A DNA stretch of 64,000 nt from NCBI RefSeq assembly GCF_028368935.1, contig NZ_JAQNDK010000004.1:1364001-1428000 (forward strand), in the 5' to 3' direction. Each line of letters starts with the position of its first letter. The stretch's first letter is position 1. This document shows, one piece after another, positions 1 to 64,000 of this stretch. The notes beneath the pieces are model-generated. The model ran no database searches. It had not been told where the DNA came from and was given only the letters and a program-made list of their open reading frames with translations. The position numbers and the translations under genes were made by a program. The DNA is from Sorangium aterium. Its GTDB lineage: Bacteria; Myxococcota_A; Polyangia; Polyangiales; Polyangiaceae.

Positions 1-2
1 CC

Positions 3-1532
3 CGCTACCTGCGCACCGAGAAGGAGCGCATCGAGAAGATCGCCCAGGACTACGGGCTCGACTTCTTCCCCGTCATCTTCGAGATGCTGACGTACGACCA
101 GATGAACGAGATCGCCGCGTACGGCGGCTTCCCGAGCCGCTACCCGCACTGGCGGTTCGGCATGGAGTACGAGCAGCTCTCGAAGAGCTACGAGTATGGC
201 CTCTCGAAGATCTACGAGATGGTCATCAACAACAACCCTTCGTACGCCTACCTGCTCGAGGGCAACTCGCTCACCGACCAGAAGCTCGTCATGGCGCACG
301 TGTACGCGCACGTCGACTTCTTCAAGAACAACTTCTGCTTCCGCTCGACCGATCTCGACCATCGCGGCCCGATCCTCGACCCCGTGCGGAAGAGCGACGC
401 CTACGATCCGGACCGCAAGTGGATCGACAAGATGGCGAACCACGGCGCGCGCGTGTCGCGCCACATCGAGCGCTACGGCATCAACAAGGTCGAGGCGTTC
501 GTCGACCACTGCCTCTCGCTCGAGAACCTGATCGACCCGTGGGCCCCCTTCAGCGGCCGCCCTGCGCCCAAGGAGGACGAGGAGCCCACGGAGGAGCCGA
601 TGGACACCTACAAGCTCCGGGCCAAGGAGTACATGGACTCCTTCATCAACCCGGAGGAGATCCTCGCGGCGCAGCGGAAGAAGCGGCAGGACCAGAAGAA
701 GCCGGAGCGCAAGGTGCCGGAGCGCCCGGAGCGCGACGTGCTCAAGTTCCTGCTCGATCACGCGCCGCTCGATCGGTGGGAGCGCGACGTGCTCGAGATC
801 ATCCGCGAGGAGGCCTACTACTTCGTCCCCCAGCGCCAGACGAAGATCATGAACGAGGGGTGGGCCTCGTACTGGCACTCGAAGATGATGACCGAGAAGG
901 TCCTCGATGCGTCGGAGATCATCGACTACGCCGAGAACAACGCCGGTGTCATGGCGACGGCGCCGGGCCGCTTCAACCCCTACAAGGTCGGCGTGGAGCT
1001 CTATCGCTACATCGAGGAGCGGTGGAACAAGGGCCGCTTCGGCCGCGAGTGGGAGGAGTGCGCGGACCTCGACGCGAAGCGCACCTGGGACATGCGGCTC
1101 GGCCTCGGCCGTGAGAAGATCTTCCAGGTGCGCGCGCTCTACAACGACGTGACCTTCATCGACGAGTTCCTGACGCCGGAGTTCGTGATCGAGCAGAAGA
1201 TGTACACGTTCGGCTTCTCGGGGCGGAACGACAGGTTCGAGATCGAGAGCCGCGAGTTCAAGGAGGTGAAGGAGAAGCTCCTCTTCCAGCTGACGAACTT
1301 CGGCGATCCGTACATCCGTGTCGTCGACGCCAACTACGGCAACCGGGGAGAGCTCCTGCTCGAGCACGTGCACGGCGGCTTCGACCTGCGCGCCGACTAC
1401 GCGCGCGAGACGCTCGTGGCGCTCGTCCGGTGCTGGAAGCGGCCGGTCGGCGTGGCGACGAAGATGGATAACAAGCCTGTGCTGCTCCGGTACGACGGCA
1501 AGGAGCACGCGATGACCCCGTACAAGCTGTGA
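3..1532 (+). CDS. spoVR: SpoVR family protein, 5' end outside the window
   Basis: The reading frame is open from the first bases of the window, so the true start lies upstream; the first in-frame ATG, at 84, is internal. The visible 509 codons carry the SpoVR hallmarks: a [14 protein letters not shown]-like segment, then [19 protein letters not shown], and a central [13 protein letters not shown] stretch. SpoVR proteins are cytosolic, contribute to spore cortex formation in Bacillus, and are widespread in proteobacteria beside the PrkA kinase and a DUF444/YhbH protein; those partners would lie upstream if present. An insertion rich in Glu, Pro and Lys (roughly 540-735) looks like a flexible linker. 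The stop overlaps the next gene by four bases. Family assignment is firm; the role here (fruiting-body spore formation or stress) is inference. Confidence 0.93.
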
Positions 1533-2746
1533 GCGCCTGCGGAGCGATCCGCCGGCTCGGCGTCCTGCTCGCGCTCGCCGGCTGCGCCCCGGCGGCGTCG
1601 CGCTCGCCGGCGCCGGCGTCGCGACCCTCGACGGAGGTCCCCGCGCCGTCTACCCGGCTCGACCCGCAGGCGAACGCGGCGCCCGCGCCGCCTGCGGGGA
1701 GCGGCGCTGCCCCGGGCGCGGCGGGCGCGCCGGTCGGATCGGGCGTCCCGCTCGACGCGCCGTCCACCAGCGAGGCAGCGGCGGCGAGCCCTCCTCCGCG
1801 CGTCGCGCGCGGCACCGGCACGCCCGCGGACAGGAAGCTCGAAGAGGGCGACGCCGCGTATGCGAGCGGCGATTTTGCCGCTGCCGAGAGGGCCTATCGC
1901 GCGGCCGCGCAGCTCGACAGGAAGGACGCCGCGGCGATCGTCGGCGCCCAGCGCGCGGCGATCGCCAGGGCCGGCGTGTCCACCGACTACAACGGGGCGC
2001 CGGGCGACAGGACGCTGCTCGCCGCGCTCCCGGAGCTGAAGCGCGCGGTGACGCTCGAGCCCGATCACGCGCTCGCGCACCTCGAGCTCGGCCGCACACT
2101 CCTCGTCCTCGGCCGGGCCGACGCGGCGCTCGGTGAGCTGACACGTGCCGCGGAGCTCGCCCCGAGCGACGCCGAGGCACACTCCGCGCTCGGCGTCGCT
2201 CACCTCGCGCTCGGCAACTTGCAAGACGCCGTCCGCGATCTGACGCGCGCCGCGGAGCTCGCCCCCGGGGACGCGGAGCGGCACGCGAACCTCGGGACAG
2301 CGCTCCTGGCCGCGGGGAGGACGGCCGACGCCATCCGCGCTTACGAGCGCGCGGCGAGGCTCTCGCCGGCGGACGCGCGCCTGCAGAACGACCTCGGGAC
2401 GGCGCTCCTCGCCGCGAACGATCCCGCGCGCGCCGTTCCGCATCTGGAGGCGGCGGTGGCGCGCGACCCGGCGCGCGCCACGTACCGCTCGAACCTCGGG
2501 TATGCGTACCACCTCCGCGGCGACCTGCAGAAGGCGACCGCGCTCTACCGCGAGGCGCTCCGGCTCGACGACAAGCTCGGGAGCGCCTGGATCAACCTGG
2601 GCAACGCCCTGGCGCAGTCCGGCCAGCTGAAGGACGCGCGCGCGGCGTACGAGAAGGCGCGCGCCGTCGATCCCACGGATCCGCGGGTGAAGGCGGTGAT
2701 GGACGAGCTCGACGCCATCGAGCGGCGCGGCGCTGCGCCGCGGTGA
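1529..2746 (+). CDS. TPR-repeat lipoprotein
   Basis: The GTG start at 1529 overlaps the SpoVR stop (GTGA), implying translational coupling. The N-terminus is a short lipoprotein signal ending LALAGC, so Cys19 is the probable lipidated residue. Residues 20-100 are Ala/Pro-rich, a typical periplasmic linker. From about residue 100 to the end there are some seven to eight tetratricopeptide repeats, recognisable by recurring [23 protein letters not shown] units with Ala, Gly and Tyr at the expected helix-packing positions. TPR lipoproteins are usually scaffolds in the cell envelope. No enzymatic domain is visible. The partner is unknown; coupling to SpoVR suggests a role in the same developmental or stress process, which is inference. 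Confidence 0.85.
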
Positions 2747-3776
2747 CACGGAGGCGCCGATCGCGCGCGCGGCGGCGCTGTACGGCGCGAGCTCGCGATC
2801 GGGCCGCGCAGCGCGCTGCGCTCGGGAGGCGGCGCGCAGCCGCGCCGGGCAGCGCAACGGCGGACACTCGCGGCCTGCGTGGGTGATTGTCAAGCTCAAT
2901 CGTTGCCATGTCCGACCTCGCGCGTTGGTGCGCCGTTCGCGCCGTTCGCGCCGAACGCAGGGGCGCTCGGTCGAGCGGCGCCCCGCAGCAGGTCGAGGGC
3001 CGCGGGACCATCCATGTTGTGAAGCGCTCCCGGGGCGCCAGACGACACCCGGCGCCAGCCGCGAGCGCCCGCCCGGCGCGGGCGCGTCGCGGCGCTGCCG
3101 CGAGACGCCGACTCCCGCGCGAGAGGCCCGCATACCGAATCCGCGTCCGAGAGACGCACTCGGCCCCGGCGCGCGATGGGCTAGGTGGTAGGTGGGCGCA
3201 CGGATCTCCTCGCACTCCCGCGGCGACTCGCGGGACCACACGATGCCTGAGCGCGCCTTCGTCGCGCGCAGGAAGGGGTTGACAGCAGCGACGCACTTTC
3301 GATTACCTCTCTTCTGCTGCTCTAAATGGTCTGATGGTCAACCACTGTGCGCTCCGCCGATGGCGAGCGGGGAGCGCATGTGTAGCGAATTACAAATGGC
3401 GCCGCCGGCGCGGGTGCTCTGTGGACAAAATGTCTGCCTGCCGTGGTGACCCACGAACATCGTGCCGAGGCAAGCGGAGCCCGTTTCACCCGGATCAGCG
3501 CGAAACGGCCGAACGGAACCGTCGACCAGCAGACGGTACCCTACATCGGTTCACCTGGTCATGAGGCCAGTGATCTTCGATAAATGAGAGCTGTATCACA
3601 GAAAGTTTACGGCGCCGTGGCATGCCTGGTGCAACCGGCCGGGCGGCCGCTGACGTTTCTGCCGCGTGAAGGCCCGGATGGCGCTCGCTGGAAACCTCGC
3701 GATGCACTCGACGGGGCACCCCGAACCCGGGTAACCTCGTTCGTGCCTCACTTGTCAACCAACCCCCGAGGCTTTG
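2747..3776. other. about 1 kb region without a gene, upstream of the signalling array
   Basis: No open frame here has convincing codon use on either strand. The first half is very GC-rich and featureless. From about 3270 the base composition becomes noticeably less GC-rich, as expected of a regulatory region. A TTGACA hexamer lies at 3279-3284, but the sequence about 16-17 bases downstream is only a weak -10 match. A better promoter candidate, of sigma-54 type, lies at 3618-3634 and is listed separately. I see no tRNA or obvious small-RNA terminator. Confidence 0.5.
3618..3634 (+). promoter_or_regulatory. candidate sigma-54 promoter for the partner-switching array
   Basis: The sequence TGGCATGCCTGGTGCAA has the GG and GC dinucleotides exactly 12 bases apart, as in the -24/-12 consensus TGGCACG-N4-TTGCA. 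It differs from that consensus at two positions. It would start transcription near 3644, about 130 bases before the ATG at 3777, in the less GC-rich part of a long upstream gap. Myxobacteria use many sigma-54 activators. No activator binding site was identified, and one such match can occur by chance. Confidence 0.4.
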
Positions 3777-4334
3777 ATGTCCGTTTCCAAGCAGGCCGAC
3801 ATAGCTCCGACCTTGCGACCGCCGCCCGCGTTACCGGCGGACGGCATGGTCATTTCCGCGAACTTCTCGGTCGGTGGCTTCAGTAAACGGTGGAACCACT
3901 GTCATCAGCTAGCCAATTTCCTCGCGAGGTACGCGAGCGCCAATGAGGATGACCCCGAGCGCCACGCGACCTTGCTATCGACGTTCTTCAACGAATTGCT
4001 GGAAGCGATATACCGGAATCACGGCGCCACCGGCGAGATCAAGATGCGGTTCCGCAAGAAGCAGAACCACATCCTCGTCGAGGCGGAGGTCCCGATCAAC
4101 GAGCAGAGCGCCAAGTTCTACAACCATGCTGTCCAGCTGGCCAATCAGCCGGACCCGATGGCCTGGTATCGAGAGCAGCTAGAGCACGACGTTCCGGATG
4201 ATGACGCTCAGGCGCTCGGGCTGCTCGAACTCGCGGTCGTCTACGGCTCGAAGCTCAGTATCTCCGAACCCACGAGCGGGGACTGGCTCCTCCTGGCGAT
4301 TCAGTTCCCGTTCACTGAGGTAGAAGAACTATGA
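3777..4334 (+). CDS. GHKL-like ATPase/kinase of a partner-switching system
   Basis: A 185-residue cytosolic protein. The ATG at 3777 follows a CCGAGG ribosome site at a good distance; a TTG one codon earlier is less likely. The family resembles the cyanobacterial and proteobacterial SpoIIAB-like regulators (SiaB/DUF6272-type). The region around FFNELLEAIYRNHG aligns with the N-box NELxxNAxKH of GHKL ATPases, keeping Asn-Glu-Leu but losing the usual His/Lys pattern. A clear G2 box (GxGLGL) is absent, so catalytic activity is uncertain. It is the first gene of an eight-gene same-strand run, and its stop overlaps the next start by ATGA. Its expected role is to bind or phosphorylate a STAS-domain partner encoded in the same run. 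Confidence 0.7.
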   Translation: MSVSKQADIAPTLRPPPALPADGMVISANFSVGGFSKRWNHCHQLANFLARYASANEDDPERHATLLSTFFNELLEAIYRNHGATGEIKMRFRKKQNHILVEAEVPINEQSAKFYNHAVQLANQPDPMAWYREQLEHDVPDDDAQALGLLELAVVYGSKLSISEPTSGDWLLLAIQFPFTEVEEL

Positions 4335-5569
4335 CAGCTCCGATCGGTCGCGAATCCGCCGTACCGCCCTCGTCTGCGAGCGGGCTCCCTTCGTGGCGCT
4401 CGCAGGTGACCTTCAGCATGCGCGTCGACCAGACCGACCAGGAGGTTGCGCTCTCGGGCATGCTGCGGCCGTTCGGTGCCGATCAGATGAGGGCCATCCG
4501 CGGCACGCTGGAGACCGCGGCCAAGAACGCGAGCGGCGAGCTCTGCCTGGACTTCAAGCGGCTCAAGTACATGAACAACGTGGCATTCCTGGAGATCAAC
4601 AGGTTTGTCCGTTGGGCCGTCGAGGCTCGTCCCAACCTCAAGATCAGGCTGATCATCTCCAGCGTCATCCCCTGGGCGATCCGCAAGTTTCAGGTCATCG
4701 CGGAGATCTACTCGAGCGTCTCCGTCGAGATCTACGACGTCGCGTTCTACCCGAGCCAGGGAATGCTCGAAGATGCCGAGTTCATCGACGTCCTCCGCCT
4801 CCAGGAGCGCATCATCTGGGAGCACGAGAAGACGGGGCTGACGAACCACGGCCTCTACCCGGGGATGAAGATCGCCGACATCGCGTGCGGCTTCGGCGAC
4901 TTCGCGATCTTGCTCCAGAAGGAGTTCAAGCCAGAGCACGTCACCGGGGTCGATCACTCCCGGCCCGCGCTCCGGTACGCGCAGGACCACATACGGCGGC
5001 TCGGGCTGGAGAACGTCGAGTACCAGTACGGGGACGCCGCGGCGCTGCTCCTGCCGGACAACTCGTTCGACTTCGTGTCTTGCCGTCTGTCTCTCCAGGT
5101 CTTCCCGCAGCCCGAGCGCATCATGCAGGAGCTCTACCGCATCTGCAAGCCGGGCGGCCGGATCTACATCACGAACGAGCTCCTGTCGTGCGCGTACGGC
5201 TATCCGGAGCAGGACCTCATCCGCGCGACCTACAAGAGGTTCGTCGAGCTCGGCAGGTCGATCGGGATGGATCTCGATACGGGGATAAAGACGCGGCAGA
5301 TCCTGGGGGAGGCCGGCCTCGAGGACATCCGCGTCAACCTGATCGACATCAACAACATGAACACGGACTGCTTCGACTTCGCGCGCGTCGTCGAGTGCTG
5401 GATCTCCGTGACCGCCAACATGGCCCGGACCGCCGGCGCCCCGCCGGACTACCACGCCGAGCTGAGCACCGGGCTGCGCGCTCACATGGCGGCCATCACG
5501 CACCCGCACGGCCTCGCCTCGTGGCCGATCTATGCCGGCTCCGGCCGCAAGCCGATGCGGGTCATGTGA
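4331..5569 (+). CDS. STAS domain fused to a class I SAM-dependent methyltransferase
   Basis: 412 residues. Residues about 18-140 form a STAS (anti-sigma antagonist-like) domain with the expected order: LCLDFKRLKYMNNVAFLEI followed by amphipathic helices. The position normally occupied by the phosphorylatable Ser/Thr (consensus DSSG) reads Met-Asn-Asn-Val at 81-84, so it may not be phosphorylated. Residues about 160-330 form a Rossmann methyltransferase: motif I KIADIACGFGDFAILL near 178-193, an acidic residue after strand 2 (GVDHS), and an LLPDNSFDFVSCRLSL motif. The C-terminal 80 residues are unassigned. Coupled to the preceding gene by ATGA. The substrate is unknown; the N-terminal STAS suggests that partner binding controls methylation or targeting. 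Some databases label such proteins UbiE-like, which I would not rely on. Confidence 0.82.
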   Translation: MTAPIGRESAVPPSSASGLPSWRSQVTFSMRVDQTDQEVALSGMLRPFGADQMRAIRGTLETAAKNASGELCLDFKRLKYMNNVAFLEINRFVRWAVEARPNLKIRLIISSVIPWAIRKFQVIAEIYSSVSVEIYDVAFYPSQGMLEDAEFIDVLRLQERIIWEHEKTGLTNHGLYPGMKIADIACGFGDFAILLQKEFKPEHVTGVDHSRPALRYAQDHIRRLGLENVEYQYGDAAALLLPDNSFDFVSCRLSLQVFPQPERIMQELYRICKPGGRIYITNELLSCAYGYPEQDLIRATYKRFVELGRSIGMDLDTGIKTRQILGEAGLEDIRVNLIDINNMNTDCFDFARVVECWISVTANMARTAGAPPDYHAELSTGLRAHMAAITHPHGLASWPIYAGSGRKPMRVM

Positions 5570-5651
5570 GGGGAGGCTGGGTCATCATGCTCCGCCGCGT
5601 CGTGATGCCGATCGAGCGGCCCAGGGCCGTGCCGTTAGGAGATTGCCAGCC

Positions 5652-8036
5652 GTGAGCGTCCAACCTCGGAACCCTGGCGAACAGCGGCCTCAGAGCCTGC
5701 TCTTCAGGTTCAGGAAGTTCAGCACCAAGATCATCTTCGTGACGGGCGTCAGCGTCCTGCTCGGTGCCGTGTGGAACGTCGTCGTCGGGCGGCAAGGCAT
5801 CCACCGGCTGAGCAGCGAGGCCGCCGCGGAGATCGAGGCAGGCCTCAACTCGGCGAACCGCGAGTACCTCACCAATCACCTGGAGGACAAGGCCACTCAC
5901 GTCAACCTCAGGCTCGGCGAGGCGTACAGGGATCTCCAGACGCTCGCCGGCATCCTGCAGACCGTGATCGATCGCGAGGAGGAAATCGCCCCGTTCCTGC
6001 GGACGGCCGCCGACTTCCCGTATTTCCGCGATCAGATGAAGTACAACCCGAAGGGGAACTGGTACCAGAACGATCCGCGCGAGCCGAGCGTCGTCAGCGT
6101 CTGGGGCTACCTGGGGAAGGACGGGACGATCCGGCCCGAGGTCCAGCGGGCCGTCGACGAGACGGCGTTTCTGGATCTGATCCTGCCCGCGTTCGGCAAG
6201 TACGGCGCCGACAAGCTTCAGATCTATTACATCGGCCCCGAGGACAAGCCGTATGTGCGGCTGACGCCGTACACGGACATGGCGTCGACCTTCGACAGGC
6301 TGTATCCGGGGCACAACGACCAGGGGTGGTACAAGTTCTTCTTCCCCGGCATCGCCGAGAGCTGGAACGAGTGGGCGAAGGACCCCGCCGGGCTGGATGC
6401 GCACCCGGATCAGACCACGGTCACGGCGCCGTACGACGACGCGGCGGGCGGCGGCATCGTGATGACGGCGTTCCACCCGCTCTGGGCGAAGGACCGCAAG
6501 ACGTTCGTTGGGTCCGTCGGCCTCGACCTGACGCTCGCGCAGCTCATCGCGTCGATCAAGGACGTCAAGCTGGCCACCGCGGGCTTCGCCTTCCTGGCGC
6601 AGGCGGACGGGAACGTCTTCGCGGTCAACGAGCTCGGCGCCAAGACGCTGCGGCTGCGCACGGACGCGGGCGCCGGCCAGAACTCCGGCGTCGGCATGCT
6701 GCAGCGGTTCTTCAAGGACAGCGAGGACGCGGGGGTGTCTGGCATCGTCCTCCCGAACGATGATAAGGTCGACTACCGGGAGATGGTGATATCGGGCGAG
6801 ACGTACATCATCGCCCTCCAGCGGCTCGCGCCGGTGAACGGCTGGGCCGGGCCGGACGCGCGCATCGCCAAGGAGCGGTGGACGATGGGCTTCGTCGTCC
6901 CGAAGAAGGAGATGTACGCCTCGCTCCTCGCGGCGCAGAAGAGCATCGAGAAGAGCAGGACGGTGATCGTCGGGACCCAGGTCCTCATCACGATCGCCTC
7001 GTTCCTCGTGCTCATGCTGGGCGTCTACCTGATCTCCCGCAAGATGACGGGCGCGCTGGTCGCGCTCTCGACCGGCGCGACGCGGATGCGCGAGGGCGAT
7101 TACGGCGTTCGCATCGACGTGAACTCCGCGGACGAGATCGGGCAGCTCGGCGTCGCGTTCAACGAGATGGCGAGCGAGATCGAGGCCTACACGAACAACC
7201 TCGAAGAGCTCGTCGGCGAGCGGACGAGGGCCCTCGAGAAGGCGAACGAGGAGATCAGCGAGCTGAACGCGAAGCTCGCCCAGGAGAACATCCGGCTCGG
7301 CGCCGAGCTCAACGTCGCGCGTCAGCTCCAGCTCATGGTGCTCCCGGCGCCGAGCGAGCTCCAGGAGATCCCGGGCCTCGACATCGCGGGCTACATGGCC
7401 CCTGCGGACGAGGTCGGCGGGGACTACTACGACGTGCTCCGGAGCGACGGGCTCGTCAAGATCGGCATCGGCGACGTCACCGGCCACGGGCTGGAGAGCG
7501 GCGTGCTGATGCTCATGGTCCAGACGGCCGTCCGGACGCTGCTCGCGGCCAACGAGCGGGATCCGAAGAAGTTCCTGAGCATCGTCAACAAGGTCATCTA
7601 CCAGAACATCCAGCGCATCCGGTCAGACAAGAACCTGTCCCTGACCCTGCTCGACTACAGCGACGGCGAGCTCCAGCTCACCGGTCAGCACGAGGACCTG
7701 ATCATCGTCCGGAAGGACGGGACCCTCGATCGTGTCGAGACCATGGGGCTCGGGTTGCCGATAGGCATCGACCTGGATATCAGCGATTTCATCGGTAGCA
7801 TCGAGGTGAAGCTGGAGCCCGGGGACGTCGTGACGCTCTTCAGCGACGGGATCACCGAGGCGGAGGACTCTGCAGAGGAGCAGTACGGAATCGACCGTCT
7901 GTGTCAGGTGATCTCGAGAAACCACGAAAGAACCTCGCGGGAGATCAAGGACGCTATCATCGAGGACGTCTTGGCGCACGTAGGCTACAACAAAATCCAT
8001 GATGACATCACTGTACTTGTCATTAAGAGGGTATGA
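5652..8036 (+). CDS. membrane sensor PP2C phosphatase (Cache-like/HAMP/SpoIIE)
   Basis: The GTG at 5652 is preceded by TTAGGAG and gives a sensible N-terminus of about 25 residues before the first membrane helix; the open frame further upstream has no support. 794 residues: membrane helix 27-45; a periplasmic sensor region 46-435 of double-Cache character; membrane helix about 436-462; HAMP about 463-515; a coiled coil; and a SpoIIE/PPM phosphatase from about 574 to the end. The phosphatase retains its metal-binding motifs GGDYYD, GDVTGHG, LFSDGITEA and HDDITVLVI. This is the RsbU/IcfG/SiaA type: it senses an external ligand and dephosphorylates STAS proteins. It lies mid-array, 82 bases after the STAS-methyltransferase gene. 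A complete sensor phosphatase is therefore likely. Confidence 0.9.
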   Translation: MSVQPRNPGEQRPQSLLFRFRKFSTKIIFVTGVSVLLGAVWNVVVGRQGIHRLSSEAAAEIEAGLNSANREYLTNHLEDKATHVNLRLGEAYRDLQTLAGILQTVIDREEEIAPFLRTAADFPYFRDQMKYNPKGNWYQNDPREPSVVSVWGYLGKDGTIRPEVQRAVDETAFLDLILPAFGKYGADKLQIYYIGPEDKPYVRLTPYTDMASTFDRLYPGHNDQGWYKFFFPGIAESWNEWAKDPAGLDAHPDQTTVTAPYDDAAGGGIVMTAFHPLWAKDRKTFVGSVGLDLTLAQLIASIKDVKLATAGFAFLAQADGNVFAVNELGAKTLRLRTDAGAGQNSGVGMLQRFFKDSEDAGVSGIVLPNDDKVDYREMVISGETYIIALQRLAPVNGWAGPDARIAKERWTMGFVVPKKEMYASLLAAQKSIEKSRTVIVGTQVLITIASFLVLMLGVYLISRKMTGALVALSTGATRMREGDYGVRIDVNSADEIGQLGVAFNEMASEIEAYTNNLEELVGERTRALEKANEEISELNAKLAQENIRLGAELNVARQLQLMVLPAPSELQEIPGLDIAGYMAPADEVGGDYYDVLRSDGLVKIGIGDVTGHGLESGVLMLMVQTAVRTLLAANERDPKKFLSIVNKVIYQNIQRIRSDKNLSLTLLDYSDGELQLTGQHEDLIIVRKDGTLDRVETMGLGLPIGIDLDISDFIGSIEVKLEPGDVVTLFSDGITEAEDSAEEQYGIDRLCQVISRNHERTSREIKDAIIEDVLAHVGYNKIHDDITVLVIKRV

Positions 8037-8060
8037 GCAAGGGGGAGACTGGGCATTACC

Positions 8061-8978
8061 ATGAGCGAAATCATCGGCGTCTACTCTTTAGACGATTCGT
8101 TCAGCGAACACATGTCGCTGACGTTGTACCCCGACTCGTTCGCGGTGAGATGGAGCCTTTGTAACCTGACGGCCAACTTCATGGCCGAGTACTTCGGCGA
8201 GCTCTTTCCGGAGATAGACGGCGAGGACAGGCTCATCAGCCGAGACGAGGTCTCAGGCGCCATCGGGTACGTTCTGAACGAACTGGTTGAGAACGCCGTC
8301 AAGTTCAATCAGCACGGTGACATCACCGTGACCGTGGGTATCGGGCGTGAGGACCTGGTGTGCCTCGTCAGCAACCAGATCACGAACGCCGCCGTCCCCT
8401 CGCTCCGTGAGAAGCTCCTCGAGCTCACGCAGGAGGACCCTGGGGAGCTCCTGCGTCGGCAGGCGGAGGCGAACGCCGAAGACGCGGAGAACGCCGGGTC
8501 GGGGCTCGGGTATCTCATCATCATGAATGATTACGGTGTGAGTCTTGGGTGGAAGCTGGACCCGATCTCGGTCAACAGCTTCAGCATCAAGACCATGGCC
8601 AGGATTCCTATTTTGAATGAAAGGTCGAGAATGGAAATCAAAGGTGGTAACTATCGGGTTTGGTACGATCCCTCTGAGGTGGTGGTGTACCTGGAAGGCA
8701 TCCTTCGTCTTGGCGGCACCACCGAGTACGCCCCCATCGAGGAGCTGCTCGACAAGGTCCTGGCCACGAACCCTCCCACCATCACACTCGACGTAAGGGC
8801 GCTGAACTTCCTGAACAGCTCGGGGATCAACGTCCTCTACAAGTTCGCGATCGCCACCAGGAAGAAGGGCGAACTCCAGCTCATCGTCCGTGGGTCGAAG
8901 TCCATCCCGTGGCAGGGGAAGTCGCTGCCCAACCTCAAGAAGTTCAATCAGAACTTCGAGATGATACTCTGTGATTGA
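8061..8978 (+). CDS. GHKL ATPase-STAS fusion regulator
   Basis: 305 residues, ATG preceded by AAGGGGGAG. The N-terminal half (about 20-185) is a SpoIIAB-like ATPase with an intact N-box NELVENAVKF at 73-82 and a G2-type box GSGLGYLI near 146-153, so nucleotide binding is likely. The C-terminal part (about 193-305) is STAS-like: a GILRLGG strand, then LDVRALNFLNSSGINVLYKF with Ser253-Ser254 at the phosphoacceptor site. Normally the anti-sigma kinase and its antagonist substrate are separate proteins; here both are in one chain. The order resembles an end-to-end fusion of the two small cyanobacterial regulators usually found side by side. It could autophosphorylate or act as a phosphorylation-gated hub. 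It sits between the two phosphatase genes. Confidence 0.82.
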   Translation: MSEIIGVYSLDDSFSEHMSLTLYPDSFAVRWSLCNLTANFMAEYFGELFPEIDGEDRLISRDEVSGAIGYVLNELVENAVKFNQHGDITVTVGIGREDLVCLVSNQITNAAVPSLREKLLELTQEDPGELLRRQAEANAEDAENAGSGLGYLIIMNDYGVSLGWKLDPISVNSFSIKTMARIPILNERSRMEIKGGNYRVWYDPSEVVVYLEGILRLGGTTEYAPIEELLDKVLATNPPTITLDVRALNFLNSSGINVLYKFAIATRKKGELQLIVRGSKSIPWQGKSLPNLKKFNQNFEMILCD

Positions 8979-8984
8979 GATCGG

Positions 8985-10016
8985 ATGGGTTCTTCCGTCC
9001 AACCCGAATCGCGTCCAGGTCGAGCCATGACTGCACCCAAGGACATCAGCTCGATGCACTCCAGAGGCTTCCTGCAGAAGCAGAGCAATCTGGATGCCAT
9101 CAGGGCGATCGTGAAGGAGCGGCAAGCGTGGAACACGTTGCTCCGCGAGGAAGGGAACTTCACAGACTTCATGGAGCGCTGCAGTGCGCTGCTGGAGTAC
9201 GTCGACAAGCTGAAGCTCGACTTCGACGATCTCTCGCTGGTGCACGAGGCGATCCTGGAGCACGCGACCAGCATCGAGAACGAGCTCGAAGGGTACAACC
9301 GGGCCATCGACGACGACCTCGCGGTGGCGCGGCAGGTCCAGCGCGCCCTGCTTCCGGAGGCGAGCGGGGCCATCGCCTCGTCGTTCGACATGGCGATCTT
9401 CCACAAGCAGCTCGCCCAGGTCGGAGGAGACTACTACGACTTCTTCTACCTCCCCGGCGAGCGCCACGCGATAGGTGTTTACGATATCTCAGGTCACGGA
9501 GTATCGTCGGCGCTCATCATGGCGTTTCTGAAGGCGCAGTTCGCCCACGCTACCAAGCGGCTCGATAGCCCGGGGGCGATCGTGGACTGGGTGAACCGGA
9601 GCGCTTACTCGTTCCTCCGGGAGGTTCGCCGGTACGCGACGGTGAACTTCGTCATGTTTACTGACCGATTCCTCCGCTACGTCTCGGGCGGAGGGTACGG
9701 GCTCCTGGTCCGTCGCGGTACGCCTCGCTCGTTCAACCGGGTGAGCAACTTCATCGGTCTGCGCATCAAGCCATTTCATGAGTTCGAGCTGCCGTTCGAG
9801 GAGGATGACGTCCTCGCCTTGTACACAGACGGGATGTTCGAGGCGCAGGACGCGAGCGGGGAGATATATTCCGTGCAACGTCTCAACGAAATCGTCGTCA
9901 AGCACAGCGAGGAACCGGTGCAGGTGATCCTCGACCGGTGCATCGAGGACTACACGCGGTTCCGGGTCGCGGACGCGGACGACATCACACTGATCATCCT
10001 GCGAAGGTGCGCCTGA
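8985..10016 (+). CDS. soluble SpoIIE-type PP2C phosphatase
   Basis: 343 residues from ATG 8985; a second ATG at 9027 is equally possible because neither has a strong ribosome site. There is no signal or membrane segment. The N-terminal 110 residues are helical and probably coiled-coil. The PPM/SpoIIE phosphatase follows with VGGDYYDF (about 146-153), VYDISGHG (about 165-172), LYTDGMFEA and ADDITLIIL, covering the metal-coordinating acidic residues. It should dephosphorylate one or more STAS proteins of the array, complementing the membrane phosphatase two genes upstream. The stop overlaps the next start as TGATG. Confidence 0.88.
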   Translation: MGSSVQPESRPGRAMTAPKDISSMHSRGFLQKQSNLDAIRAIVKERQAWNTLLREEGNFTDFMERCSALLEYVDKLKLDFDDLSLVHEAILEHATSIENELEGYNRAIDDDLAVARQVQRALLPEASGAIASSFDMAIFHKQLAQVGGDYYDFFYLPGERHAIGVYDISGHGVSSALIMAFLKAQFAHATKRLDSPGAIVDWVNRSAYSFLREVRRYATVNFVMFTDRFLRYVSGGGYGLLVRRGTPRSFNRVSNFIGLRIKPFHEFELPFEEDDVLALYTDGMFEAQDASGEIYSVQRLNEIVVKHSEEPVQVILDRCIEDYTRFRVADADDITLIILRRCA

Positions 10017-10507
10017 TGAAGCCCGAGAAGAATCATTCGCAGACGTCGGTCGGTGCATCGATATATATCTCTCCGATCGATCACATCACGGGCGACGTGG
10101 CCGGCCTGCTTGCGAACTTTTTGGACGCACTTCTGGTGAGGTTCTATCCCAGACGGATCTGCCAGAAGGTCAACGTGGTGGTCACGGAGCTGGTCACCAA
10201 CGTGCTCCAGCACGGGACCGAGCGTGAGAGCGAGGTGCGGCTCGATCTGAGCATCGATCCCGATCGATTGCTCATCAAGGTATCCAACCGCGTTACGCCG
10301 GAAGAGTACCGGACCGTCAAGGCGGTATTCGACGAGATCTTCGCCGCGGAGGACCCGAGAGAGCTCTTTGCCAGGACGGTGCGCGAGAGGCGCAACGATC
10401 GACGCAGGGGCGGTCTAGGGCTCATTCGGTTGACCGCCGAGAACAAATTCCATCTCTCGACGCAGTACGTCGATGGAATCCTCGTCGTCCAGGCTACTTT
10501 CCCTTGA
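10016..10507 (+). CDS. RsbW/SpoIIAB-like anti-sigma-type serine kinase
   Basis: The ATG at 10016 overlaps the preceding stop, which fixes the start. 163 residues. GHKL ATPase motifs are intact: VVTELVTNVLQHG (Glu58 and Asn62 expected for Mg-ATP) and RRGGLGLIRL near 129-138. It is a cytosolic HATPase_c_2-type protein. By family it would phosphorylate a STAS partner, and in other systems it would sequester a sigma factor. No sigma factor is encoded nearby, so the sequestered partner may be another output protein. The next gene, a STAS-like protein, is the obvious substrate candidate. Confidence 0.85.
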   Translation: MKPEKNHSQTSVGASIYISPIDHITGDVAGLLANFLDALLVRFYPRRICQKVNVVVTELVTNVLQHGTERESEVRLDLSIDPDRLLIKVSNRVTPEEYRTVKAVFDEIFAAEDPRELFARTVRERRNDRRRGGLGLIRLTAENKFHLSTQYVDGILVVQATFP

Positions 10508-10541
10508 AAAGGCTGCGTATGTTTTCCACGAAAGGTCGCGT

Positions 10542-10952
10542 ATGAAGGCTCTCAGCTATGGAGAAATCACGGATGGCGGGCTGAGCGTCTTTCAGTCGGT
10601 CGCCCGGCTCGATGACGACAACCGCCTCGTCTTGACCTTCGAGGGCGCTATCCGGATCGACAACCCGTACCGGTACCTGTCGAGCTACCTGGACGAGCTC
10701 GCCCGAGTCCTCCCGCAGCACCCGATCACGTCCACGGTGATGGATTTCGTGAAGATGCGGTTCTGCAACTCGAACGGCTTCTACGTCATCATGGATATCG
10801 TGGACGCCGTGTACAACCTGGTGCCCGGCCGGGTGACCGTGCGGCGGATCCTCGACGATGACTGGCAGCACGAGACGCTGCCCATCCTGCTGAACCTGAA
10901 CGAGGAGCACGTGGCCGCGCGGACGACGTTCGAGGACGTCAAGGAGACCTAA
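10542..10952 (+). CDS. STAS-like regulator, probable kinase substrate
   Basis: 136 residues from ATG 10542, preceded by GAAAGG; the open frame extends upstream but would overlap the kinase gene. The fold pattern is STAS-like: LVLTFEGAIRIDNPYRYLSSYL, then STVMDFVKMRFCNSNGFYVI, in which Cys75-Asn76-Ser77-Asn78-Gly79 occupies the phosphoacceptor loop and Ser77 is the candidate phosphosite. It matches the small regulators found next to SpoIIAB-like kinases in cyanobacterial and proteobacterial partner-switching loci. It directly follows the RsbW-like kinase gene, as expected for a kinase-antagonist pair. Confidence 0.7.
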   Translation: MKALSYGEITDGGLSVFQSVARLDDDNRLVLTFEGAIRIDNPYRYLSSYLDELARVLPQHPITSTVMDFVKMRFCNSNGFYVIMDIVDAVYNLVPGRVTVRRILDDDWQHETLPILLNLNEEHVAARTTFEDVKET

Positions 10953-10986
10953 GCGTGGGGGTGTGGGCTGGGTAGGGCTGCCGGCG

Positions 10987-12357
10987 ATGGACACACCTTC
11001 GAACGAAGCGGACGTAGAGAGGTTCTTCGCTGTCTGTCCCGATCCGCTGTGTGTTCTGCGGAGCGATGGATCGTTCCTGCGTGTGAGCGGCGCCTGGGAG
11101 CGGACGCTCGGCCTGGGGACGGAGGATCTCGTCGGCCAGAGCCTCCTCGATCTCGTGCACCAGGACGACGTCGTCGCGACCAGGGAGCAGATGGATCGGC
11201 TCCGGCAGGGGCCCGTCACGCTCGGGCTGGAGAACCGGTGCAGGAGCAGGAGCGGCCTCTACGTCTGGCTGTCGTGGTCGATGCTCTCGGTACCGAGCGA
11301 GGGGCTCGTGTACGGCTGGGCGCGCAACGTGGGCAAGCAGAAGCGCCTCGAGCGGGCGCTGATGCAGCGGATCGAGACCAAGATGCTGGTCGCGTCGATC
11401 TCGGCCCATTTCATCAACGTGAAGCTTTCGGACGTCGACCGAGGCTTCCACTCGGCGCTCGCGGAGCTCGGCAAGGCGCTGCGCGCCGACAGGACGAGCC
11501 TCTTCCTCCTCGCGGAGGACGGGCGGCGGTTCCTGAACACGCACGAGTGGTGCGCCGAGGGGGTGCCGTCGCTGCGCGCGGAGCGGGGGGTCGTCTCCAG
11601 GGACGTGTATCCGTGGCTCGTCGAGCGGCTGTTCCGCCTTGAGGTGTGCGACGTGCCGCGCGTGGCCGATCTACCGGATGAGGCAGCGAGCGAGCGGCGG
11701 GCCTTCACGGAGCTCGGGATCGCCTCGCTCGTCCGGATGCCTGCAGCGTACGCCGGGCGGCTCGTGGGGGTCGTGGGGCTCGACGCGGTGCGATCCACCC
11801 GCGCGTGGGACAAGAGCGTCCGGGCGCTGCTCCAGGTCATCGGCGAGATGTTCGCGATCACGCTGGAGCGCATGCGCGCCGAGGAGTCGCTGCGCGCCGT
11901 GGTCGAGCAGCAGGAGTCGATGCGCGCGGTGATCTCGCGGCAGGAGTCCGCGATCGAGACGCTGTCGACGCCGATCATCCAGGTCTGGGACAGCGTGCTC
12001 GTGCTGCCGCTCGTCGGCAGCATCGATCGTCACCGGGCGACCGAGATCACGGAGAAGCTGCTGCACACGATCGTCGAGACGAAGTCGCGTTATGCGATCG
12101 TCGAGGTGACGGGGGTCGAAGAGGTCGACTCCACGACGGCGCAGCACCTCATCAGCATGCTGCAGACGATCGAGCTGCTCGGAGCGCAAGGGGTCGTGGC
12201 CGGGGTCCAGCCGCAGGTGGCGCAGACGGCCTCGTCGCTCGGGGTCGAGCTCTCGTCCGTCCAGGTGCATCGGGACCTCCAGGAGGCGCTGAGGTGGTGC
12301 ATCCGGGAGCTCCGGGCAGACCGGGGGACAGGGAAGCGGCGGCAGGGACGGCGGTAG
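10987..12357 (+). CDS. PAS-GAF-STAS signalling protein (RsbR-like)
   Basis: 456 residues from ATG 10987; a GTG eight codons upstream is an alternative. Residues about 5-125 are a PAS domain (FFAVCPDPLCVLRSDGSFL opening and GWARNVGKQK ending). Residues about 140-300 are a GAF domain. A short coiled coil follows, then a C-terminal STAS domain (about 335-450) with VEVTGVEEVDSTTAQHLISM, where Thr383/Thr384 match the phosphorylated Thr of RsbR. This is the sensor-scaffold architecture of RsbR/stressosome proteins, but RsbS and RsbT are not encoded here. It ends the array and could feed an intracellular signal into it. Confidence 0.85.
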   Translation: MDTPSNEADVERFFAVCPDPLCVLRSDGSFLRVSGAWERTLGLGTEDLVGQSLLDLVHQDDVVATREQMDRLRQGPVTLGLENRCRSRSGLYVWLSWSMLSVPSEGLVYGWARNVGKQKRLERALMQRIETKMLVASISAHFINVKLSDVDRGFHSALAELGKALRADRTSLFLLAEDGRRFLNTHEWCAEGVPSLRAERGVVSRDVYPWLVERLFRLEVCDVPRVADLPDEAASERRAFTELGIASLVRMPAAYAGRLVGVVGLDAVRSTRAWDKSVRALLQVIGEMFAITLERMRAEESLRAVVEQQESMRAVISRQESAIETLSTPIIQVWDSVLVLPLVGSIDRHRATEITEKLLHTIVETKSRYAIVEVTGVEEVDSTTAQHLISMLQTIELLGAQGVVAGVQPQVAQTASSLGVELSSVQVHRDLQEALRWCIRELRADRGTGKRRQGRR

Positions 12358-12386
12358 CTCCCGCTTCGCGCCGCGTTCTCCCCCCC

Positions 12387-12504
<118 letters not shown>

Positions 12505-12649
12505 ACGACGACGACCCCGTGAACGTTCACGACGACGTGAACGTTCAGGTTGGTGACCGGGGGTCTGCGGTGGGGCAGCGCTCGCTCGGTCGGGGGGCGC
12601 GGGAGCTTGACGCAAACCCGGGGAGCGAATATTTCGTACACGAAGCATC

Positions 12650-13138
12650 GTGACAGCGACCCTGCCGCCGCCCGAGAGGCCGGAGATCGACGCCATCGTG
12701 GAGATGATCATCTATCTCTACACGGAGTCGCGCAGGCTCACGAAGGGCATGGCGAGCGGGTTCGGCCTCACCGGGCCACAGCTCACCATCCTCAAGCTGC
12801 TCGAGTCGTTCCAGGATCTCTCGCTGTCCACGCTGTCGGAGCGCATCCGGGCGCAGAACAGCACCGTGACAGGGATCGTCGATCGCATGGAGCGAGAGGG
12901 GCTCGTCCGGCGCGAACGCTCGAAGGCCGACCGGCGCGTCGTCCACATCCGGCTCAGCGAGAAGGGGGCGCGGCTCGCCCGCGAGATCCAGGTCGAACCG
13001 ATGGAGATCTTCCGGAGCGCGCTGCTCAGCTTGAGCCCGACCGATCTGCGCGATCTGCTCCGGATCCTGACGAAGCTGCAAAAACAGGTGGTGTCGCGGG
13101 TCGGACAGAACCGGACTGAAGAAGAGCGACGGCGCTGA
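12650..13138 (+). CDS. MarR family transcriptional regulator
   Basis: 162 residues, GTG start at 12650. The winged helix-turn-helix spans about residues 30-115: GLTGPQLTILKLLESF, LSTLSERIRAQNSTVTGIVDRMER as recognition helix, and RRERSKADRRVVHIRLSEKG as the wing with the conserved Asp-Arg-Arg. MarR proteins are dimeric repressors released by small aromatic or acyl ligands. The gene is 24 bases upstream of a catabolic-type operon on the same strand, so it likely regulates that operon and itself. Confidence 0.92.
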   Translation: MTATLPPPERPEIDAIVEMIIYLYTESRRLTKGMASGFGLTGPQLTILKLLESFQDLSLSTLSERIRAQNSTVTGIVDRMEREGLVRRERSKADRRVVHIRLSEKGARLAREIQVEPMEIFRSALLSLSPTDLRDLLRILTKLQKQVVSRVGQNRTEEERRR

Positions 13139-13162
13139 GGACGCGAAAGGGAGGCAGGGGGC

Positions 13163-14110
13163 ATGAGAGAGAAGCCGACGTTCACCGGGGAACCGAGGGA
13201 TCCGAACGGGCGAGATCCCGATATCTGCGTGGTGACCTGCGCGCTGACAGGGGTGCTCGCCGGCCGCAAGCAGTGCCCGGCCATCCCGTACACGCCGGTC
13301 GAGATCGCCGAGGAGGCGAAGCGGGCCTACGACGCAGGGGCGGCGGCTGTGCACATCCACGCGCGCAACGACGACGGATCTCCGACGTTCTCTCCGGCCG
13401 TATTCGCGCGGATCAAGGACGAGGTGCGCCGGCGCTGCCCGGTGATCCTGAACTTCTCGACGGGCACCCTCCTCGACGACGTGAACGAGCAGTGCGCGAC
13501 CCTCCGGGAGAGCCGCCCCGAGATCGCGGCGCTCAACATGGGCACCATGAACTACTCGAAGTACTCCCGCGCGCGGAAGACCTTCGATTTCGACATGGTG
13601 TTTCCCAACACGTACGCGAAGATCAGCAAGCTCCTTCACGCCATGAACGAGGCCGGGACCAAGCCCGAGCTCGAGTGCTTCGATACGGGGCACACCCAGG
13701 GCACCTGGCCGCTCGTCGACATGGGGCTCCTCAAACCACCGCTCCAGTTCTCGTTCATCGTCAACGTGCTGGGCGGCATCCCCGCGCACGTGGAGTCGCT
13801 CCAGCTCCAGACAAGGATCATGCCTCCCGGCTCGGAGTGGGAGGTGATCGGGATCAGCCACGGGCAGTGGAGGATGCTGGCGGCGGCGCTCGTGCTCGGC
13901 GGCAACGTGCGGTGCGGGCTCGAGGACCACTTCTACCTGCCGAGCGGCGAGATGGCGCGCAGCAACGGTGAGCTCTGCGAGGTGGCCGTGCGCATGGTGC
14001 GCGACGTCGGCCGCAGGCCGGCGACGGTCGAGGAAGCCCGGCAGATCCTGGGCCTTCACGACGGCGGCGCGGCAGGAGCGGCAGGAGCGGCGGGAGGGTC
14101 GGCGTCGTGA
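13163..14110 (+). CDS. BKACE family beta-keto acid cleavage enzyme (DUF849)
   Basis: 315 residues, ATG preceded by GGGAGGCAGGGGGC. It is a TIM-barrel enzyme of the 3-keto-5-aminohexanoate cleavage (Kce) family. Seen: VVTCALTGVLAGRKQCPAIP at the start, the metal-binding His-x-His in AAAVHIHARNDDGSP, LNFSTGTL, and the C-terminal GLEDHFYLPSGEMARSN. These Zn enzymes condense a beta-keto acid with acetyl-CoA, giving acetoacetate and a new acyl-CoA; substrate range varies widely across the family. The C-terminus ends in a short Ala/Gly repeat, and the stop overlaps the next GTG start. The substrate cannot be read from sequence; the operon implies an acyl-CoA pathway. Confidence 0.92.
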   Translation: MREKPTFTGEPRDPNGRDPDICVVTCALTGVLAGRKQCPAIPYTPVEIAEEAKRAYDAGAAAVHIHARNDDGSPTFSPAVFARIKDEVRRRCPVILNFSTGTLLDDVNEQCATLRESRPEIAALNMGTMNYSKYSRARKTFDFDMVFPNTYAKISKLLHAMNEAGTKPELECFDTGHTQGTWPLVDMGLLKPPLQFSFIVNVLGGIPAHVESLQLQTRIMPPGSEWEVIGISHGQWRMLAAALVLGGNVRCGLEDHFYLPSGEMARSNGELCEVAVRMVRDVGRRPATVEEARQILGLHDGGAAGAAGAAGGSAS

Positions 14111-14892
14111 CGGCGCGCGCGTACACGGTCATCCAGGCGTTCTCCGCGGGGGGGGTCCTCCGGCTCACGCTGAACAACCCGTGGCGCAAGAACGCGATCG
14201 GGCCGGCGATGGTGAGCGAGCTCCTCGACGCCCTGGCGGCGGGCGCGGCGGACGAGTCGGTGCGCTGCGTGGTCCTGACCGGCGCGGGCGACGCGTTCTG
14301 CGCGGGCGGGGACTTCGCGCAGATCTCGGGCGCCGACGGGGCGCCGCCGCCCGAGATGAAGGGCGATTACGCGGACCTCCTGCTCGCCTTCGCCAACTCG
14401 AGCAAGCCGATCGTGGCGCGGGTGAACGGGCACGCGCTCGGCGGCGGGCTCGGGCTCGTCGCGGCGTCGCACTTCGCGATCGGCGCCCGCGGCGCAAAGC
14501 TCGGGACGCCGGAGATCAACGTCGGCCTGTTCCCGATGATGATCATGGCGGTGCTCCAGCGGCACGTCAGCCGGCGCAAGCTGCTGGAGATGATGCTCCT
14601 CGGGCAGCGCCTCGACGCCGACGAGGCCGCGCAGTGCGGCCTGCTCAACAAGGTGGTCGAGCCGGGCGCGCTCGACGCCGCGGTCGACGAGGTGACCTCC
14701 GCGATCGCCTCGAAGAGCCCGATCGCGGTGCGCCTCGGCCTGGAGGCGTTCGCGGCGCAGGACGATCTCGACCTCGAGTCGGCGCTGCCGCTGCTGCGCG
14801 AGCGGCTCGCCGGCTGCCTCGCGACGGACGACGCGCGGGAAGGGCTCCTGGCCTTTCTGGAGAAGCGGAAGCCCCGCTGGTCGGGCAAGTAG
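14107..14892 (+). CDS. enoyl-CoA hydratase/isomerase family protein
   Basis: 261 residues, GTG start overlapping the BKACE stop by four bases. Crotonase fold: LTLNNPWRKNAIG at the start, the oxyanion-hole segment GDAFCAGGDFAQIS, NGHALGGGLGLVAA, and LGTPEINVGLFPM, which carries one expected catalytic Glu. The other Glu position (in NGHALGGGLGL) is Gly, so it may be an isomerase or a specialised hydratase rather than a standard two-Glu hydratase. Cytosolic; probably acts on the CoA thioester made in the same operon. Confidence 0.9.
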   Translation: MTARAYTVIQAFSAGGVLRLTLNNPWRKNAIGPAMVSELLDALAAGAADESVRCVVLTGAGDAFCAGGDFAQISGADGAPPPEMKGDYADLLLAFANSSKPIVARVNGHALGGGLGLVAASHFAIGARGAKLGTPEINVGLFPMMIMAVLQRHVSRRKLLEMMLLGQRLDADEAAQCGLLNKVVEPGALDAAVDEVTSAIASKSPIAVRLGLEAFAAQDDLDLESALPLLRERLAGCLATDDAREGLLAFLEKRKPRWSGK

Positions 14893-14923
14893 GCGCGCCG
14901 GGGCGCGCAGGGAGAGGTGGCCC

Positions 14924-16492
14924 GTGAACATGCGAGAGCTCGTGAAGGACCTCGAGGCCCGCCGGGAGCAGGTGCGGCGGATGGGCGGCGAGGAGCGCGT
15001 GGCGAAGCAGCACGCGCGCGGGAAGATGACGGCGCGGGAGCGGCTCGCGGCGTTCTTCGACGACGGCGTGCACTTCGAGGTCGGGATGCACGGCACGCAG
15101 ATGGGGCTCGCGGCCGGGCCGGACGGGAGCGACAGGCCGCCGGCGGACGCGGTGGTCTGCGGGTTCGGCAAGGTCGACGGGCGGATGGTCTGCGCGGCGG
15201 CGTACGACTTCACCGTGAAGGGCGGCAGCATCGGGCACACGGGCGAGGAGAAGGTGACCCGGCTGCGGCAGATGGCGCTCCGCGGCCGATGGCCCATCGT
15301 GTGGTTCATCGACTCGGGCGGGGCGCGCATCGATCCCGGCTCGATGCACCCGGACAGCATCTCGCTGTTCGCCGGCTCCGGGCACCTGTTCCGCGAGCAG
15401 GTGCACATGAGCGGCGTCGTGCCGCAGGTCGCGGCGATGGTGGGGCCAGGCGCAGCGGGCACCGCGTACATCCCGGGGCTCGCGGACTTCGTGCCGATGG
15501 TCAAGGACGTCGGCTCGATGGCGCTCGGCGGCCCCGCGCTCGTGCGCGCGATGACGGGCGAGGACATCGCCGAGCAGGAGCTCGGCGGCAGCAAGGTGCA
15601 CGCGACGAAGAGCGGCGTCGGGGACGCGGAGTACCCGAGCGACGCCGAGTGCGTCGCGGCGGTGAAGCGGTACCTGTCGTTCTTCCCCTCGAGCTGCGAC
15701 GAGGAGCCGCCGCGCCTGCCGGTCACGGATCCGATCGACCGGCGGGAGGAGTCGCTGCTCGACCTCCTGCCGGAGAGCCCGCGGCGCGCGTACGACATGC
15801 TGAAGCTGATCGACGCCATCGTCGATCACGGCGAGCGGTTCGACCTGAAGCCGCGGTGGGCGCGCTCGATCATCACCTGCCTCGCGCGCATCGGCGGCCA
15901 GCCGGTCGGCGTCGTGGCGAACCAGCCGACCCAGATGGGCGGCATCCTCGACGTGGACGCGTCGGACAAGGCCGCGCGCTTCATGCAGATCTGCGACGCG
16001 TTCAACATCCCGCTCGTGTTCCTGCAGGACGTGCCGGGGTTCATGATCGGCTCGAAGGTCGAGCACGAGGGGATCATCCGCCACGGAGCGAAGATGCTGC
16101 ATGTCATGGCGGCGGCCACGGTGCCCAAGATCACGGTGGTCGTGCGCAAGGCGTACGGCGCGGGCTACTATGTGATGTGCGGGCGCGCGTACGAGCCGGA
16201 CCTCATCGTCGGCTGGCCGACCGCGGAGATCAGCGTGATGGGGCCGGAGGGGATGCTCGGGATCGCGGCGAGGAAGATGTTCGGCGACGCGCCGCCGCCG
16301 CCGGAGGTGAAGCAGGGGATGGTCGACGCGATCCAGAAGAACATCGATGTGATGAAGGTCGCCGGCTGGGGGCTCATCGACGACGTGATCGATCCCCGGG
16401 ACACGCGGAGGGCGATCGCGTGGGGGCTGGAGCTCGCGCGGAAGAAGCGGGTGGAGCGGCCGGAGAAGAAGCGGGGGATCCTGCCGGTGTAA
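14924..16492 (+). CDS. acyl-CoA carboxylase carboxyltransferase (beta) subunit
   Basis: 522 residues from GTG 14924, with an ATG two codons later; a ribosome site (GGGAGAGG) lies just upstream. Both carboxyltransferase halves are present: the N-terminal half with IDSGGARIDPG and the GPGAAGTAYIPGLADF acyl-CoA site, and the C-terminal half with FLQDVPGFMIGSKVEHEGI and KAYGAGYYVMCGRAY. These residues transfer CO2 from carboxybiotin to an acyl-CoA such as propionyl-, methylcrotonyl- or geranyl-CoA. No biotin carboxylase or biotin carrier gene follows, so those subunits must come from elsewhere, or the enzyme acts as a decarboxylase component. Third structural gene of the MarR operon. Confidence 0.93.
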   Translation: MNMRELVKDLEARREQVRRMGGEERVAKQHARGKMTARERLAAFFDDGVHFEVGMHGTQMGLAAGPDGSDRPPADAVVCGFGKVDGRMVCAAAYDFTVKGGSIGHTGEEKVTRLRQMALRGRWPIVWFIDSGGARIDPGSMHPDSISLFAGSGHLFREQVHMSGVVPQVAAMVGPGAAGTAYIPGLADFVPMVKDVGSMALGGPALVRAMTGEDIAEQELGGSKVHATKSGVGDAEYPSDAECVAAVKRYLSFFPSSCDEEPPRLPVTDPIDRREESLLDLLPESPRRAYDMLKLIDAIVDHGERFDLKPRWARSIITCLARIGGQPVGVVANQPTQMGGILDVDASDKAARFMQICDAFNIPLVFLQDVPGFMIGSKVEHEGIIRHGAKMLHVMAAATVPKITVVVRKAYGAGYYVMCGRAYEPDLIVGWPTAEISVMGPEGMLGIAARKMFGDAPPPPEVKQGMVDAIQKNIDVMKVAGWGLIDDVIDPRDTRRAIAWGLELARKKRVERPEKKRGILPV

Positions 16493-16631
16493 GTCGCGCC
16501 AGGGATGGGGGGCTCGGCCTCAGGGTGTGTCAGCCGCGCCTCGGCGCATCCCTGTCTGTCGTGTCCCGGTGCGTCCCTGGCGCCTCCTGGCGCGTCCGGT
16601 GGTGGGCTACGTACCCCTGCTGGAAAATGGA

Positions 16632-16702
16632 GCCGCCAAGACGCCATAAGACGCCAATATTTTTATGTTTTTTTTCTTGGCGTCTTATGGCGCCTTGGCG
16701 GT
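16632..16702. repeat. 26-bp-arm inverted repeat with T-rich loop between convergent genes
   Basis: 16632-16657 is complementary to 16677-16702 over 26 bp with two imperfect positions, enclosing a 19-base loop made almost entirely of T and A. It lies between the convergent carboxyltransferase and secreted-protein genes, where a bidirectional terminator is expected. Unusually, the T-run is inside the loop rather than after the stem on either strand. The local base composition differs strongly from the surroundings. Confidence 0.8.
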
Positions 16703-16780
16703 TCAAAAGACCCCACCTTCGGCCAAAGACCCCACCACCAAGCGTCCCTGCCGCACTGACGCGCGGTCCGCTTCTTCGCT

Positions 16781-18268
16781 CTACTCGTCGTGAGCCTCGT
16801 GTTCCGATGCCTGGCTGTCCTCGGGCTTCGGCGTCGGCACGGCTCTCGGCGCGGCCGCGTAGAACGGCTCTGGTGCGCTCTTCACGCGAAGGAGCGTCGT
16901 GTTCTTGGCGGGGACGACGGCCGTGTACGCGTCCAGGGCGAGCTCGGTGCCCGGCTCGTTCGCGTGCAGCGTGGCCGTCACCTCGTAGAGGCCCTCGCGG
17001 TTGAACGTGTCGGTGGGGCAGATCTCCCGGAGGAGGAGCGAGACGTCGACCGATGCGCCGGGCTTCAGCGTCTTGAAGAGATCGCGCGGGACCGCCCCGG
17101 TCGGCGGCGCCGCCGCGCAGTTCGTCTCGCCGTTCGGGCCGGCGACGTGGAACTCGAACATCCGAGACCGGATGGCGACGGTCATGGGGCGCCTGCCAGC
17201 GTTCTTCGCGCTCACCCGGACGACGATCGAGCGAGGGCTCGCCGCGTCGGACCAGGGGTCGCTCGTGAGCTCCAGGCGAGGCGCATTGGCGTCCACGATC
17301 GGCTTGCCCCGCGGACCGGCGCCGCGGTCCTTGTCCGACGGAACCCGCTTTTCCGCGGCCTCGCCAGCTGAACTGTCCGCGGACGTCTGGGCCGCTTTGT
17401 CGTCCGTAGGCTGAGCGGCCTTGTCGCTCTGGGGCTGAGCGGCCTTGTCGTCCTGGGGCTGAGCTGTCGGGTCCGCCGGCGACGGCGTCTTGGCGTCGCC
17501 CGGGTGTTCCGTCTCCGTGGCCTCCTCGTGGGGCAGGCCGTAGCTCAGCACGACGGTGGGCCCCGCGAGGCCGGGCGCAGGGGCGAATGCCGGCGGATGG
17601 TCCGTCGACTCCGCAGCGAACGGAGCCGCCGGCGGCTTCTTCGACCACTTGGGCGGCGGACCCCAGCCATACCAGGCCTTCACCACCGACCCGCCGGCGA
17701 GCGCCGCCTCGTCCTTTCCGAAGCAGAGCAGGCGCGGATCGAAATGCTCCATGTACGACTGACCAGGCGCCAGGAGCAGCGCGCGCCGCTCCGGGAAGCC
17801 GCTCGGCTTGAGCCCCGCGGGCGCGGCGCAGCGAACCGTCTTCTTCGTGCGCTTGTTCAGCGTGTCGACCTCCAGGCGCAGCAGCCGCACGTCCGCCGGG
17901 ACGCGCATCGGCCGCTCCCCTTCGTTGTCGATCCGCAACGTCCATGGCCCGTGAGGCGACGGCGCGATGAGCCACAGGCGCGCCGGCGCAGGCGGCAGCG
18001 GCGGGGCTTCGGGCGCCTTCTTCTTCGCGCTCGTCTTGGGCGCACCGACGCTCGCCTTGGGCGCGGCGACCTTGCTCGCTGCGGGCGGCGGGGTCGCGCC
18101 TGCCTTCGGCCCCGCGGCGGGCACGGCGGAGCCCGGCCCCTCGGTCTGCTGCGCGGGGCTCGACTTCTCCTCCGCGAGCGCAGGGCTCGACGCGAGCCCC
18201 ATCACGGCCGCTGCAGTCGGAGCGATCGAGGTCAACAGACGGGCGATCCGGACGAGACGTATGCGCAT
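16781..18268 (-). CDS. secreted Ala/Pro-rich protein of unknown function
   Basis: 495 residues from ATG 18268, which begins a standard signal peptide (MRIRLVRIARLLTS then a hydrophobic stretch ending SSPALA); the frame upstream of it has only a TTG. After an Ala/Pro/Lys-rich linker, a first beta-rich region (about 100-230) reads LWLIAPSPHGPWTLRIDNEG. A degenerate repeat of the AAQPQxDK type (about 280-330) follows, then a second Ig-like beta region (about 340-465) with LELTSDPWSDAASPRSIVVR and GLYEVTATLHANEPGTE. The layout suggests two Ig-like or CARDB-like modules joined by low-complexity linkers, exported to periplasm or surface. I do not recognise a family. Confidence 0.65.
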   Translation of the reverse strand: MRIRLVRIARLLTSIAPTAAAVMGLASSPALAEEKSSPAQQTEGPGSAVPAAGPKAGATPPPAASKVAAPKASVGAPKTSAKKKAPEAPPLPPAPARLWLIAPSPHGPWTLRIDNEGERPMRVPADVRLLRLEVDTLNKRTKKTVRCAAPAGLKPSGFPERRALLLAPGQSYMEHFDPRLLCFGKDEAALAGGSVVKAWYGWGPPPKWSKKPPAAPFAAESTDHPPAFAPAPGLAGPTVVLSYGLPHEEATETEHPGDAKTPSPADPTAQPQDDKAAQPQSDKAAQPTDDKAAQTSADSSAGEAAEKRVPSDKDRGAGPRGKPIVDANAPRLELTSDPWSDAASPRSIVVRVSAKNAGRRPMTVAIRSRMFEFHVAGPNGETNCAAAPPTGAVPRDLFKTLKPGASVDVSLLLREICPTDTFNREGLYEVTATLHANEPGTELALDAYTAVVPAKNTTLLRVKSAPEPFYAAAPRAVPTPKPEDSQASEHEAHDE

Positions 18269-18390
18269 GGAGGATCCGTTCGGGAGCGAACGCTTCCGCT
18301 TTCTTTCCGGGGGCGTCAACCTTAGCGTAGCCAGCGAGCCTGGCCTCCTCCGGAGCGCCTGGGCGCTCTCCCATCGCTCGAAGCGTGGTC

Positions 18391-19143
18391 ATGCGCGGCC
18401 TCTACGCCATCGTCGACACCGACTCGCTCGCGCGCCGCGGGCTCGATCCTGCGGCGTTCGCCGAGGCCGTCCTCGACGCGCGCCCCGCGGCGATCCAGCT
18501 GCGCGACAAGCGGGGCGGCGCGGCCCAGACGCTCTCGCTCCTCCGCGCGATCCAGCCGCTGGCCGCGCGCGCGGGCGTGCCGTTGTTCGCGAACGACAGG
18601 GCGGATCTCGCGATCCTCGCCCGCTGCGACGGCGTGCACGTCGGCCAGGACGACCTCCCGGTAACCGCGGTTCGCAGGCTGGCGCAGCGCGCTTCCGTCC
18701 CGCTGCGCGTCGGGCTCTCCACCCACACGTCCGCCCAGATCGAGGCCGCGCTGCGGGTGTCGAGCGAGCTCCGCGATTCAAGCGATTCCGGCGATTCCCT
18801 CGATCGCGTCGACTACGTCGCCGTCGGGCCGATCTTCGCGACCTCGAGCAAGGAGCGGCCCGACGCCGTGGTCGGTATCGAGGGGCTCGCGTCGCTGCGC
18901 GCCCTGGTCGAGCGGGCGCGTCCCGGGCTGCCGGTCGTGGCGATCGGCGGCATCTCGCTGGAGAGGGCGGCCGAGGTGGGCGCGCACTGCTCCGCCGCCG
19001 CGATCATCGCCGCGCTGCTGCCGGATCAGGGCACGCCCGCGCCGCGCGCCCTCGAGGAGGTGAGCGCGCGGGCGCGGGCGCTCCAGGCGGCGCTCGCGCT
19101 GGCGGGCGCGCGCGCGGCGCCCGCGGACAGGGGCGCGCGATGA
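18391..19143 (+). CDS. thiE: thiamine-phosphate synthase
   Basis: 250 residues; ATG 18391 gives the typical MRGLYAIVD opening (a GTG two codons earlier is possible). ThiE joins HMP-pyrophosphate and thiazole-phosphate to thiamine phosphate. Seen: IQLRDKRGG (phosphate-binding Arg and Lys), PLFANDRADLA, GVHVGQDDLP, GLSTHT, DYVAVGPIFATSSK and the phosphate loop VVAIGGIS. An insertion reading SSELRDSSDSGDSLD (about 130-144), from a short GCGATTC-type DNA repeat, separates the helix after GLSTHT from the DYVAVGPIF strand, a known variable loop. No other thi gene and no recognisable TPP riboswitch is nearby. Overlaps the next gene by ATGA. Confidence 0.93.
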   Translation: MRGLYAIVDTDSLARRGLDPAAFAEAVLDARPAAIQLRDKRGGAAQTLSLLRAIQPLAARAGVPLFANDRADLAILARCDGVHVGQDDLPVTAVRRLAQRASVPLRVGLSTHTSAQIEAALRVSSELRDSSDSGDSLDRVDYVAVGPIFATSSKERPDAVVGIEGLASLRALVERARPGLPVVAIGGISLERAAEVGAHCSAAAIIAALLPDQGTPAPRALEEVSARARALQAALALAGARAAPADRGAR

Positions 19144-19745
19144 GCCTCACGCTGCTCGCGGCGGCCGCCGCGGCGGTGGCCGCGACCGTGGGCTACATGG
19201 CGTCGCGCCGCGAGCGGGAGGCGCCGGGAGGGAACGGCGGCGAGCGCGCGCGAGGCGCGCCGGCGGCGCCCCCGGGGGACGCGCCGTGGCACGAGCTGCC
19301 GCTCGCGCTCGGCGACGTGGTCCTCGCCGGGAGCGAGGAGCGCTGGCTCTCGGGCGCGATCGTCGCGCGCGAGCGGGGCGAGATCGTCGCCGCGGTGTTC
19401 CTCGCGCCCGAGGGCGGCGCGCACGGGGCGGTCGTGGCCTTCCCCGCGCCCCGGCGCGAGATCCTGTGGCTCGCGCCTGCGGCGGCCGACTCGCCGGACG
19501 AGCCGCCGGCGACGCTCGAGATCGCGGGCGCGACCATGCGGCGGCGGGCGCGGCTGCCGGCGGCGCTCGAGCGGTGCGGGCAGGGCGCGCCCTCCGTGGG
19601 CGACGCAGGGATCATCGCCCTCTACGAGGGCGCCGGGCACGACGCGGCCGTGGTGCTCGCCAGCGAGGGGCGGATCCACGCGTGGGCCGGCCGGCGCGTC
19701 GAGGACGGCGGATACGACCGGCTGGGCGGAGGGGGCGAGGGCTGA
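19140..19745 (+). CDS. single-pass membrane-anchored protein of unknown function
   Basis: 201 residues, ATG overlapping the thiE stop. Residues 2-20 (SLTLLAAAAAAVAATVGYM) form one membrane helix followed by Arg/Glu, so the rest is probably cytosolic. A Gly/Ala/Pro-rich linker precedes a beta-rich domain of about 150 residues (LGDVVLAGSEERWLSGAIVA through ASEGRIHAWAGRR), somewhat reminiscent of DUF4178-like beta folds, though I cannot confirm that. Codon use matches the neighbours. Function unknown; the overlap with thiE may be merely positional. Confidence 0.6.
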   Translation: MSLTLLAAAAAAVAATVGYMASRREREAPGGNGGERARGAPAAPPGDAPWHELPLALGDVVLAGSEERWLSGAIVARERGEIVAAVFLAPEGGAHGAVVAFPAPRREILWLAPAAADSPDEPPATLEIAGATMRRRARLPAALERCGQGAPSVGDAGIIALYEGAGHDAAVVLASEGRIHAWAGRRVEDGGYDRLGGGGEG

Positions 19746-19793
19746 CGCCGGCCTGCGCGGCCTGCCAGGCATCGCAGCGTCGCGCGGCGCCTG

Positions 19794-20789
19794 TCAGCCG
19801 ACGACGCTGCGCAGCTCCGCGATCAGCGACGCCATCGCGAGGCTCGGCGAGGCGTTGCGCTCGAGCTGCGCCACGGCGCGGGAGACCGCCGCGTAACGCC
19901 GGGCCGACAGGCCTGCGCGGCGCGGATCGGACGCGACCGCGGCGCGGGCCTCGCGGGCGAGCGCGGCGTTCAGCGCGCGGAGGTCGTCCTTGAGGGCGCC
20001 CTTGTCGCGGTCGACCGACTCGGCGAACGCGACGGCGGGGCCGAGATCCCGGGCGGCCGCGGCGTCGAGGACACCCTTCACGAAGGCGTCGCGCGAGGCG
20101 GTCTGCTCCTCGTCCGCGAGATCGAGCGCCGTGGACGCGCTGCCGGCGGCGAGCTCGACGGCGAGGTCGTGCCGCCCCTCGGGCACGCCGCGATCGCGGA
20201 GGACGCGGCGGATGAGGGCCTCGGAGAGCGGGGCGAAGCGCACGGGCAGGGTGCGCGAGCGGATCGTGTTGAGCAGGCGGTCGCCGCGCGAGGTCAAGAG
20301 GATGAAGTGGGTGCCGGGCCGCGGCTCCTCGAGCGTCTTGAGGAACGCGTTGGCTGCGCCGACGCTGAGGTCCTCGGCGTCGCGGACGATGAACACCCGA
20401 GCGCGCCCCTCGTGGGGCGGGTAGGCGGCGTGGGCGAGCACGATGGATCGGACCTGGTCGACCGAGATCTCGGTCAGCTCGTCGCGGCTCCGGCCGATGA
20501 CGGCGGCGGGGTAGAAGTTCTTCGCGACGATCTGCACGTCGGGGTGGAGCGGCGCCGCGGGGCGCCCGTCGGAGCGCGCGGCCGCGCGCCGGCACGCGTC
20601 GCAGCGGCCGCAGCCGAGCGGGTCGCCCCCGGTGCAGACGAGCGCCTGGGAGAGGGCGACGGCCGCGAGCTCCTTGCCGACGCCCGGCGGGCCCTCGAAG
20701 CGGTAGGCGTGGTGCACGCGGCCCGCCTCGAGCGCGCGCACGAGCGTGCCGATCGCGGTGTCCTGGCCGAGGATGTGGGAGAACGGCAC
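19794..20789 (-). CDS. holB: DNA polymerase III delta-prime subunit
   Basis: 331 residues. It opens MPFSHILGQDTAIGTLVRAL, the classic AAA+ clamp-loader start. A P-loop GPPGVGKE near residue 33 carries Glu where an active ATPase has Thr/Ser, as in many delta-prime subunits that do not hydrolyse ATP. The zinc module is CTGGDPLGCGRCDAC; VFIVRDAEDLSVGAANAFLKTLEEP is the conserved sensor/SRC-like region, with Ser replaced by the GAA context, and LLTSRGDRLLNTIRSR carries sensor 1. It assembles with tau/gamma and delta to load the beta clamp. Transcribed convergently with the thiE pair. Confidence 0.92.
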   Translation of the reverse strand: MPFSHILGQDTAIGTLVRALEAGRVHHAYRFEGPPGVGKELAAVALSQALVCTGGDPLGCGRCDACRRAAARSDGRPAAPLHPDVQIVAKNFYPAAVIGRSRDELTEISVDQVRSIVLAHAAYPPHEGRARVFIVRDAEDLSVGAANAFLKTLEEPRPGTHFILLTSRGDRLLNTIRSRTLPVRFAPLSEALIRRVLRDRGVPEGRHDLAVELAAGSASTALDLADEEQTASRDAFVKGVLDAAAARDLGPAVAFAESVDRDKGALKDDLRALNAALAREARAAVASDPRRAGLSARRYAAVSRAVAQLERNASPSLAMASLIAELRSVVG

Positions 20790-20973
20790 GGCCCGCTATC
20801 TAGCACGACCGGGGGTCGACCTGGTCCCGCTCCGCGCCGCGCGCGGCCGCCCGGCGGCGGCGTCCTTACCTTCCCGCGCGCGGTGGCGTCCTCGTCATCG
20901 GCGGCGCCCGCTCGCGCCGCGATGTGGCGTCCTCGTCATCGTCATTGCGCGTGGCGGTGATAGGTTGCCGCGC

Positions 20974-22002
20974 ATGCGCGTCCTCGTGCTCGGCGGCACT
21001 CGATTCATGGGTCATTTCCTGGTCTATCGCCTGCTCGCGGCGGGCCACCAGATCACGCTGCTGAACCGCGGCGCGACGCCCGACACGTTCGGCGATCGGG
21101 TCGCGCGGGTCCGTTGCGATCGCGCGGCCGGCGATCTCGCGCAGGCGCTCGGAGGCCGCGAGTTCGACGCCGCGGTGGACTTCACCGCGTACACGGCCGC
21201 GGACGGCCGCGCGGCGGCCCAGGCGCTCGGCGGCGGGCGCGTCGGCCACTACGTGATGATCAGCACCGGCTCGGTGTACCTCGTCCGGGAGGCGTGCCCG
21301 CGGCCGTCACGCGAGCGCGACTACCACGGCCCCCTGCTCCCGGAGCCCGCGGGCGAAAAGGACCGCGAGGCGTGGTCTTACGGCATGAACAAGCGCGGCT
21401 GCGAGGAGGAGGTCGCCGCCGCCTGGCAGAGGGACCGCTTCCCCGCCACCGTCCTGCGCATCCCGATGGTGAACGGGGAGCGCGATCCCTACCGCCGCCT
21501 CGATCGGTACATCGTCCGCATGCTCGACGGCGGTCCGCTGCTCGTCCCGGACGGCGGCGGACACCCGGTGCGGCACGTCTACAGCGGCGACGTCGTGAGG
21601 GCGATCGTGAAGCTGCTCCTCGCGCCGTCGACCTTCGGCGAGGCGTACAACCTCTGCATGGACGAGACGCCGACGCTCCCCGAGCTGCTCGAGCTCATCG
21701 CCTCGCTGCTCGGCGCGCCGGCGCGGCTCGCGCCGATCCCGTCGGCGGCGCTCAGGGCCCGCGGCATCGATCCGGTCGCGATGTCGCCGTTCAGCGATCG
21801 CTGGATGTCGCTGCTGGATCCAGCGAAGGCAAAGGCGGAGCTCGGCTTCCAGCACACGCCGCTCCGGCGCTGGCTGGAGACGGTGATCACGTCGCTGCTC
21901 GCGAACCCGCCGTCCGAGCCGCCGGACGGCTACGAGAAGCGCGCCGAAGAGATCGCGCTCGCGGCGGAGCTCTCCGGCGCGGGGAGGGGTGGAGGGCGCT
22001 GA
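20974..22002 (+). CDS. NAD-dependent epimerase/dehydratase family protein
   Basis: 342 residues from ATG 20974 (MRVLVLGGTRFMGHFL); the longer open frame upstream has no ribosome site. Extended SDR Rossmann fold: GGTRFMG for NAD binding, AVDFTAYT, the ISTGSVY strand with Ser, and a Tyr-x-x-x-Lys-like catalytic motif in WSYGMNKRGCEE (Tyr-Gly-Met-Asn-Lys). C-terminal substrate-binding half: LRIPMVNGERDPYRRLD and HPVRHVYSGDVV. It resembles the reductase-like SDRs related to plant CSP41 and bacterial sugar epimerases. A TTGCCGCGC sequence rather than a clear ribosome site precedes the start. Substrate unknown. Confidence 0.85.
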   Translation: MRVLVLGGTRFMGHFLVYRLLAAGHQITLLNRGATPDTFGDRVARVRCDRAAGDLAQALGGREFDAAVDFTAYTAADGRAAAQALGGGRVGHYVMISTGSVYLVREACPRPSRERDYHGPLLPEPAGEKDREAWSYGMNKRGCEEEVAAAWQRDRFPATVLRIPMVNGERDPYRRLDRYIVRMLDGGPLLVPDGGGHPVRHVYSGDVVRAIVKLLLAPSTFGEAYNLCMDETPTLPELLELIASLLGAPARLAPIPSAALRARGIDPVAMSPFSDRWMSLLDPAKAKAELGFQHTPLRRWLETVITSLLANPPSEPPDGYEKRAEEIALAAELSGAGRGGGR

Positions 22003-22109
22003 CCCTGCGCGGGGCGCCCTCGCCCGCGGGGGGATAGAGAGGCAGGCGGGCGCTTTCGTTGAACCGGCGCCCGCCTTCTGCGAACCATCGGACGGAGGGA
22101 GATCTCGCG

Positions 22110-23618
22110 ATGCAGGATGTGCAACCCAAGCGGGTGCTGGCGGCCATCGACGCCTTCCTGAGCACGCCGCTCGACGCGGCGCTGTCGCGGCACCGTGAGG
22201 CCGATCCGGCCGAGCGCGCGCTCGCGCTGTTCCACGAGGTCGCCGCCGCTGTCCCTGCCTACCGCCGCTTCCTCGCGGAGCACGGCGTGGACCCGGCGGC
22301 GGTCCGGACGCCCGCGGATTTCGCGGCGTTGCCGGTGATCACGAAGCAGAACTACGTGCTCAGGCACCCCATCGCGGATCTGTGCCGCGGCGGGCGAATC
22401 GAGCCGTGCGACATGATCGCGGTCTCCTCGGGCTCGACGGGCAAGCCGACGTTCTGGCCGCGCTCCATCACGGACGAGCTCCCGGTCGCCAGGCGCTTCG
22501 AGCAGGTGTTCCACGATGGCTTCCGGGCCGACACGCGCCGCACGCTCGCCGTCGTGTGCTTCGCGCTCGGCTCGTGGGTCGGCGGGATGTACACCGCCGC
22601 GTGCTGCCGTCACCTGGCGGCGAAGGGGTATCCGATCACGGTCGTCACGCCGGGCAACAACAAGGACGAGATTTTCCGCGTCGTGCAGGATCTGGGGCCG
22701 GCGTTCGAGCAGGTCGTCCTGCTCGGTTATCCGCCGTTCCTGAAGGACGTCATCGACACGGGGCGGGCCCGGGGCGTCGACTGGGCACCTTTCCGGATCA
22801 AGCTCGTGATGGCCGGGGAGGTGTTCAGCGAGGAGTGGCGGACGCTGGTCGGCGAGCGCGTCGGGTCGACGTCGCCCTGCTACGACTCGGCTTCGCTGTA
22901 CGGGACGGCGGACGCCGGCGTGCTGGGCAACGAGACGCCGCTCAGCGTCGCGATCCGCCGGTTCCTCGCGCGGAGGCCGGACGCCGCGCGCGCGCTGTTC
23001 GGGCAGGACCGGCTCCCCACGCTCGTGCAGTACGACCCGGCGGAGCGGTTCTTCGAGCAGCGCGACGGGATGCTCCTCTTCTCGGGCGACAACGGCGTCC
23101 CGCTCGTCCGTTACGCGATCCTCGACAGCGGGGGCGTCACTCCACACGCGGAGATGATGGCGGCCCTGGCCGGCTTCGGCTTCGACCCGCGGCGGGAGCT
23201 CGACGGGGAGCGCGGGGCCCGGGAGCTCCCGTTCGTCCATGTGTTCGGGCGCTCGGATTTCACGGTGTCGTACTTCGGGGCGAACATCTATCCGGAGAAC
23301 GTGGTCGTGGGCATCGAGCAGCCCGGCGTGAAGGAGTGGGTGACCGGGAAGTTCGTGCTGGAGGTCCGCGAGGGCGCGGACAGAGATGTGGTCCTCTCGG
23401 TGGTTGTGGAGCTCGCGCCGGGAGAAGGGGAGAGCGAGGCGCGGCGCGAGGCGGCGGAGCGGTCGATCGAGGAGCACCTCGTCCGGCTGAACAGCGAGTT
23501 CAGGAACTACGTGCCGGCAGGGAAGCGAGCGCCGCGGGTGACGCTGCGGGCGGCGGGGGATCCGGAGTACTTCCCGCTCGGGGTGAAGCACCGGTATACG
23601 CGCAAGCAGGGTGGGTGA
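22110..23618 (+). CDS. phenylacetate-CoA ligase-like adenylating enzyme
   Basis: 502 residues from ATG 22110, preceded by GGAGGGAG. ANL-superfamily enzyme of the PaaK type: the phosphate-binding loop VSSGSTGKPTFWPRS, GSWVGGMYTA, the YDSASLYGTADAG acyl/adenylate region, and a C-terminal subdomain ending LGVKHRYTRKQ, with the Lys-containing motif expected for thioester formation. Such enzymes activate aryl or fatty acids as CoA thioesters with ATP. It stands alone without phenylacetate-pathway neighbours, so the substrate may be another carboxylic acid, perhaps in secondary metabolism. Convergent with the next gene. Confidence 0.87.
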   Translation: MQDVQPKRVLAAIDAFLSTPLDAALSRHREADPAERALALFHEVAAAVPAYRRFLAEHGVDPAAVRTPADFAALPVITKQNYVLRHPIADLCRGGRIEPCDMIAVSSGSTGKPTFWPRSITDELPVARRFEQVFHDGFRADTRRTLAVVCFALGSWVGGMYTAACCRHLAAKGYPITVVTPGNNKDEIFRVVQDLGPAFEQVVLLGYPPFLKDVIDTGRARGVDWAPFRIKLVMAGEVFSEEWRTLVGERVGSTSPCYDSASLYGTADAGVLGNETPLSVAIRRFLARRPDAARALFGQDRLPTLVQYDPAERFFEQRDGMLLFSGDNGVPLVRYAILDSGGVTPHAEMMAALAGFGFDPRRELDGERGARELPFVHVFGRSDFTVSYFGANIYPENVVVGIEQPGVKEWVTGKFVLEVREGADRDVVLSVVVELAPGEGESEARREAAERSIEEHLVRLNSEFRNYVPAGKRAPRVTLRAAGDPEYFPLGVKHRYTRKQGG

Positions 23619-23832
23619 CGGCATCTGCGTTCGACGCGCCCTACGTCATTCTCTGGACGATTCTTGCCCTGTGCCTGCGCTCGCTGGGCCTGGCAGCCCG
23701 GCCGTGGCTGGGGCCATGTTTCATGGCAAGGCCGTGTAACCGAGCGCGGACGTCGACGGCGGTCACTCGGCCATGTGCATGTGGACGATAGGGGTGAATC
23801 GCGGTCAACGCCGATGGGGAGAAGAGGCAGAT

Positions 23833-25365
23833 TCACGGCTCGTCGTCTATGATCTCGGCCTCGTCCAACGGATCGAGCTCCGCGCCGTCCTCGTCCGTGG
23901 GCGGGGCCGGGGTGATGGAAGCCGCTTCCCAGAGCGCCCAACAGAAGGACGCCACGTCGGGGAATCGCTCCGAAGCCTCGAACTCGATCGCTCGCTCCAG
24001 CACCTTCCGCACCGCGTCGCTGCACGGCAGCCGCTCGAGCACCCGCCCCGGATACCGCATCATGATCGGCGGCAGCTCCGCCCCATAGAGGCAGAACACC
24101 GCCGTCATGCCGAGCCCGTACACGTCCGCGCGCGCGTCGGCGTCCTGCGGGCGGTGCATCAGCTCCGGCGCCGCATAGAGGAAGGTCCCCAGCGCGCCGC
24201 TCCTCGTGCCCCCCGTCGTGTCGCGCGCCCAGACCAGATCGAAGTCCGTGATCCGGGGCAGCCCCTCTCCGTCGAGCAGGATGTTCGCCGGCTTCACGTC
24301 CCGGTGCACGAGCCCCCGCTCATGAGCGAACGAGATCGCCTCTCCAGCGCTGAGCAGCATCGGGATCACCCGCTCTGCTGGCAGCCGCTTCCCGATGACC
24401 GCGCTGTGCACGTCCTCGCCATGGACGAGCTCCATCACGAAGTAATGCCAGCCGCTGTCCTCGCCCTTGGGATCGAGCATGCGCACCACGCCGGGGTGGT
24501 CGAGCTCCGCCATCGCGCGCGCTCCCCGGAAGAACCGCTCCCGCCGGCTCTCGTCGCCCGCCAGGTTCGGGTGCAGCACCTTGATCGCGACGGGCAGGTC
24601 GCCCCGCCCCGCGTCGAGCGCGCGCCACACGGTCGCGAACCCGCCGCGCCCGACCCGTTCCAGCAGCAGGTACCGGCCGTCGCTCAGCTCCTCGCCGACG
24701 TGGAGCTGGCCGCCTTCCCTGCGCTTGCGCCGGAGGTCGACGATCTCCCGGTCCACCTGCTCGGTGCTCGCGCCGACGGCCCTCAGCCTCGCCTGCCGCT
24801 TCCGCGCGGCGGCGATCTGCCTGTCGACATCGCGGATCGCCTCGTCTGCTTCGCGCAGGCTCATGCCGAGCGCGCCGGGCAGCGCGGTTGCGCCGGCGAG
24901 CGCCGCCTTCGGCCGCGCGCTCGCGGCGGCTTCCTCCACCCCCGCGCGGATGCCCTGTACAACCTCCCTCCACGCTTCATCCGGATTGGCCCAGCTCGCC
25001 ACCGCGGTTCCATCGCGAGGCAGCGCCTGGAGCTCCGCCAGCGGAGTGCCCTCCAGGTCGCACGCGCGCACCAGGATGGGCACCACGCGCGCCTCCCCGC
25101 TGCGATGCCGCTCCAGCGCTCGCCCGAGCTCGCGCTCGTAGCAGCTGTCCGAGGCGAGGAACGCCTCGCTCACCAGCAGCAGCACCACCTCGGCGGAGGA
25201 GAGCTCCGCCGCGATCGACTCGTCGCGCCTCGCGCCTGGGCCGATCCGGCCGCGGTGCCACGTGCTCACCAGGCCCTGCCGCTTGAGGGAGGCGAGGTGC
25301 GCCTCGAGCGCCTCGAGGTGCGACCGATCCGCGGGGGCGTAGGAGATGAAGACGTGGGCCGCCAT
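23833..25365 (-). CDS. TIR domain-Ser/Thr protein kinase fusion
   Basis: 510 residues from ATG 25365 (MAAHVFISYAPADR). Residues 1-140 are a TIR domain: FISYAPADRSHLEALEAHL, VVLLLVSEAFLASDSCYERE with Glu79 at the NADase glutamate position, and a TAVASWANPDEAWREV end. Residues about 168-215 are a coiled coil. Residues 225-480 are a Hanks-type kinase: glycine loop GRGGFATV 239-246, Lys262, catalytic loop HRDVKPAN 354-361, APE 399-401. The Mg-binding DFG is Asp374-Phe-Asp376 (DFD), which is unusual. The tail is acidic. No membrane segment. TIR proteins in bacteria act in NAD-depleting defence or as protein scaffolds; here a kinase may gate the TIR or vice versa. Confidence 0.93.
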   Translation of the reverse strand: MAAHVFISYAPADRSHLEALEAHLASLKRQGLVSTWHRGRIGPGARRDESIAAELSSAEVVLLLVSEAFLASDSCYERELGRALERHRSGEARVVPILVRACDLEGTPLAELQALPRDGTAVASWANPDEAWREVVQGIRAGVEEAAASARPKAALAGATALPGALGMSLREADEAIRDVDRQIAAARKRQARLRAVGASTEQVDREIVDLRRKRREGGQLHVGEELSDGRYLLLERVGRGGFATVWRALDAGRGDLPVAIKVLHPNLAGDESRRERFFRGARAMAELDHPGVVRMLDPKGEDSGWHYFVMELVHGEDVHSAVIGKRLPAERVIPMLLSAGEAISFAHERGLVHRDVKPANILLDGEGLPRITDFDLVWARDTTGGTRSGALGTFLYAAPELMHRPQDADARADVYGLGMTAVFCLYGAELPPIMMRYPGRVLERLPCSDAVRKVLERAIEFEASERFPDVASFCWALWEAASITPAPPTDEDGAELDPLDEAEIIDDEP

Positions 25366-25583
25366 GCGCAGGGGAGCGTCGCTGCGGCGGCGAGCTCGCT
25401 CGCGTCCCGGCCGCCCGCTCCGCGTCGACCAGGCTACCAGACGCGGCGCGGGCCCTCGACCCTCCGTGGATCCGCGCCGTCCGGGCCGTGGAAGCGGCCG
25501 GGGGGCTCCCCGGGGCGCGGGCGGTCGACCCGTGAGTCGAGATGCCCACGACGCCACCGCGGGGCCGCGCTCGTCGCGCTCGC

Positions 25584-26252
25584 TCAGCCTCTTCGCCTGG
25601 TCGTTGCTCGGTCCCTCCGGCCAGCGTCGCCGCGCGCCACGTCGGCTGTCGCCTCGGTGGTGCCAGCGGCCTTCGTCCGTGGGACGCGCTCGTTGCCGTC
25701 GCCGCCCGGCGCGCGCAGCCCGACGTCGCCGCCGTCGCATCGCATTACGTCGAACGAGGCGTGCCTGCGCGGATCGAGCGAGGCGCGCCTGTGCGGCAGG
25801 AACGGGAGCGCGTCGTGCCTCGTGATCTCGACCTTGTTCTCTTCGTCGATCGTCACGGTGAACGTGCGGTCCACGTCGCACGTCGTCTCGGGGTCCGCGA
25901 GCTGACCGCGCACATGGAAACTGGCGGTCGTGGCGCCGTCGTCCATGCGGGCGACGATGGTCCTCGACTCGTTGAAGGCGCTGATGGTCATTCCGGACAA
26001 GGCCGTCACGACGGGGGGCTCGGTCCACTCGCCGTCATGGTTCAGCTGAATGAGAAGGGGAGCCAAGGGATCATCCTCGGGATCCTTGTTGAACCACCCC
26101 GTCGCCCACAGCCCTTGCCAGGAGCTGTGGGCCACATTGACGCACTCGAGCGGTGGAGACGGTGGATTGGTCGAGCCGTCCTCCTCACACGCGGTGAGCC
26201 CCGCGGTCGCGACCACGAGCAGCAACTGCTTCGCTCTCTCCCTTTTACCCAT
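25584..26252 (-). CDS. small lipoprotein of unknown function
   Basis: 222 residues from ATG 26252, preceded by AGGACAGGGAG. The N-terminus (MGKRERAKQLLLVVATAGLT) ends in a Thr-Ala-Cys lipobox at Cys22. A compact beta-rich region follows: CVNVAHSSWQGLWATGWFNK, LLIQLNHDGEW, MTISAFNESRTIVARM, FHVRGQLADPETTCDVDRTF and EENKVEITRHDALPF. That looks like a secreted beta-barrel or lipocalin-like domain. The last 75 residues are Arg-, Gly- and Asp-rich and look unlike a folded domain; a frame change near 25800 cannot be excluded. No family recognised. Confidence 0.6.
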   Translation of the reverse strand: MGKRERAKQLLLVVATAGLTACEEDGSTNPPSPPLECVNVAHSSWQGLWATGWFNKDPEDDPLAPLLIQLNHDGEWTEPPVVTALSGMTISAFNESRTIVARMDDGATTASFHVRGQLADPETTCDVDRTFTVTIDEENKVEITRHDALPFLPHRRASLDPRRHASFDVMRCDGGDVGLRAPGGDGNERVPRTKAAGTTEATADVARGDAGRRDRATTRRRG

Positions 26253-26485
26253 CTCCCTGTCCTTCCTGCCTTCGGTGCGCCGCTCCCCCGCCATGCCGGC
26301 GGTCGCAGCGCGGCGGCCAGCCCTGCCATGACCATCCTAGGTAGCGGTGCGCCGACCTGGCGACCCACGCGCACGAAGACGACGATGTCGCGGCCCCATC
26401 CGTGCACCTCGGGCGCGGCCGGCGGCGCTCTCGCGCCGCGGGGGCGTCCTCTCGCGCTTGCTGGTAGAAGCTTCGCCCAGCACCC

Positions 26486-27367
26486 ATGCTCAACACCTCT
26501 CCCCCGCTCATCGTCCTTGGCTGCGGCTTCACCGGCGCGGTGGTCGCCGGCCTGCGGAGGGCGTCCGGCGGCCGCGTCGTCGCGACGACGCGCTCGTTCG
26601 AGCGCGCCGCGGAGCTCGCGCAGGCAGGCATCGAGGTGAGCGTCCTCCCGGCCCTCACCGCCGAGGCCGTCGACCGGCTCGTGACGGACGGCGCGGACGT
26701 GCTCGTCGCCTTCCCGCCCGACGGCGCGACCGACGCCGCGATCGCGCCCTCGCTCCGCCGCGCGCGCGCGATCGCGTACGTCTCGTCGACCGCGGTGTAC
26801 GGCGACGCGACGGGGCGCATCGACGAGGCGACGCCCACGTCGGCCGACGGCCCGCGCGCCGCGGCGCGCCTCGCGGCCGAGGACGTGTACCGCGCGCGTG
26901 GCGCCGTGGTGCTGCGCGCCGCGGGCATCTACGGCCCGGGCCGCGGCCTGCACCAGCGGCTCCTGCGCGGCGACTTCCGCATGACCGGCGTGGGCGATCG
27001 GCAGGGCAGGAACGTCGTCTCGCGCATCCACGTCGAGGACCTCGCGCGCCTCGCGCTCGCGGCGCTGGAGCGCGCCGCCCCCGGCGAGGCCTTCCTGGTC
27101 GCGGACGACGCGCCCGTGCCGCAGATCGAGGTCGTCCGCTGGCTCTGCGCGCGGCTCGGCCTCGCGCTGCCGGCCGGCGCGCCGCGGGAGGATCTGCACG
27201 AGACGCTCCGCCACGATCGCGCCGTGGACAACGCGAAGATCAAGCGCGCCCTCGGCATGGCGCTGCTCTATCCGAGCTACGTCGAAGGGTTCGAGGCGTG
27301 CCTGGCCGTCGAGGCCGAGGCGCCGGCCCCCGCGGCGAGCGAGCGCGGCCCGCGGCACCGCGGGTGA
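26486..27367 (+). CDS. NAD(P)-binding epimerase-like protein (atypical SDR)
   Basis: 293 residues, ATG 26486. Rossmann opening LIVLGCGFTGAVVAGL (Gly-x-Gly-x-x-Gly), then VVATTRSFERAAELA, DVLVAFPPDG, the strand AIAYVSSTAVYGDATG, and VVLRAAGIYGPGRGLHQRLLRG, followed by RIHVEDLARLALAALER. This is the YeeZ/atypical extended SDR pattern. The canonical Tyr-x-x-x-Lys is not obvious (region AARLAAEDVYRARG), so catalysis may be altered. Substrate unknown. The gap before it (26253-26485) is a divergent promoter region with the lipoprotein gene. Confidence 0.82.
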   Translation: MLNTSPPLIVLGCGFTGAVVAGLRRASGGRVVATTRSFERAAELAQAGIEVSVLPALTAEAVDRLVTDGADVLVAFPPDGATDAAIAPSLRRARAIAYVSSTAVYGDATGRIDEATPTSADGPRAAARLAAEDVYRARGAVVLRAAGIYGPGRGLHQRLLRGDFRMTGVGDRQGRNVVSRIHVEDLARLALAALERAAPGEAFLVADDAPVPQIEVVRWLCARLGLALPAGAPREDLHETLRHDRAVDNAKIKRALGMALLYPSYVEGFEACLAVEAEAPAPAASERGPRHRG

Positions 27368-27424
27368 GCTGCGCTGGCATCGCGGGTGGACGCCGCGCGA
27401 CCGCGCCGTTCGCCGCTCGCGCTG

Positions 27425-28105
27425 CTACGACTCGTCGTCCGCGCTGCCTTGCGGCGGCTCCTGCGGCTCCGTCGCGTCGAGCCGGTCGAGCTCGCGAAAG
27501 AGCGCGTCCAGATCGAGCGTCAGCCCCTCGCAGCCCGGGACCTCCGGGAGCACCCCTCCGGGCGCGGTGAGGCGGTGGTGGTAGAGCCCGCCGCGCGCGA
27601 GCTCGTGGATCTCGAGGGTGCGGAGCTGCGGATCGAGCAACCAGTACCAGCGCACCCCGAACGCGGCGTACTCCTCGAGCTTCTCGACGCGATCGCGCCG
27701 GCTGTCCCGCGGCGAGGGGGAGACGATCTCGACCATGATGTCCGGCGGGACGCCGACGGCGCCACGGGCCGGGGGCCTCCGCGAGGTCGGAAGGAACGCC
27801 GACACGTCGGATTTGCGCCCGCGCCGCGGCCTGAGCGCGTACTTCACCTCGGAGCCGAAGACGAAGCCGCCGCGCGGGATGAGCCAGGCCCGCAGGGTGT
27901 GGATGAGCCAGGCGACGGCCAGCTCGTGGACGCAATCGGGCATCTCTTCCTCGACCAGGCGGCCATCGATGAGCTCACCGGCCTCGTCTTCCGGCAGCGC
28001 TGCCCACTCCGCGACGGACAAGAGGCGGGCTGCCTGGGGCTCAGGATACGGGCGCTGGCTCACGCCTGAAAAAGTACCATCACCGCGCGCCTCGTGCCCG
28101 GTCAT
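27425..28105 (-). CDS. Uma2 family endonuclease (DUF820)
   Basis: 226 residues from ATG 28105; an ATG at 28168 in the same frame is an alternative, and no start has a good ribosome site. The Uma2 core is a PD-(D/E)xK-like fold: LPEDEAGELIDGRLVEEEMP, GGFVFGSEVKYAL, SDVSAFLPTS, DIMVEIVSPSPRDSRRDRVEK (the Glu and later Lys of the nuclease site) and LEEYAAFGVRWYWLLDPQ. These proteins are very abundant in Sorangium and cyanobacteria, often associated with mobile DNA, and their function is not established. The frame extends further upstream across the CotH promoter as a Pro-rich shadow, which I exclude. Confidence 0.88.
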   Translation of the reverse strand: MTGHEARGDGTFSGVSQRPYPEPQAARLLSVAEWAALPEDEAGELIDGRLVEEEMPDCVHELAVAWLIHTLRAWLIPRGGFVFGSEVKYALRPRRGRKSDVSAFLPTSRRPPARGAVGVPPDIMVEIVSPSPRDSRRDRVEKLEEYAAFGVRWYWLLDPQLRTLEIHELARGGLYHHRLTAPGGVLPEVPGCEGLTLDLDALFRELDRLDATEPQEPPQGSADDES

Positions 28106-28241
28106 GAGCGGGGTCGCGCGGCGCGCCTGCAAGGCGCGGCGACGCACGATGTCCAGCGAGGCATCCATGTAGGCCGTGAAAATCAGGCATCGACGGACGG
28201 GAGGGCCGCGACTAGTGTCGAGGTTCTTGGAGGATCGTTGG

Positions 28242-30299
28242 ATGAAGCTTGGGTATTGGATGGTGCTTGCACTTGCGGCTGCCGCGGTGGGCGCAGGCTG
28301 CGGTGATGACGAAGGCGCGAGCAGCGGCGTCGGGCCAGGCGGCTCGGGCGGGGCCGGCGCCGGAGGCGCTGGAGGCGGAGGCGCCGGAGGCGCCGGTGGA
28401 GAGGGCGGCACGAGCGACGGCGGGAGCGGCGGGCAGCCCCCGACGCCGCGGTGCGAGCCGTCCGACCCCGCGCTGGCCGACCGCGACGCGGACGAGCTGT
28501 ACGCGGCGGAGGAGGTCCCGCGCTTCGACTTCTATCTTCCGGAAGAGCGCTGGGCGGAGCTCAAGGAGAACGCCCGTGACGAGCAGTATGTCGAGGCCGA
28601 GGCCTGCTACAAGGGCAAGAGCCTGGGCGTGGTGGGCCTGCGCTTCAAGGGGGGTTACGGCACCCTGGACATGTGCTTCGACGGGGAGGGAAACCTCACC
28701 TGTCCGAAGCTCAGCATGAAGGTGAAGTTCGACGAGTACGTCGACGGACAGCGCTTCTACGCGCAGAAGCGCCTGAACTTCCACTCCATGATCTGGGACC
28801 CCACACGGCTCCACGAGCGGATCGCCTATGGCCTGTTCCGGGAGATGGGCGTGGCCGCCCCGCGGAGCGCGTGGGCGACGCTGAGCGTGAACGGCGAGTC
28901 GCAGGGGCTCTTCTCGATGGTCGAGGACGTGGATGGCCGCTTCCTGGAACACCACTTCTCCGACGCTCCGGACGGCGATCTCTACAAGGAAGCGTGGCCG
29001 GTCTCGGACGACGCCGGCTACTACGCGGAGCGGATCGAGACGAACGAGGACGCGGCCACGCACAGCCGCTTCATCGCGTTCTCGACCGCCCTCGCGTCCG
29101 CCGAGGGCGCGGGGCGCCTCTCCGCGCTGTCGGAATGGACGGACATCGAGCAGCTGCAGCGCTACATGGCCGTCGACGAGACGATCGTCAACTGGGACGG
29201 CGTCACGACCTACTATGCCAACGAGGCCGGCGTCGCCGCCAACCACAACTTCTACTTCTACGACGAGTCCTCGTCGGGCAAGTTCCACCTCATCCCGTGG
29301 GATCTCGATCAGACCCTCGGCCCCAGCACCTACTTCGGCCACGTGCCGCGCTGGACGGAGACGCCGGCGGACTGCAGCGCCTTGGTCCCTGTGTTCATGG
29401 GCTCCGAGCTCGTGCGCCCGCCGGGCTGCGACGCGCTGTTCGGCGCCTTGAACCAGGACGCAGCGGGCTACAAGGCCGCGCTCCAGGCGCTCTATGAGGG
29501 CCCGTTCAGCGAGGGGCGGCTCGAGGAGCAGGTCGACAAGTACGCGGCGCTGATCCGCGCCGCCGTCGAGGAGGACCCGCTCGGCCCCGGGCTCGCCGGG
29601 TGGGAGCCCGCGGTGGAGCGCCTCAGGCACGAGCTGCCGATCTTGCGAGAGCGCCTGGGGCGCTTCGCGAGCGACACGCCGCTCGCGCCCTTCTCGTTCA
29701 CCGCGACGGGGATCAACGACTTCGAGGCCGCGGACACGCTCGGGCTCTACGTCGGGACGGTGGTGTCCACCAACAACGCGTCGAGCGCCGTGCCGGGCCT
29801 TTCGCAGGAAGATCCGCTGAACGGCGCGCAGAGCATGCTCCTCCGCTTCGATTTCCGCGACGAGGCGGCTCCCTGGGGGCAGTACGTGTACTTCGGGGTG
29901 CCTCTCGCCGAGGGCGTGATCGACGCGACCGCGCTCGAGGGGGTCCGCTTCTGGGCGCGGGCGGAGGCGGCGCGGGGGATGCGCTTCGACGTCGAGAGCC
30001 CGGCGCAGAGCGAAGGGCTCACGGGGGTCCGTCACGGGTGGGACGTGCGGCTCACCGCGGAGCCGACGCTGATCGAGCTGAGGTTCGCCGACATGGCGCT
30101 CCCCGGCTGGGCCATCGATCAGGGGCGCGACCCGGGCGACGACGTGAACGACGTGCTCCGATCGATCGTCGGCCTCTCCTTCAGCGCGGAGATGAACGGC
30201 GTTCGCGCGAACGGCTTCCTCGGCAAGGACAAGGTCGACTCGGGCACCATCGAGATCGATGACGTCGAGTTCTTCGGCCCGACGTCCGAATCACCCTGA
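28242..30299 (+). CDS. CotH kinase family lipoprotein
   Basis: 685 residues from ATG 28242, preceded by TTGGAGGAT. Signal peptide ending VGAGC, Cys20 as lipidation site, then a Gly/Ala/Ser-rich linker to about residue 65. The CotH domain spans about 85-480: FDFYLPEERWAELKEN, GLRFKGGYGTLD, LNFHSMIWDPTRLHERIAYG, SMVEDVDGRFLEHHF, and HNFYFYDESSSGKFHLIPWD followed by DQTLG, which holds the Asp residues for metal/ATP. CotH proteins are atypical surface kinases, needed for spore-coat assembly in Bacillus. The C-terminal 200 residues (GINDFEAADTLGLYVGTV onward) look like a carbohydrate-binding jelly roll. It ends tail-to-tail with the next gene, overlapping by nine bases. Confidence 0.9.
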   Translation: MKLGYWMVLALAAAAVGAGCGDDEGASSGVGPGGSGGAGAGGAGGGGAGGAGGEGGTSDGGSGGQPPTPRCEPSDPALADRDADELYAAEEVPRFDFYLPEERWAELKENARDEQYVEAEACYKGKSLGVVGLRFKGGYGTLDMCFDGEGNLTCPKLSMKVKFDEYVDGQRFYAQKRLNFHSMIWDPTRLHERIAYGLFREMGVAAPRSAWATLSVNGESQGLFSMVEDVDGRFLEHHFSDAPDGDLYKEAWPVSDDAGYYAERIETNEDAATHSRFIAFSTALASAEGAGRLSALSEWTDIEQLQRYMAVDETIVNWDGVTTYYANEAGVAANHNFYFYDESSSGKFHLIPWDLDQTLGPSTYFGHVPRWTETPADCSALVPVFMGSELVRPPGCDALFGALNQDAAGYKAALQALYEGPFSEGRLEEQVDKYAALIRAAVEEDPLGPGLAGWEPAVERLRHELPILRERLGRFASDTPLAPFSFTATGINDFEAADTLGLYVGTVVSTNNASSAVPGLSQEDPLNGAQSMLLRFDFRDEAAPWGQYVYFGVPLAEGVIDATALEGVRFWARAEAARGMRFDVESPAQSEGLTGVRHGWDVRLTAEPTLIELRFADMALPGWAIDQGRDPGDDVNDVLRSIVGLSFSAEMNGVRANGFLGKDKVDSGTIEIDDVEFFGPTSESP

Positions 30300-32039
30300 G
30301 CGACGGATACGGAGGCCCGGAGCCGAGCGCCCCGGGTCTCCGCGCCTCCGGCGGCGGAGCCCGAGGCCCACGGCGAGGAGCAACGCGGCCCCTCCGCCGG
30401 CGGAGGGCGCGTCGCCGCCGAGGCTGCAGCTGCAGCCCGCCGACTCCCCGCTCCCGCTCGCGTCCCCGCCGGCGCCGGTGGAGGGAGCTCCGCCCGAGCC
30501 CGATCCGGCCCCGCCCGAGCCCGACGCGGCGTCGCCCGCGCCGACCGAGGCGGCCACGTCGAGCGTCGGACCCGCCGACGTCGTGGTGGCAGGAGACGGC
30601 GGCTCCTCGGCGCACATGCCGGCCACGCACCGCTCGCCCGCGGGGCAGACGATGCCGTCGCAGAGGTCGACGCACGCCCCGCTACGGCAATAGGTGCCCT
30701 CGCCGCACGCGACGTCGGCGCACGCCGCCTCGACGCACCGCCCGGTGTCCGCCGCGCAGCGGTCGTCCGACGGGCAGCCCCGGCAGCCGCACTCGACAAC
30801 GCACACGCCGCTCTCGCACACCTCGCCGGCGCCGCACGTCACGCCGTCGCATGGATCCAGGCAGCGGTCGCCGCGACAGGTCTGGCCGTGCGGGCACACC
30901 ACGCCGTCGCACGGGGCGCGGCACACGCCGTCATGGCACACCTGGCCGACATCGCACTTCGCGTCGACGCACGCCTGCTCGACGCACAGGCCCTCCACGC
31001 ACACGAGCCCAGGATCGCACGGGAACTCGGCCGAGCCGCAGCGGTTCACGCAGCGGCCGCGGCTGCACACCTGGTCTTCCGGACAGGGCGCCTCCTCGTC
31101 GACGATGTCGTCGCAGTCGTTGTCGATGCCGTCGCACTGCTCGACCTGGCTGCCAGGCTCGACGATCGGCGTGCAGATCGCCTGTCCCTGCGCGTCGCAG
31201 TCCGAGATCCCCGCGCGGCACGCGCCCACGTTCTCCTCGACCTCGCACGGCTGGCCGGCCGCGGGGCACGTGATGCCGGAGAAGCGGAACAGGAAGTCCT
31301 CGTAATCGAGGTCGTTGCCGTTGACGCCCGCGGCGCCGGCGGCGTTCCGGAAGTCGAGATCCTCGAACCCCAGGTAGAACGTGTTGGCGAGCTGGTTCGA
31401 CCTGTAGATGAGATCGGAGTACCAGGGCCCCGGACTCGCGCACGCCGTACACTCCACGTTGAACCGATGCTCGGTGTAGTGGTACTGCGTGGCGTTTCCA
31501 TCGCCGGTGCCGTTCGGGTTGGGGATCAGCACGAAGCCGATGAGGCCGCCCGCGTAGGCGGGGTTCTCCCGGATCGAGACGGCCGTCAGCTCGCGCTTCT
31601 CTGCGGGCGGCAGAGCGCCAGAGAACGGAAAGAGGATCTGGATATCGCTCTCCGGCGCCGGCGTGCCGAGGTTGGCGCCGGTGTCCACAGGGACGTACCG
31701 CGGCGGGTCGCCGCTGTCGCGGGCATCATCGACGTTGTACCAGCCGACCGCGAAGTTGGCGCCTCCTCCCTTGTCGATGTACTTGCCGCTGAACTCGCAG
31801 AGCGGCGAGAACACCTGGGGCTCCACCGCGGCGTCGACCACGACGTCGATCATCTCGTCGAGGCTGTCGTTCTTTGCCGAGCCGTTCAGCAGAGAGCTGA
31901 GCCGGTTCGTGATCACGGGGATGACGGTGCCGTTCGGCTGCACCACGTCCGCGCGCGCCGTCCCGCCCGCGGCGAGCGCCACGAGGAGGGCCACACGCCA
32001 CGCGAGAGCAGACGGTTTGTTGGGGGTCGACCAGCGCAT
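30291..32039 (-). CDS. Cys-rich surface protein with MopE-like motif and MYXO-CTERM-like tail
   Basis: 582 residues from ATG 32039, preceded by GGAAGGAG. Signal peptide (SALAWRVALLVALAAGGTARA). A DUF4114-like beta domain follows to about residue 290 (FPFSGALPPAEKRELTAVSI, ANTFYLGFEDLDFRNA and LDYEDFLFRFSGI). A MopE-type metal motif CDGIDNDCDDIVDE lies near residue 300. Then comes a run of Cys-rich units (about 312-490) of the form CDGVxCxxGxxCxxGxC, a Gly/Ser/Ala linker, and a tail SAGCSCSLGG-hydrophobic-LRRRRRG. That last piece matches the MYXO-CTERM sorting signal: Gly-Cys, helix, Arg cluster. The protein is probably lipid-anchored on the outer surface. Substrate or adhesive role unknown. 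Confidence 0.88.
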   Translation of the reverse strand: MRWSTPNKPSALAWRVALLVALAAGGTARADVVQPNGTVIPVITNRLSSLLNGSAKNDSLDEMIDVVVDAAVEPQVFSPLCEFSGKYIDKGGGANFAVGWYNVDDARDSGDPPRYVPVDTGANLGTPAPESDIQILFPFSGALPPAEKRELTAVSIRENPAYAGGLIGFVLIPNPNGTGDGNATQYHYTEHRFNVECTACASPGPWYSDLIYRSNQLANTFYLGFEDLDFRNAAGAAGVNGNDLDYEDFLFRFSGITCPAAGQPCEVEENVGACRAGISDCDAQGQAICTPIVEPGSQVEQCDGIDNDCDDIVDEEAPCPEDQVCSRGRCVNRCGSAEFPCDPGLVCVEGLCVEQACVDAKCDVGQVCHDGVCRAPCDGVVCPHGQTCRGDRCLDPCDGVTCGAGEVCESGVCVVECGCRGCPSDDRCAADTGRCVEAACADVACGEGTYCRSGACVDLCDGIVCPAGERCVAGMCAEEPPSPATTTSAGPTLDVAASVGAGDAASGSGGAGSGSGGAPSTGAGGDASGSGESAGCSCSLGGDAPSAGGGAALLLAVGLGLRRRRRGDPGRSAPGLRIRRSG

Positions 32040-32413
32040 CGGGCTTCTCCTTCCGACAGGATATGTGAGTCCGGATCGTAAATTGGACTCGAGTTTCGCT
32101 CTCCTGTCCAGATGCCGCGCGCGCACGAACGCGCCAAGCAACGACGGATGTGGATGATCAACGCACTTGAGGACACCCTGTATCTGTGCGTGCGAAGACG
32201 AGTGATCCCCTTTTTCCGTGTGCCGGAAGATGGTTGATGACGCGTGATGACGAGCGGACGCCCGGCGCTGGCGCTTCGCCGCCTCTGGCGTCCCCAGCCC
32301 AGCGCCCGCTCAACGCAGCGAGCCGGCAGGCTCCGCCGTGTCACCCTGCGCAGACCGCGGCGCTCACCCCGCGCCGTCGGTGCGCGCCGCGCCCGCCGTC
32401 CGGGCGGAGGCGC
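32040..32413. other. gene-free gap between MYXO-CTERM gene and obgE
   Basis: 374 bases, upstream region of the minus-strand MYXO-CTERM gene and downstream of the obgE stop. The 32040-32250 part is less GC-rich, as expected of a promoter. The only clear signal is the ribosome site of the MYXO-CTERM gene. No convincing open frame, terminator or RNA was seen. Confidence 0.5.
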
Positions 32414-33454
32414 TCAGCCTTCCTGCTCTGCCGGCTCTTCCCGCTTGCGCGCGAGCGCCGCGAGCTCGCGGACGAGCTCAGGCATTCCCTCGCCCGTCGC
32501 GGCGCTGATGAGGTGGAGCTTCACCTTCGCCTTCGCGAACCGCGCCTTGAGCTTCGGGTAGGCCTCGCGCACCTCGGTCAGATCGGCCTTCGTCAGGACG
32601 ACGATCTCGGGGCGCTCCGCGATCTCCGGGCTGAACTTCTTGAGCTCCTTGCGGAGCGCCCGGTAGTCGGCGAGCGGCTCGCGGCCCTCGCCCGGGTCGA
32701 GCGTCACGAGGTGGAGGAGCGCTCGTGTCCGCTCCACGTGCCTCAGGAACTGGATGCCGAGCCCGACCCCCTCGCTCGCGCCCGGGACCAGCCCGGGGAT
32801 GTCCGCGATGACGAAGCTCGACCCGCCCGACCGGACGCCGCCGCCGATCTCGACCATGCCCAGGATCGGGGTGAGCGTCGTGAACGGGTAGTCGCCGATC
32901 TTGGGCCGGGCCGCAGAGACGGCGGCGACGAAGGTGCTCTTGCCGGCGTTGGGGAAGCCGAGCAGGCCGATGTCGGCGAGCACCTTCAGCTCGAGGCGGA
33001 GCTCGCGGGCCTCGCCCGGCTCGCCCGGCTCGGCGCGGCGCGGCGCCCTGTCGTGCGGCGACTTGAAGTGCAGGTTGCCGCGGCCCCCCTTGCCGCCGCG
33101 AGCGACGATGACCCGCTGGCCGTGCTCGGTCACGTCGGCGATCAGCTCGCCGCTCTCCGCATCGAAGATCTGCGTCCCCACGGGGAGCTTCTCGACCCGA
33201 TCGGCGCCGGCGCGCCCGTGGCAGTCGCTCCCCATCCCGTGCTCGCCCCTGTCGGCCTCGAGCGTGCGCGCGTAGGTGAAGTCGAGTAGCGTGGACAGGC
33301 CTCCGTCGCCCACGAAGACGACGTCCCCGCCGCGGCCGCCGTCTCCACCCGCGGGGCCGCCGAACGGGATGTACTTCTCACGACGGAACGCGATCGCTCC
33401 ATTGCCGCCATCCCCGGCGATCACCTTCAGACGGCACCGATCGACGAACCGCAT
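32414..33454 (-). CDS. obgE: Obg family GTPase
   Basis: 346 residues, ATG 33454. The N-terminal Obg fold is glycine-rich (FVDRCRLKVIAGDGGNGAIA, GGPAGGDGGRGGDVVFV, VARGGKGGRGNLHF). The GTPase domain carries G1 GFPNAGKST, G2 DYPFTTLTP, G3 DIPGL and G4 TKAD, with a final ISAATGEGM G5-like segment. There is no extra C-terminal OCT domain, as in many proteobacterial members. ObgE acts in 50S ribosome assembly and stress control. It is divergent from the histidine kinase gene; no rplU-rpmA partner is in the window. Confidence 0.96.
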   Translation of the reverse strand: MRFVDRCRLKVIAGDGGNGAIAFRREKYIPFGGPAGGDGGRGGDVVFVGDGGLSTLLDFTYARTLEADRGEHGMGSDCHGRAGADRVEKLPVGTQIFDAESGELIADVTEHGQRVIVARGGKGGRGNLHFKSPHDRAPRRAEPGEPGEARELRLELKVLADIGLLGFPNAGKSTFVAAVSAARPKIGDYPFTTLTPILGMVEIGGGVRSGGSSFVIADIPGLVPGASEGVGLGIQFLRHVERTRALLHLVTLDPGEGREPLADYRALRKELKKFSPEIAERPEIVVLTKADLTEVREAYPKLKARFAKAKVKLHLISAATGEGMPELVRELAALARKREEPAEQEG

Positions 33455-33553
33455 GACGGCGGCTCATAGCATACAATTTAGGAAAGACCCCAAAGCGGAA
33501 GGACGCCCCGCGCCTCGGGCCGCCCGCCGGACCGCTCGCCCAGGAGACCCCAG

Positions 33554-35068
33554 GTGCCCGCTCGAATCCTGATCGTGGATGACAACACGAGCCTCGCCGG
33601 AAACCTCCGCGAGGTCCTCGAGGGAGCGCGCGAGCTCGACGTCGAGGTCGCCCTCGCGCCCAACGGCAAGCAGGGGCTCGCCGCCGCCCGGCGCGACGGG
33701 TTCGACGTCGCGGTCGTCGACGTCAAGCTCCCGGACGCGAGCGGCCTCGAGCTCATCGCCCCGCTCCGCGCCGCCGCCCCCCACGGCGAGATCGTCCTCG
33801 TGACCGGCTTCGCGACCGTCGACGCCGCCATGGCCGCGCTCCGCGCCGGCGCCTTCGCCTTCATCCTCAAGTCGTTCCGCCCCGAGGAGCTCATCTCCAC
33901 GGTGGCCCAGGCGATCGAGAAGATCTCGCTGAAGCGGGAGCGGGAAGAGCTCGAGCGCCGGTACCGGGCGATCATCGACGCGGCGGACGTGCTCATCCTC
34001 GGCCTGGACGCCGGCGGCAGCGTCGCGCTCTTCAACCCGCGCCTGTCCGCGCTGACCGGCGTGTCCTGCGACGCCGCGCTCGGCATGGCGTTCTGCGAGG
34101 CGCTCGTCGACGAGCCCGATCAGCGCCGGTTCAACCAGTCGTTCCTGAGCGTTGTCGAGGGAGACGCCGCCGCCGAGGTCGAGGTGGGGGTCCGGGACGC
34201 GGTGGGCGCGGTCCGCCGCGTGCGCTGGCACCTCTCCGGCGTCCGCGGCGGCGGGCGCGGCGGCAGGACCGACCTCGTCTACGGCATCGGCATCGACGTG
34301 ACCGAGCGGCGCGCCCTCGAGCGGCGGGCCGCCGACGCCGAGGCCCTGAACGCCATGGCCCCGCTCGCCCTCGGGCTCGCCCACGAGATCAGGAACCCGC
34401 TGAACGCCGCGGTCCTGGAGCTCCACCTGCTCAGCCGCGGCATCGATCGCCTCTCCGACGAGGCGATCCGCGAGCCCATGAAGCGGCGCGTCGGCATCGT
34501 CGAGGCGGAGATCGCCCGCCTGGGCCGGCTCCTCGGCGAGTTCCTCGAGCTGGCCCGCCCGCGCGCGCCCCACCGCGAGCCCGTCGATCTGGCCCGCGTC
34601 GTGCGCGACGTGCTCGACCTCGAGGAGGAGGCGTTCGCGAGCCACCATGTCGAGGTCGTCCGCGATCTCGCGGACGACTGCTTCGCGCTGGGCGACGTCG
34701 AGAAGCTCAAGCAGGTGGTCTTGAACCTCGTCGTCAACGCGCTCGACGTGATGCCGGACGGCGGGGTCTTGCGGGCGTGCGCGTCGGGGGATGCGCACGA
34801 GGTGTGGCTGTCGATCGGGGACACGGGGCCGGGGATTGCGCCGACGATCCTCGCCGAGATCTTCGATCCGTTCTTCACAACGAAGGCGGCGGGCACGGGC
34901 CTCGGGCTCGCGATCGTCCGGAAGATCGTCGACCAGCACGCGGGCCGTGTGGATGTCGACGCGCACGCCGCCGACGGCACGACGGTCCGGGTGAGCCTCC
35001 CCCGCTTCGTCCCCGAGCCCATCGAGCGCCCGGCGGGATCCACCCCCCCGCGAGGCGCTGGCGCCTGA
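33554..35068 (+). CDS. response-regulator/PAS/histidine-kinase hybrid
   Basis: 504 residues, GTG start. Receiver domain 1-122 with phosphoacceptor Asp56 (VVDVKLPD) and conserved TGFAT/ILKSF (Thr and Lys107). PAS domain about 135-250 (RYRAIIDAADVLILGLD). Histidine-kinase phosphoacceptor His277 in LAHEIRNPLNAAVLEL. ATPase domain to about 485 with NLVVNALDVMP, DTGPGIAP and GTGLGLAIV. No membrane segment: a cytosolic hybrid kinase of the NtrB-like HisKA class. No cognate output regulator is adjacent, so it likely works with an orphan regulator. It is divergent from obgE across 99 bases. Confidence 0.95.
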   Translation: MPARILIVDDNTSLAGNLREVLEGARELDVEVALAPNGKQGLAAARRDGFDVAVVDVKLPDASGLELIAPLRAAAPHGEIVLVTGFATVDAAMAALRAGAFAFILKSFRPEELISTVAQAIEKISLKREREELERRYRAIIDAADVLILGLDAGGSVALFNPRLSALTGVSCDAALGMAFCEALVDEPDQRRFNQSFLSVVEGDAAAEVEVGVRDAVGAVRRVRWHLSGVRGGGRGGRTDLVYGIGIDVTERRALERRAADAEALNAMAPLALGLAHEIRNPLNAAVLELHLLSRGIDRLSDEAIREPMKRRVGIVEAEIARLGRLLGEFLELARPRAPHREPVDLARVVRDVLDLEEEAFASHHVEVVRDLADDCFALGDVEKLKQVVLNLVVNALDVMPDGGVLRACASGDAHEVWLSIGDTGPGIAPTILAEIFDPFFTTKAAGTGLGLAIVRKIVDQHAGRVDVDAHAADGTTVRVSLPRFVPEPIERPAGSTPPRGAGA

Positions 35069-35087
35069 CGGGGCGGGTCAGAGCCGC

Positions 35088-35771
35088 TCAGCCCACGATA
35101 CGCATCGGAGGCTTCAGGGGGAGGGGCGGCTTGGAGCCGGGGGCGGAGGGGATCGCGGAGGGGGCGGGCTTGGGCACCTCGCCCTCGAGGGCGGCGAGCG
35201 CCACGAACAGCCGGTCCATGCCGTAGTCGAGGGCCACCTCGCGCTGGAAGACGTGGGCGACCTTGATGAGGCGCAACGACGTCTGCTTGCCGAGGTCGAT
35301 CTCGCGCTCGAGGAACGCCTCGAACGAGCCGTAGCCCTTCGCCTGATACAGCTCCTGTTGCTGGATCTCGGCGAGCACCACCCCGATATCGAAGAACCCC
35401 TTGTCGAGCCGCTTGCGGAGCGTGCGGATCTTCTGGGTCTGGTTGTGGAGCTCGGCGATCTTCGCCTTGATCTCCTCCGCGCCGCTCGGCACGCGGATGG
35501 TCGCCCGGGCGCTGCCAGGGGGCGCCGGCTCCGCGGCCCGGGCCCGCGCCTCGGCCGCGTGCTTCGCGGCGTGCCGCGCAGCCCACGGCGCAGCGCCACG
35601 GAGGCCGAGCTTACGCTTCGACGCGCTCGACGCCGATTTCGAATCTTCCTTGATTACCGGATTCACGGGCTTCGCAAGCTGAGCTTCTGCGCCCCCCTTG
35701 CTGCTCGAAGAGGCCTTCTTCTTCATACCCGTCGCCTTCTCGGAGCTGCCCTGCTTTGTGATCTTCGGCAT
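35088..35771 (-). CDS. Lys/Ala-rich protein with a C-terminal helical domain, unknown
   Basis: 227 residues from ATG 35771 (MPKITKQGSSEKATGMKKKA); the frame upstream lacks support. The N-terminal 90 residues are Lys-, Ser- and Ala-rich, like histone H1-type tails, and likely bind nucleic acid. Residues about 100-200 are a helical domain: EIKAKIAELHNQTQKIRTLR, GFFDIGVVLAEIQQQELYQA, GYGSFEAFLEREIDLGKQTS, LRLIKVAHVF. It is reminiscent of phage DUF3102-type domains (a GxFxxYLEREI pattern followed by a helix-turn-helix-like pair). The last 25 residues are Pro-rich. It is convergent with the kinase gene, only 19 bases from its stop. Function not known. Confidence 0.7.
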   Translation of the reverse strand: MPKITKQGSSEKATGMKKKASSSSKGGAEAQLAKPVNPVIKEDSKSASSASKRKLGLRGAAPWAARHAAKHAAEARARAAEPAPPGSARATIRVPSGAEEIKAKIAELHNQTQKIRTLRKRLDKGFFDIGVVLAEIQQQELYQAKGYGSFEAFLEREIDLGKQTSLRLIKVAHVFQREVALDYGMDRLFVALAALEGEVPKPAPSAIPSAPGSKPPLPLKPPMRIVG

Positions 35772-36248
35772 GTCGCTGCGTCCCCCGCTGGGTACGAGAT
35801 CGTCGCGGCCCTTCGCCCAAGCGCGCGCCGCCCGCGCGGCGGTAAAGACCCGCACGGCTGTCAAGCCCAATTGGCTCGCCAGGTCGTCGCCTTACCAAAA
35901 AATCGACCACCCCGTCCACTAAGTTTCGGGGAGGCTCCTCGCTTTCCCGAAGGGCAGCATGACCCAAGATCGGCCCGGGAGCCAAAACCAGCGAGCATCG
36001 CACGCTATCGGACCTCACGGAAAGGTGGTCGTCGGGCGGGCCGCTGCGTCGCGTCGGCCACATCGGTCCACAATCACCTGCCCCGGCGCGGTCGGCGCTG
36101 CGGTCTGGCGAAGGCCGCGCCCGAGGCGCTCGTCGCGCGCCGGCCGGCCGGTTGGTTGGTCGGCTGTCGGTTGCACGTCTGCACGTCTGCACGTCCCGCG
36201 TCATCCCGCGCTCCAAGCGCAGGGGTGGGTCGTGGTAGATCGCGGTAC
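35772..36248. other. gene-free divergent region with short tandem repeats
   Basis: 477 bases between the minus-strand Lys-rich gene and the plus-strand lipid kinase gene. The segment 36140-36172 is a low-complexity CCGG/GGTT run. An 8-base unit GCACGTCT occurs nearly three times at 36173-36196. The middle part is less GC-rich, as in a promoter region. I see no gene and no clear sigma-factor box. Confidence 0.55.
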
Positions 36249-37367
36249 ATGACCTCTCCGCCCACCGGTCGCGGCCCCACCGATGACGTCCCCCAGGCCG
36301 TGGTCGCTGATGCGCCGCGTCGTGCGAGCGAGTTGCCGCGAGGCGCCGCGAGCAGCCGCATTGCCGTGGTGGTGAACGGCAACGCCAAGAGCGTGACGGC
36401 GGAGGTGATCGAGACGCTCGATCAGATCCTTGACACGGGGGATCTGTTCGTCTCGCGGCGGGTGGAGGAGAGCGAGGGCATCGCGCGGATCCTCGTCGAC
36501 AGGGGTTACGGCACGATCCTCACGGGCGGCGGCGACGGGACGTTCACGGTGGTGGTGACGGCCGTCGTGAACGAGGCGAAGCGGCGCGGGCTGCCGCTGC
36601 CGCGGTTCGGGCTGCTCCGCCTTGGGACGGGCAACTCGCTGGCGTGGGTGCTCGGCGCGTCCGGCGGCGCGGGCGCGAAGCCCGGGCTCGCGGTCGACCT
36701 CCAGCGGCTGCGCGCCGAGGCCGGCAGCCGGAACCTGCGGCTCGTGGAGGCCGAGGACATCCTGTCGCCGTTCTGCGGCTTCGGGATCGATGCGGTGATG
36801 CTCCGCGACTACAACGCGGTGAAGTCGGCGCTCGCGCGCGGCCCGCTGAAGCGGCTCGCGCCGGGGCCGGTGGCGTACGCCGTCGCCGCGACGACGCGGA
36901 CGATCCCGAGCTACCTCGTGCGGCGCACACCGCACTGCCGCGTCATCAACGAGGGCAACGACGCGATCCGCGTCGGCGAGAAGGGGGCGATGCTCGGGGC
37001 GCCCATCAAGAAGGGCGGCGTCATCTACGAGGGGCCGGCGAAGATCGCGGCGCTATCGACGATCCCCTATTACGGCTTCGGCTTCCGGATGTTCCCCTAT
37101 GCGGACGATCGCCAGGATCGGATGCAGCTGCGCGTGTCGGTGGTCTCGCCGTTCACGTTCGTGCGGAACTTCTCGAGCATCTGGAGCGGAGAGTTCGACG
37201 ACCTGGAGACGGTGTTCGATTACTTCGTGGATGAGGTCACGATCGAGATGGACCCGGTGACGAGCTTTCAGATCGGCGGCGACGTCCGCGGGGAGCGATC
37301 GCGGGTGCGCGTGCGCCTGACCGAGCCGATCCGGATCGTGGATTTCTACGCGCCGCCGCGCGGGTAA
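36249..37367 (+). CDS. diacylglycerol/sphingosine kinase-like lipid kinase
   Basis: 372 residues from ATG 36249. DAGK catalytic domain: IAVVVNGNAKSVTAEVIETL at the start, the nucleotide loop TGGGDGTFTVVV, and LLRLGTGNSLAWVLG. A second beta-sandwich half holds CGFGIDAVMLRDYN and FQIGGDVRGERSRV. The first 40 residues are a Pro/Arg-rich extension. The family phosphorylates lipids such as diacylglycerol or sphingoid bases at the inner membrane; myxobacteria are rich in unusual sphingolipids, so the latter is plausible but unproven. No membrane helix. Confidence 0.9.
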   Translation: MTSPPTGRGPTDDVPQAVVADAPRRASELPRGAASSRIAVVVNGNAKSVTAEVIETLDQILDTGDLFVSRRVEESEGIARILVDRGYGTILTGGGDGTFTVVVTAVVNEAKRRGLPLPRFGLLRLGTGNSLAWVLGASGGAGAKPGLAVDLQRLRAEAGSRNLRLVEAEDILSPFCGFGIDAVMLRDYNAVKSALARGPLKRLAPGPVAYAVAATTRTIPSYLVRRTPHCRVINEGNDAIRVGEKGAMLGAPIKKGGVIYEGPAKIAALSTIPYYGFGFRMFPYADDRQDRMQLRVSVVSPFTFVRNFSSIWSGEFDDLETVFDYFVDEVTIEMDPVTSFQIGGDVRGERSRVRVRLTEPIRIVDFYAPPRG

Positions 37368-37524
37368 GGCTCACTCGTCCCGACTGGACACCAGGCGCCA
37401 CGGGTTGGATCAGATTGGCACGACTCGCGTCGTGCTCCTGGCGCAGGGTGGCACATTGGGGCGCTTCAGGCCTCCTGCTGCGCTGATTGCCGGGATTTCA
37501 TGGGATGAGCGGGCGGCGAGGGGC

Positions 37525-37540
37525 TGGCGCAACGCTTGCT
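37525..37540 (+). promoter_or_regulatory. candidate sigma-54 promoter before the EF-hand lipoprotein
   Basis: TGGCGCAACGCTTGCT matches the -24/-12 pattern TGGCxC-N-TTGC with GG and GC 12 bases apart. The predicted start is near 37551, only a few bases before ATG 37554, so either the mRNA is leaderless or the promoter assignment is wrong. Confidence 0.3.
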
Positions 37541-37553
37541 CCTGGTCTGTGCC

Positions 37554-38381
37554 ATGAACATCAAGCTGACCATGCTTCGCTCCGGTTCCGTGGGAATTGC
37601 CTCTCTCGCGCTCCTCCTCGGCGCGGGGTCGATCGGCACAGGCTGCGCCGCGCAGGTGACGACCGAAGGGGAACGTGGTGAGGGGACCGACGAGGGCGCG
37701 CTCGAAGGCGAGGAGCTCGAAGGTGAGGAGGCCGAGGCGGCGTGCGAGATCGGCGAGTCCCGGAGCTGCACCGTCAACGGGACAGAGGGCTTCGAGCAGT
37801 GCGAGAACGTCGATGGGGTGGCGATGTGGACCGGGTGCCAGGCGGGCGGTAGCGTCACCAGCACGCCGCTCGTGCTCTCCTTCGAGCAGCGGCCCGTCGA
37901 GTACGTGACCGCGATGAGCGGCGCGTTCGATCTGAGCGGGCTCGGGGCCACGATCGCCACCGACTGGCCGACCGCGGCGACGCCGTGGCTCGCGTTCGAT
38001 CGGGACGGCAACGGGGCGATCGACGGCGGCGAGGAGCTGTTCGGCTCGGCGACGGTGCTCTCGAGCGGCGCCCGCGCGGACAACGGGTTCACCGCGCTCC
38101 GCGAGCTCGACACCGACGGAGACGGCCGGATCACGGCGCGGGACGAGGCGTGGTCGCGGCTCGTGCTCTGGAGCGACCGCGACGCGAACCGCGCGTCGAG
38201 CGCCGGCGAGCTCGAGCCGCTCGCGTCGCGCGGGCTCGTCGCGATCGAGCTCTCGTATGCACGCGATCGGCGCTGTGACGGGCGCGGCAACTGCGAGATC
38301 GAGCGCGCCTCGTTCACGTTCTCGGAGGGCGCCTCGACGCGGACGGGCGCGGTCGTCGACGTGCACCTCCGCTGGCAGTGA
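37554..38381 (+). CDS. EF-hand-like calcium-binding lipoprotein
   Basis: 275 residues from ATG 37554. Signal peptide with Gly-Thr-Gly-Cys lipobox at Cys31. An acidic linker (EGEELEGEEAE) is followed by a Cys-containing segment (CEIGESRSCTVNGTEGFEQC). Two calcium-loop motifs are clear: DRDGNGAIDGGEE (about 149-161) and DTDGDGRITARDE (about 186-198), each with the Asp-x-Asp-x-Asp-Gly spacing. A third, weaker loop, DRDANRASSAGEL, follows. Probably a surface or periplasmic calcium-binding protein. A candidate sigma-54 promoter sits immediately upstream and would leave almost no leader. Family otherwise not recognised. Confidence 0.8.
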   Translation: MNIKLTMLRSGSVGIASLALLLGAGSIGTGCAAQVTTEGERGEGTDEGALEGEELEGEEAEAACEIGESRSCTVNGTEGFEQCENVDGVAMWTGCQAGGSVTSTPLVLSFEQRPVEYVTAMSGAFDLSGLGATIATDWPTAATPWLAFDRDGNGAIDGGEELFGSATVLSSGARADNGFTALRELDTDGDGRITARDEAWSRLVLWSDRDANRASSAGELEPLASRGLVAIELSYARDRRCDGRGNCEIERASFTFSEGASTRTGAVVDVHLRWQ

Positions 38382-38420
38382 CGCCACCGAGGGGGCGGGG
38401 GGACCGAGCTCTTCTTCCAG

Positions 38421-38492
38421 GCAGCGAGGCCGTGAGCAGGGCAGCGAGGCCGTGAGCAGGGCAGCGAGGCCGTGAGCAGGGCAGCGAGGCCG
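38421..38492. repeat. 20-bp tandem repeat, 3.6 copies
   Basis: The unit GCAGCGAGGCCGTGAGCAGG is repeated perfectly at 38421, 38441 and 38461, with 12 further bases at 38481-38492. It lies between the stops of two convergent genes. Not a CRISPR: there are no spacers. Copy number is likely variable between strains. Confidence 0.97.
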
Positions 38493-38505
38493 AGCTGCCG
38501 GGCGA

Positions 38506-39819
<1,314 letters not shown>

Positions 39820-40116
39820 GTGACGTGTTCCCCCCGGTCGTGGTCGTGGGCGCTCGTCGGGCAAGGGCAGGCATCCGCCTGCGCCGTGGGCGCGGCGAGC
39901 GCGAGGTCGGTCGAGGCCGCGCGGCGCTGCGACCCGCCGGGAGCATGAAGCTCGAACGCCGCGATCACCACGGGCCGGCGCGCGCGCGATGGCGTTTCCG
40001 GCGGGCTCCCTTCGCGCGTTTCCGGTGCTCCCTTCCTCTCGGCGCCTCGGACGGCGGCATGCGGCGCTGCCACGAGGCGGCGTGTTCGCGACGCGCCGGG
40101 CCGCCCCGGCGGGCGA

Positions 40117-41409
40117 TCACGGGGAAGGGCGCGGGTAACCGGCGGCGGGGGTCATCGCCTCGATCCAGGCGCGGACCGCGGCGACGGCCTCCTCGTCGAC
40201 GCGCCGGGTCGCGAGCGGCGGCATCTGCTCGGGCGGCGCGCCGGGCGCGTCGCGCCGGGACATGGCGCGGAGCACGGCGCTGTGATCCGGATCGAGGGGC
40301 CTCAGCCGGTCATAGCGGGCACCCGGCGGCGCCCCGGGCGGGCGGACCTTCGCGGGCTGGTTGATCGCCGTCTGGTAGACGCGCGTGCCGCGCACGTCGC
40401 CCACCCGGCCGGCAGCGTCGATGTTGAGGCGCATCTCGAAGTGCGTCGCGACGCCGAGCGGGTGGTGGCACGAGACGCCGCAGTTGACGTGCAGCAGGCC
40501 GAGGGCGCGCCGCTCCGTCGCGGTCCCGGGCACCTCGAGCGCGGCCGCGTCGGGGAGCGGGCCGCCGGAGGTCGTCGACAGGAGGCCGCGCTCGACGAGC
40601 TCGGCATACGTCAGGCCGCTGGCGCCCCGCGCGGCGAGCTGGATCGCCTCGAAGCCAAGCGGGTTGTCGGTCTTGCCAGCGTGGCAACGGATGCAGTCGA
40701 CCTGCGCCGGGATCGCATAGTCGGGGGCGCCGGGGACGTGGGGGACACCGGCCTTCACCTGCGTCGCGCTCGCTCCGTCCTCCGACCAGGCGTAGGTGGC
40801 GCGCGTCCAGCGATCCTCCGCTGTCTTCCACAGGAACCTCGTCTCGATACGGCGGCTCGCGCCGGAGACGGGCAGACGGAACTCCTTCCACAGCCTGGTG
40901 CCGACAGGAAAGGTCCAGTCGTTCATCCGGGAGACATCGATGGTCGCGCCCAGAGGGAGGTAGATCCAACGCGTCTTCTCGGCGCCGTCGCTCCAGAGCT
41001 CGAAGGCCGGCTTGAACTCGCGGACACCCGGCGCGATCGTGCGCGCGCCGGGGTCGCTGTAAAGCCCGGTGCAGCGGAGATCGTGAGGATCGGTGTCGCC
41101 GTCCTTGCACGGCGGCAGGCCTCCGGGCGCCTGGACCGCGCCTTGGCCGGGGCGATCGCCTGCGCCGGCTGCGCGCTTGGTGGCCGCGTCCGCCGGGCCG
41201 CTCCCGTCCGGTCGGGTGGGGAGAGGCTCGGGCCGGGGCGCCTCCTGCGCGCCGCAGCCGCCGCAGCCGGCCAGCAGCAGCGACGCGAGCACGGCTTGCC
41301 AGGCGCGGCCTCTCGTGATGAAGGTGGAGAGGGAGGTGCCCGCTTGCCCGAGAGACCGAGCCACCGGCGCGTCGTGGGGCGCGCTGCCTATGTGACGAGA
41401 GCGTGCCAT
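40117..41409 (-). CDS. SO2930-like diheme c-type cytochrome lipoprotein
   Basis: 430 residues from ATG 41409. A hydrophobic stretch ends in LASLLLAGC near residue 49, a lipoprotein-like site with a longer than usual N-terminal region; a GTG at 41364 would shorten it. Heme motif CIRCH lies near residue 237, and NCGVSCHH, an expanded C-x-x-x-CH motif, near 305. Between them is a domain with FELWSDGAEKTRWIYLPLGA, typical of this secreted diheme family. C-terminal motifs include MPPLATRRVDEEAVAAVRAW. It likely accepts electrons in the periplasm; the adjacent PQQ-type dehydrogenase is a natural donor. Its 5' end overlaps that gene head-to-head. Confidence 0.85.
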   Translation of the reverse strand: MARSRHIGSAPHDAPVARSLGQAGTSLSTFITRGRAWQAVLASLLLAGCGGCGAQEAPRPEPLPTRPDGSGPADAATKRAAGAGDRPGQGAVQAPGGLPPCKDGDTDPHDLRCTGLYSDPGARTIAPGVREFKPAFELWSDGAEKTRWIYLPLGATIDVSRMNDWTFPVGTRLWKEFRLPVSGASRRIETRFLWKTAEDRWTRATYAWSEDGASATQVKAGVPHVPGAPDYAIPAQVDCIRCHAGKTDNPLGFEAIQLAARGASGLTYAELVERGLLSTTSGGPLPDAAALEVPGTATERRALGLLHVNCGVSCHHPLGVATHFEMRLNIDAAGRVGDVRGTRVYQTAINQPAKVRPPGAPPGARYDRLRPLDPDHSAVLRAMSRRDAPGAPPEQMPPLATRRVDEEAVAAVRAWIEAMTPAAGYPRPSP

Positions 41410-42741
41410 CGGACCGCCTGGTGCCTCCTGCTCGCAGGCAGTGTAGCCGCCTGCGACAGGCGCGTGCAGGTCGCTGGGCCGCCCGAAGAGCCTCGCGAGG
41501 GCGGCCCTCCCGGCCAGGCCGCGGCGGCGGGGAACCCCGTCCAGGCGGCTCAGGGGGGCCCGGGGGCGATCGCCGCGCAAAACACGCCGGCCGCGCAGGG
41601 GGCGCCGGCGACGCAAGGCGCCCCCGCGGCGCAGGGGGCGCCCGGGAGCGCCGGGGAGCTCGCTCGCCCGGCGAAGTGCGGGGGCGTCCCGTCGCTGAAG
41701 CTCACCATGGTGGCGAGCATGCTCGACCAGCCGACGTATGTGGCCGGTCCGCCCGGCGATCCGTCGCGCCTCCTCGTGCTCGAAAAGACGGGGATCATCC
41801 GGCTCATCAAGGACGGCGCCGTCCAGCAGGCGCCGTTCCTCGACGTGCGATCGCGCGTGTTCTTTCCGGCGCCGAACGCGGAGGGCGGCCTGCTCGGGCT
41901 CGCGTTCCACCCGGACTACGCGAAGAACGGGCGCTTCTGGCTCCACTATTCGTCGGCCCCGCGCGGCAACGTGGTGATCGAGGAGTGGAAGCGCGCGGCG
42001 CAGGGCGGCGACTCCGCCCATCCCGAGCCGGTCAGGTCGCTGGTCGACGTGAAGCACGGCGCCTGGAACCACGTCGGCGGGATGCTTGCCTTCGGCAAGG
42101 ACGGCTATCTCTACGCCGCGATCGGCGACTCCGCGCGATCTCCGAGCCCCGCGGCCGATCTCACCTCGAAGCTCGGCAAGATCCTCCGCATCGACGTCGA
42201 TCAGCCGGGCAAGGCGCCGGCGGGCAACATGACGAGCGGTGACCCGATGATCTGGGACTACGGGCTCAGGAACCCGTGGCGGTTCAGCTTCGACCGGCTC
42301 ACCGGGGACATGTACATCGGCGATGTCGGCCAGAAGAGCTGGGAGGAGATCCTGGTGGAGCGCCCGGGCCAGGGCAGGAACGATTACGGCTGGGAAGCGA
42401 TGGAGGGTACCCATTGCTACCCTCCCGGCGCGACGTGCAAGCCGCGCGGCCTCCCGCCCGCGGTCGAGCACCCGAGGAGCGAGGCGGGCTCCATCATCGG
42501 CGGCTATGTCTACCGCGGGGCGAAGATCCCGTGCCTGCGCGGCCGCTACCTCTATGGCGACTACGTGACGGGCCGCTTCTTCTCCTTCGTGTGGGACGGC
42601 AAGGCCGCGACCGATCCCGTCGAGCTGACCTCGGCGTTGAACCCGAATGGACTCCCGTCCTCGTTCGGCGAGGACGCGGCCGGGGAGATCTATGTGGTGA
42701 TGTTCAACACGGGGCGCATCTACCGGCTCGATCCGGGGTGA
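41392..42741 (+). CDS. PQQ-dependent sugar dehydrogenase-like lipoprotein
   Basis: 449 residues from GTG 41392, giving a 20-residue signal that ends Ser-Val-Ala-Ala-Cys21. A Gln/Gly/Ala/Pro low-complexity linker (about 30-95) follows. The rest is a six-bladed GSDH beta-propeller: LTMVASMLDQPTYVAGPPGD, LGLAFHPDYAKNGRFWLHYS, HVGGMLAFGKDGYLYAAIGD with the catalytic His and Asp, WDYGLRNPWRFSFDRLTGDM, and YRGAKIPCLRGRYLYGDYV. These periplasmic enzymes oxidise sugars with PQQ. The start overlaps by 18 bases the divergent cytochrome start, so the two promoters must interleave. Confidence 0.9.
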   Translation: MTRACHRTAWCLLLAGSVAACDRRVQVAGPPEEPREGGPPGQAAAAGNPVQAAQGGPGAIAAQNTPAAQGAPATQGAPAAQGAPGSAGELARPAKCGGVPSLKLTMVASMLDQPTYVAGPPGDPSRLLVLEKTGIIRLIKDGAVQQAPFLDVRSRVFFPAPNAEGGLLGLAFHPDYAKNGRFWLHYSSAPRGNVVIEEWKRAAQGGDSAHPEPVRSLVDVKHGAWNHVGGMLAFGKDGYLYAAIGDSARSPSPAADLTSKLGKILRIDVDQPGKAPAGNMTSGDPMIWDYGLRNPWRFSFDRLTGDMYIGDVGQKSWEEILVERPGQGRNDYGWEAMEGTHCYPPGATCKPRGLPPAVEHPRSEAGSIIGGYVYRGAKIPCLRGRYLYGDYVTGRFFSFVWDGKAATDPVELTSALNPNGLPSSFGEDAAGEIYVVMFNTGRIYRLDPG

Positions 42742-42788
42742 GGTGATTCCACGGCCGCCGGCGCGTCGCCTGCCTTCTCCGGGACGGG

Positions 42789-43673
42789 CTATCGTGGTGG
42801 CGGCGGCGAAGGGCTCTGCCGCAGCGCTGTGTCGAGGAACTCGCGCACGTCGCGCTCGAGCTGGCGCTGGAACGCCTCCCGATCGAACCCGGCGCGATCG
42901 AGCGCGGGTAGGAAGTCCGGGCGCCGCATCTGGGGAGGAAACGGGCTCAGGAACGAGTAATGGTTCGCGTTCTCGACGACCTTGAACGTGACCCGGCTCG
43001 GGTCGGGGACGAGGTCGAGGACGAGCTGCCCCTGCCATCTCGGCGCGATGCGGTCGTGCTCCGCCACGAGCAGGAGGATGGGCGCCTCGACGTCCTTCAA
43101 GGCGTCGTTGGGCACGAACCAGCACGCCGCGGGGGCCATCAAGACCAGCGCCTTGACGCGCGGGTCCTTCGTGACCGCGACCCTCTGCCCCGGCCCCGTC
43201 CAGGGCTGCCCGCCCGCGAGGGCGAGCGCGGTGTAGCCGCCCATCGAGTGCCCGATGACGGCGATGTCGTCGCGCTGCAGGCGAGGCCCGAGCTCCGCGT
43301 CGGAGCAGACAGCGTCCACCGCCAGCCGGGCGTGCCGGGGTCGACGCTCCAGGTTCTCGATCGCCTCGGTGAGGGACCGATCGTTGCGGTTGTCCCCGGG
43401 GTGCTCGGGCATCGCGACGACATAGCCGCTCTGTGCGAGGTGGGACGCGAGCGTCCGATACCCGAGCGGCGTCCCGCCGCCGCCGTGCGAGATGAGCACG
43501 AAGGGGAGAGGGCCGCCGTGCACGGGCGCATTCCAGGCCACCTCGATCGAGTAAGGCCCCATGGCGACGGCCTCGGCAGGGACGTGCGTCGGGTACATCA
43601 CGAGGACCGGGAACGAGAGGTCGTTCATCGGGTCTCGAACGGTCAGGCTGCGGCAGCCCACGAATCGATTCAT
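42789..43673 (-). CDS. alpha/beta hydrolase (dienelactone/PAF-acetylhydrolase-like)
   Basis: 294 residues, ATG 43673. Alpha/beta-hydrolase motifs: PLPFVLISHGGGGTPLGYRT (oxyanion region), IAVIGHSMGGYTALALAG with the nucleophile Ser, AEHDRIAP with the acid, and ENANHYSF with the catalytic His. There is no signal peptide. It resembles predicted dienelactone hydrolases and PAF-acetylhydrolase-type lipases. It lies 69 bases downstream of the AraC-family gene on the same strand and may be its target. Substrate unknown. Confidence 0.9.
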   Translation of the reverse strand: MNRFVGCRSLTVRDPMNDLSFPVLVMYPTHVPAEAVAMGPYSIEVAWNAPVHGGPLPFVLISHGGGGTPLGYRTLASHLAQSGYVVAMPEHPGDNRNDRSLTEAIENLERRPRHARLAVDAVCSDAELGPRLQRDDIAVIGHSMGGYTALALAGGQPWTGPGQRVAVTKDPRVKALVLMAPAACWFVPNDALKDVEAPILLLVAEHDRIAPRWQGQLVLDLVPDPSRVTFKVVENANHYSFLSPFPPQMRRPDFLPALDRAGFDREAFQRQLERDVREFLDTALRQSPSPPPPR

Positions 43674-43742
43674 GCTCGTTTCTCCGGACGGTGTCGGGGG
43701 GATGGGAAGACCAGGGACGATGCCTGTCTGTTCACGGGGAGC

Positions 43743-44633
43743 TCACTGGAGCGGGAGGAAGACGTCTGTGACGGCCTCGTGATCGGGCACCTCCGGGAAG
43801 AAGCGCACCCGCTGCAGGAAGAGCGGGAAATCCCGCAGCTCCTCTCCGCTCATGGGGAGCCAGGTCGCATAGAGGTACCTCACCGCCACGTAGAGCGTGT
43901 CGTCGCACCCGACGTGCCGCAGGACGGCGCAGCGGCCGCCGGGGATCGCCTTCTCGACGACGCCGTGCGGGTTCTCTGCAATGGGGCGGTGGATGCCCGC
44001 GCAGAGGTCCGCGCGGTAGGCCTCCGGCGGGGACTCGGCCGGGTCGTCGTACAGGATGTTGAAGGTCGCGCTGACCCTCGGCGGGAGCTTGTTCTCCTTG
44101 CGCCACGCGATGAACCGGCGCACCGATTCCAGGATCCGCTTCGGGTCGCCGCGATGCTCGAAGGCCGCGACGCGCGTCTCGTTGAACCGCACGATCGCCA
44201 CGTCCTCGGCGCGGTGAGCGGCCTTCATGGGGAGGGCCCTTGTCTCTCTCAGGCGCTCATGGGTCGCGTGCCAAGGATCCCACCGGGGCTGCTCCCGGAA
44301 CTCGGAGGGGGACTGCCCGAACGCTCTCTTGAAGGCGCGCGAGAAGGCCTCGGGGCTCTCGTAGCCGCTCGCCATCGCGATATCGATGATCCGGGCGTGC
44401 TCCCGGTCCGGGAGCGCGAGCCGGTAGGACGCGCTCCGCAGGCGGACGAGCTTCACGTACTCGTGAACCCCCATTCCGAACAGCTCGGAGAACTGCCGGT
44501 GAAAATGGTACTTCGAGAACGCGGCGATGCCGCTCAGCCGCTCGAGCGTCAAGTCCTCGTCCAGGTGCGCGTCGATGTGCTCGAGCACCCTGCGGAACCT
44601 GGCGATATACGCGTTCTCGGCGCCTTCGGTCAA
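43743..44633 (-). CDS. AraC family regulator with GyrI-like effector domain
   Basis: 296 residues from TTG 44633, chosen because GAGGAGG lies nine bases before it. Double helix-turn-helix at about 10-110 (DLTLERLSGIAAFSKYHFHR, ARIIDIAMASGYESPEAFSR then AFKRAFGQSPSEFR). C-terminal GyrI/SOUL-like ligand domain at about 130-296 (VRFNETRVAAFEHRGDPKRI, RADLCAGIHRPI, LPMSGEELRDFPLFLQRVRF). This is the Rob/SoxS-like class with a small-molecule sensor. It likely controls the hydrolase gene downstream. Confidence 0.92.
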   Translation of the reverse strand: MTEGAENAYIARFRRVLEHIDAHLDEDLTLERLSGIAAFSKYHFHRQFSELFGMGVHEYVKLVRLRSASYRLALPDREHARIIDIAMASGYESPEAFSRAFKRAFGQSPSEFREQPRWDPWHATHERLRETRALPMKAAHRAEDVAIVRFNETRVAAFEHRGDPKRILESVRRFIAWRKENKLPPRVSATFNILYDDPAESPPEAYRADLCAGIHRPIAENPHGVVEKAIPGGRCAVLRHVGCDDTLYVAVRYLYATWLPMSGEELRDFPLFLQRVRFFPEVPDHEAVTDVFLPLQ

Positions 44634-44857
44634 CGCGGTGTCCTCCTCGGCGAGAGGCAAGGTAACGAGGCGCCGCGCGCCGTGCCTGACCGAAATTGCT
44701 GAACTTCGGGGCGACGGGGCCCGGGGGCGCTCGGAAAGTGCGGCGGCGGCTCGGGCTGGCCGGAGGCGACGCGTCTTTGTGGTCGGGGAGAAAAATTCTT
44801 CCTTGGCTGTGGCCGTTTCTGGCGCCTCGCACAGGCCTGAGCCACCGGCCTGGCGCT

Positions 44858-45859
44858 TCACCCGGCGCGGGCGAGCTCGTCGCGCACCGCGGCCGTGAGC
44901 TCGAGCGAGCGCACGCGCGCGGCGTGATCGAAGATCGGCGAGCTCACGATGAGCTCGTCGGCGCGGGTGCGGGTGATGAAGGCGTCCAGCCACCGCCGCA
45001 CGGTCTCGGGCGAGCCGGCGACCGAGCAGGCCAGCGCCTGCTCCAGGCCGGCGCGGTCGAGGGGACTCAGGTCGCGCTCGAAGTCGTCGACGGGCGGCGG
45101 AAAGGGCCCCGGCCGGCCGCGGCGCAGGTTGACGAAGGCCTGCTGGAGCGAGGTCCACAGCCGGCGCGCCTCGTCGTCGGTACCGGCGGCGACCACGTTG
45201 ATCCCCAGCATGACGCGGGGCTCTGCGAGCCGATCCGAGGGGCGGAACTCCCTTCGGTACAGCGCGATCGCCTGCGCCATCTGGCCCGGCGAGAAGTGCG
45301 AGGCGAAGGCGTAGGGGAGGCCGAGCGCCGCGGCGAGCTGCGCGCCGAAGAGGCTGGAGCCGAGGATCCAGATCGGCACGCGGAGCCCGGCGCCGGGCAC
45401 GGCCTGCACGAGCTGGCCGGGCTCCGCCGGGCGGAAGTAGCCCATCAGCTCCAGGACGTCCTGGGGGAAGCCGTCGGCGTCGCCGGCCAGGTTGCGCCTG
45501 AGCGCGCGGGCGGTGATCGGGTCGGAGCCCGGCGCGCGCCCGAGGCCCAGATCGATGCGCCCCGGAAAGAGCGACGCCAGCGTGCCGAACTGCTCCGCGA
45601 TCACGAGCGGCGCGTGGTTCGGCAGCATGATCCCGCCCGCGCCGACGCGGATCGTCGAGGTGCCGGCGGCCACGTGCGCGATCACGATCGACGTCGCGGC
45701 GCTGGCGACGCCGCCCATGTTGTGGTGCTCGGCCAGCCAGTAGCGGTGATAGCCGAGCCGCTCGGCGTGGCGCGCGAGATCGAGCGAGTTGCGGAGCGCC
45801 TGCGCGGCATCTCCGCCCTGGACGATCGGAGCTAGGTCGAGAACGGAGAAAGGAATCAT
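44858..45859 (-). CDS. LLM class flavin-dependent oxidoreductase
   Basis: 333 residues from ATG 45859, preceded by GAGGTG. Luciferase-like monooxygenase fold, the alkanal monooxygenase-like MsnO8/YhbW type: [13 protein letters not shown] opening, [57 protein letters not shown], and a C-terminal [20 protein letters not shown]. Uses reduced FMN. Natural substrate unknown. The same frame stays open for another 4.6 kb antisense to the next genes; that extension is not coding. Confidence 0.93.
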
Positions 45860-46039
45860 GTTGGACACCTCGCCAGACTGTTGCACGCCACGGACGGTTG
45901 CGGCAGCGCTCGGGGACCGGCGCGGCTCGCGCGCGGTCTCCGCGCGGGATCGCGGTGAGGAGGCGTCCCCCGCCGGCGCGCCCGGCCGGCGCGCCCCGCG
46001 GCGCGTCGCCCCGCGGCGCTCGAGCCCGTCTGGAACGCC

Positions 46040-48712
46040 ATGACGTGGCCGCGCCCGCTGTATTACGCTCGGCCCGTGCGCCGTTCGTCCTCGCCGCTGC
46101 GCCGCCTGCCGCAGGTCCTGCTCGTCGTCGCCGCCTCGGCCGCCGCGGTCGCGTCGCCCGGGGGAGCGGCCGCGACCCTCTGGCCCAACGTGCCGGAGCA
46201 GATCGCGCGTGCGCTCACGTCGGGCGACGCCCTGGAGCGGCGCCTGGCCGCGACCCGCGTCGGCGAGCTCGCCCCGGAGACGGCGATCCGGCTGATCCAG
46301 CGAGGCATGAGCGATCCCGACGTCGAGGTGCGGCTGCACCTCGCCGGGGCGGCCGTGCGCCTGCGGATGCCGCGCGCGGGGGACCTCGTGATCGAGTGGC
46401 TCGGCGAGGGCGACGCGCGCCTGCGGCTCGCGGCCTGCGACGTGATCCGCGCGGCGCCCACCGACCGCTCCGTCGTCGCGCTCGGGCGGGTGCTCGGCGA
46501 TCCCGATCCGCACGTCCGCCTCGCCGCCGCGACCGCGATGGGCGCGGCGGGGCTCCCGGACGCTGTCTCGCCGCTGCTCGGCCACCTCGACGACACCGCG
46601 CCGGAGGTGCGCGCGGAGGTCGCGCGCGCGCTCGGCCGGATCGGCGACGCGCGCGCGGTCGTGCCGCTGATCGGCAAGGTGCAGGACTCGGTGCCGGAGG
46701 TCCGCAAGGCCACGGCGCGCGCGCTCGGAGAGCTCGGAGACCCGCGCGCGGTCAGCGCGCTGCTGCTCGCGCTCCAGGACGCATCCCAGGACGTGCGCGT
46801 CGAGGCGGTGACCGCCCTCGGCCGGCTGCGCTCGGACGACGCGACGTCCGCGATCGCCGATCTCGTCACGGCGTCGCCGGGGGCCGCCGGCGCGTTCCCG
46901 GGGGCGCGGCCGTCCGACAGCGCCGCCTCGAGCAACGACGTGCGGGAGGCGGCGCTCCGGGCGCTCGGCCGCATCGGCTCCGAAGCGGCCGTGAAGGCGC
47001 TGCTCGCGGCGCTCGCGAAGGACAACCCCGCGGCGCCGCGCTCCGCGGTCCGCGACGCCCTCGTCAGCGCCGGCGCCGCGGCCGTCCCCGCGCTCGTCGG
47101 CGCGCTCTCGGCCGCGCCGTCGGCCAACACGGCGGCGGGCGCCGCCCTCGTGCTCGGCGAGCTCAAGGCGAGGGAAGCGCTGCCCGCGCTCGTCCGGGGG
47201 ATGCAGCGGGGCGTCGTCCCGCTCCGGCACGGACTCCGCGCCCTGGGCGCGCTCGGCGATCCCGCGGCGCTGCCCAGCGTGCTGGAGCTGCTCGGCGACG
47301 CCGACCCCGCGGTCCGCGCGGAGGCCATCCGCGCCGCGACCGCGCTGCTCGATCCAGCGCGGCCCGACGGGCGTGCGGTGGATCCCGCGCGCGCCCTGCT
47401 CGTCGATCCGGCGACCGCGTCCGACGAGAAGCTCGCCCTCGTCCAGCTGCTCGGGCGCACCGGCTCGCCGCGCGCGCAGGCGGCGCTGCTGCCGCTCGCC
47501 AAGGCGCGCTCCACGCCGCTCCGCCTCGCCGTGATCGAGGCGCTCGGGGCCGCGCGCGCGGCGGGGACGCTCGGCGCGGCCGTGGACGCCGCCCTGCTCG
47601 AGGCGCTCGACGACGAGTCGGCCGACGTGCGCCTCCGGGCGGCGATCGCGCTCTCCCGCGTCGCCGGCCCAGGGAGCGCGCGGCCGCTGCTCCAGCGCCT
47701 CACGGTCGCGGCGGAGCAGGACCGCGGCGCGCTCGGCATCGCGCTCTCGGGCGCCCTGTCGCGCGCGGACGACGCCGGGAGCGCCGGCGGCGCGACGGAC
47801 GCGAAGGCCGCGCGCGACGCGAGCGGCAAGGGCCTCGTCCACGAGGTCGCGGCCGCGATCGCGAGCGCGCCGGACGCCGCGCGCGACGCGCTGATCGAGG
47901 GGCTCGGGCGCATGCCGGGGCAGGCCGCGGGCGCCGCGCTCGCGCGGATGGCCTCGGCGGCGCCCATCGACGATCGCCGCAAGATCGCCGAGGCGCTCGC
48001 GGGGCACCCGGAGGCCGCCGCCGCGCTCCGCAAGCTCGCGGGCGATCCGGATCCCGGCGTCCGCGCCAACGCGGTCTGGTCGCTGGGCGCGGCGGGGGAC
48101 AAGGACGCGCTGCCGCTGCTCGCGCCGCTCCTCAAGGACCCCGACGCCGCCGTGGCGGGCAACGCGGCGGGCGCGATCGGGCGCGCCGCGGGCCGCGCCG
48201 GGCAGCCGGCCCGCGCGGCCGCGGCGCTCTGCGCGGCGCTGCCCGACGCGCGCCCCTACGTGCGGGCCAACGCGCTCGCGGCCCTCACCGTGGCCGGCGC
48301 CCGCTGCGACGGCGGCGCGGCCCGCGACCTGCTCGCGCGCGACCCCGCCGAGGCGGTCCGCCTCGCGGCCGCCGACCACCTCGCGCGGAGCGGCGCCGAC
48401 GACGATCGCCGCGCGCTCGCGCGCTGCGCCGCCGAGGACAGGAACGCCACGGTCGCCGGGCGCTGCGCCCGCCCCGCGCCGCCCCGCGCGCCGGCCGCCG
48501 CCGCCGAGGACGTCGTGGTCTTCGTCGTCCCGTTCGACGCGGGCCGGGGCGGCTCGGCCCGCGACGCGCCGGCCCCGCGCGCGCCCTTCGCGCTCCTGCG
48601 CGCGGACGGGCTCATGCGCCTCGGCGTCGCGGACCGGCGCGGAGAGCTGTTCGAGCGCGGCGCTCCCCGGGGGCCGATCCGCCTGACCGTCCCGGCCCCG
48701 CTCGTGAAGTGA
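46040..48712 (+). CDS. exported HEAT-repeat protein
   Basis: 890 residues. Signal peptide at about 13-46 ([20 protein letters not shown]). From about 60 to 790 the sequence is a run of some twenty or more HEAT/PBS-lyase-type repeats, each with the shape [20 protein letters not shown]. The final 80 residues form a separate small domain ([16 protein letters not shown] onward). HEAT solenoids are protein-binding scaffolds. It is located 30 bases before the arrestin-like gene, probably one operon. No enzymatic motif. Confidence 0.88.
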
Positions 48713-48742
48713 GCCCGCGCCCGCCGCGCTGAGCCGGACACC

Positions 48743-50500
48743 ATGCGAACCCGACCCGACGTCGAGCTCCGGATGTCCAGGACCGTGCACCCGGGCGACG
48801 TCGTCCTCGTCGAGCTCGTGCTCCGCTGCCGCGGGAGGACGCCGGTCGACGCGATCGAGCTCCACCTGGAGGGCATGCAGGTCGCCCGCGTCGAGGAGCG
48901 CGTCCTCGTGCCGCCCCACTTCCTCTCGCTCGTCGCCCGCGTCTCGGGGGCGACGACGCTCCCGGAGGGCGAGCAGCGCTACCGCGCGAGCTTCCCGCTC
49001 CCGGACGACGCGCCCTGCTCGTACCTCGGCACGCGCGCCGAGATCCGCTACGGCATCACGCTCTCCATCGCGATCCCGTGGTGGCTCGACGTCCAGGAGT
49101 CCTACGAGGTGCTCGTCACGCCCCGCCCCGTCACGCGCCCGGCCCGGTCGCCGGCCGCGGGGACCACGGCGCGCGGCGACAGCCCGTTCGTCGAGGTCTC
49201 GCTCGACGATCGCGTCTTCGCGCCGGGCGACGAGATCTCGGGGGCGGTGGCCCTCGGCAACGTGCAGGGCCGCGGCGTGCGCGGGATCGAGATCTCGCTG
49301 GTCGGCGTCGAGCGCCTCCTCAGCGCCGATCGCTCCGCGCCGAACCGCGCGACCGAGGCGCACCGCTTCACCGCCTTCCGCCGCGCGGACAGCCGCGACG
49401 AGGGGCGGGAGCTGCCCTTCCGGTTCCGGATCCCCCGCTCCGTCGCGCCGTCGTTCGACGCCGGCTGGGTCGCCCTCGTCTGGGGGCTCGAGGTGCGCGT
49501 CGACCTCGCGCGCGCGGACGGCGTCGTCCACACGACGCCGCTCGTGCTCGGCATCTTCGACGCCCCGCCCGGCCTCGGCGCGATGCGGCGGCAGATCGGC
49601 TCCGGGCGGTGGCGCGCCGTCTGGGAGGCGGTCGGCGCGCGCCACGGCCTGTCCCTCGACGCGCTGGAGCTCCGCCTCACGGGCACGCTCTCCGGCGCCG
49701 CGGCGTCGGTGTCGATCGACGCGGGGTCCTCGTCGAGCGGCGCGCTCGTGGGCGAGCTGCGCTGGCCGTCGTGGGGGCTCGATCTGGAGGTCGGCGTGAA
49801 GCGCTTCCTGCTCGCGCTGTCGTCCGAGGACGACGAGGGCTTCGGCCGCCGTTACCGCGTGCGCGGGCGCGATCCCGGCCAGGTGCGCGCCGTCGTCGCG
49901 GGGCCGCTGCGCCGGGCGCTGCTCGCCTTCGACGACGTCCGGCTGGACGACGAGCACGTGTCGGTCCGGTCCCGGACGCCGGGCCACGATCAGCCCTGGC
50001 TCGGCGCGTTCCTGGAGCACCTCGCCGCGCTGGCGGCCGAGATCGGCGCCGTGAACGAGCGCATCCCGCCCCCCACGCCGATGGCGGGGATGCGCGCGGC
50101 CTGGGAGCGGTTCGCGGCCGAGGTCCACGGCCGCTTCGAGGTGGGCCGCATGCGCATCCGGGACGCGCAGGTCGACGGCGCCACGTTCCACGTCGACACC
50201 TGCTTCGAGCGAGGCCCCCACCCCGAGCGCTCCGAGATCACGCTGGTGGTGGATCCGCCCCTCGACGCGGCGCTCGACCCCGACGACCCCGAGCAGCTGC
50301 GCGCCGCCTCGCCCGGGGCGCGCGAGGCGGTCAAGCGCCTGCAGGTCCGCACGCGCGCGCTCCGGATCGCCCCGCACGCCATCGTGATCACGCTGCCGGC
50401 CCCGCTCGAGGACCCGGCGACCCTGCGCGACCTGCTCGGCGCTCAGCTGCACGTGGCGGCGCTCCTGCGCGGCCCGCGCGTCGCCCGCCCGTACCGCTGA
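48743..50500 (+). CDS. arrestin-like protein of unknown function
   Basis: 585 residues, ATG 48743. The first 300 residues show two beta-sandwich domains in arrestin/Spo0M order: [39 protein letters not shown], then [39 protein letters not shown] and [18 protein letters not shown]. The C-terminal 270 residues ([16 protein letters not shown] onward) are a different domain I do not recognise, with [19 protein letters not shown]. No signal peptide, so probably cytosolic. Functional inference is limited to a scaffold-like role; fold assignment is by pattern and needs structural support. Confidence 0.65.
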
Positions 50501-50683
50501 GCGGCGAGGAGCGGGCGCGCTGGAGCGCGCAGCCCATCATGAGGACGCGCGGGCGGGAACGCGAACGCGGGAGCGCGGCAGCGCGAGCGCGGGAAGGCGC
50601 GGATCCGGGAATCCCCTTACGCGGCGCGCGGCTCGCTGATTTCCACACAAAACGCTGGCGGATCCGGGCTAGAGTCCCCGCCC

Positions 50684-51010
50684 ATGCTCGACAAGCTTTC
50701 TCGCGAAGAACGCCTCCAGCTGATGCGGTTCATCTGCTCGTTCGCCTGGGCCGACCTCCAGGTGCGCGACCAGGAGCGCGAGTTCGTGCGCAAGATGATC
50801 CTGCGGCTCCACCTGGACGCGGAGGAGACCAAGCAGGTGCGCGGCTGGCTCGAGCTGCCGCCCGCGGCCGACGACGTGGATCCGATGAAGATCCCGCGCG
50901 CGCACCGGCAGCTCTTCCTGGACGCCGCGCGCGAGATGATCTCGTCCGACGGCGAGATCGGCGAGGAAGAGCGCGAGAGCCTGAGCCTGCTGGATCAGCT
51001 CACGCGCTGA
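50684..51010 (+). CDS. TerB-like helical protein
   Basis: 108 residues, ATG 50684. All-helical with the TerB pattern: FICSFAWADLQVRDQEREFV (first acidic helix pair), then LFLDAAREMISSDGEIGEEERESL with Asp-Gly-Glu-Ile repeating the motif. TerB-like proteins bind metal or act as small adaptors. Located just upstream of purE, but the spacing gives no evidence of coupling. Function not known. Confidence 0.72.
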   Translation: MLDKLSREERLQLMRFICSFAWADLQVRDQEREFVRKMILRLHLDAEETKQVRGWLELPPAADDVDPMKIPRAHRQLFLDAAREMISSDGEIGEEERESLSLLDQLTR

Positions 51011-51082
51011 CGCAGGCGCGGGGCGTCGAGCGATGACGGATGCCAATGACGGATGGATGAGGAGCCGGTGAGCGGTGGAACG

Positions 51083-51637
51083 ATGAGCACGATGGCGCAG
51101 GGAGGGGCCGGCGAGGGCCGGACCCCGGCGGAAATGGGAGCGAGCTCGGCCGAGAAGCCCTGGGTCGGCGTGATCATGGGCGGCAAGAGCGACTACGAGC
51201 ACCTCGCCGTCACGAGCGAGCTTCTCACGCAGCTCGGCATCCCGCACGAGGTGCGCGTCGTCTCGGCGCACCGCACGCCGGACCGGATGTTCGAGTACGC
51301 GAGCACGGCCGCGGAGCGCGGGATCGAGGTGATCATCGCCGCCGCCGGCGGCGCCGCCCACCTGCCCGGGATGGTCGCCGCGAAGACGGTGCTGCCCGTC
51401 ATCGGCGTCCCCATCCCCGCCACGGCGCTGAACGGCATGGACGCGCTGCTCTCGATCGTCCAGATGCCGAAGGGCGTCCCCGTCGCCACGATGGCGATCG
51501 GCAAGCCCGGGGCGGCCAACGCGGCCCTGTTCGCGGCGGCGGTCCTGTCGGGCAAGCACCCGGAGCTCCGCGAGCGCCTCGCCGCCTTCCGCGGCGCCCA
51601 GGAGGCGGCGGTGCTACGCGACTCGGTCATCGTCTAG
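51083..51637 (+). CDS. purE: N5-carboxyaminoimidazole ribonucleotide mutase
   Basis: 184 residues from ATG 51083 (GGTGGA five bases upstream); ATG 51053 is an alternative. PurE class [16 protein letters not shown] (phosphate loop), [16 protein letters not shown] with the catalytic His, [20 protein letters not shown], and [20 protein letters not shown]. It converts N5-CAIR to CAIR in purine synthesis. The first 30 residues are a Gly/Ala extension. Followed by purK. Confidence 0.96.
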
Positions 51638-51692
51638 CTCGTCGGGCCTCGTCAGGCCTCCTTTCCCTCCCCCTCGTACAGGTCCTCCGGAA

Positions 51693-52910
51693 ATGCCCAT
51701 CGCTCCCGGCTCTACGCTCGGTATCCTCGGTGGCGGCCAGCTCGGCCGCATGACGGCGCTGGCCGCCCGCACGCTCGGGTACAAGGTCCACGCCCTCGAC
51801 CCCGACCCGGACTGCCCGGCCCGTTCGGTGCTCGATCGCTGCATCGTCGCCTCGTTCGACGACGTTGCGCAGGCGGCGGAGCTCGCGTCGCAGTGCGACG
51901 TGGTGACGCTCGAAATCGAGAAGATCGCCACGGACGGCCTCGTGGCCGCAGCCCGGTTCGCGCCGGTGCGCCCGTCGGCCGACGTGCTGGCCATGGTGCA
52001 GGACCGCGGCGTCCAGAAGGGGTGGCTGTCGCGCAACGGCTTCCCGGTGGGGCCCTTCCGCGAGGTCGCGACGAGCGAGCAGCTCCTCGAGGCGACGCGC
52101 GCCATGGGCGGGGCGTGCTTCGTGAAGTCGTGCGTCGGCGGGTACGACGGCCGCGGCCAGCTGCGGCTCTCGGGGAACGCCCGGTTGAACGATGGCGCCG
52201 ACGGCGGCGCTGGCGGCGTCGGCGACCTCGAGCGCGAGGCCGCGGCGCTCTTCGCGTCGCTCGGCGGCCAGCGCTGCGTGGTCGAGCAGGCGCTCGACCT
52301 CGAGGCCGAGCTCTCCGTGCTCGTCGCGCGGAGCCCGAGCGGCAAGCTCGCGGTCTACCCGCCGGCGCTGAACCACCACGTCGACCAGATCCTCGACTGG
52401 TCGCTGCTGCCGGGCCCGCTCTCGGCCGCGGTGACGGGGCAGGCGGTCCAGATCGCGCTCGACCTCGCGGTCGGCCTGCGCGTCGAGGGGTTGCTCGTCG
52501 TCGAGCTCTTCCTGCTCAAGGACGGCCGCCTGCTCATCAACGAGCTCGCCCCGCGGCCCCACAACAGCTACCACGCCTCCGAGGTCGCCTGCGCGACGAG
52601 CCAGTTCGAGCAGGCGGTCCGCGCCGTGTGCGACCTGCCGCTCGGCTCGGTCGAGATCGTCCGCCCCGCAGCGATCCTCAACCTGCTCGGCGACGTCTGG
52701 CTCGGCGGCGCGCCGCCGCCGTTCGAGGCCGCGCTGGAGATCCCGGGCGTCCGGCTCCACCTCTACGGCAAGCGGGTCGCCCGCCCCGGCCGCAAGATGG
52801 GCCACCTCTCCGCCACGGGCCGCACGCCGGAGGAGGCGCTCGTCGCCGCGAAGCTCGCGATGGCCCGGCTCTCGGCGCAGGCCGGGCTGCCGCCGCTCTC
52901 CGGGCGCTGA
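51693..52910 (+). CDS. purK: N5-carboxyaminoimidazole ribonucleotide synthetase
   Basis: 405 residues, ATG 51693. ATP-grasp fold: LGILGGGQLGRMTALAARTL, CFVKSCVGGYDGRGQ (ATP clamp), and INELAPRPHNSYHASEVACA with the metal residues. PurK makes N5-CAIR from AIR, bicarbonate and ATP, the substrate of PurE; the two genes are in functional order and 55 bases apart. A Gly/Asp-rich insertion near 165-175 is a surface loop. Confidence 0.96.
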   Translation: MPIAPGSTLGILGGGQLGRMTALAARTLGYKVHALDPDPDCPARSVLDRCIVASFDDVAQAAELASQCDVVTLEIEKIATDGLVAAARFAPVRPSADVLAMVQDRGVQKGWLSRNGFPVGPFREVATSEQLLEATRAMGGACFVKSCVGGYDGRGQLRLSGNARLNDGADGGAGGVGDLEREAAALFASLGGQRCVVEQALDLEAELSVLVARSPSGKLAVYPPALNHHVDQILDWSLLPGPLSAAVTGQAVQIALDLAVGLRVEGLLVVELFLLKDGRLLINELAPRPHNSYHASEVACATSQFEQAVRAVCDLPLGSVEIVRPAAILNLLGDVWLGGAPPPFEAALEIPGVRLHLYGKRVARPGRKMGHLSATGRTPEEALVAAKLAMARLSAQAGLPPLSGR

Positions 52911-52960
52911 AGCGCCGCCAAGCGAGCCCCCGCCGGCCCACGACGCTCTCCACTGCTGCC

Positions 52961-52992
52961 CGTGATGGCGCGGCGCGCGCCGCGCCATCACG
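52961..52992. terminator. perfect 32-bp palindrome after purK
   Basis: Bases 52961-52992 equal their own reverse complement over 32 bases. It lies 50 bases after the purK stop. It can fold into a very stable hairpin with a four-base tip, or act as a dimer-binding operator. No T-tract follows, so termination is only an inference. Confidence 0.55.
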
Positions 52993-53094
52993 TCGACGGA
53001 TTCGCCCCGTTCGCGTCGATTCATGAGCCGCCGGTGAGCCGCGGCGCAACTGCATGTTCTGGACGGCCCTGTCGGACGAAACATCGATATAGGA

Positions 53095-53113
53095 TGTGTT
53101 CGATCCGAACACA
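53095..53113. promoter_or_regulatory. inverted repeat TGTGTTCG-N3-CGAACACA, candidate operator
   Basis: Two perfect 8-base arms spaced by three bases, 152 bases upstream of ATG 53265. A 16-base palindrome (ACAGAGGCGCCTCTGT) follows at 53141-53156. Neither symmetrical element is conserved upstream of the second gene copy, so they may be specific to the first. Confidence 0.35.
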
Positions 53114-53264
53114 CGCCCTGGACTTCGACGAATAACTCGCACAGAGGCGCCTCTGTGGCATGTTCGAATCTTAACAGGTCGCGACCGTGGAGACTCCGGT
53201 CGTGCCCCTGCTCGCAACCCTGTCCATCGTGGGCGGCGGTGACCGCCCGCGGAGGAGCAAGTCG

Positions 53265-54644
53265 ATGAAAAGAACCTCATTCATGGTGTTGGCGTGCGTG
53301 TCGTGCGGGCTGGGCAGCGTGTCGTGCGGGGGGGCGGACGCGGGCGACGACGCCACGCACGAGACTGAGCCCCAGTTCTCCGTCGACGCTCAGGGCGGGG
53401 TCTTCACCGGGGATGATGGCTTCAAGATCGAAGTGCCGCCGGGGGCGGTCAGCGCGGCGACGGAGCTCACCATCGAGAGCATCGAGGACTCCCGCGAGGG
53501 AGCGGTAGGCCCCACGTACCGCCTCGGTCCGGAGGGGCAGACGTTCGCCAAGCCGATCAAGCTCACGCTGCCGATCACCGTCGAGCTCGAGGCGGAGCTC
53601 GGGGAGAATACCGTCCTCGATGCCTACGGCTTCTCCGCGCCGACGGGCTCCGACGCCTTCACGCCGCTCGAGCATCACGAGGTCTCTGCCGCTGAGCTCA
53701 TCACGGAGACCACCTCCGTTGGCACCTTCTACGCCGGGATGATCCCGGCGGCGGTGATGGCGAGCCAGCACGCCTACCCGATGGCGCTCGCGGCCGACGA
53801 GACCTACCTCTACTTCGCGAGCGGCGGCACCGAGGCCACCGCGCCCGCGGACTCGAACGACGGGTACATCTATCGCGTCAGGCCGGGCACCACCGAGGTG
53901 GAGGCGATGACCGCGGCGGATCCCGACCCCAAGGCGCTGTGGGTCAACGCGTCCCACGTGTACTGGGCGAGCGGCGGAGACAACGATCCGATCATCCCCT
54001 CGGCGCTCAAGCGCGTCGACAAATCGACCCTGGAGATGGAGACGCTCGTCGAGATCGGCTACCTGCTGAGCGTCATCGGAGACGAGTCGTCCGTCTATTT
54101 CGGCGACGGCGACGGACACAACATCTACAAGATGCCCCTCGACGGCGGCGCGCCCGTCGTCCTCGCGGCCGACGCCGGCGCTCCGGAGTACCTAGCGCAG
54201 GACGCAGAGAACATCTACTGGACCGGCGGCGCCACGACGAACAAGGTCTACAAGGTGGCGAAAGCGGGCGGGGACGTGACCGCCATCGCCGAGAACGAGG
54301 GAGAGCCGGCCGGGATCGCGGTGGACGCGCAGTTCGTCTACTGGGCCAACACCGGTGACGGCGGCGTGTTCAAGGCGCCGATCGCCGGAGGAGCGAAGAC
54401 GCTGGTCTACCAGGGTGGCTCGATGGGGGGGCTGGCCCTCAGGGGCTCGACGCTCTTCTCGACGGACATGAGCCGGAACCGCAGCGTTCAGGCCCACGAT
54501 CTCGCGAGCAATTCGACCGTCGTGCTCGCGCTGGGCCAGCACTTCGCCTGGCGCATCCTCGCCCCGGAAGGTCAGGACGTGTTCTGGACCAACGGCGGTG
54601 ATTACCGCTTCGAAGGCCAGATCGTGTCCTACCGCGCTCCTTGA
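53265..54644 (+). CDS. ZU5/beta-propeller lipoprotein, tandem copy 1
   Basis: 459 residues from ATG 53265, preceded by GGAGGAG. Lipoprotein signal ending Val-Ser-Cys. Residues about 40-160 are a ZU5-like beta domain (GGVFTGDDGFKIEVPPGAV, ELTIESIEDSREG, LTLPITVELEAEL). Residues about 165-459 are a beta-propeller with repeats of the YLYFASGGT, VYWASGGDND, SVYFGDGDGH, NIYWTGGATT, FVYWANTGDG type (DUF5050/YWTD-like). Probably a surface protein. It is paired with a second copy 1914 bases downstream; the propeller-coding regions are nearly identical. Confidence 0.85.
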   Translation: MKRTSFMVLACVSCGLGSVSCGGADAGDDATHETEPQFSVDAQGGVFTGDDGFKIEVPPGAVSAATELTIESIEDSREGAVGPTYRLGPEGQTFAKPIKLTLPITVELEAELGENTVLDAYGFSAPTGSDAFTPLEHHEVSAAELITETTSVGTFYAGMIPAAVMASQHAYPMALAADETYLYFASGGTEATAPADSNDGYIYRVRPGTTEVEAMTAADPDPKALWVNASHVYWASGGDNDPIIPSALKRVDKSTLEMETLVEIGYLLSVIGDESSVYFGDGDGHNIYKMPLDGGAPVVLAADAGAPEYLAQDAENIYWTGGATTNKVYKVAKAGGDVTAIAENEGEPAGIAVDAQFVYWANTGDGGVFKAPIAGGAKTLVYQGGSMGGLALRGSTLFSTDMSRNRSVQAHDLASNSTVVLALGQHFAWRILAPEGQDVFWTNGGDYRFEGQIVSYRAP

Positions 54645-55178
54645 GCGCGCGCGTCCGGCGGCGATGCCGGGCAGCATGACAGCAGGGGCGAACGCGAGGT
54701 CGCCCCGTCCCGCCGATTTGTGAGCCGCCGATGAGCCGCGGTGCGACTGCTCATCCGGGACCAGCGTGACGGGTAGGGGGGTGGTCCCACATGCTTATGC
54801 TTGGCTTCGCTTCCGGTGACTCCGGGGCTCCCCTGTCGTGTGGACGCGACGGCGGCGCCGGGGCCGCGTGCTGCGAGCTCGGCACAGTCAATCGTCTCCA
54901 CTGCCAGCGCGGAGAGCGCTCACGGCGTCTTTGTCTTCATGGCGAGCGCGTGTCGGCCGGGGCGGAACCACGCGCGTTGGCCACCGGGACGGACCATCAA
55001 ACCTGGAAGCCGTTGATCCGACAACACCCGAGCCCACCTCCAACGATCATCTCGTGAGAGGCGCTGCTGTGGCATGTTCGCGCCTCATCGGCTCGCGACC
55101 GTGGAGACTCCGGCCGTGCCCCTGCTTGCAACCCTGTCGATCATGGGCGGCGGCGACCGCCCGCGGAGAAGCAAGTCG
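54645..55178. other. gap between the tandem lipoprotein copies with duplicated flanks
   Basis: 534 bases. The start (to about 54707) resembles the sequence after copy 2. A block near 54714-54752 resembles 53018-53054 before copy 1, and the last 120 bases resemble 53149-53264. So the duplication unit includes flanking DNA, with an extra segment of some 200 bases inserted here. No separate gene is supported. Confidence 0.7.
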
Positions 55179-56558
55179 ATGAAAAGAATCTCATTCATTG
55201 TGCTGGCGTGCGCGGCGAGCGGGCTGGGCAGCGTGTCGTGCGGGGGGGCGGGCGCGGATGACGGCGCCGCGCAGGGGAACGAGCCGCAGTTCTCCGTCGA
55301 CGCTCAGGGCGGCGTGTTCACCTCGGACGACGGGTTCAAGATCGAAGTGCCGCCGGGCGCGGTCAGCGCGGCGACGGACATCACCATCGAGCGCGTCGAG
55401 GGCGCGCGCGAGGGCAGGGTGGGGCCCATGTACCTCCTCGGCCCGGAGGGGCAGACGTTCGACAAGCCGATCACGCTCACGTTGCCGATCACCGTCGAGC
55501 TCGAGGCGGAGCTCGGGGAGAATACCTTCCTTGATGCCTACGCCTTCACCGCGCCGGCCGACGCCGATGATTTCACGCGGCTCGGGCGTCATGACGCTTC
55601 CCCTGCCGGCGTCATCACGGAGACGCCGCATTTCTCCCGCTTCCAGGCCGGGATGGTCCCGCCGGCGGCGATGGCGAGCCAGCACGCCTACCCGATGGCG
55701 CTCGCGGCCGACGAGACCTACCTCTACTTCGCGAGCGGCGGCACCGAGGCCACCGCGCCCGCGGACTCGAACGACGGGTACATCTATCGCGTCAGGCCGG
55801 GCACCACCGAGGTGGAGGCGATGACCGCGGCGGATCCCGACCCCAAGGCGCTGTGGGTCAACGCCTCCCACGTGTACTGGGCGAGCGGCGGAGACAACGA
55901 TCCGATCATCCCCTCGGCGCTCAAGCGCGTCGACAAATCGACCCTGGAGATGGAGACGCTCGTCGAGATCGGCTACCTGCTGAGCGTCATCGGAGACGAG
56001 TCGTCCGTCTATTTCGGCGACGGCGACGGACACAACATCTACAAGATGCCCCTCGACGGCGGCGCGCCCGTCGTCCTCGCGGCCGACGCCGGCGCTCCGG
56101 AGTACCTGGCGCAGGACGCAGAGAACATCTACTGGACCGGCGGCGCCACGACGAACAAGGTCTACAAGGTGGCGAAAGCGGGCGGGGACGTGACCGTCAT
56201 CGCCGAGAACGAGGGAGAGCCGGCCGGGATCGCGGTGGACGCGCAGTTCGTCTACTGGGCCAACACCGGTGACGGCGGCGTGTTCAAGGCGCCGATCGCC
56301 GGAGGGGCGAAGACGCTGATCTACCAGGGTGGCTCGATGGGGGGGCTGGCCCTCAGGGGCTCGACGCTCTTCTCGACGGACATGAGCCGGAACCGCAGCG
56401 TTCAGGCCCACGACCTCGTGAAGAACAAGACCACCGTGCTCGCGCTGGGCCAGCACTTCGCCTGGCGCATCATCGCCCCGGAAGGTCAGGACGTGTTCTG
56501 GACCAACGGCGGTGACTACCGCTTCGAAGGCGAGATCGTGTCCTATAGCGCTCCTTGA
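55179..56558 (+). CDS. ZU5/beta-propeller lipoprotein, tandem copy 2
   Basis: 459 residues from ATG 55179, the same length as copy 1, preceded by GGAGAAG. Same architecture: lipobox Ser-Val-Ser-Cys, ZU5-like domain, then YWTD-like propeller. The N-terminal domain has diverged at many positions (for example MYLLGPEGQTF versus TYRLGPEGQTF, and a different segment around DADDFTRLGRHDASPAGVIT). The propeller up to codon 412 is nearly unchanged. The last 47 residues again show substitutions. The pattern argues for sequence exchange between copies. Confidence 0.85.
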   Translation: MKRISFIVLACAASGLGSVSCGGAGADDGAAQGNEPQFSVDAQGGVFTSDDGFKIEVPPGAVSAATDITIERVEGAREGRVGPMYLLGPEGQTFDKPITLTLPITVELEAELGENTFLDAYAFTAPADADDFTRLGRHDASPAGVITETPHFSRFQAGMVPPAAMASQHAYPMALAADETYLYFASGGTEATAPADSNDGYIYRVRPGTTEVEAMTAADPDPKALWVNASHVYWASGGDNDPIIPSALKRVDKSTLEMETLVEIGYLLSVIGDESSVYFGDGDGHNIYKMPLDGGAPVVLAADAGAPEYLAQDAENIYWTGGATTNKVYKVAKAGGDVTVIAENEGEPAGIAVDAQFVYWANTGDGGVFKAPIAGGAKTLIYQGGSMGGLALRGSTLFSTDMSRNRSVQAHDLVKNKTTVLALGQHFAWRIIAPEGQDVFWTNGGDYRFEGEIVSYSAP

Positions 56559-56785
56559 GCGCGCGTCCGGCGGCGATTGCGGGATCAGGACAGCAGGGGC
56601 GAACGCGACGGATGGAGCCCGTTCGCCCTCACCGCATTGCACCGAGGGTGGCCTCGAGAGCGCATGGCGAGCGCTCCTGAGTCCGCTCGCGCTCGCCAGC
56701 CCGCGCTGCGCCGCCTCTCTGCGCCGGCGTCCGCTGCTTTACGCATTGACCGTGTCCAGCGTCCTGGCGTAGTTCTTCTCATTCG

Positions 56786-57495
56786 ATGCAGATCACCGTC
56801 TCGAGGGCCCGGCTCCAGGTCGCGCTGCTCGCCGTGATGGCGGTGATCGCGGGCGCCGGGCTCGCCGTCGAGGTGCTCAAGCCGCTTCTCCACCTGAGGA
56901 GCCAGAGCGGCGTCGTCCCGTTGTTCTCGCTGAGCTACGAGCAGAATGTGCCCACCTGGTACACCTCGTCCCTGCTGTTCGTGTGCTCACTCACGCTCGC
57001 TGCCATCGCCGTCGGCGCCCGCCGCACGGGCAAGTTCGTGAAGCACTGGTGGGGGCTCTCTGCGGCTTTCCTCTACATCTCGCTCGACGAGGTGGTCGAG
57101 ATCCATGAAGCGGCGAGCTCCTGGCTCGATCTGGGCGGCGTCCTGTACTTCAGCTGGGTGATCCCGGCGGCCGCCGTGGTGGCGCTGTTCGCGGTCGCAT
57201 ACCTCAAGTTCCTCTCGCACCTCCCGCGAGAGACGCGGAATCGATTCCTCCTCTCGGGCGGGATCTACGTCACCGGCGCCCTCGTCCTGGAGCTGCCGCT
57301 CGGGTACTGGACCGAGCGCGCCGGGAGCGACAACCTGATCTATGCGCTCATCGACTTCGTGGAGGAGTCGCTGGAGATGCTCGGCGTGAATCTCTTCCTG
57401 CTGGCGCTCGTCGATCATCTCGCCGTGCAGGGGTGGACGATCGGCTTCTCGCAAGCAGCACCGGAGCCGCGGCCCGCGGCGGCACCGAGTCCCAC

Positions 57496-57499
<4 letters not shown>
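56786..57499 (+). CDS. multi-spanning membrane protein, unknown
   Basis: 237 residues, about six membrane helices (around 10-30, 58-78, 86-103, 115-138, 150-170, 185-212). Conserved-looking acidic motifs sit at helix edges: [29 protein letters not shown] and [12 protein letters not shown]. Overlaps the following membrane protein gene by ATGA, so the two probably form a complex. No family recognised. Confidence 0.68.
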
Positions 57500-58560
<1,061 letters not shown>

Positions 58561-58598
58561 GGCGATCGAGCCTTCAAGGTGTTACCAAAGAGGGGTGT

Positions 58599-59579
58599 AT
58601 GCCAATGCAACGTTGTCTCCGATCCATGGTCATCGCGCTCGGGGTCGCCTCCGCGGCGCTCGTCTCGCCTGCTTGCAGCAAGTCGCCGCAGATCACGGCG
58701 GAGAGCATCGAGGACAACTGGGCGCTGACGGAGCAGCATGAGCCCGGGTCCGTCGTCATGACGGTGGCCCCGGACGGGCAGGTGACGGCGCTCGTGAAGG
58801 ATCGCGACGGCAAGCCCATCGCGGCGGATGTGTCGGGCAGCGTCTCGGTCAAGGTGCCTGGCAAGGGCGGAGCCCCCATGAGCGCGGCCCTCGTGCCCGA
58901 GCCCAAGGCGGGGGGCGTGCTGCTCGCCAAGCTCCCTCCGCTCGAGGATGACCTGACCGAGGTCAGCTATGAGCTCAAGGTGAAGGGCGAGCCGTTCAAC
59001 GGGGTGCTGCACGTGCCGCGCGGCGGGACCCGGGAGCTCCAGGAGAGCGCCAGGGAGCACCAGACGACCCAGCTCGACGGGACCAAGGGGCCGAACGGGG
59101 GTGTGCTCCAGCCGGTCGGAGACGACGTCGTGGAGATCGTCGCCGACAAGGAGAGCGGCGATCTGCGCGTGTACGTGCTCGATCTCAACCTCAAGCCGGT
59201 GCCGATCGGCGAGCGCGAGATCAAGCTCGCGATCCAGACGCCGTCGGGGCCGGACGTCATCGTGCTCGCGCCCGGGCCCGATCGGCTCTACTTCACCGGC
59301 AAGCTCAACGTGAAGGTCAATCCGACCAAGATCACGGTGGTGCTCAAGCAAGGCGGGCACACGCACGTGGTCCTCTGCGGCTACCGTCCAGGCGCTGTGA
59401 TCGTGGTCGGCCCGAGCGCGCCCGTGATCGGCATCCTGGTGGCCACCACGTGGGCCGTGAAGGTCGACGTCAAGCCGACCGTGGTGGTGCATGACGACGA
59501 TGACGACGACGGCCGGGTGATCGTCATCCACAAGCACAAGCACAAGGGCAAGGGGAAGGGCAAGTGGCACTGGAAATGA
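58599..59579 (+). CDS. lipoprotein with Asp-run and His-Lys tail, unknown
   Basis: 326 residues from ATG 58599, preceded by AGAGGGG. Signal ending Ser-Pro-Ala-Cys, lipidated Cys at about 26. Beta-rich body (SVVMTVAPDGQVTALVKDRD, SVSVKVPGKGG, GPNGGVLQPVGDDVVEIVAD, RVYVLDLNLKPVPIGER). A hydrophobic segment PGAVIVVGPSAPVIGILVAT precedes an unusual tail: a run of six Asp, then HKHKHKGKGKGKWHWK. The tail could bind metal or polyanions. Follows the membrane-protein pair by 38 bases and could belong to that unit. Family not recognised. Confidence 0.75.
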   Translation: MPMQRCLRSMVIALGVASAALVSPACSKSPQITAESIEDNWALTEQHEPGSVVMTVAPDGQVTALVKDRDGKPIAADVSGSVSVKVPGKGGAPMSAALVPEPKAGGVLLAKLPPLEDDLTEVSYELKVKGEPFNGVLHVPRGGTRELQESAREHQTTQLDGTKGPNGGVLQPVGDDVVEIVADKESGDLRVYVLDLNLKPVPIGEREIKLAIQTPSGPDVIVLAPGPDRLYFTGKLNVKVNPTKITVVLKQGGHTHVVLCGYRPGAVIVVGPSAPVIGILVATTWAVKVDVKPTVVVHDDDDDDGRVIVIHKHKHKGKGKGKWHWK

Positions 59580-59673
59580 CGGGGGAGGAGGGGGCTGCGC
59601 TCGGACGGGGCGCGCCGACGCGGTAAGGTGGCGGCGCGGCGCGCCCGCGCCTCCCTCGAGAAAGCCCTCTCCC

Positions 59674-60177
59674 ATGACCGAAGCGCCCGAGCTCCCCGAC
59701 CTCTCCCCCGACGACTGCCACCCCCGGGCCGCCGCTGCCCTCGCCGACCCGTTCTTCTGGTCGCTCACCGACGAGACCGCTCCGTTCGGCAACGAGACCG
59801 CGCACGAGACCCTCACCGCCTTCCGCGACTTCCGCGACGAGCACCCGAAGAAGAGCCCGATCGAGCTCCTCGACGCGCTCCTCGAGCGCTGGGAGGTCGG
59901 CAATGGCGGCTGGGACGCCGTGGACGCGGCCGAGGTCGAGGCGCTCGGCGAGGAGGACGAGTACGGCCTGCTCACCCGCGACGAGGCGATCCTCGGCCTG
60001 GCCTTCAGCCAGATCGTCGTCGAGGGCAGGCTGGATCCGGAGGTCCGCCGCCGCGCGCTGCTGGCGCTGGCCCGGCAGGCGCTCCCCGCCGTGCTCAGCG
60101 CCTACGAGGGGCGCGCCCTGGAGCGGGCGCTGCGGATCGACCGGATGAGGGGGGTTCTCTCCGCTCGCTGGGAGTAG
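59674..60177 (+). CDS. small acidic protein of unknown function
   Basis: 167 residues, ATG 59674. Acidic and helical: DDCHPRAAAALADPFFWSLT, FRDFRDEHPKKSPIELLDAL, DEYGLLTRDEAILGLAFSQI and RALLALARQALPAVLSAYEG. No signal peptide. The Cys-His near residue 15 is the only unusual local feature. I do not recognise the family. Ends just before a large inverted repeat. Confidence 0.6.
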   Translation: MTEAPELPDLSPDDCHPRAAAALADPFFWSLTDETAPFGNETAHETLTAFRDFRDEHPKKSPIELLDALLERWEVGNGGWDAVDAAEVEALGEEDEYGLLTRDEAILGLAFSQIVVEGRLDPEVRRRALLALARQALPAVLSAYEGRALERALRIDRMRGVLSARWE

Positions 60178-60182
60178 AGCGA

Positions 60183-60295
60183 CGGTCACCCGCTTCGGAT
60201 ACGGGCCCACCTCGACGTTTTCGGTGCTCAGCGCACCGGAGTGCGCTTCCGCGCCGAAAACGCCGATCTGGGCCCGTCTCCTGTGCGGGTGACCG
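60183..60295. repeat. 113-bp imperfect inverted repeat between convergent genes
   Basis: The 11 bases at 60183-60193 are the exact complement of 60285-60295. Inside, ACGGGCCCA and CGTTTTCGG-type blocks on the left pair with matching blocks on the right, giving arms of about 50 bases with several mismatches. Lies between a plus and a minus gene stop, so it may terminate both, but it is far longer than a simple terminator and has no T-tract. Confidence 0.8.
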
Positions 60296-60357
60296 CCGCT
60301 CTGCATGGCGCAGCGGTGGGCGGAAACCGGTGTAGAGAAGCACCTCGGCGCGGACGG

Positions 60358-60927
60358 CTACGGGAGCGCCCAGTCCTGCGCGTCCTGTCGGCACACAGGC
60401 CCGCAGTCTTTGCCGTTCGGGTACGATGTCCGGTACGCGGGGGTGAAGGTCTGCTCTCCGAGGAGGGCGCCGTTCCGCCGCATGACGACGTCGACGCGCG
60501 CCGGCGTGCCTTGAATCGCGAGCACCTGCGTGAACTGCCCGGGGGCCGGGATGCAGCTCTGGGAGACGGCGTCGCCGTGCCTCGTCTCCGTGCAAATTGC
60601 CACTGCATTGATCGAGACACTGACGGTCGGGCTGCACTGGACGAACTCGCCGCCGCCGCCGACCTTCGGTGTGTTCGTCCAGCTGTAGGCGCACGACACC
60701 GCGTTGCCGTCCACCGTGAGCTCCAGCGTGTACTCTCCCGCTGCCCAGCTCTTGTTCGCCGTCGCGGCGGTGATGGTGAAGGTGTCGCTACAGCCCATCT
60801 CGGTGCATGCCTTCGGGTTCATGATGCAGCCGGGCATGGCGGCGGCCATGACGAATCCGGCGGCGAGCGCGGCGGTCGTGCGCGCGCAAGAGCCGAGCGG
60901 GACGAGGGAAAAAAGAGACAAGGACAT
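60358..60927 (-). CDS. Cys-rich secreted lipoprotein-like protein, unknown
   Basis: 189 residues from ATG 60927. N-terminal signal (AALAAGFVMAAAMPGC) with a likely lipidated Cys at about 34. Eight further Cys: KACTEMGCSDTF, VSCAYSW, EFVQCSP, AICTETR, SQSCIPAP, KDCGPVCRQD. These suggest disulfide bonds in an exported beta domain. Family not recognised. Divergent from the GFA gene across 313 bases. Confidence 0.62.
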   Translation of the reverse strand: MSLSLFSLVPLGSCARTTAALAAGFVMAAAMPGCIMNPKACTEMGCSDTFTITAATANKSWAAGEYTLELTVDGNAVSCAYSWTNTPKVGGGGEFVQCSPTVSVSINAVAICTETRHGDAVSQSCIPAPGQFTQVLAIQGTPARVDVVMRRNGALLGEQTFTPAYRTSYPNGKDCGPVCRQDAQDWALP

Positions 60928-61240
60928 TGGGGGGCATCCTCTCTACGGCGGGACCGCCGTCGATGGACGCGGTGGCGTAGCAACGGGCAGGCCACCCGTG
61001 CGGCGCAAGCAGCTGGCTCTCCGGACGCCTTGTGCCAGGTGCCCGCCGAGCGGCGCATGACAGGTGTGTCAGGGCAACGAGCTTGCGGCTCGGCGGACGG
61101 ATGCCCCGGCGCCGCCGGCGCAGCGCGTCTCCAGACCGCGCGGCGGCGCTTCGAAGGGGGCTCCCGCCGGCGCGGATTCGGGTACCGTCAGGCCGTCGAG
61201 CGTTCGAACGTGAACGCCTGTCCTGCCAGGAGGTTTGTAC
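60928..61240. other. divergent intergenic region
   Basis: 313 bases between the minus-strand Cys-rich gene and the plus-strand GFA gene. Very GC-rich. The AGGAGG ribosome site of the GFA gene is at its end. No promoter box, gene or terminator is clear to me. Confidence 0.5.
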
Positions 61241-61645
61241 ATGAAGAAGACATACACGGGGAGCTGCCACTGCGGTGCGGTCCGCTTCGAGGCCGAGCTC
61301 GACCTGAGCGCTGGAACCAACAAGTGCAACTGCTCCATCTGCACCAAGACGAGGAACTGGAACGTGATCCTGAAGCCGGACGCGTTCCGGCTGCTCGCGG
61401 GAGAGGACGCGCTGAGCGATTACCAGTTCGGCATGAAGGCCGGGCACCACCTGTTCTGTCGACACTGCGGCGTGCGCTCGTTCGGGCGCGGGTATGTCGA
61501 GGAGATAGGCGGCGACTACGTGGCGGTCCAGCTCGCTTCGCTGGACGACGTGGATCCCGCGGAGCTCGTCTCCGCGCCGATCCGATACGCCGACGGGCGC
61601 AACAACAACTGGGGCGCGCCACCGGAAGAGACCCGACACCTCTGA
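61241..61645 (+). CDS. GFA family protein (glutathione-dependent formaldehyde-activating/CENP-V type)
   Basis: 134 residues from ATG 61241, preceded by AGGAGG. Zinc-binding Cys pattern of the family: [12 protein letters not shown] (Cys-x-Cys), [12 protein letters not shown] (Cys-x-Cys-x-x-Cys), [13 protein letters not shown] (Cys-x-x-Cys). Length and order fit the family. The original formaldehyde-glutathione role is established for only a few members; most are of unknown substrate. Stands alone. Confidence 0.93.
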
Positions 61646-61737
61646 ACGGGGCCGCCGCTGCCTGCGGCGGACAGCGTACCAACGGCGGATTGCGCCGCTG
61701 CACGCCGGCGCCCCCGTCGCGCCGTCTTCACCCGTCT

Positions 61738-63360
61738 TCACTTCGCGACCTCTCCCGTCCTCAGATCGAGCTTCAGCTCCCGCACCACCTCCGGCCTGGC
61801 GCACACGATCTGCGGCGCCGAGCCCTGCACATCGGTCTTGATCCGCTCCTCCAGCTTCTTCGCGAGATCCCAGGTCGGCACGAACGCCGCGAAGAAGCGC
61901 TGCCCCATGTCGCGCGTCACCACGAAGCGCGCCGGCGAGAACTCCGTGCGTCCCTTGAGCGCCTTGCGCGTCAGCGGGAAGTCGTAGTCGTCCGGCGCCG
62001 TCTTGCTGAACGTGTAGAGCACCACGAGGTTCTGAGGGCATTTCGGCCCGCCGGGCCTGGGCAAGGTCCGGTTCTCCTTGGGCGTCGGCGGCGGCCCCTT
62101 CTGGAGCTGGAGGGTCCCCGGCGCCGCGCCCGCGGCCTCGCTGGCGCCGCCGTGCTTCAGGATCGCCCCGCCGGCCGCGACCCATACCGCGCCGTCGCTC
62201 CCGACGGCCACGTCCCGGGCCTTCACCCCGTCGGGCAGCGGCGCCTGCTCCCAGGCATCGCCCTTGCGCGCGAACAGCGCGTCGTCCGTGAGCGCCCACA
62301 GCGTCCCGTCCGGCGCCGCCGACGCCGTGAGCACGCGCGCGCCCTTCGCCGGCGGGTCGATCTTCTTCGCCTCCCCGCCCTGGTAGCGGAGCACGCCCCC
62401 GTCCACGATCCACGCCTCGCCGTCGCCGGGGCCCGGCAGGATCAGCGTGCGCACATCGTCGGCCTCCTGCTCCTCGGACGGCGCCGGGACAGGCACGATG
62501 GTCGAGCGTTTCTCGCCGCGCTTCCAGACCTCCAGGGCGCTCTCCCCGCGGCAGTTGCGCCCGTAGCTCAGCGCCGTCCCATCGCGCGTCGCCCCGAATG
62601 CCTCCGGGCGGACTTCGGCCTCCGCATAGGGCGATGCCCCTTCGAAGTCGAACCCGCGGCACTCCCCCTTCCTGGGCGCCGGCGTGATCGTCAGCCCCAC
62701 CCCGGGCCCGCGCAGCGTGATGAACCGCGAGGGCCCGATCATCGACGGCCCCGCCAGCCCCACGAGCGAGCTGCCCATCCTTGCCACCCCGGTGAACCAC
62801 TGGCCCGCGCTGCTCACGCGCCGCTCCCAGCCCTTCGCCCCCAGCGCGTAGTGCTCGGCGACGCCGGTGCGGCCCGTGGTGCCCGTCGCGATCAGGTCGA
62901 GCTGGTCGGGATAACGCCCGTGGACGTCCATCACCGACACCCACCACCCCGGCAGGCGCAGGCGCTTCGGGAACTCGATCTTCCCGTCCTTCAGCACGCC
63001 GACCGCGGCGGCCACGTCCGTCTGCTCCCCCTCGAGCATCGTCAGGTTGGAGGTCGATACGAGCAGCGCCCCCTCCACCGGGTGCAGCCGCAGCTCGACG
63101 TCCGCCGGGATCTGCGCCACCGGCGCGAACGCCGACTTCGGCGGCGGCGCCGGCTTCGCCGCCTCGTCCGCCTTCACCCCGCCCGCCGCGCCTGCGGTGC
63201 TCGATGCGCCCGCCGCGCTTGCCGGACCCGCCGCGCCCGGCCCCTGCGCTGCGGCCTCCGCGCGCGGCCCGTCCGCGGCCTGCGGCGCAGGCACAGGGCC
63301 GCACCCCGCCATCGCCATCACGAGCCCGCCCAGCCCCCACCACGCCCTTCGCCCGCTCAT
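61738..63360 (-). CDS. lipoprotein of unknown function, possibly beta-propeller
   Basis: 540 residues from ATG 63360, preceded by GGAGGAGGA. Signal MSGRRAWWGLGGLVMAMAGC with Cys20 lipidated, then an Ala/Gly-rich linker to about residue 75. The middle shows repeated strand pairs such as GTLWALTDDALFARKGDAWE and GAVWVAAGGAILKHGGASEA, which suggest a propeller-like fold. The last 150 residues (CPQNLVVLYTFSKTAPDDYD, FVVTRDMGQRFFAAFVPTWD) form a different domain. No family recognised. The long frame upstream of the start is a shadow. On the same strand, 149 bases after a multiheme cytochrome gene. Confidence 0.7.
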   Translation of the reverse strand: MSGRRAWWGLGGLVMAMAGCGPVPAPQAADGPRAEAAAQGPGAAGPASAAGASSTAGAAGGVKADEAAKPAPPPKSAFAPVAQIPADVELRLHPVEGALLVSTSNLTMLEGEQTDVAAAVGVLKDGKIEFPKRLRLPGWWVSVMDVHGRYPDQLDLIATGTTGRTGVAEHYALGAKGWERRVSSAGQWFTGVARMGSSLVGLAGPSMIGPSRFITLRGPGVGLTITPAPRKGECRGFDFEGASPYAEAEVRPEAFGATRDGTALSYGRNCRGESALEVWKRGEKRSTIVPVPAPSEEQEADDVRTLILPGPGDGEAWIVDGGVLRYQGGEAKKIDPPAKGARVLTASAAPDGTLWALTDDALFARKGDAWEQAPLPDGVKARDVAVGSDGAVWVAAGGAILKHGGASEAAGAAPGTLQLQKGPPPTPKENRTLPRPGGPKCPQNLVVLYTFSKTAPDDYDFPLTRKALKGRTEFSPARFVVTRDMGQRFFAAFVPTWDLAKKLEERIKTDVQGSAPQIVCARPEVVRELKLDLRTGEVAK

Positions 63361-63509
63361 CGCTCGTCCTCCTCCAGGCACGGCCGCGCCGGACTGCCGC
63401 GCCGCGCTCGCACGCTCTCCATCCTCGACCCCGCCGGCTGCTCCGCCGCCCACCACCCCGGACCATTCGCCGCGCCGGCCTGCTCCCCTCGCGCCGATCC
63501 CTCGTCCGC

Positions 63510-64000
63510 TCACGGCGCGAGCCTCCCCGACGCCACCCGGATCTCGCCCTCGATCTCCGCGTCGCGCAGGTCCACCCCGTTCGGGTGCGCCACCCGCTGG
63601 TAGGCCACCTGCCACGCGATCGCCCGCCCCTCGCCGGCGGCACCGACGTCGAGCTCCACCGTCACGGGCTCCGCGTGCACCCGATCGTCGGCCACGAGCT
63701 TCCGCCCGATGGCCCCGGGCCGCAGCGCGAAGTGCCGTGTCAGGTAGCGCTCGGCTTGCCCCAGCACGAGCTCGTCGGGCCCGAGCGCCTCGGCCGACAC
63801 CTCGAGCCTCCGGAACAGATCCCCCGTCGGGAACGCGTGCCCCGCGTTCGCGGGCGCGAGCGTCACCGCCACGCGCGTCGCCGAGAGCCGCCGCGCCGTC
63901 ACCGCGACGGCGCCCCGCACGAGCGCCTCGTCCCGCGATCCTGCGAACCCATGGCCGCGCCGCCCCGCCGGCCCGCGCGGCATGTGGCACGCCGCGCAGG
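63510..64000 (-). CDS. multiheme c-type cytochrome family protein, 5' end outside window
   Basis: Minus-strand frame open to the window edge. The first visible residues read Cys-Ala-Ala-Cys-His-Met, a complete heme c motif, so the apparent ATG at 63983 is internal. The visible 163 codons continue with a C-terminal beta domain: VAVTLAPANAGHAFPTGDLF, RRLEVSAEALG and AIAWQVAYQRVAHPNGVDLR. The GHAFPTGD segment is typical of cytochrome c554-like multiheme proteins. Upstream heme motifs would lie outside the window. Probably periplasmic; co-directional with the lipoprotein gene. Confidence 0.8.
   Translation of the reverse strand, partial: CAACHMPRGPAGRRGHGFAGSRDEALVRGAVAVTARRLSATRVAVTLAPANAGHAFPTGDLFRRLEVSAEALGPDELVLGQAERYLTRHFALRPGAIGRKLVADDRVHAEPVTVELDVGAAGEGRAIAWQVAYQRVAHPNGVDLRDAEIEGEIRVASGRLAP

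Follow-up and report, generated by a model that had tools for sequence, protein, structure and literature searches.

What does a partner-switching array control when no sigma factor is encoded within it? The question is raised by eight same-strand genes (g1 to g8) at positions 3777-12357 of a 64,000-nt stretch of Sorangium aterium DNA, here termed the window. To our knowledge, partner switching is known above all for the control of sigma factors, and few other targets are known. The Sorangium array is an enlarged form of a widespread five-gene core, not a one-off of eight equal genes. We put at about 0.5 the probability that this operon acts on enzymes instead of a sigma factor, with two output branches; the anatomy is read from sequence, and the binding steps we infer.

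The array and its conserved core

The eight genes of the original prediction are all present, with frames checked and refined (Table 1). Overlaps are of 4 bases between g1 and g2 and of 1 base between g5 and g6. The GTG start of g3 was picked by eye from an upstream AGGAG, and profile searches used 5655. The g7 frame opens at 10473; the ATG at 10542 is preferred, as in two aligned relatives, L020 and L022, the start falls at the corresponding position. The g8 frame opens at 10963. All eight genes recur in order in five of five congeners, which argues that the array is more than a chance grouping.

Table 1. Features of the array, in window coordinates
Feature	Position	Strand	Description
g1	3777..4334	+	pseudo-GHKL, probably dead kinase homologue
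g2	4331..5569	+	degenerate STAS (residues 1 to about 150) fused to class I SAM methyltransferase
g3	5652..8036	+	sensor phosphatase: Cache-like region, HAMP, SpoIIE-type PP2C
g4 N-half (K)	8061..8630	+	intact GHKL kinase, slr1658 superfamily
g4 C-half (S)	8631..8978	+	STAS with acceptor Ser (NSSG), slr1659 superfamily
g4 whole	8061..8978	+	K-S fusion
g5	8985..10016	+	soluble PP2C preceded by shared helix motif
g5 proposed docking helix	9174..9359	+	pattern E-H-x-x-x-[IVM]-E
g6	10016..10507	+	second GHKL kinase, RsbW-like, ATP-site residues intact
g7	probably 10542..10952	+	second STAS-like protein, NSNG acceptor motif
g8	10987..12357	+	PAS-GAF-STAS; seen only in Sorangium

Homologous loci (88) were gathered via the STAS-methyltransferase, so that its presence is by selection and that of the other four genes beside it is not. 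Conserved gene order, the proposed check, was borne out: g1 (GHKL), g2 (STAS-methyltransferase), g3 (HAMP-PP2C), K (GHKL) and S (STAS) follow one another in fixed order at 83 of the 88 loci, with K and S fused in 12 and split in 71. The loci are spread over Myxococcota, Alphaproteobacteria, Gammaproteobacteria and one verrucomicrobial MAG. At L065, g1 is absent beside g2; some 10 kb upstream, at the edge of the locus, is a fragment of 74 residues that resembles g1. The additions g5-g7 occur in three genera of the family, two of which are Sorangium and Polyangium; g8 lies beside the array in 5/5 congeners, with no match beside it in L019 or Polyangium-type loci. Neighbours of the core include GGDEF-EAL proteins (40 of 88 loci, all Rhizobiales by title), PP2Cs (26 loci) and cyclases (11 loci).

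The operon is widespread. Besides the 88 loci, 120 plasmid records, all from Rhizobiales genera, have STAS-methyltransferase matches that extend over 80% or more of the protein. It did not turn up in the literature searched, and annotation conceals it: the features of two plasmid records were read, and there the pseudo-kinase is labelled 'ubiquinone biosynthesis methyltransferase UbiE' and the STAS protein 'hypothetical protein'. Rhizobium johnstonii 3841 (L097) carries the operon, and its function is thus directly testable in tractable strains such as this one.

A live loop and a dead pair

The original prediction described g3 as a membrane PP2C with a Cache sensor. Its SpoIIE (E 3e-38) and HAMP (E 4e-12) matches are clear in profile searches, but the Cache match stays under its threshold (dCache_1 E 0.014, 15.4 bits, cut-off 45), in a region that, read by eye, sits between two hydrophobic segments. 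K matches NF047703 (slr1658 superfamily) with 151.1 bits and S matches NF047705 (slr1659 superfamily) with 140.8 bits, each against a cut-off of 100; as g1 and g6, and g2 and g7, score under the cut-offs, only g4 belongs to these superfamilies. The N-box E and N and the S-G-[LI]-G motif of K are found in 86/86 homologues, as is the acceptor Ser of S (86/86). On residue conservation, K and S are therefore a pair of the Rsb/SpoIIA kind, a GHKL kinase with N-box Asn and a STAS protein with acceptor Ser. The AF2 model of K resembles SpoIIAB, UsfX and SiaB, and that of S resembles RsbV, RsfB and SiaC; structure matches of the g4 model include SiaB (Z 13.9) and SiaC (Z 11.5). Sensor PP2C (g3), kinase (K) and STAS protein (S) are thus shown, at the level of sequence, to make up a live loop.

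The first two genes differ. g1 matches the slr1658 superfamily (NCBIfam, E 8e-19, 67.7 bits, under the cut-off of 100) and the K profile (hhalign, prob 98, E 2.4e-13). It retains the N-box Glu73, with Ala77 in place of the ATP-site Asn, a residue found in 0 of 85 g1 homologues in the alignment. The predicted GHKL ATPase is accordingly a GHKL homologue but probably not an active kinase. The STAS half of g2 matches the S profile (prob 97.9, E 5.8e-13) and has Asn83, not Ser, at the acceptor position; among 88 homologues of this STAS type, acceptor Ser occurs in one (L019). The other half is a class I SAM methyltransferase (Methyltransf_25, 79 bits, Pfam cut-off 27) with SAM-site glycines G187 and G189 in 88/88 homologues. 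The predicted fusion therefore stands with its SAM motif intact, but its STAS half lacks the acceptor Ser. The AF2 model of g2 has a pLDDT of 86.8 and a pTM of 0.81.

By their residues, g1 and g2 are shown to be a dead pair, a pseudo-kinase and an acceptor-less STAS domain carried on a methyltransferase. Trees were built from 58 and 59 sequences, taken from the window and 26 loci; in them the g1 sequences group in one clade (support 0.998) and the g2 STAS sequences in another (1.0), which is what a single old lineage of the dead pair would predict. Of the three kinase/STAS pairs, the pair without catalytic residues is the one that bears the methyltransferase. It represents a natural experiment on partner switching when one pair cannot be phosphorylated.

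The second pair and the search for a sigma factor

g6 matches HATPase_c_2 (30.8 bits, cut-off 27.4) and has the N-box Glu, Asn and GGLG in 6/6 aligned sequences, the window's included. g7 matches the slr1659 model under its cut-off (E 2e-4) and the SiaC model with 12 against 24.5, and displays the NSNG motif in 6/6 aligned sequences, again including that of the window. Motif conservation thus marks g6/g7 as a second live pair. The PAS-GAF-STAS composition predicted for g8 was recovered, with PAS_3, GAF and STAS all over their cut-offs; its STAS half scores 87.5 bits against the YtvA family model (cut-off 250). RsbS and RsbT models are absent from the family matches listed for the array proteins (for g2, the best 25 of 62).

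The absence of a sigma factor, also predicted, holds for the 64-kb window at E <= 0.001 (sigma70_r2); the nearest match on the contig lies about 152 kb off, and the genome has 109 such matches (150 of 185 candidates scored). A sigma factor just outside homologous loci had been named as a possible constant partner, and none was detected in the 1.30 Mb flanks of the 88 loci, with an imperfect control that recovered 21 of 30 held-out sigma genes (8/15 and 13/15 by set). It is unlikely that g6 or K holds a sigma factor encoded elsewhere, with the methyltransferase as a side branch. Such an output would fit the weak matches of g6 to the RsbW (E 0.0055) and SpoIIAB (E 0.016) models, the many sigma70_r2 matches and the scattering of partner-switch genes common in Sorangium, with 76 STAS matches in this genome and 71 COG1366 proteins reported (PMC2887360). 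Against it stand the distance to the nearest sigma gene, the flanks of the 88 loci and the 71 split K-S loci, which keep the core without g6/g7.

A helix motif shared with cyclases

g5 (SpoIIE, E 5e-28) adjoins the core in 12/12 loci with fused K-S. Before its catalytic domain lies a short, probably helical motif common to neighbour PP2Cs and to nearly all neighbour cyclases; the cyclases that carry it are class III nucleotide cyclases, and the one beside L084 lacks the pattern. E29, H30 and E35 do not vary among 12 aligned PP2Cs and cyclases. The motif was modelled on 16 PP2Cs, and at E <= 1 the model retrieves, from 6335 ORFs of the 88 loci, only 17 PP2Cs, 11 cyclases and 12 g5 proteins; of these 23 cyclases and g5 proteins, 15 have E <= 0.0015 and 8 lie between 0.015 and 0.41. 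In the 13.47 Mb genome, nothing but the g5 helix (E 7e-25) matches at E <= 0.01.

Among Myxococcota, the motif is present in 10 of 11 STAS-methyltransferase genomes and 2 of 366 others, a comparison that is partly circular, as the model was built from cassette neighbours, and in which absences are soft, as this first look scored at most 4 (or 16) candidates per genome. The copies not used to build the model come from G283, G243, G325, G160 and G425, together with the second one of G426; in G283, G425 and G426 motif-bearing cyclases are on other contigs than the cassette. No match was found in the cassette genome G318 (65% complete) or in three rhizobial genomes checked, all with the methyltransferase. 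In both of the two other genomes, a cyclase with the motif adjoins a PP2C-K-S module and g1/g2 are not seen in the surrounding stretch, an arrangement that links the helix to K or S. By analogy with SiaC, S may be the partner that the helix binds, rather than K; RsbT and the RsbU linker, discussed below, would be a precedent for K.

Proposed mechanism

A working kinase/target pair and a worn-out copy fused to a methyltransferase suggest that the operon probably switches enzymes directly, not genes via a sigma factor. K would phosphorylate S and g3, on sensing a ligand, would dephosphorylate it, the phosphorylation of S being set by a loop like that of SiaA/B/C. Free S would compete with the g2 STAS-like domain for the pseudo-kinase g1, and the methyltransferase would be released or de-repressed; g1 would be the anti-factor, and g2 would take the place of the sigma factor in Rsb. 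Free S may also bind the g5 helix and activate this phosphatase, as SiaC does on the SiaD stalk, and g5 might dephosphorylate g7, the putative substrate of kinase g6, in a two-storey relay. In other lineages the helix is on nucleotide cyclases, so the same S signal would raise cyclic nucleotide; at the 40 rhizobial loci a GGDEF-EAL protein occupies the neighbouring slot. In Sorangium, g8 would add a cytoplasmic PAS-GAF input.

A single loop appears to be connected to a methyltransferase and, depending on the lineage, also to phosphatases, GGDEF-EAL proteins or nucleotide cyclases. The predicted branched network is supported, as are its two inputs and the lack of a sigma factor nearby, and the methyltransferase belongs to a conserved operon. 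The methyltransferase had been suggested as the non-sigma output; it is probably not the only one, given the neighbouring second-messenger enzymes, the phosphatase relay and the two genomes with PP2C-K-S and a cyclase but no STAS-methyltransferase. At somewhat less than even odds, the second storey works without phosphorylation, the pseudo-kinase sequestering the pseudo-STAS-methyltransferase and the phosphorylatable STAS protein both freeing it and activating cyclases or phosphatases through a private docking helix. If true, a conserved switch would convert one extracellular signal, without any sigma factor, into both a methylation event and a pulse of second messenger.

The methyltransferase might instead serve adaptation, methylating the sensor phosphatase or the helix glutamates and so resetting the loop. 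There is a precedent in a partner-switching pathway of Bacillus cereus, where the signalling helix of RsbK is methylated by RsbM (PMC4574943). The helix has two invariant Glu, and the fastest-evolving parts within the genus are the methyltransferase (dN 0.20-0.31) and the sensor (dN 0.27-0.62), versus g4 (dN 0-0.003). Such a role is nevertheless improbable, as enzymes acting on small molecules and RiPPs are among the best structure matches of the methyltransferase (3mgg, whose substrate is unknown, LahSB and phosphoethanolamine N-methyltransferases) and three rhizobial genomes have it without the helix motif. Quite unlikely is a constitutive, stressosome-like complex of g1 and g2 that recruits K and S without switching; the two are kept together without catalytic residues, and stressosome STAS proteins are unphosphorylated in some states, but the intact SAM motif would be odd in a scaffold, and the family matches listed for g1 and g2 (the best 25 of 62 in the case of g2) contain no RsbR or RsbS model.

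Relation to known systems

The switch proposed here, acting on enzymes, resembles in plan SiaABCD of Pseudomonas aeruginosa, in which SiaA is a sensor PP2C, SiaB a GHKL kinase and SiaC a STAS-like phosphoprotein. The array has counterparts of these three and a probable non-sigma output, as in the Sia system. It adds the pseudo-kinase and STAS-methyltransferase, and falls below the SiaA, SiaB and SiaC family cut-offs (SiaA 118.1/700 for g3, with the HAMP-PP2C part of the model matched; SiaB 19.6/85 for g4; SiaC 12/24.5 for g7). The GGDEF domain of the diguanylate cyclase SiaD is absent from the eight array proteins in the profile search; the motif-bearing enzymes are, unlike SiaD, class III cyclases or PP2Cs. 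In the Sia system the binding site of SiaC is a helical motif in the SiaD stalk, and phosphorylation of SiaC prevents this binding (PMC8457831).

With Rsb/SpoIIA the array shares a kinase, STAS antagonist and PP2C, and the g4 folds match SpoIIAB, RsbV/RsbW and UsfX/RsfB chains; it differs in having no detected linked sigma factor and in an apparent division of roles, with K as the kinase and g1 as the anti-factor. RsbT, itself a GHKL protein, offers a parallel to the proposed g5 switch, as a partner protein acting on a helical linker before a PP2C. This RsbU linker precedes the catalytic domain, and modules of this kind are exchanged between PP2Cs, histidine kinases and GGDEF cyclases (PMC12143880). 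The array helix, in contrast, appears to be a distinct conserved motif, one shared with class III nucleotide cyclases. RsbM/RsbK likewise places a methyltransferase within a partner-switching pathway, where RsbM is listed as a separate component (PMC4574943), whereas that of the array is fused to STAS.

Synechocystis offers further relatives. The array presumably resembles its IcfG cluster (slr1852-slr1861 genes), and core K and S fall in the same superfamilies as its Slr1658/Slr1659 (NF047703/NF047705). Literature searches by either name turned up no mechanism; Slr1658 is known through an iron-recovery mutant (Zer 2018, as cited in PMC7555055).

Gene content of the array

The operon is filed here as a new form of partner switching, being neither a Sia system nor a sigma switch, since it falls short of part of the defining tests of both. 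The eight genes and the domain order of the original prediction are borne out by reading frames and domain searches (Table). By NCBIfam, g4 joins a slr1658 (GHKL) and a slr1659 (STAS) superfamily member in one protein, each above cut-off, and distant, below-cut-off relatives of slr1658 are found in g1 and g6 and of slr1659 in the N-terminal part of g2 and in g7. The array is therefore composed of three kinase/STAS pairs (g1/g2, the fused g4 with its kinase K and STAS protein S, and g6/g7), two PP2C phosphatases (g3 and g5) and the PAS-GAF-STAS protein g8. At E ≤ 0.01 the 13.47 Mb genome contains four slr1658-family matches, three of them inside the array; the fourth, L031, has a score of 39 bits.

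No paper on the operon or its parts was found among the matches listed for the literature searched, the coverage of which excludes most subscription journals. Genetic knowledge of Slr1658 comes from a mutant affected in iron recovery (cited in PMC7555055). In two annotated plasmid records, L142 and L143, the pseudo-kinase homologue is named 'ubiquinone biosynthesis methyltransferase UbiE', a name that may have been transferred from the adjacent gene.

Table. Positions of the features discussed (window coordinates unless a contig or locus is named)
Feature	Position	Strand
Gene resembling a SpoVR-type protein, upstream of the array	84-1532	
Array, g1-g8	3777-12357	+
Sensor region of g3	5652-6970	
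Stretch compared with it (g4 to g7)	8061-10952	
Predicted RNA fold	12385-12560	
CGTGGT/ACCACG repeat run, between g8 and the next gene	12387-12547	
Fourth slr1658-like match of this genome (L031), outside the array	C4:370721-370987	
Pseudo-kinase homologue annotated as UbiE	L142:6465-6983	
Pseudo-kinase homologue annotated as UbiE	L143:6495-7010	
Stand-alone methyltransferase-like gene, genome G243	L164:10010-10855	

Conservation of the core

The STAS domain of g2 is found in 9 of 97 relatives, namely this genome, all five of its congeners, two further genera within the family and one weak match, and across the phylum 11 of 377 genomes have a STAS-methyltransferase. The eight-gene order is kept in 5/5 congeners. 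Genes g1 to g7 without g8 are found in the genome of locus L019 and, within the g15 genus, in four genomes. Loci of other families (L024, L025 and L027-L029) display g1-g2-g3-K-S only; K and S are encoded separately there, and the g1 of L029 is detected by profile.

A scan with the g2 alignment finds tblastn relatives of the STAS-methyltransferase in 270 stretches. The best 80 of the 270 were retained, and these are from Sorangium, Polyangium, Nannocystis, many rhizobia, Roseibium, gammaproteobacterial MAGs and one verrucomicrobial MAG; the remaining 190 may include plain methyltransferases. Together with eight of 18 further stretches, the best 80 form a set of 88 loci. The ten left out are eight assemblies that the 80 contain already, a weak unrelated match in genome G023 (L030), and L031. 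By title or phylum search, 59 of the 88 are alphaproteobacterial, 24 myxococcal and four gammaproteobacterial, and one is the verrucomicrobial MAG record, where misbinning is possible. The loci are not independent; by accession, L052 and L070 come from one assembly and L064 and L102 from another.

Homologues of the array genes do co-occur elsewhere: the five core genes are present in the same order and on the same strand in 83 of the 88 loci, with K and S fused in 12 and split in 71. As the loci were picked via the STAS-methyltransferase, the finding concerns the genes that accompany it and not its own presence. Among the other five loci, three (L044, L100 and L026) end at a contig edge, L029 has its g1 in an open reading frame found by profile only, and L065 has just a g1-like fragment about 10 kb distant.

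A sigma factor just outside the array or its homologous loci is rejected within the sensitivity of the searches: none was detected within the window, the nearest being about 152 kb off, and a sigma region-2 model made with 30 sequences from this genome has no match in 1.30 Mb of flanks of the 88 loci. This model is moderately sensitive, with 21 of 30 held-out controls recovered (8/15 and 13/15, all of this genome), and divergent (proteobacterial) sigma genes in the flanks could have escaped it. A chance run of paralogues as the source of the eight genes is ruled out by the recurrence of the gene order in other genomes.

Predicted live and dead pairs

By comparison with SpoIIAB and SpoIIAA, loss of the N-box Asn or of the acceptor Ser would mean loss of phosphorylation. 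In residue tables, the N-box Glu and Asn of K and its S-G-[LI]-G motif are present in 86/86 sequences, and the acceptor Ser of NSSG in S is likewise present in 86/86. Profile comparison identifies g1 as a GHKL homologue and the first domain of g2 as a STAS homologue. The N-box Glu of g1 is retained in 85/85 sequences and the Asn in 0/85, its place being taken by Val (34), Leu (16), Thr (15), Ala (9), Tyr (5), Ile (4), Met (1) or Phe (1). The acceptor position of the g2 STAS domain is Ser in only one of 88 sequences (L019), and is Asn in 61, Met in 13 and His in seven; the methyltransferase glycines are kept in 88/88. An active kinase in g1 is rejected on the absence of Asn from all 85 homologues, as far as sequence can indicate. 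Trees were built from 58 and 59 sequences, and in them g1 forms one clade (0.998) and the g2 STAS domain one clade (1.0), separate from K/g6 and S/g7; a dead pair descended from a single old lineage would give this pattern.

The AF2 model of g4 (pLDDT 85, pTM 0.82) matches RsbV/RsbW, SpoIIAB and UsfX/RsfB chains. By VIA-align, the Z scores are 14.3 with 8ih8_C of the UsfX/RsfB complex, 13.9 with SiaB and 11.5 with SiaC. As a sign of a K-S interface, the pTM of this natural fusion is only suggestive. The g2 model (pLDDT 87, pTM 0.81) displays a class I methyltransferase nearest to 3mgg and LahSB, and these structure matches point to no substrate.

Neighbouring enzymes and a shared, probably helical motif

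Within 2.5 kb of the core in the 88 loci, neighbours are a GGDEF-EAL protein in 40 (all Rhizobiales by title), an extra PP2C in 26 (12 of these being g5) and a class III nucleotide cyclase in 11, with none of the three in 11. The tally omits L098, where the GGDEF-EAL gene overlaps a too-early g1 start, and includes that of L064, 1.1 kb away on the opposite strand. Domains of example neighbours were checked by Pfam.

The PP2Cs and cyclases differ in their catalytic domains and have in common a stretch ahead of the catalytic domain, which by composition looks helical. It displays the motif E-H-x-x-x-[IVM]-E, both Glu and the His being invariant in 12 aligned examples. Of 17 divergent PP2Cs, 16 display the simple pattern and the last is matched by profile; the pattern is also found in 12/12 g5 proteins and in every one of the 11 cyclases except that of L084. 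A model built from 16 of the PP2Cs only, searched at E ≤ 1 against 6335 open reading frames of the 88 loci, matches divergent PP2Cs, cyclases and g5 and nothing else. A generic coiled coil is rejected, as the motif has a single match in this 13.47 Mb genome, in g5.

The motif is present in 12 of 377 myxococcal genomes, consisting of 10 of the 11 with a STAS-methyltransferase and two others; the 377 genomes of the two scans are taken as one set from shared handles. This co-occurrence test is partly circular because the motif model was built from cassette neighbours, and a Fisher test of cassette against motif is given no weight for that reason; the telling copies are those outside the model-building set. 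In genome G283 and in two Roseibium genomes, motif-bearing cyclases are on contigs other than that of the cassette. In G243 and G325, which are without the STAS-methyltransferase, a motif-bearing cyclase adjoins a PP2C-K-S module. Pfam confirms the domains of the unlinked cyclases and of these modules, the STAS proteins of the modules being just under its cut-offs. The motif was not found in three rhizobial genomes with a GGDEF-EAL neighbour, nor in the cassette genome G318. As these modules lack g1/g2, the helix probably has K or S, and not the dead pair, as its partner. The methyltransferase-like gene of G243 lies between its PP2C-K-S module and the cyclase, and shares 32% identity with the g2 methyltransferase across 112 residues.

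Proposed mechanism

SiaABCD is the nearest worked example. There, the cyclase SiaD has a helical stalk with two conserved motifs, which SiaC in its unphosphorylated form binds via residues surrounding the phosphosite; phosphorylation blocks this binding (PMC8457831). The RsbU phosphatase is switched by RsbT through a helical linker of RsbU (PMC12143880). On these two precedents it is therefore proposed, by analogy, that free S would bind the helix and would also displace the g2 STAS-methyltransferase from the pseudo-kinase g1. We infer every binding step of this mechanism. In Sorangium, the motif-bearing enzyme is the phosphatase beside the second live pair, and a relay from g3 to S, then to g5 and g7, would therefore account for two phosphatases.

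Variation within the genus and flanking features

Comparison of the window with five congeners reveals that the signalling core is almost frozen and that the input and the methyltransferase are variable. The g4 protein is identical (nominal dN 0-0.003, dS 0.21-0.40) and those of g5 to g7 are nearly so. The g2 methyltransferase (dN 0.20-0.31, dS 0.51-0.75) and the g3 sensor region (dN 0.27-0.62, dS 0.61-0.78) are fast-changing, and g8 is intermediate (dN 0.05-0.10, dS 0.21-0.32). Within Sorangium, identity in the g3 sensor region falls to 38%, compared with 100% for the adjoining kinase-STAS protein. The lower dS in the 3′ part together with the divergent sensor may reflect sensor swapping or recombination.

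On reading of its translation, the upstream gene looks like one for a SpoVR-type protein. Downstream of g8, the run of CGTGGT/ACCACG units displays a 48-nt inverted repeat that is 92% complementary. The RNA has a predicted fold of -114 kcal/mol (z -10.6), and the run may be either a strong terminator or a repetitive element.
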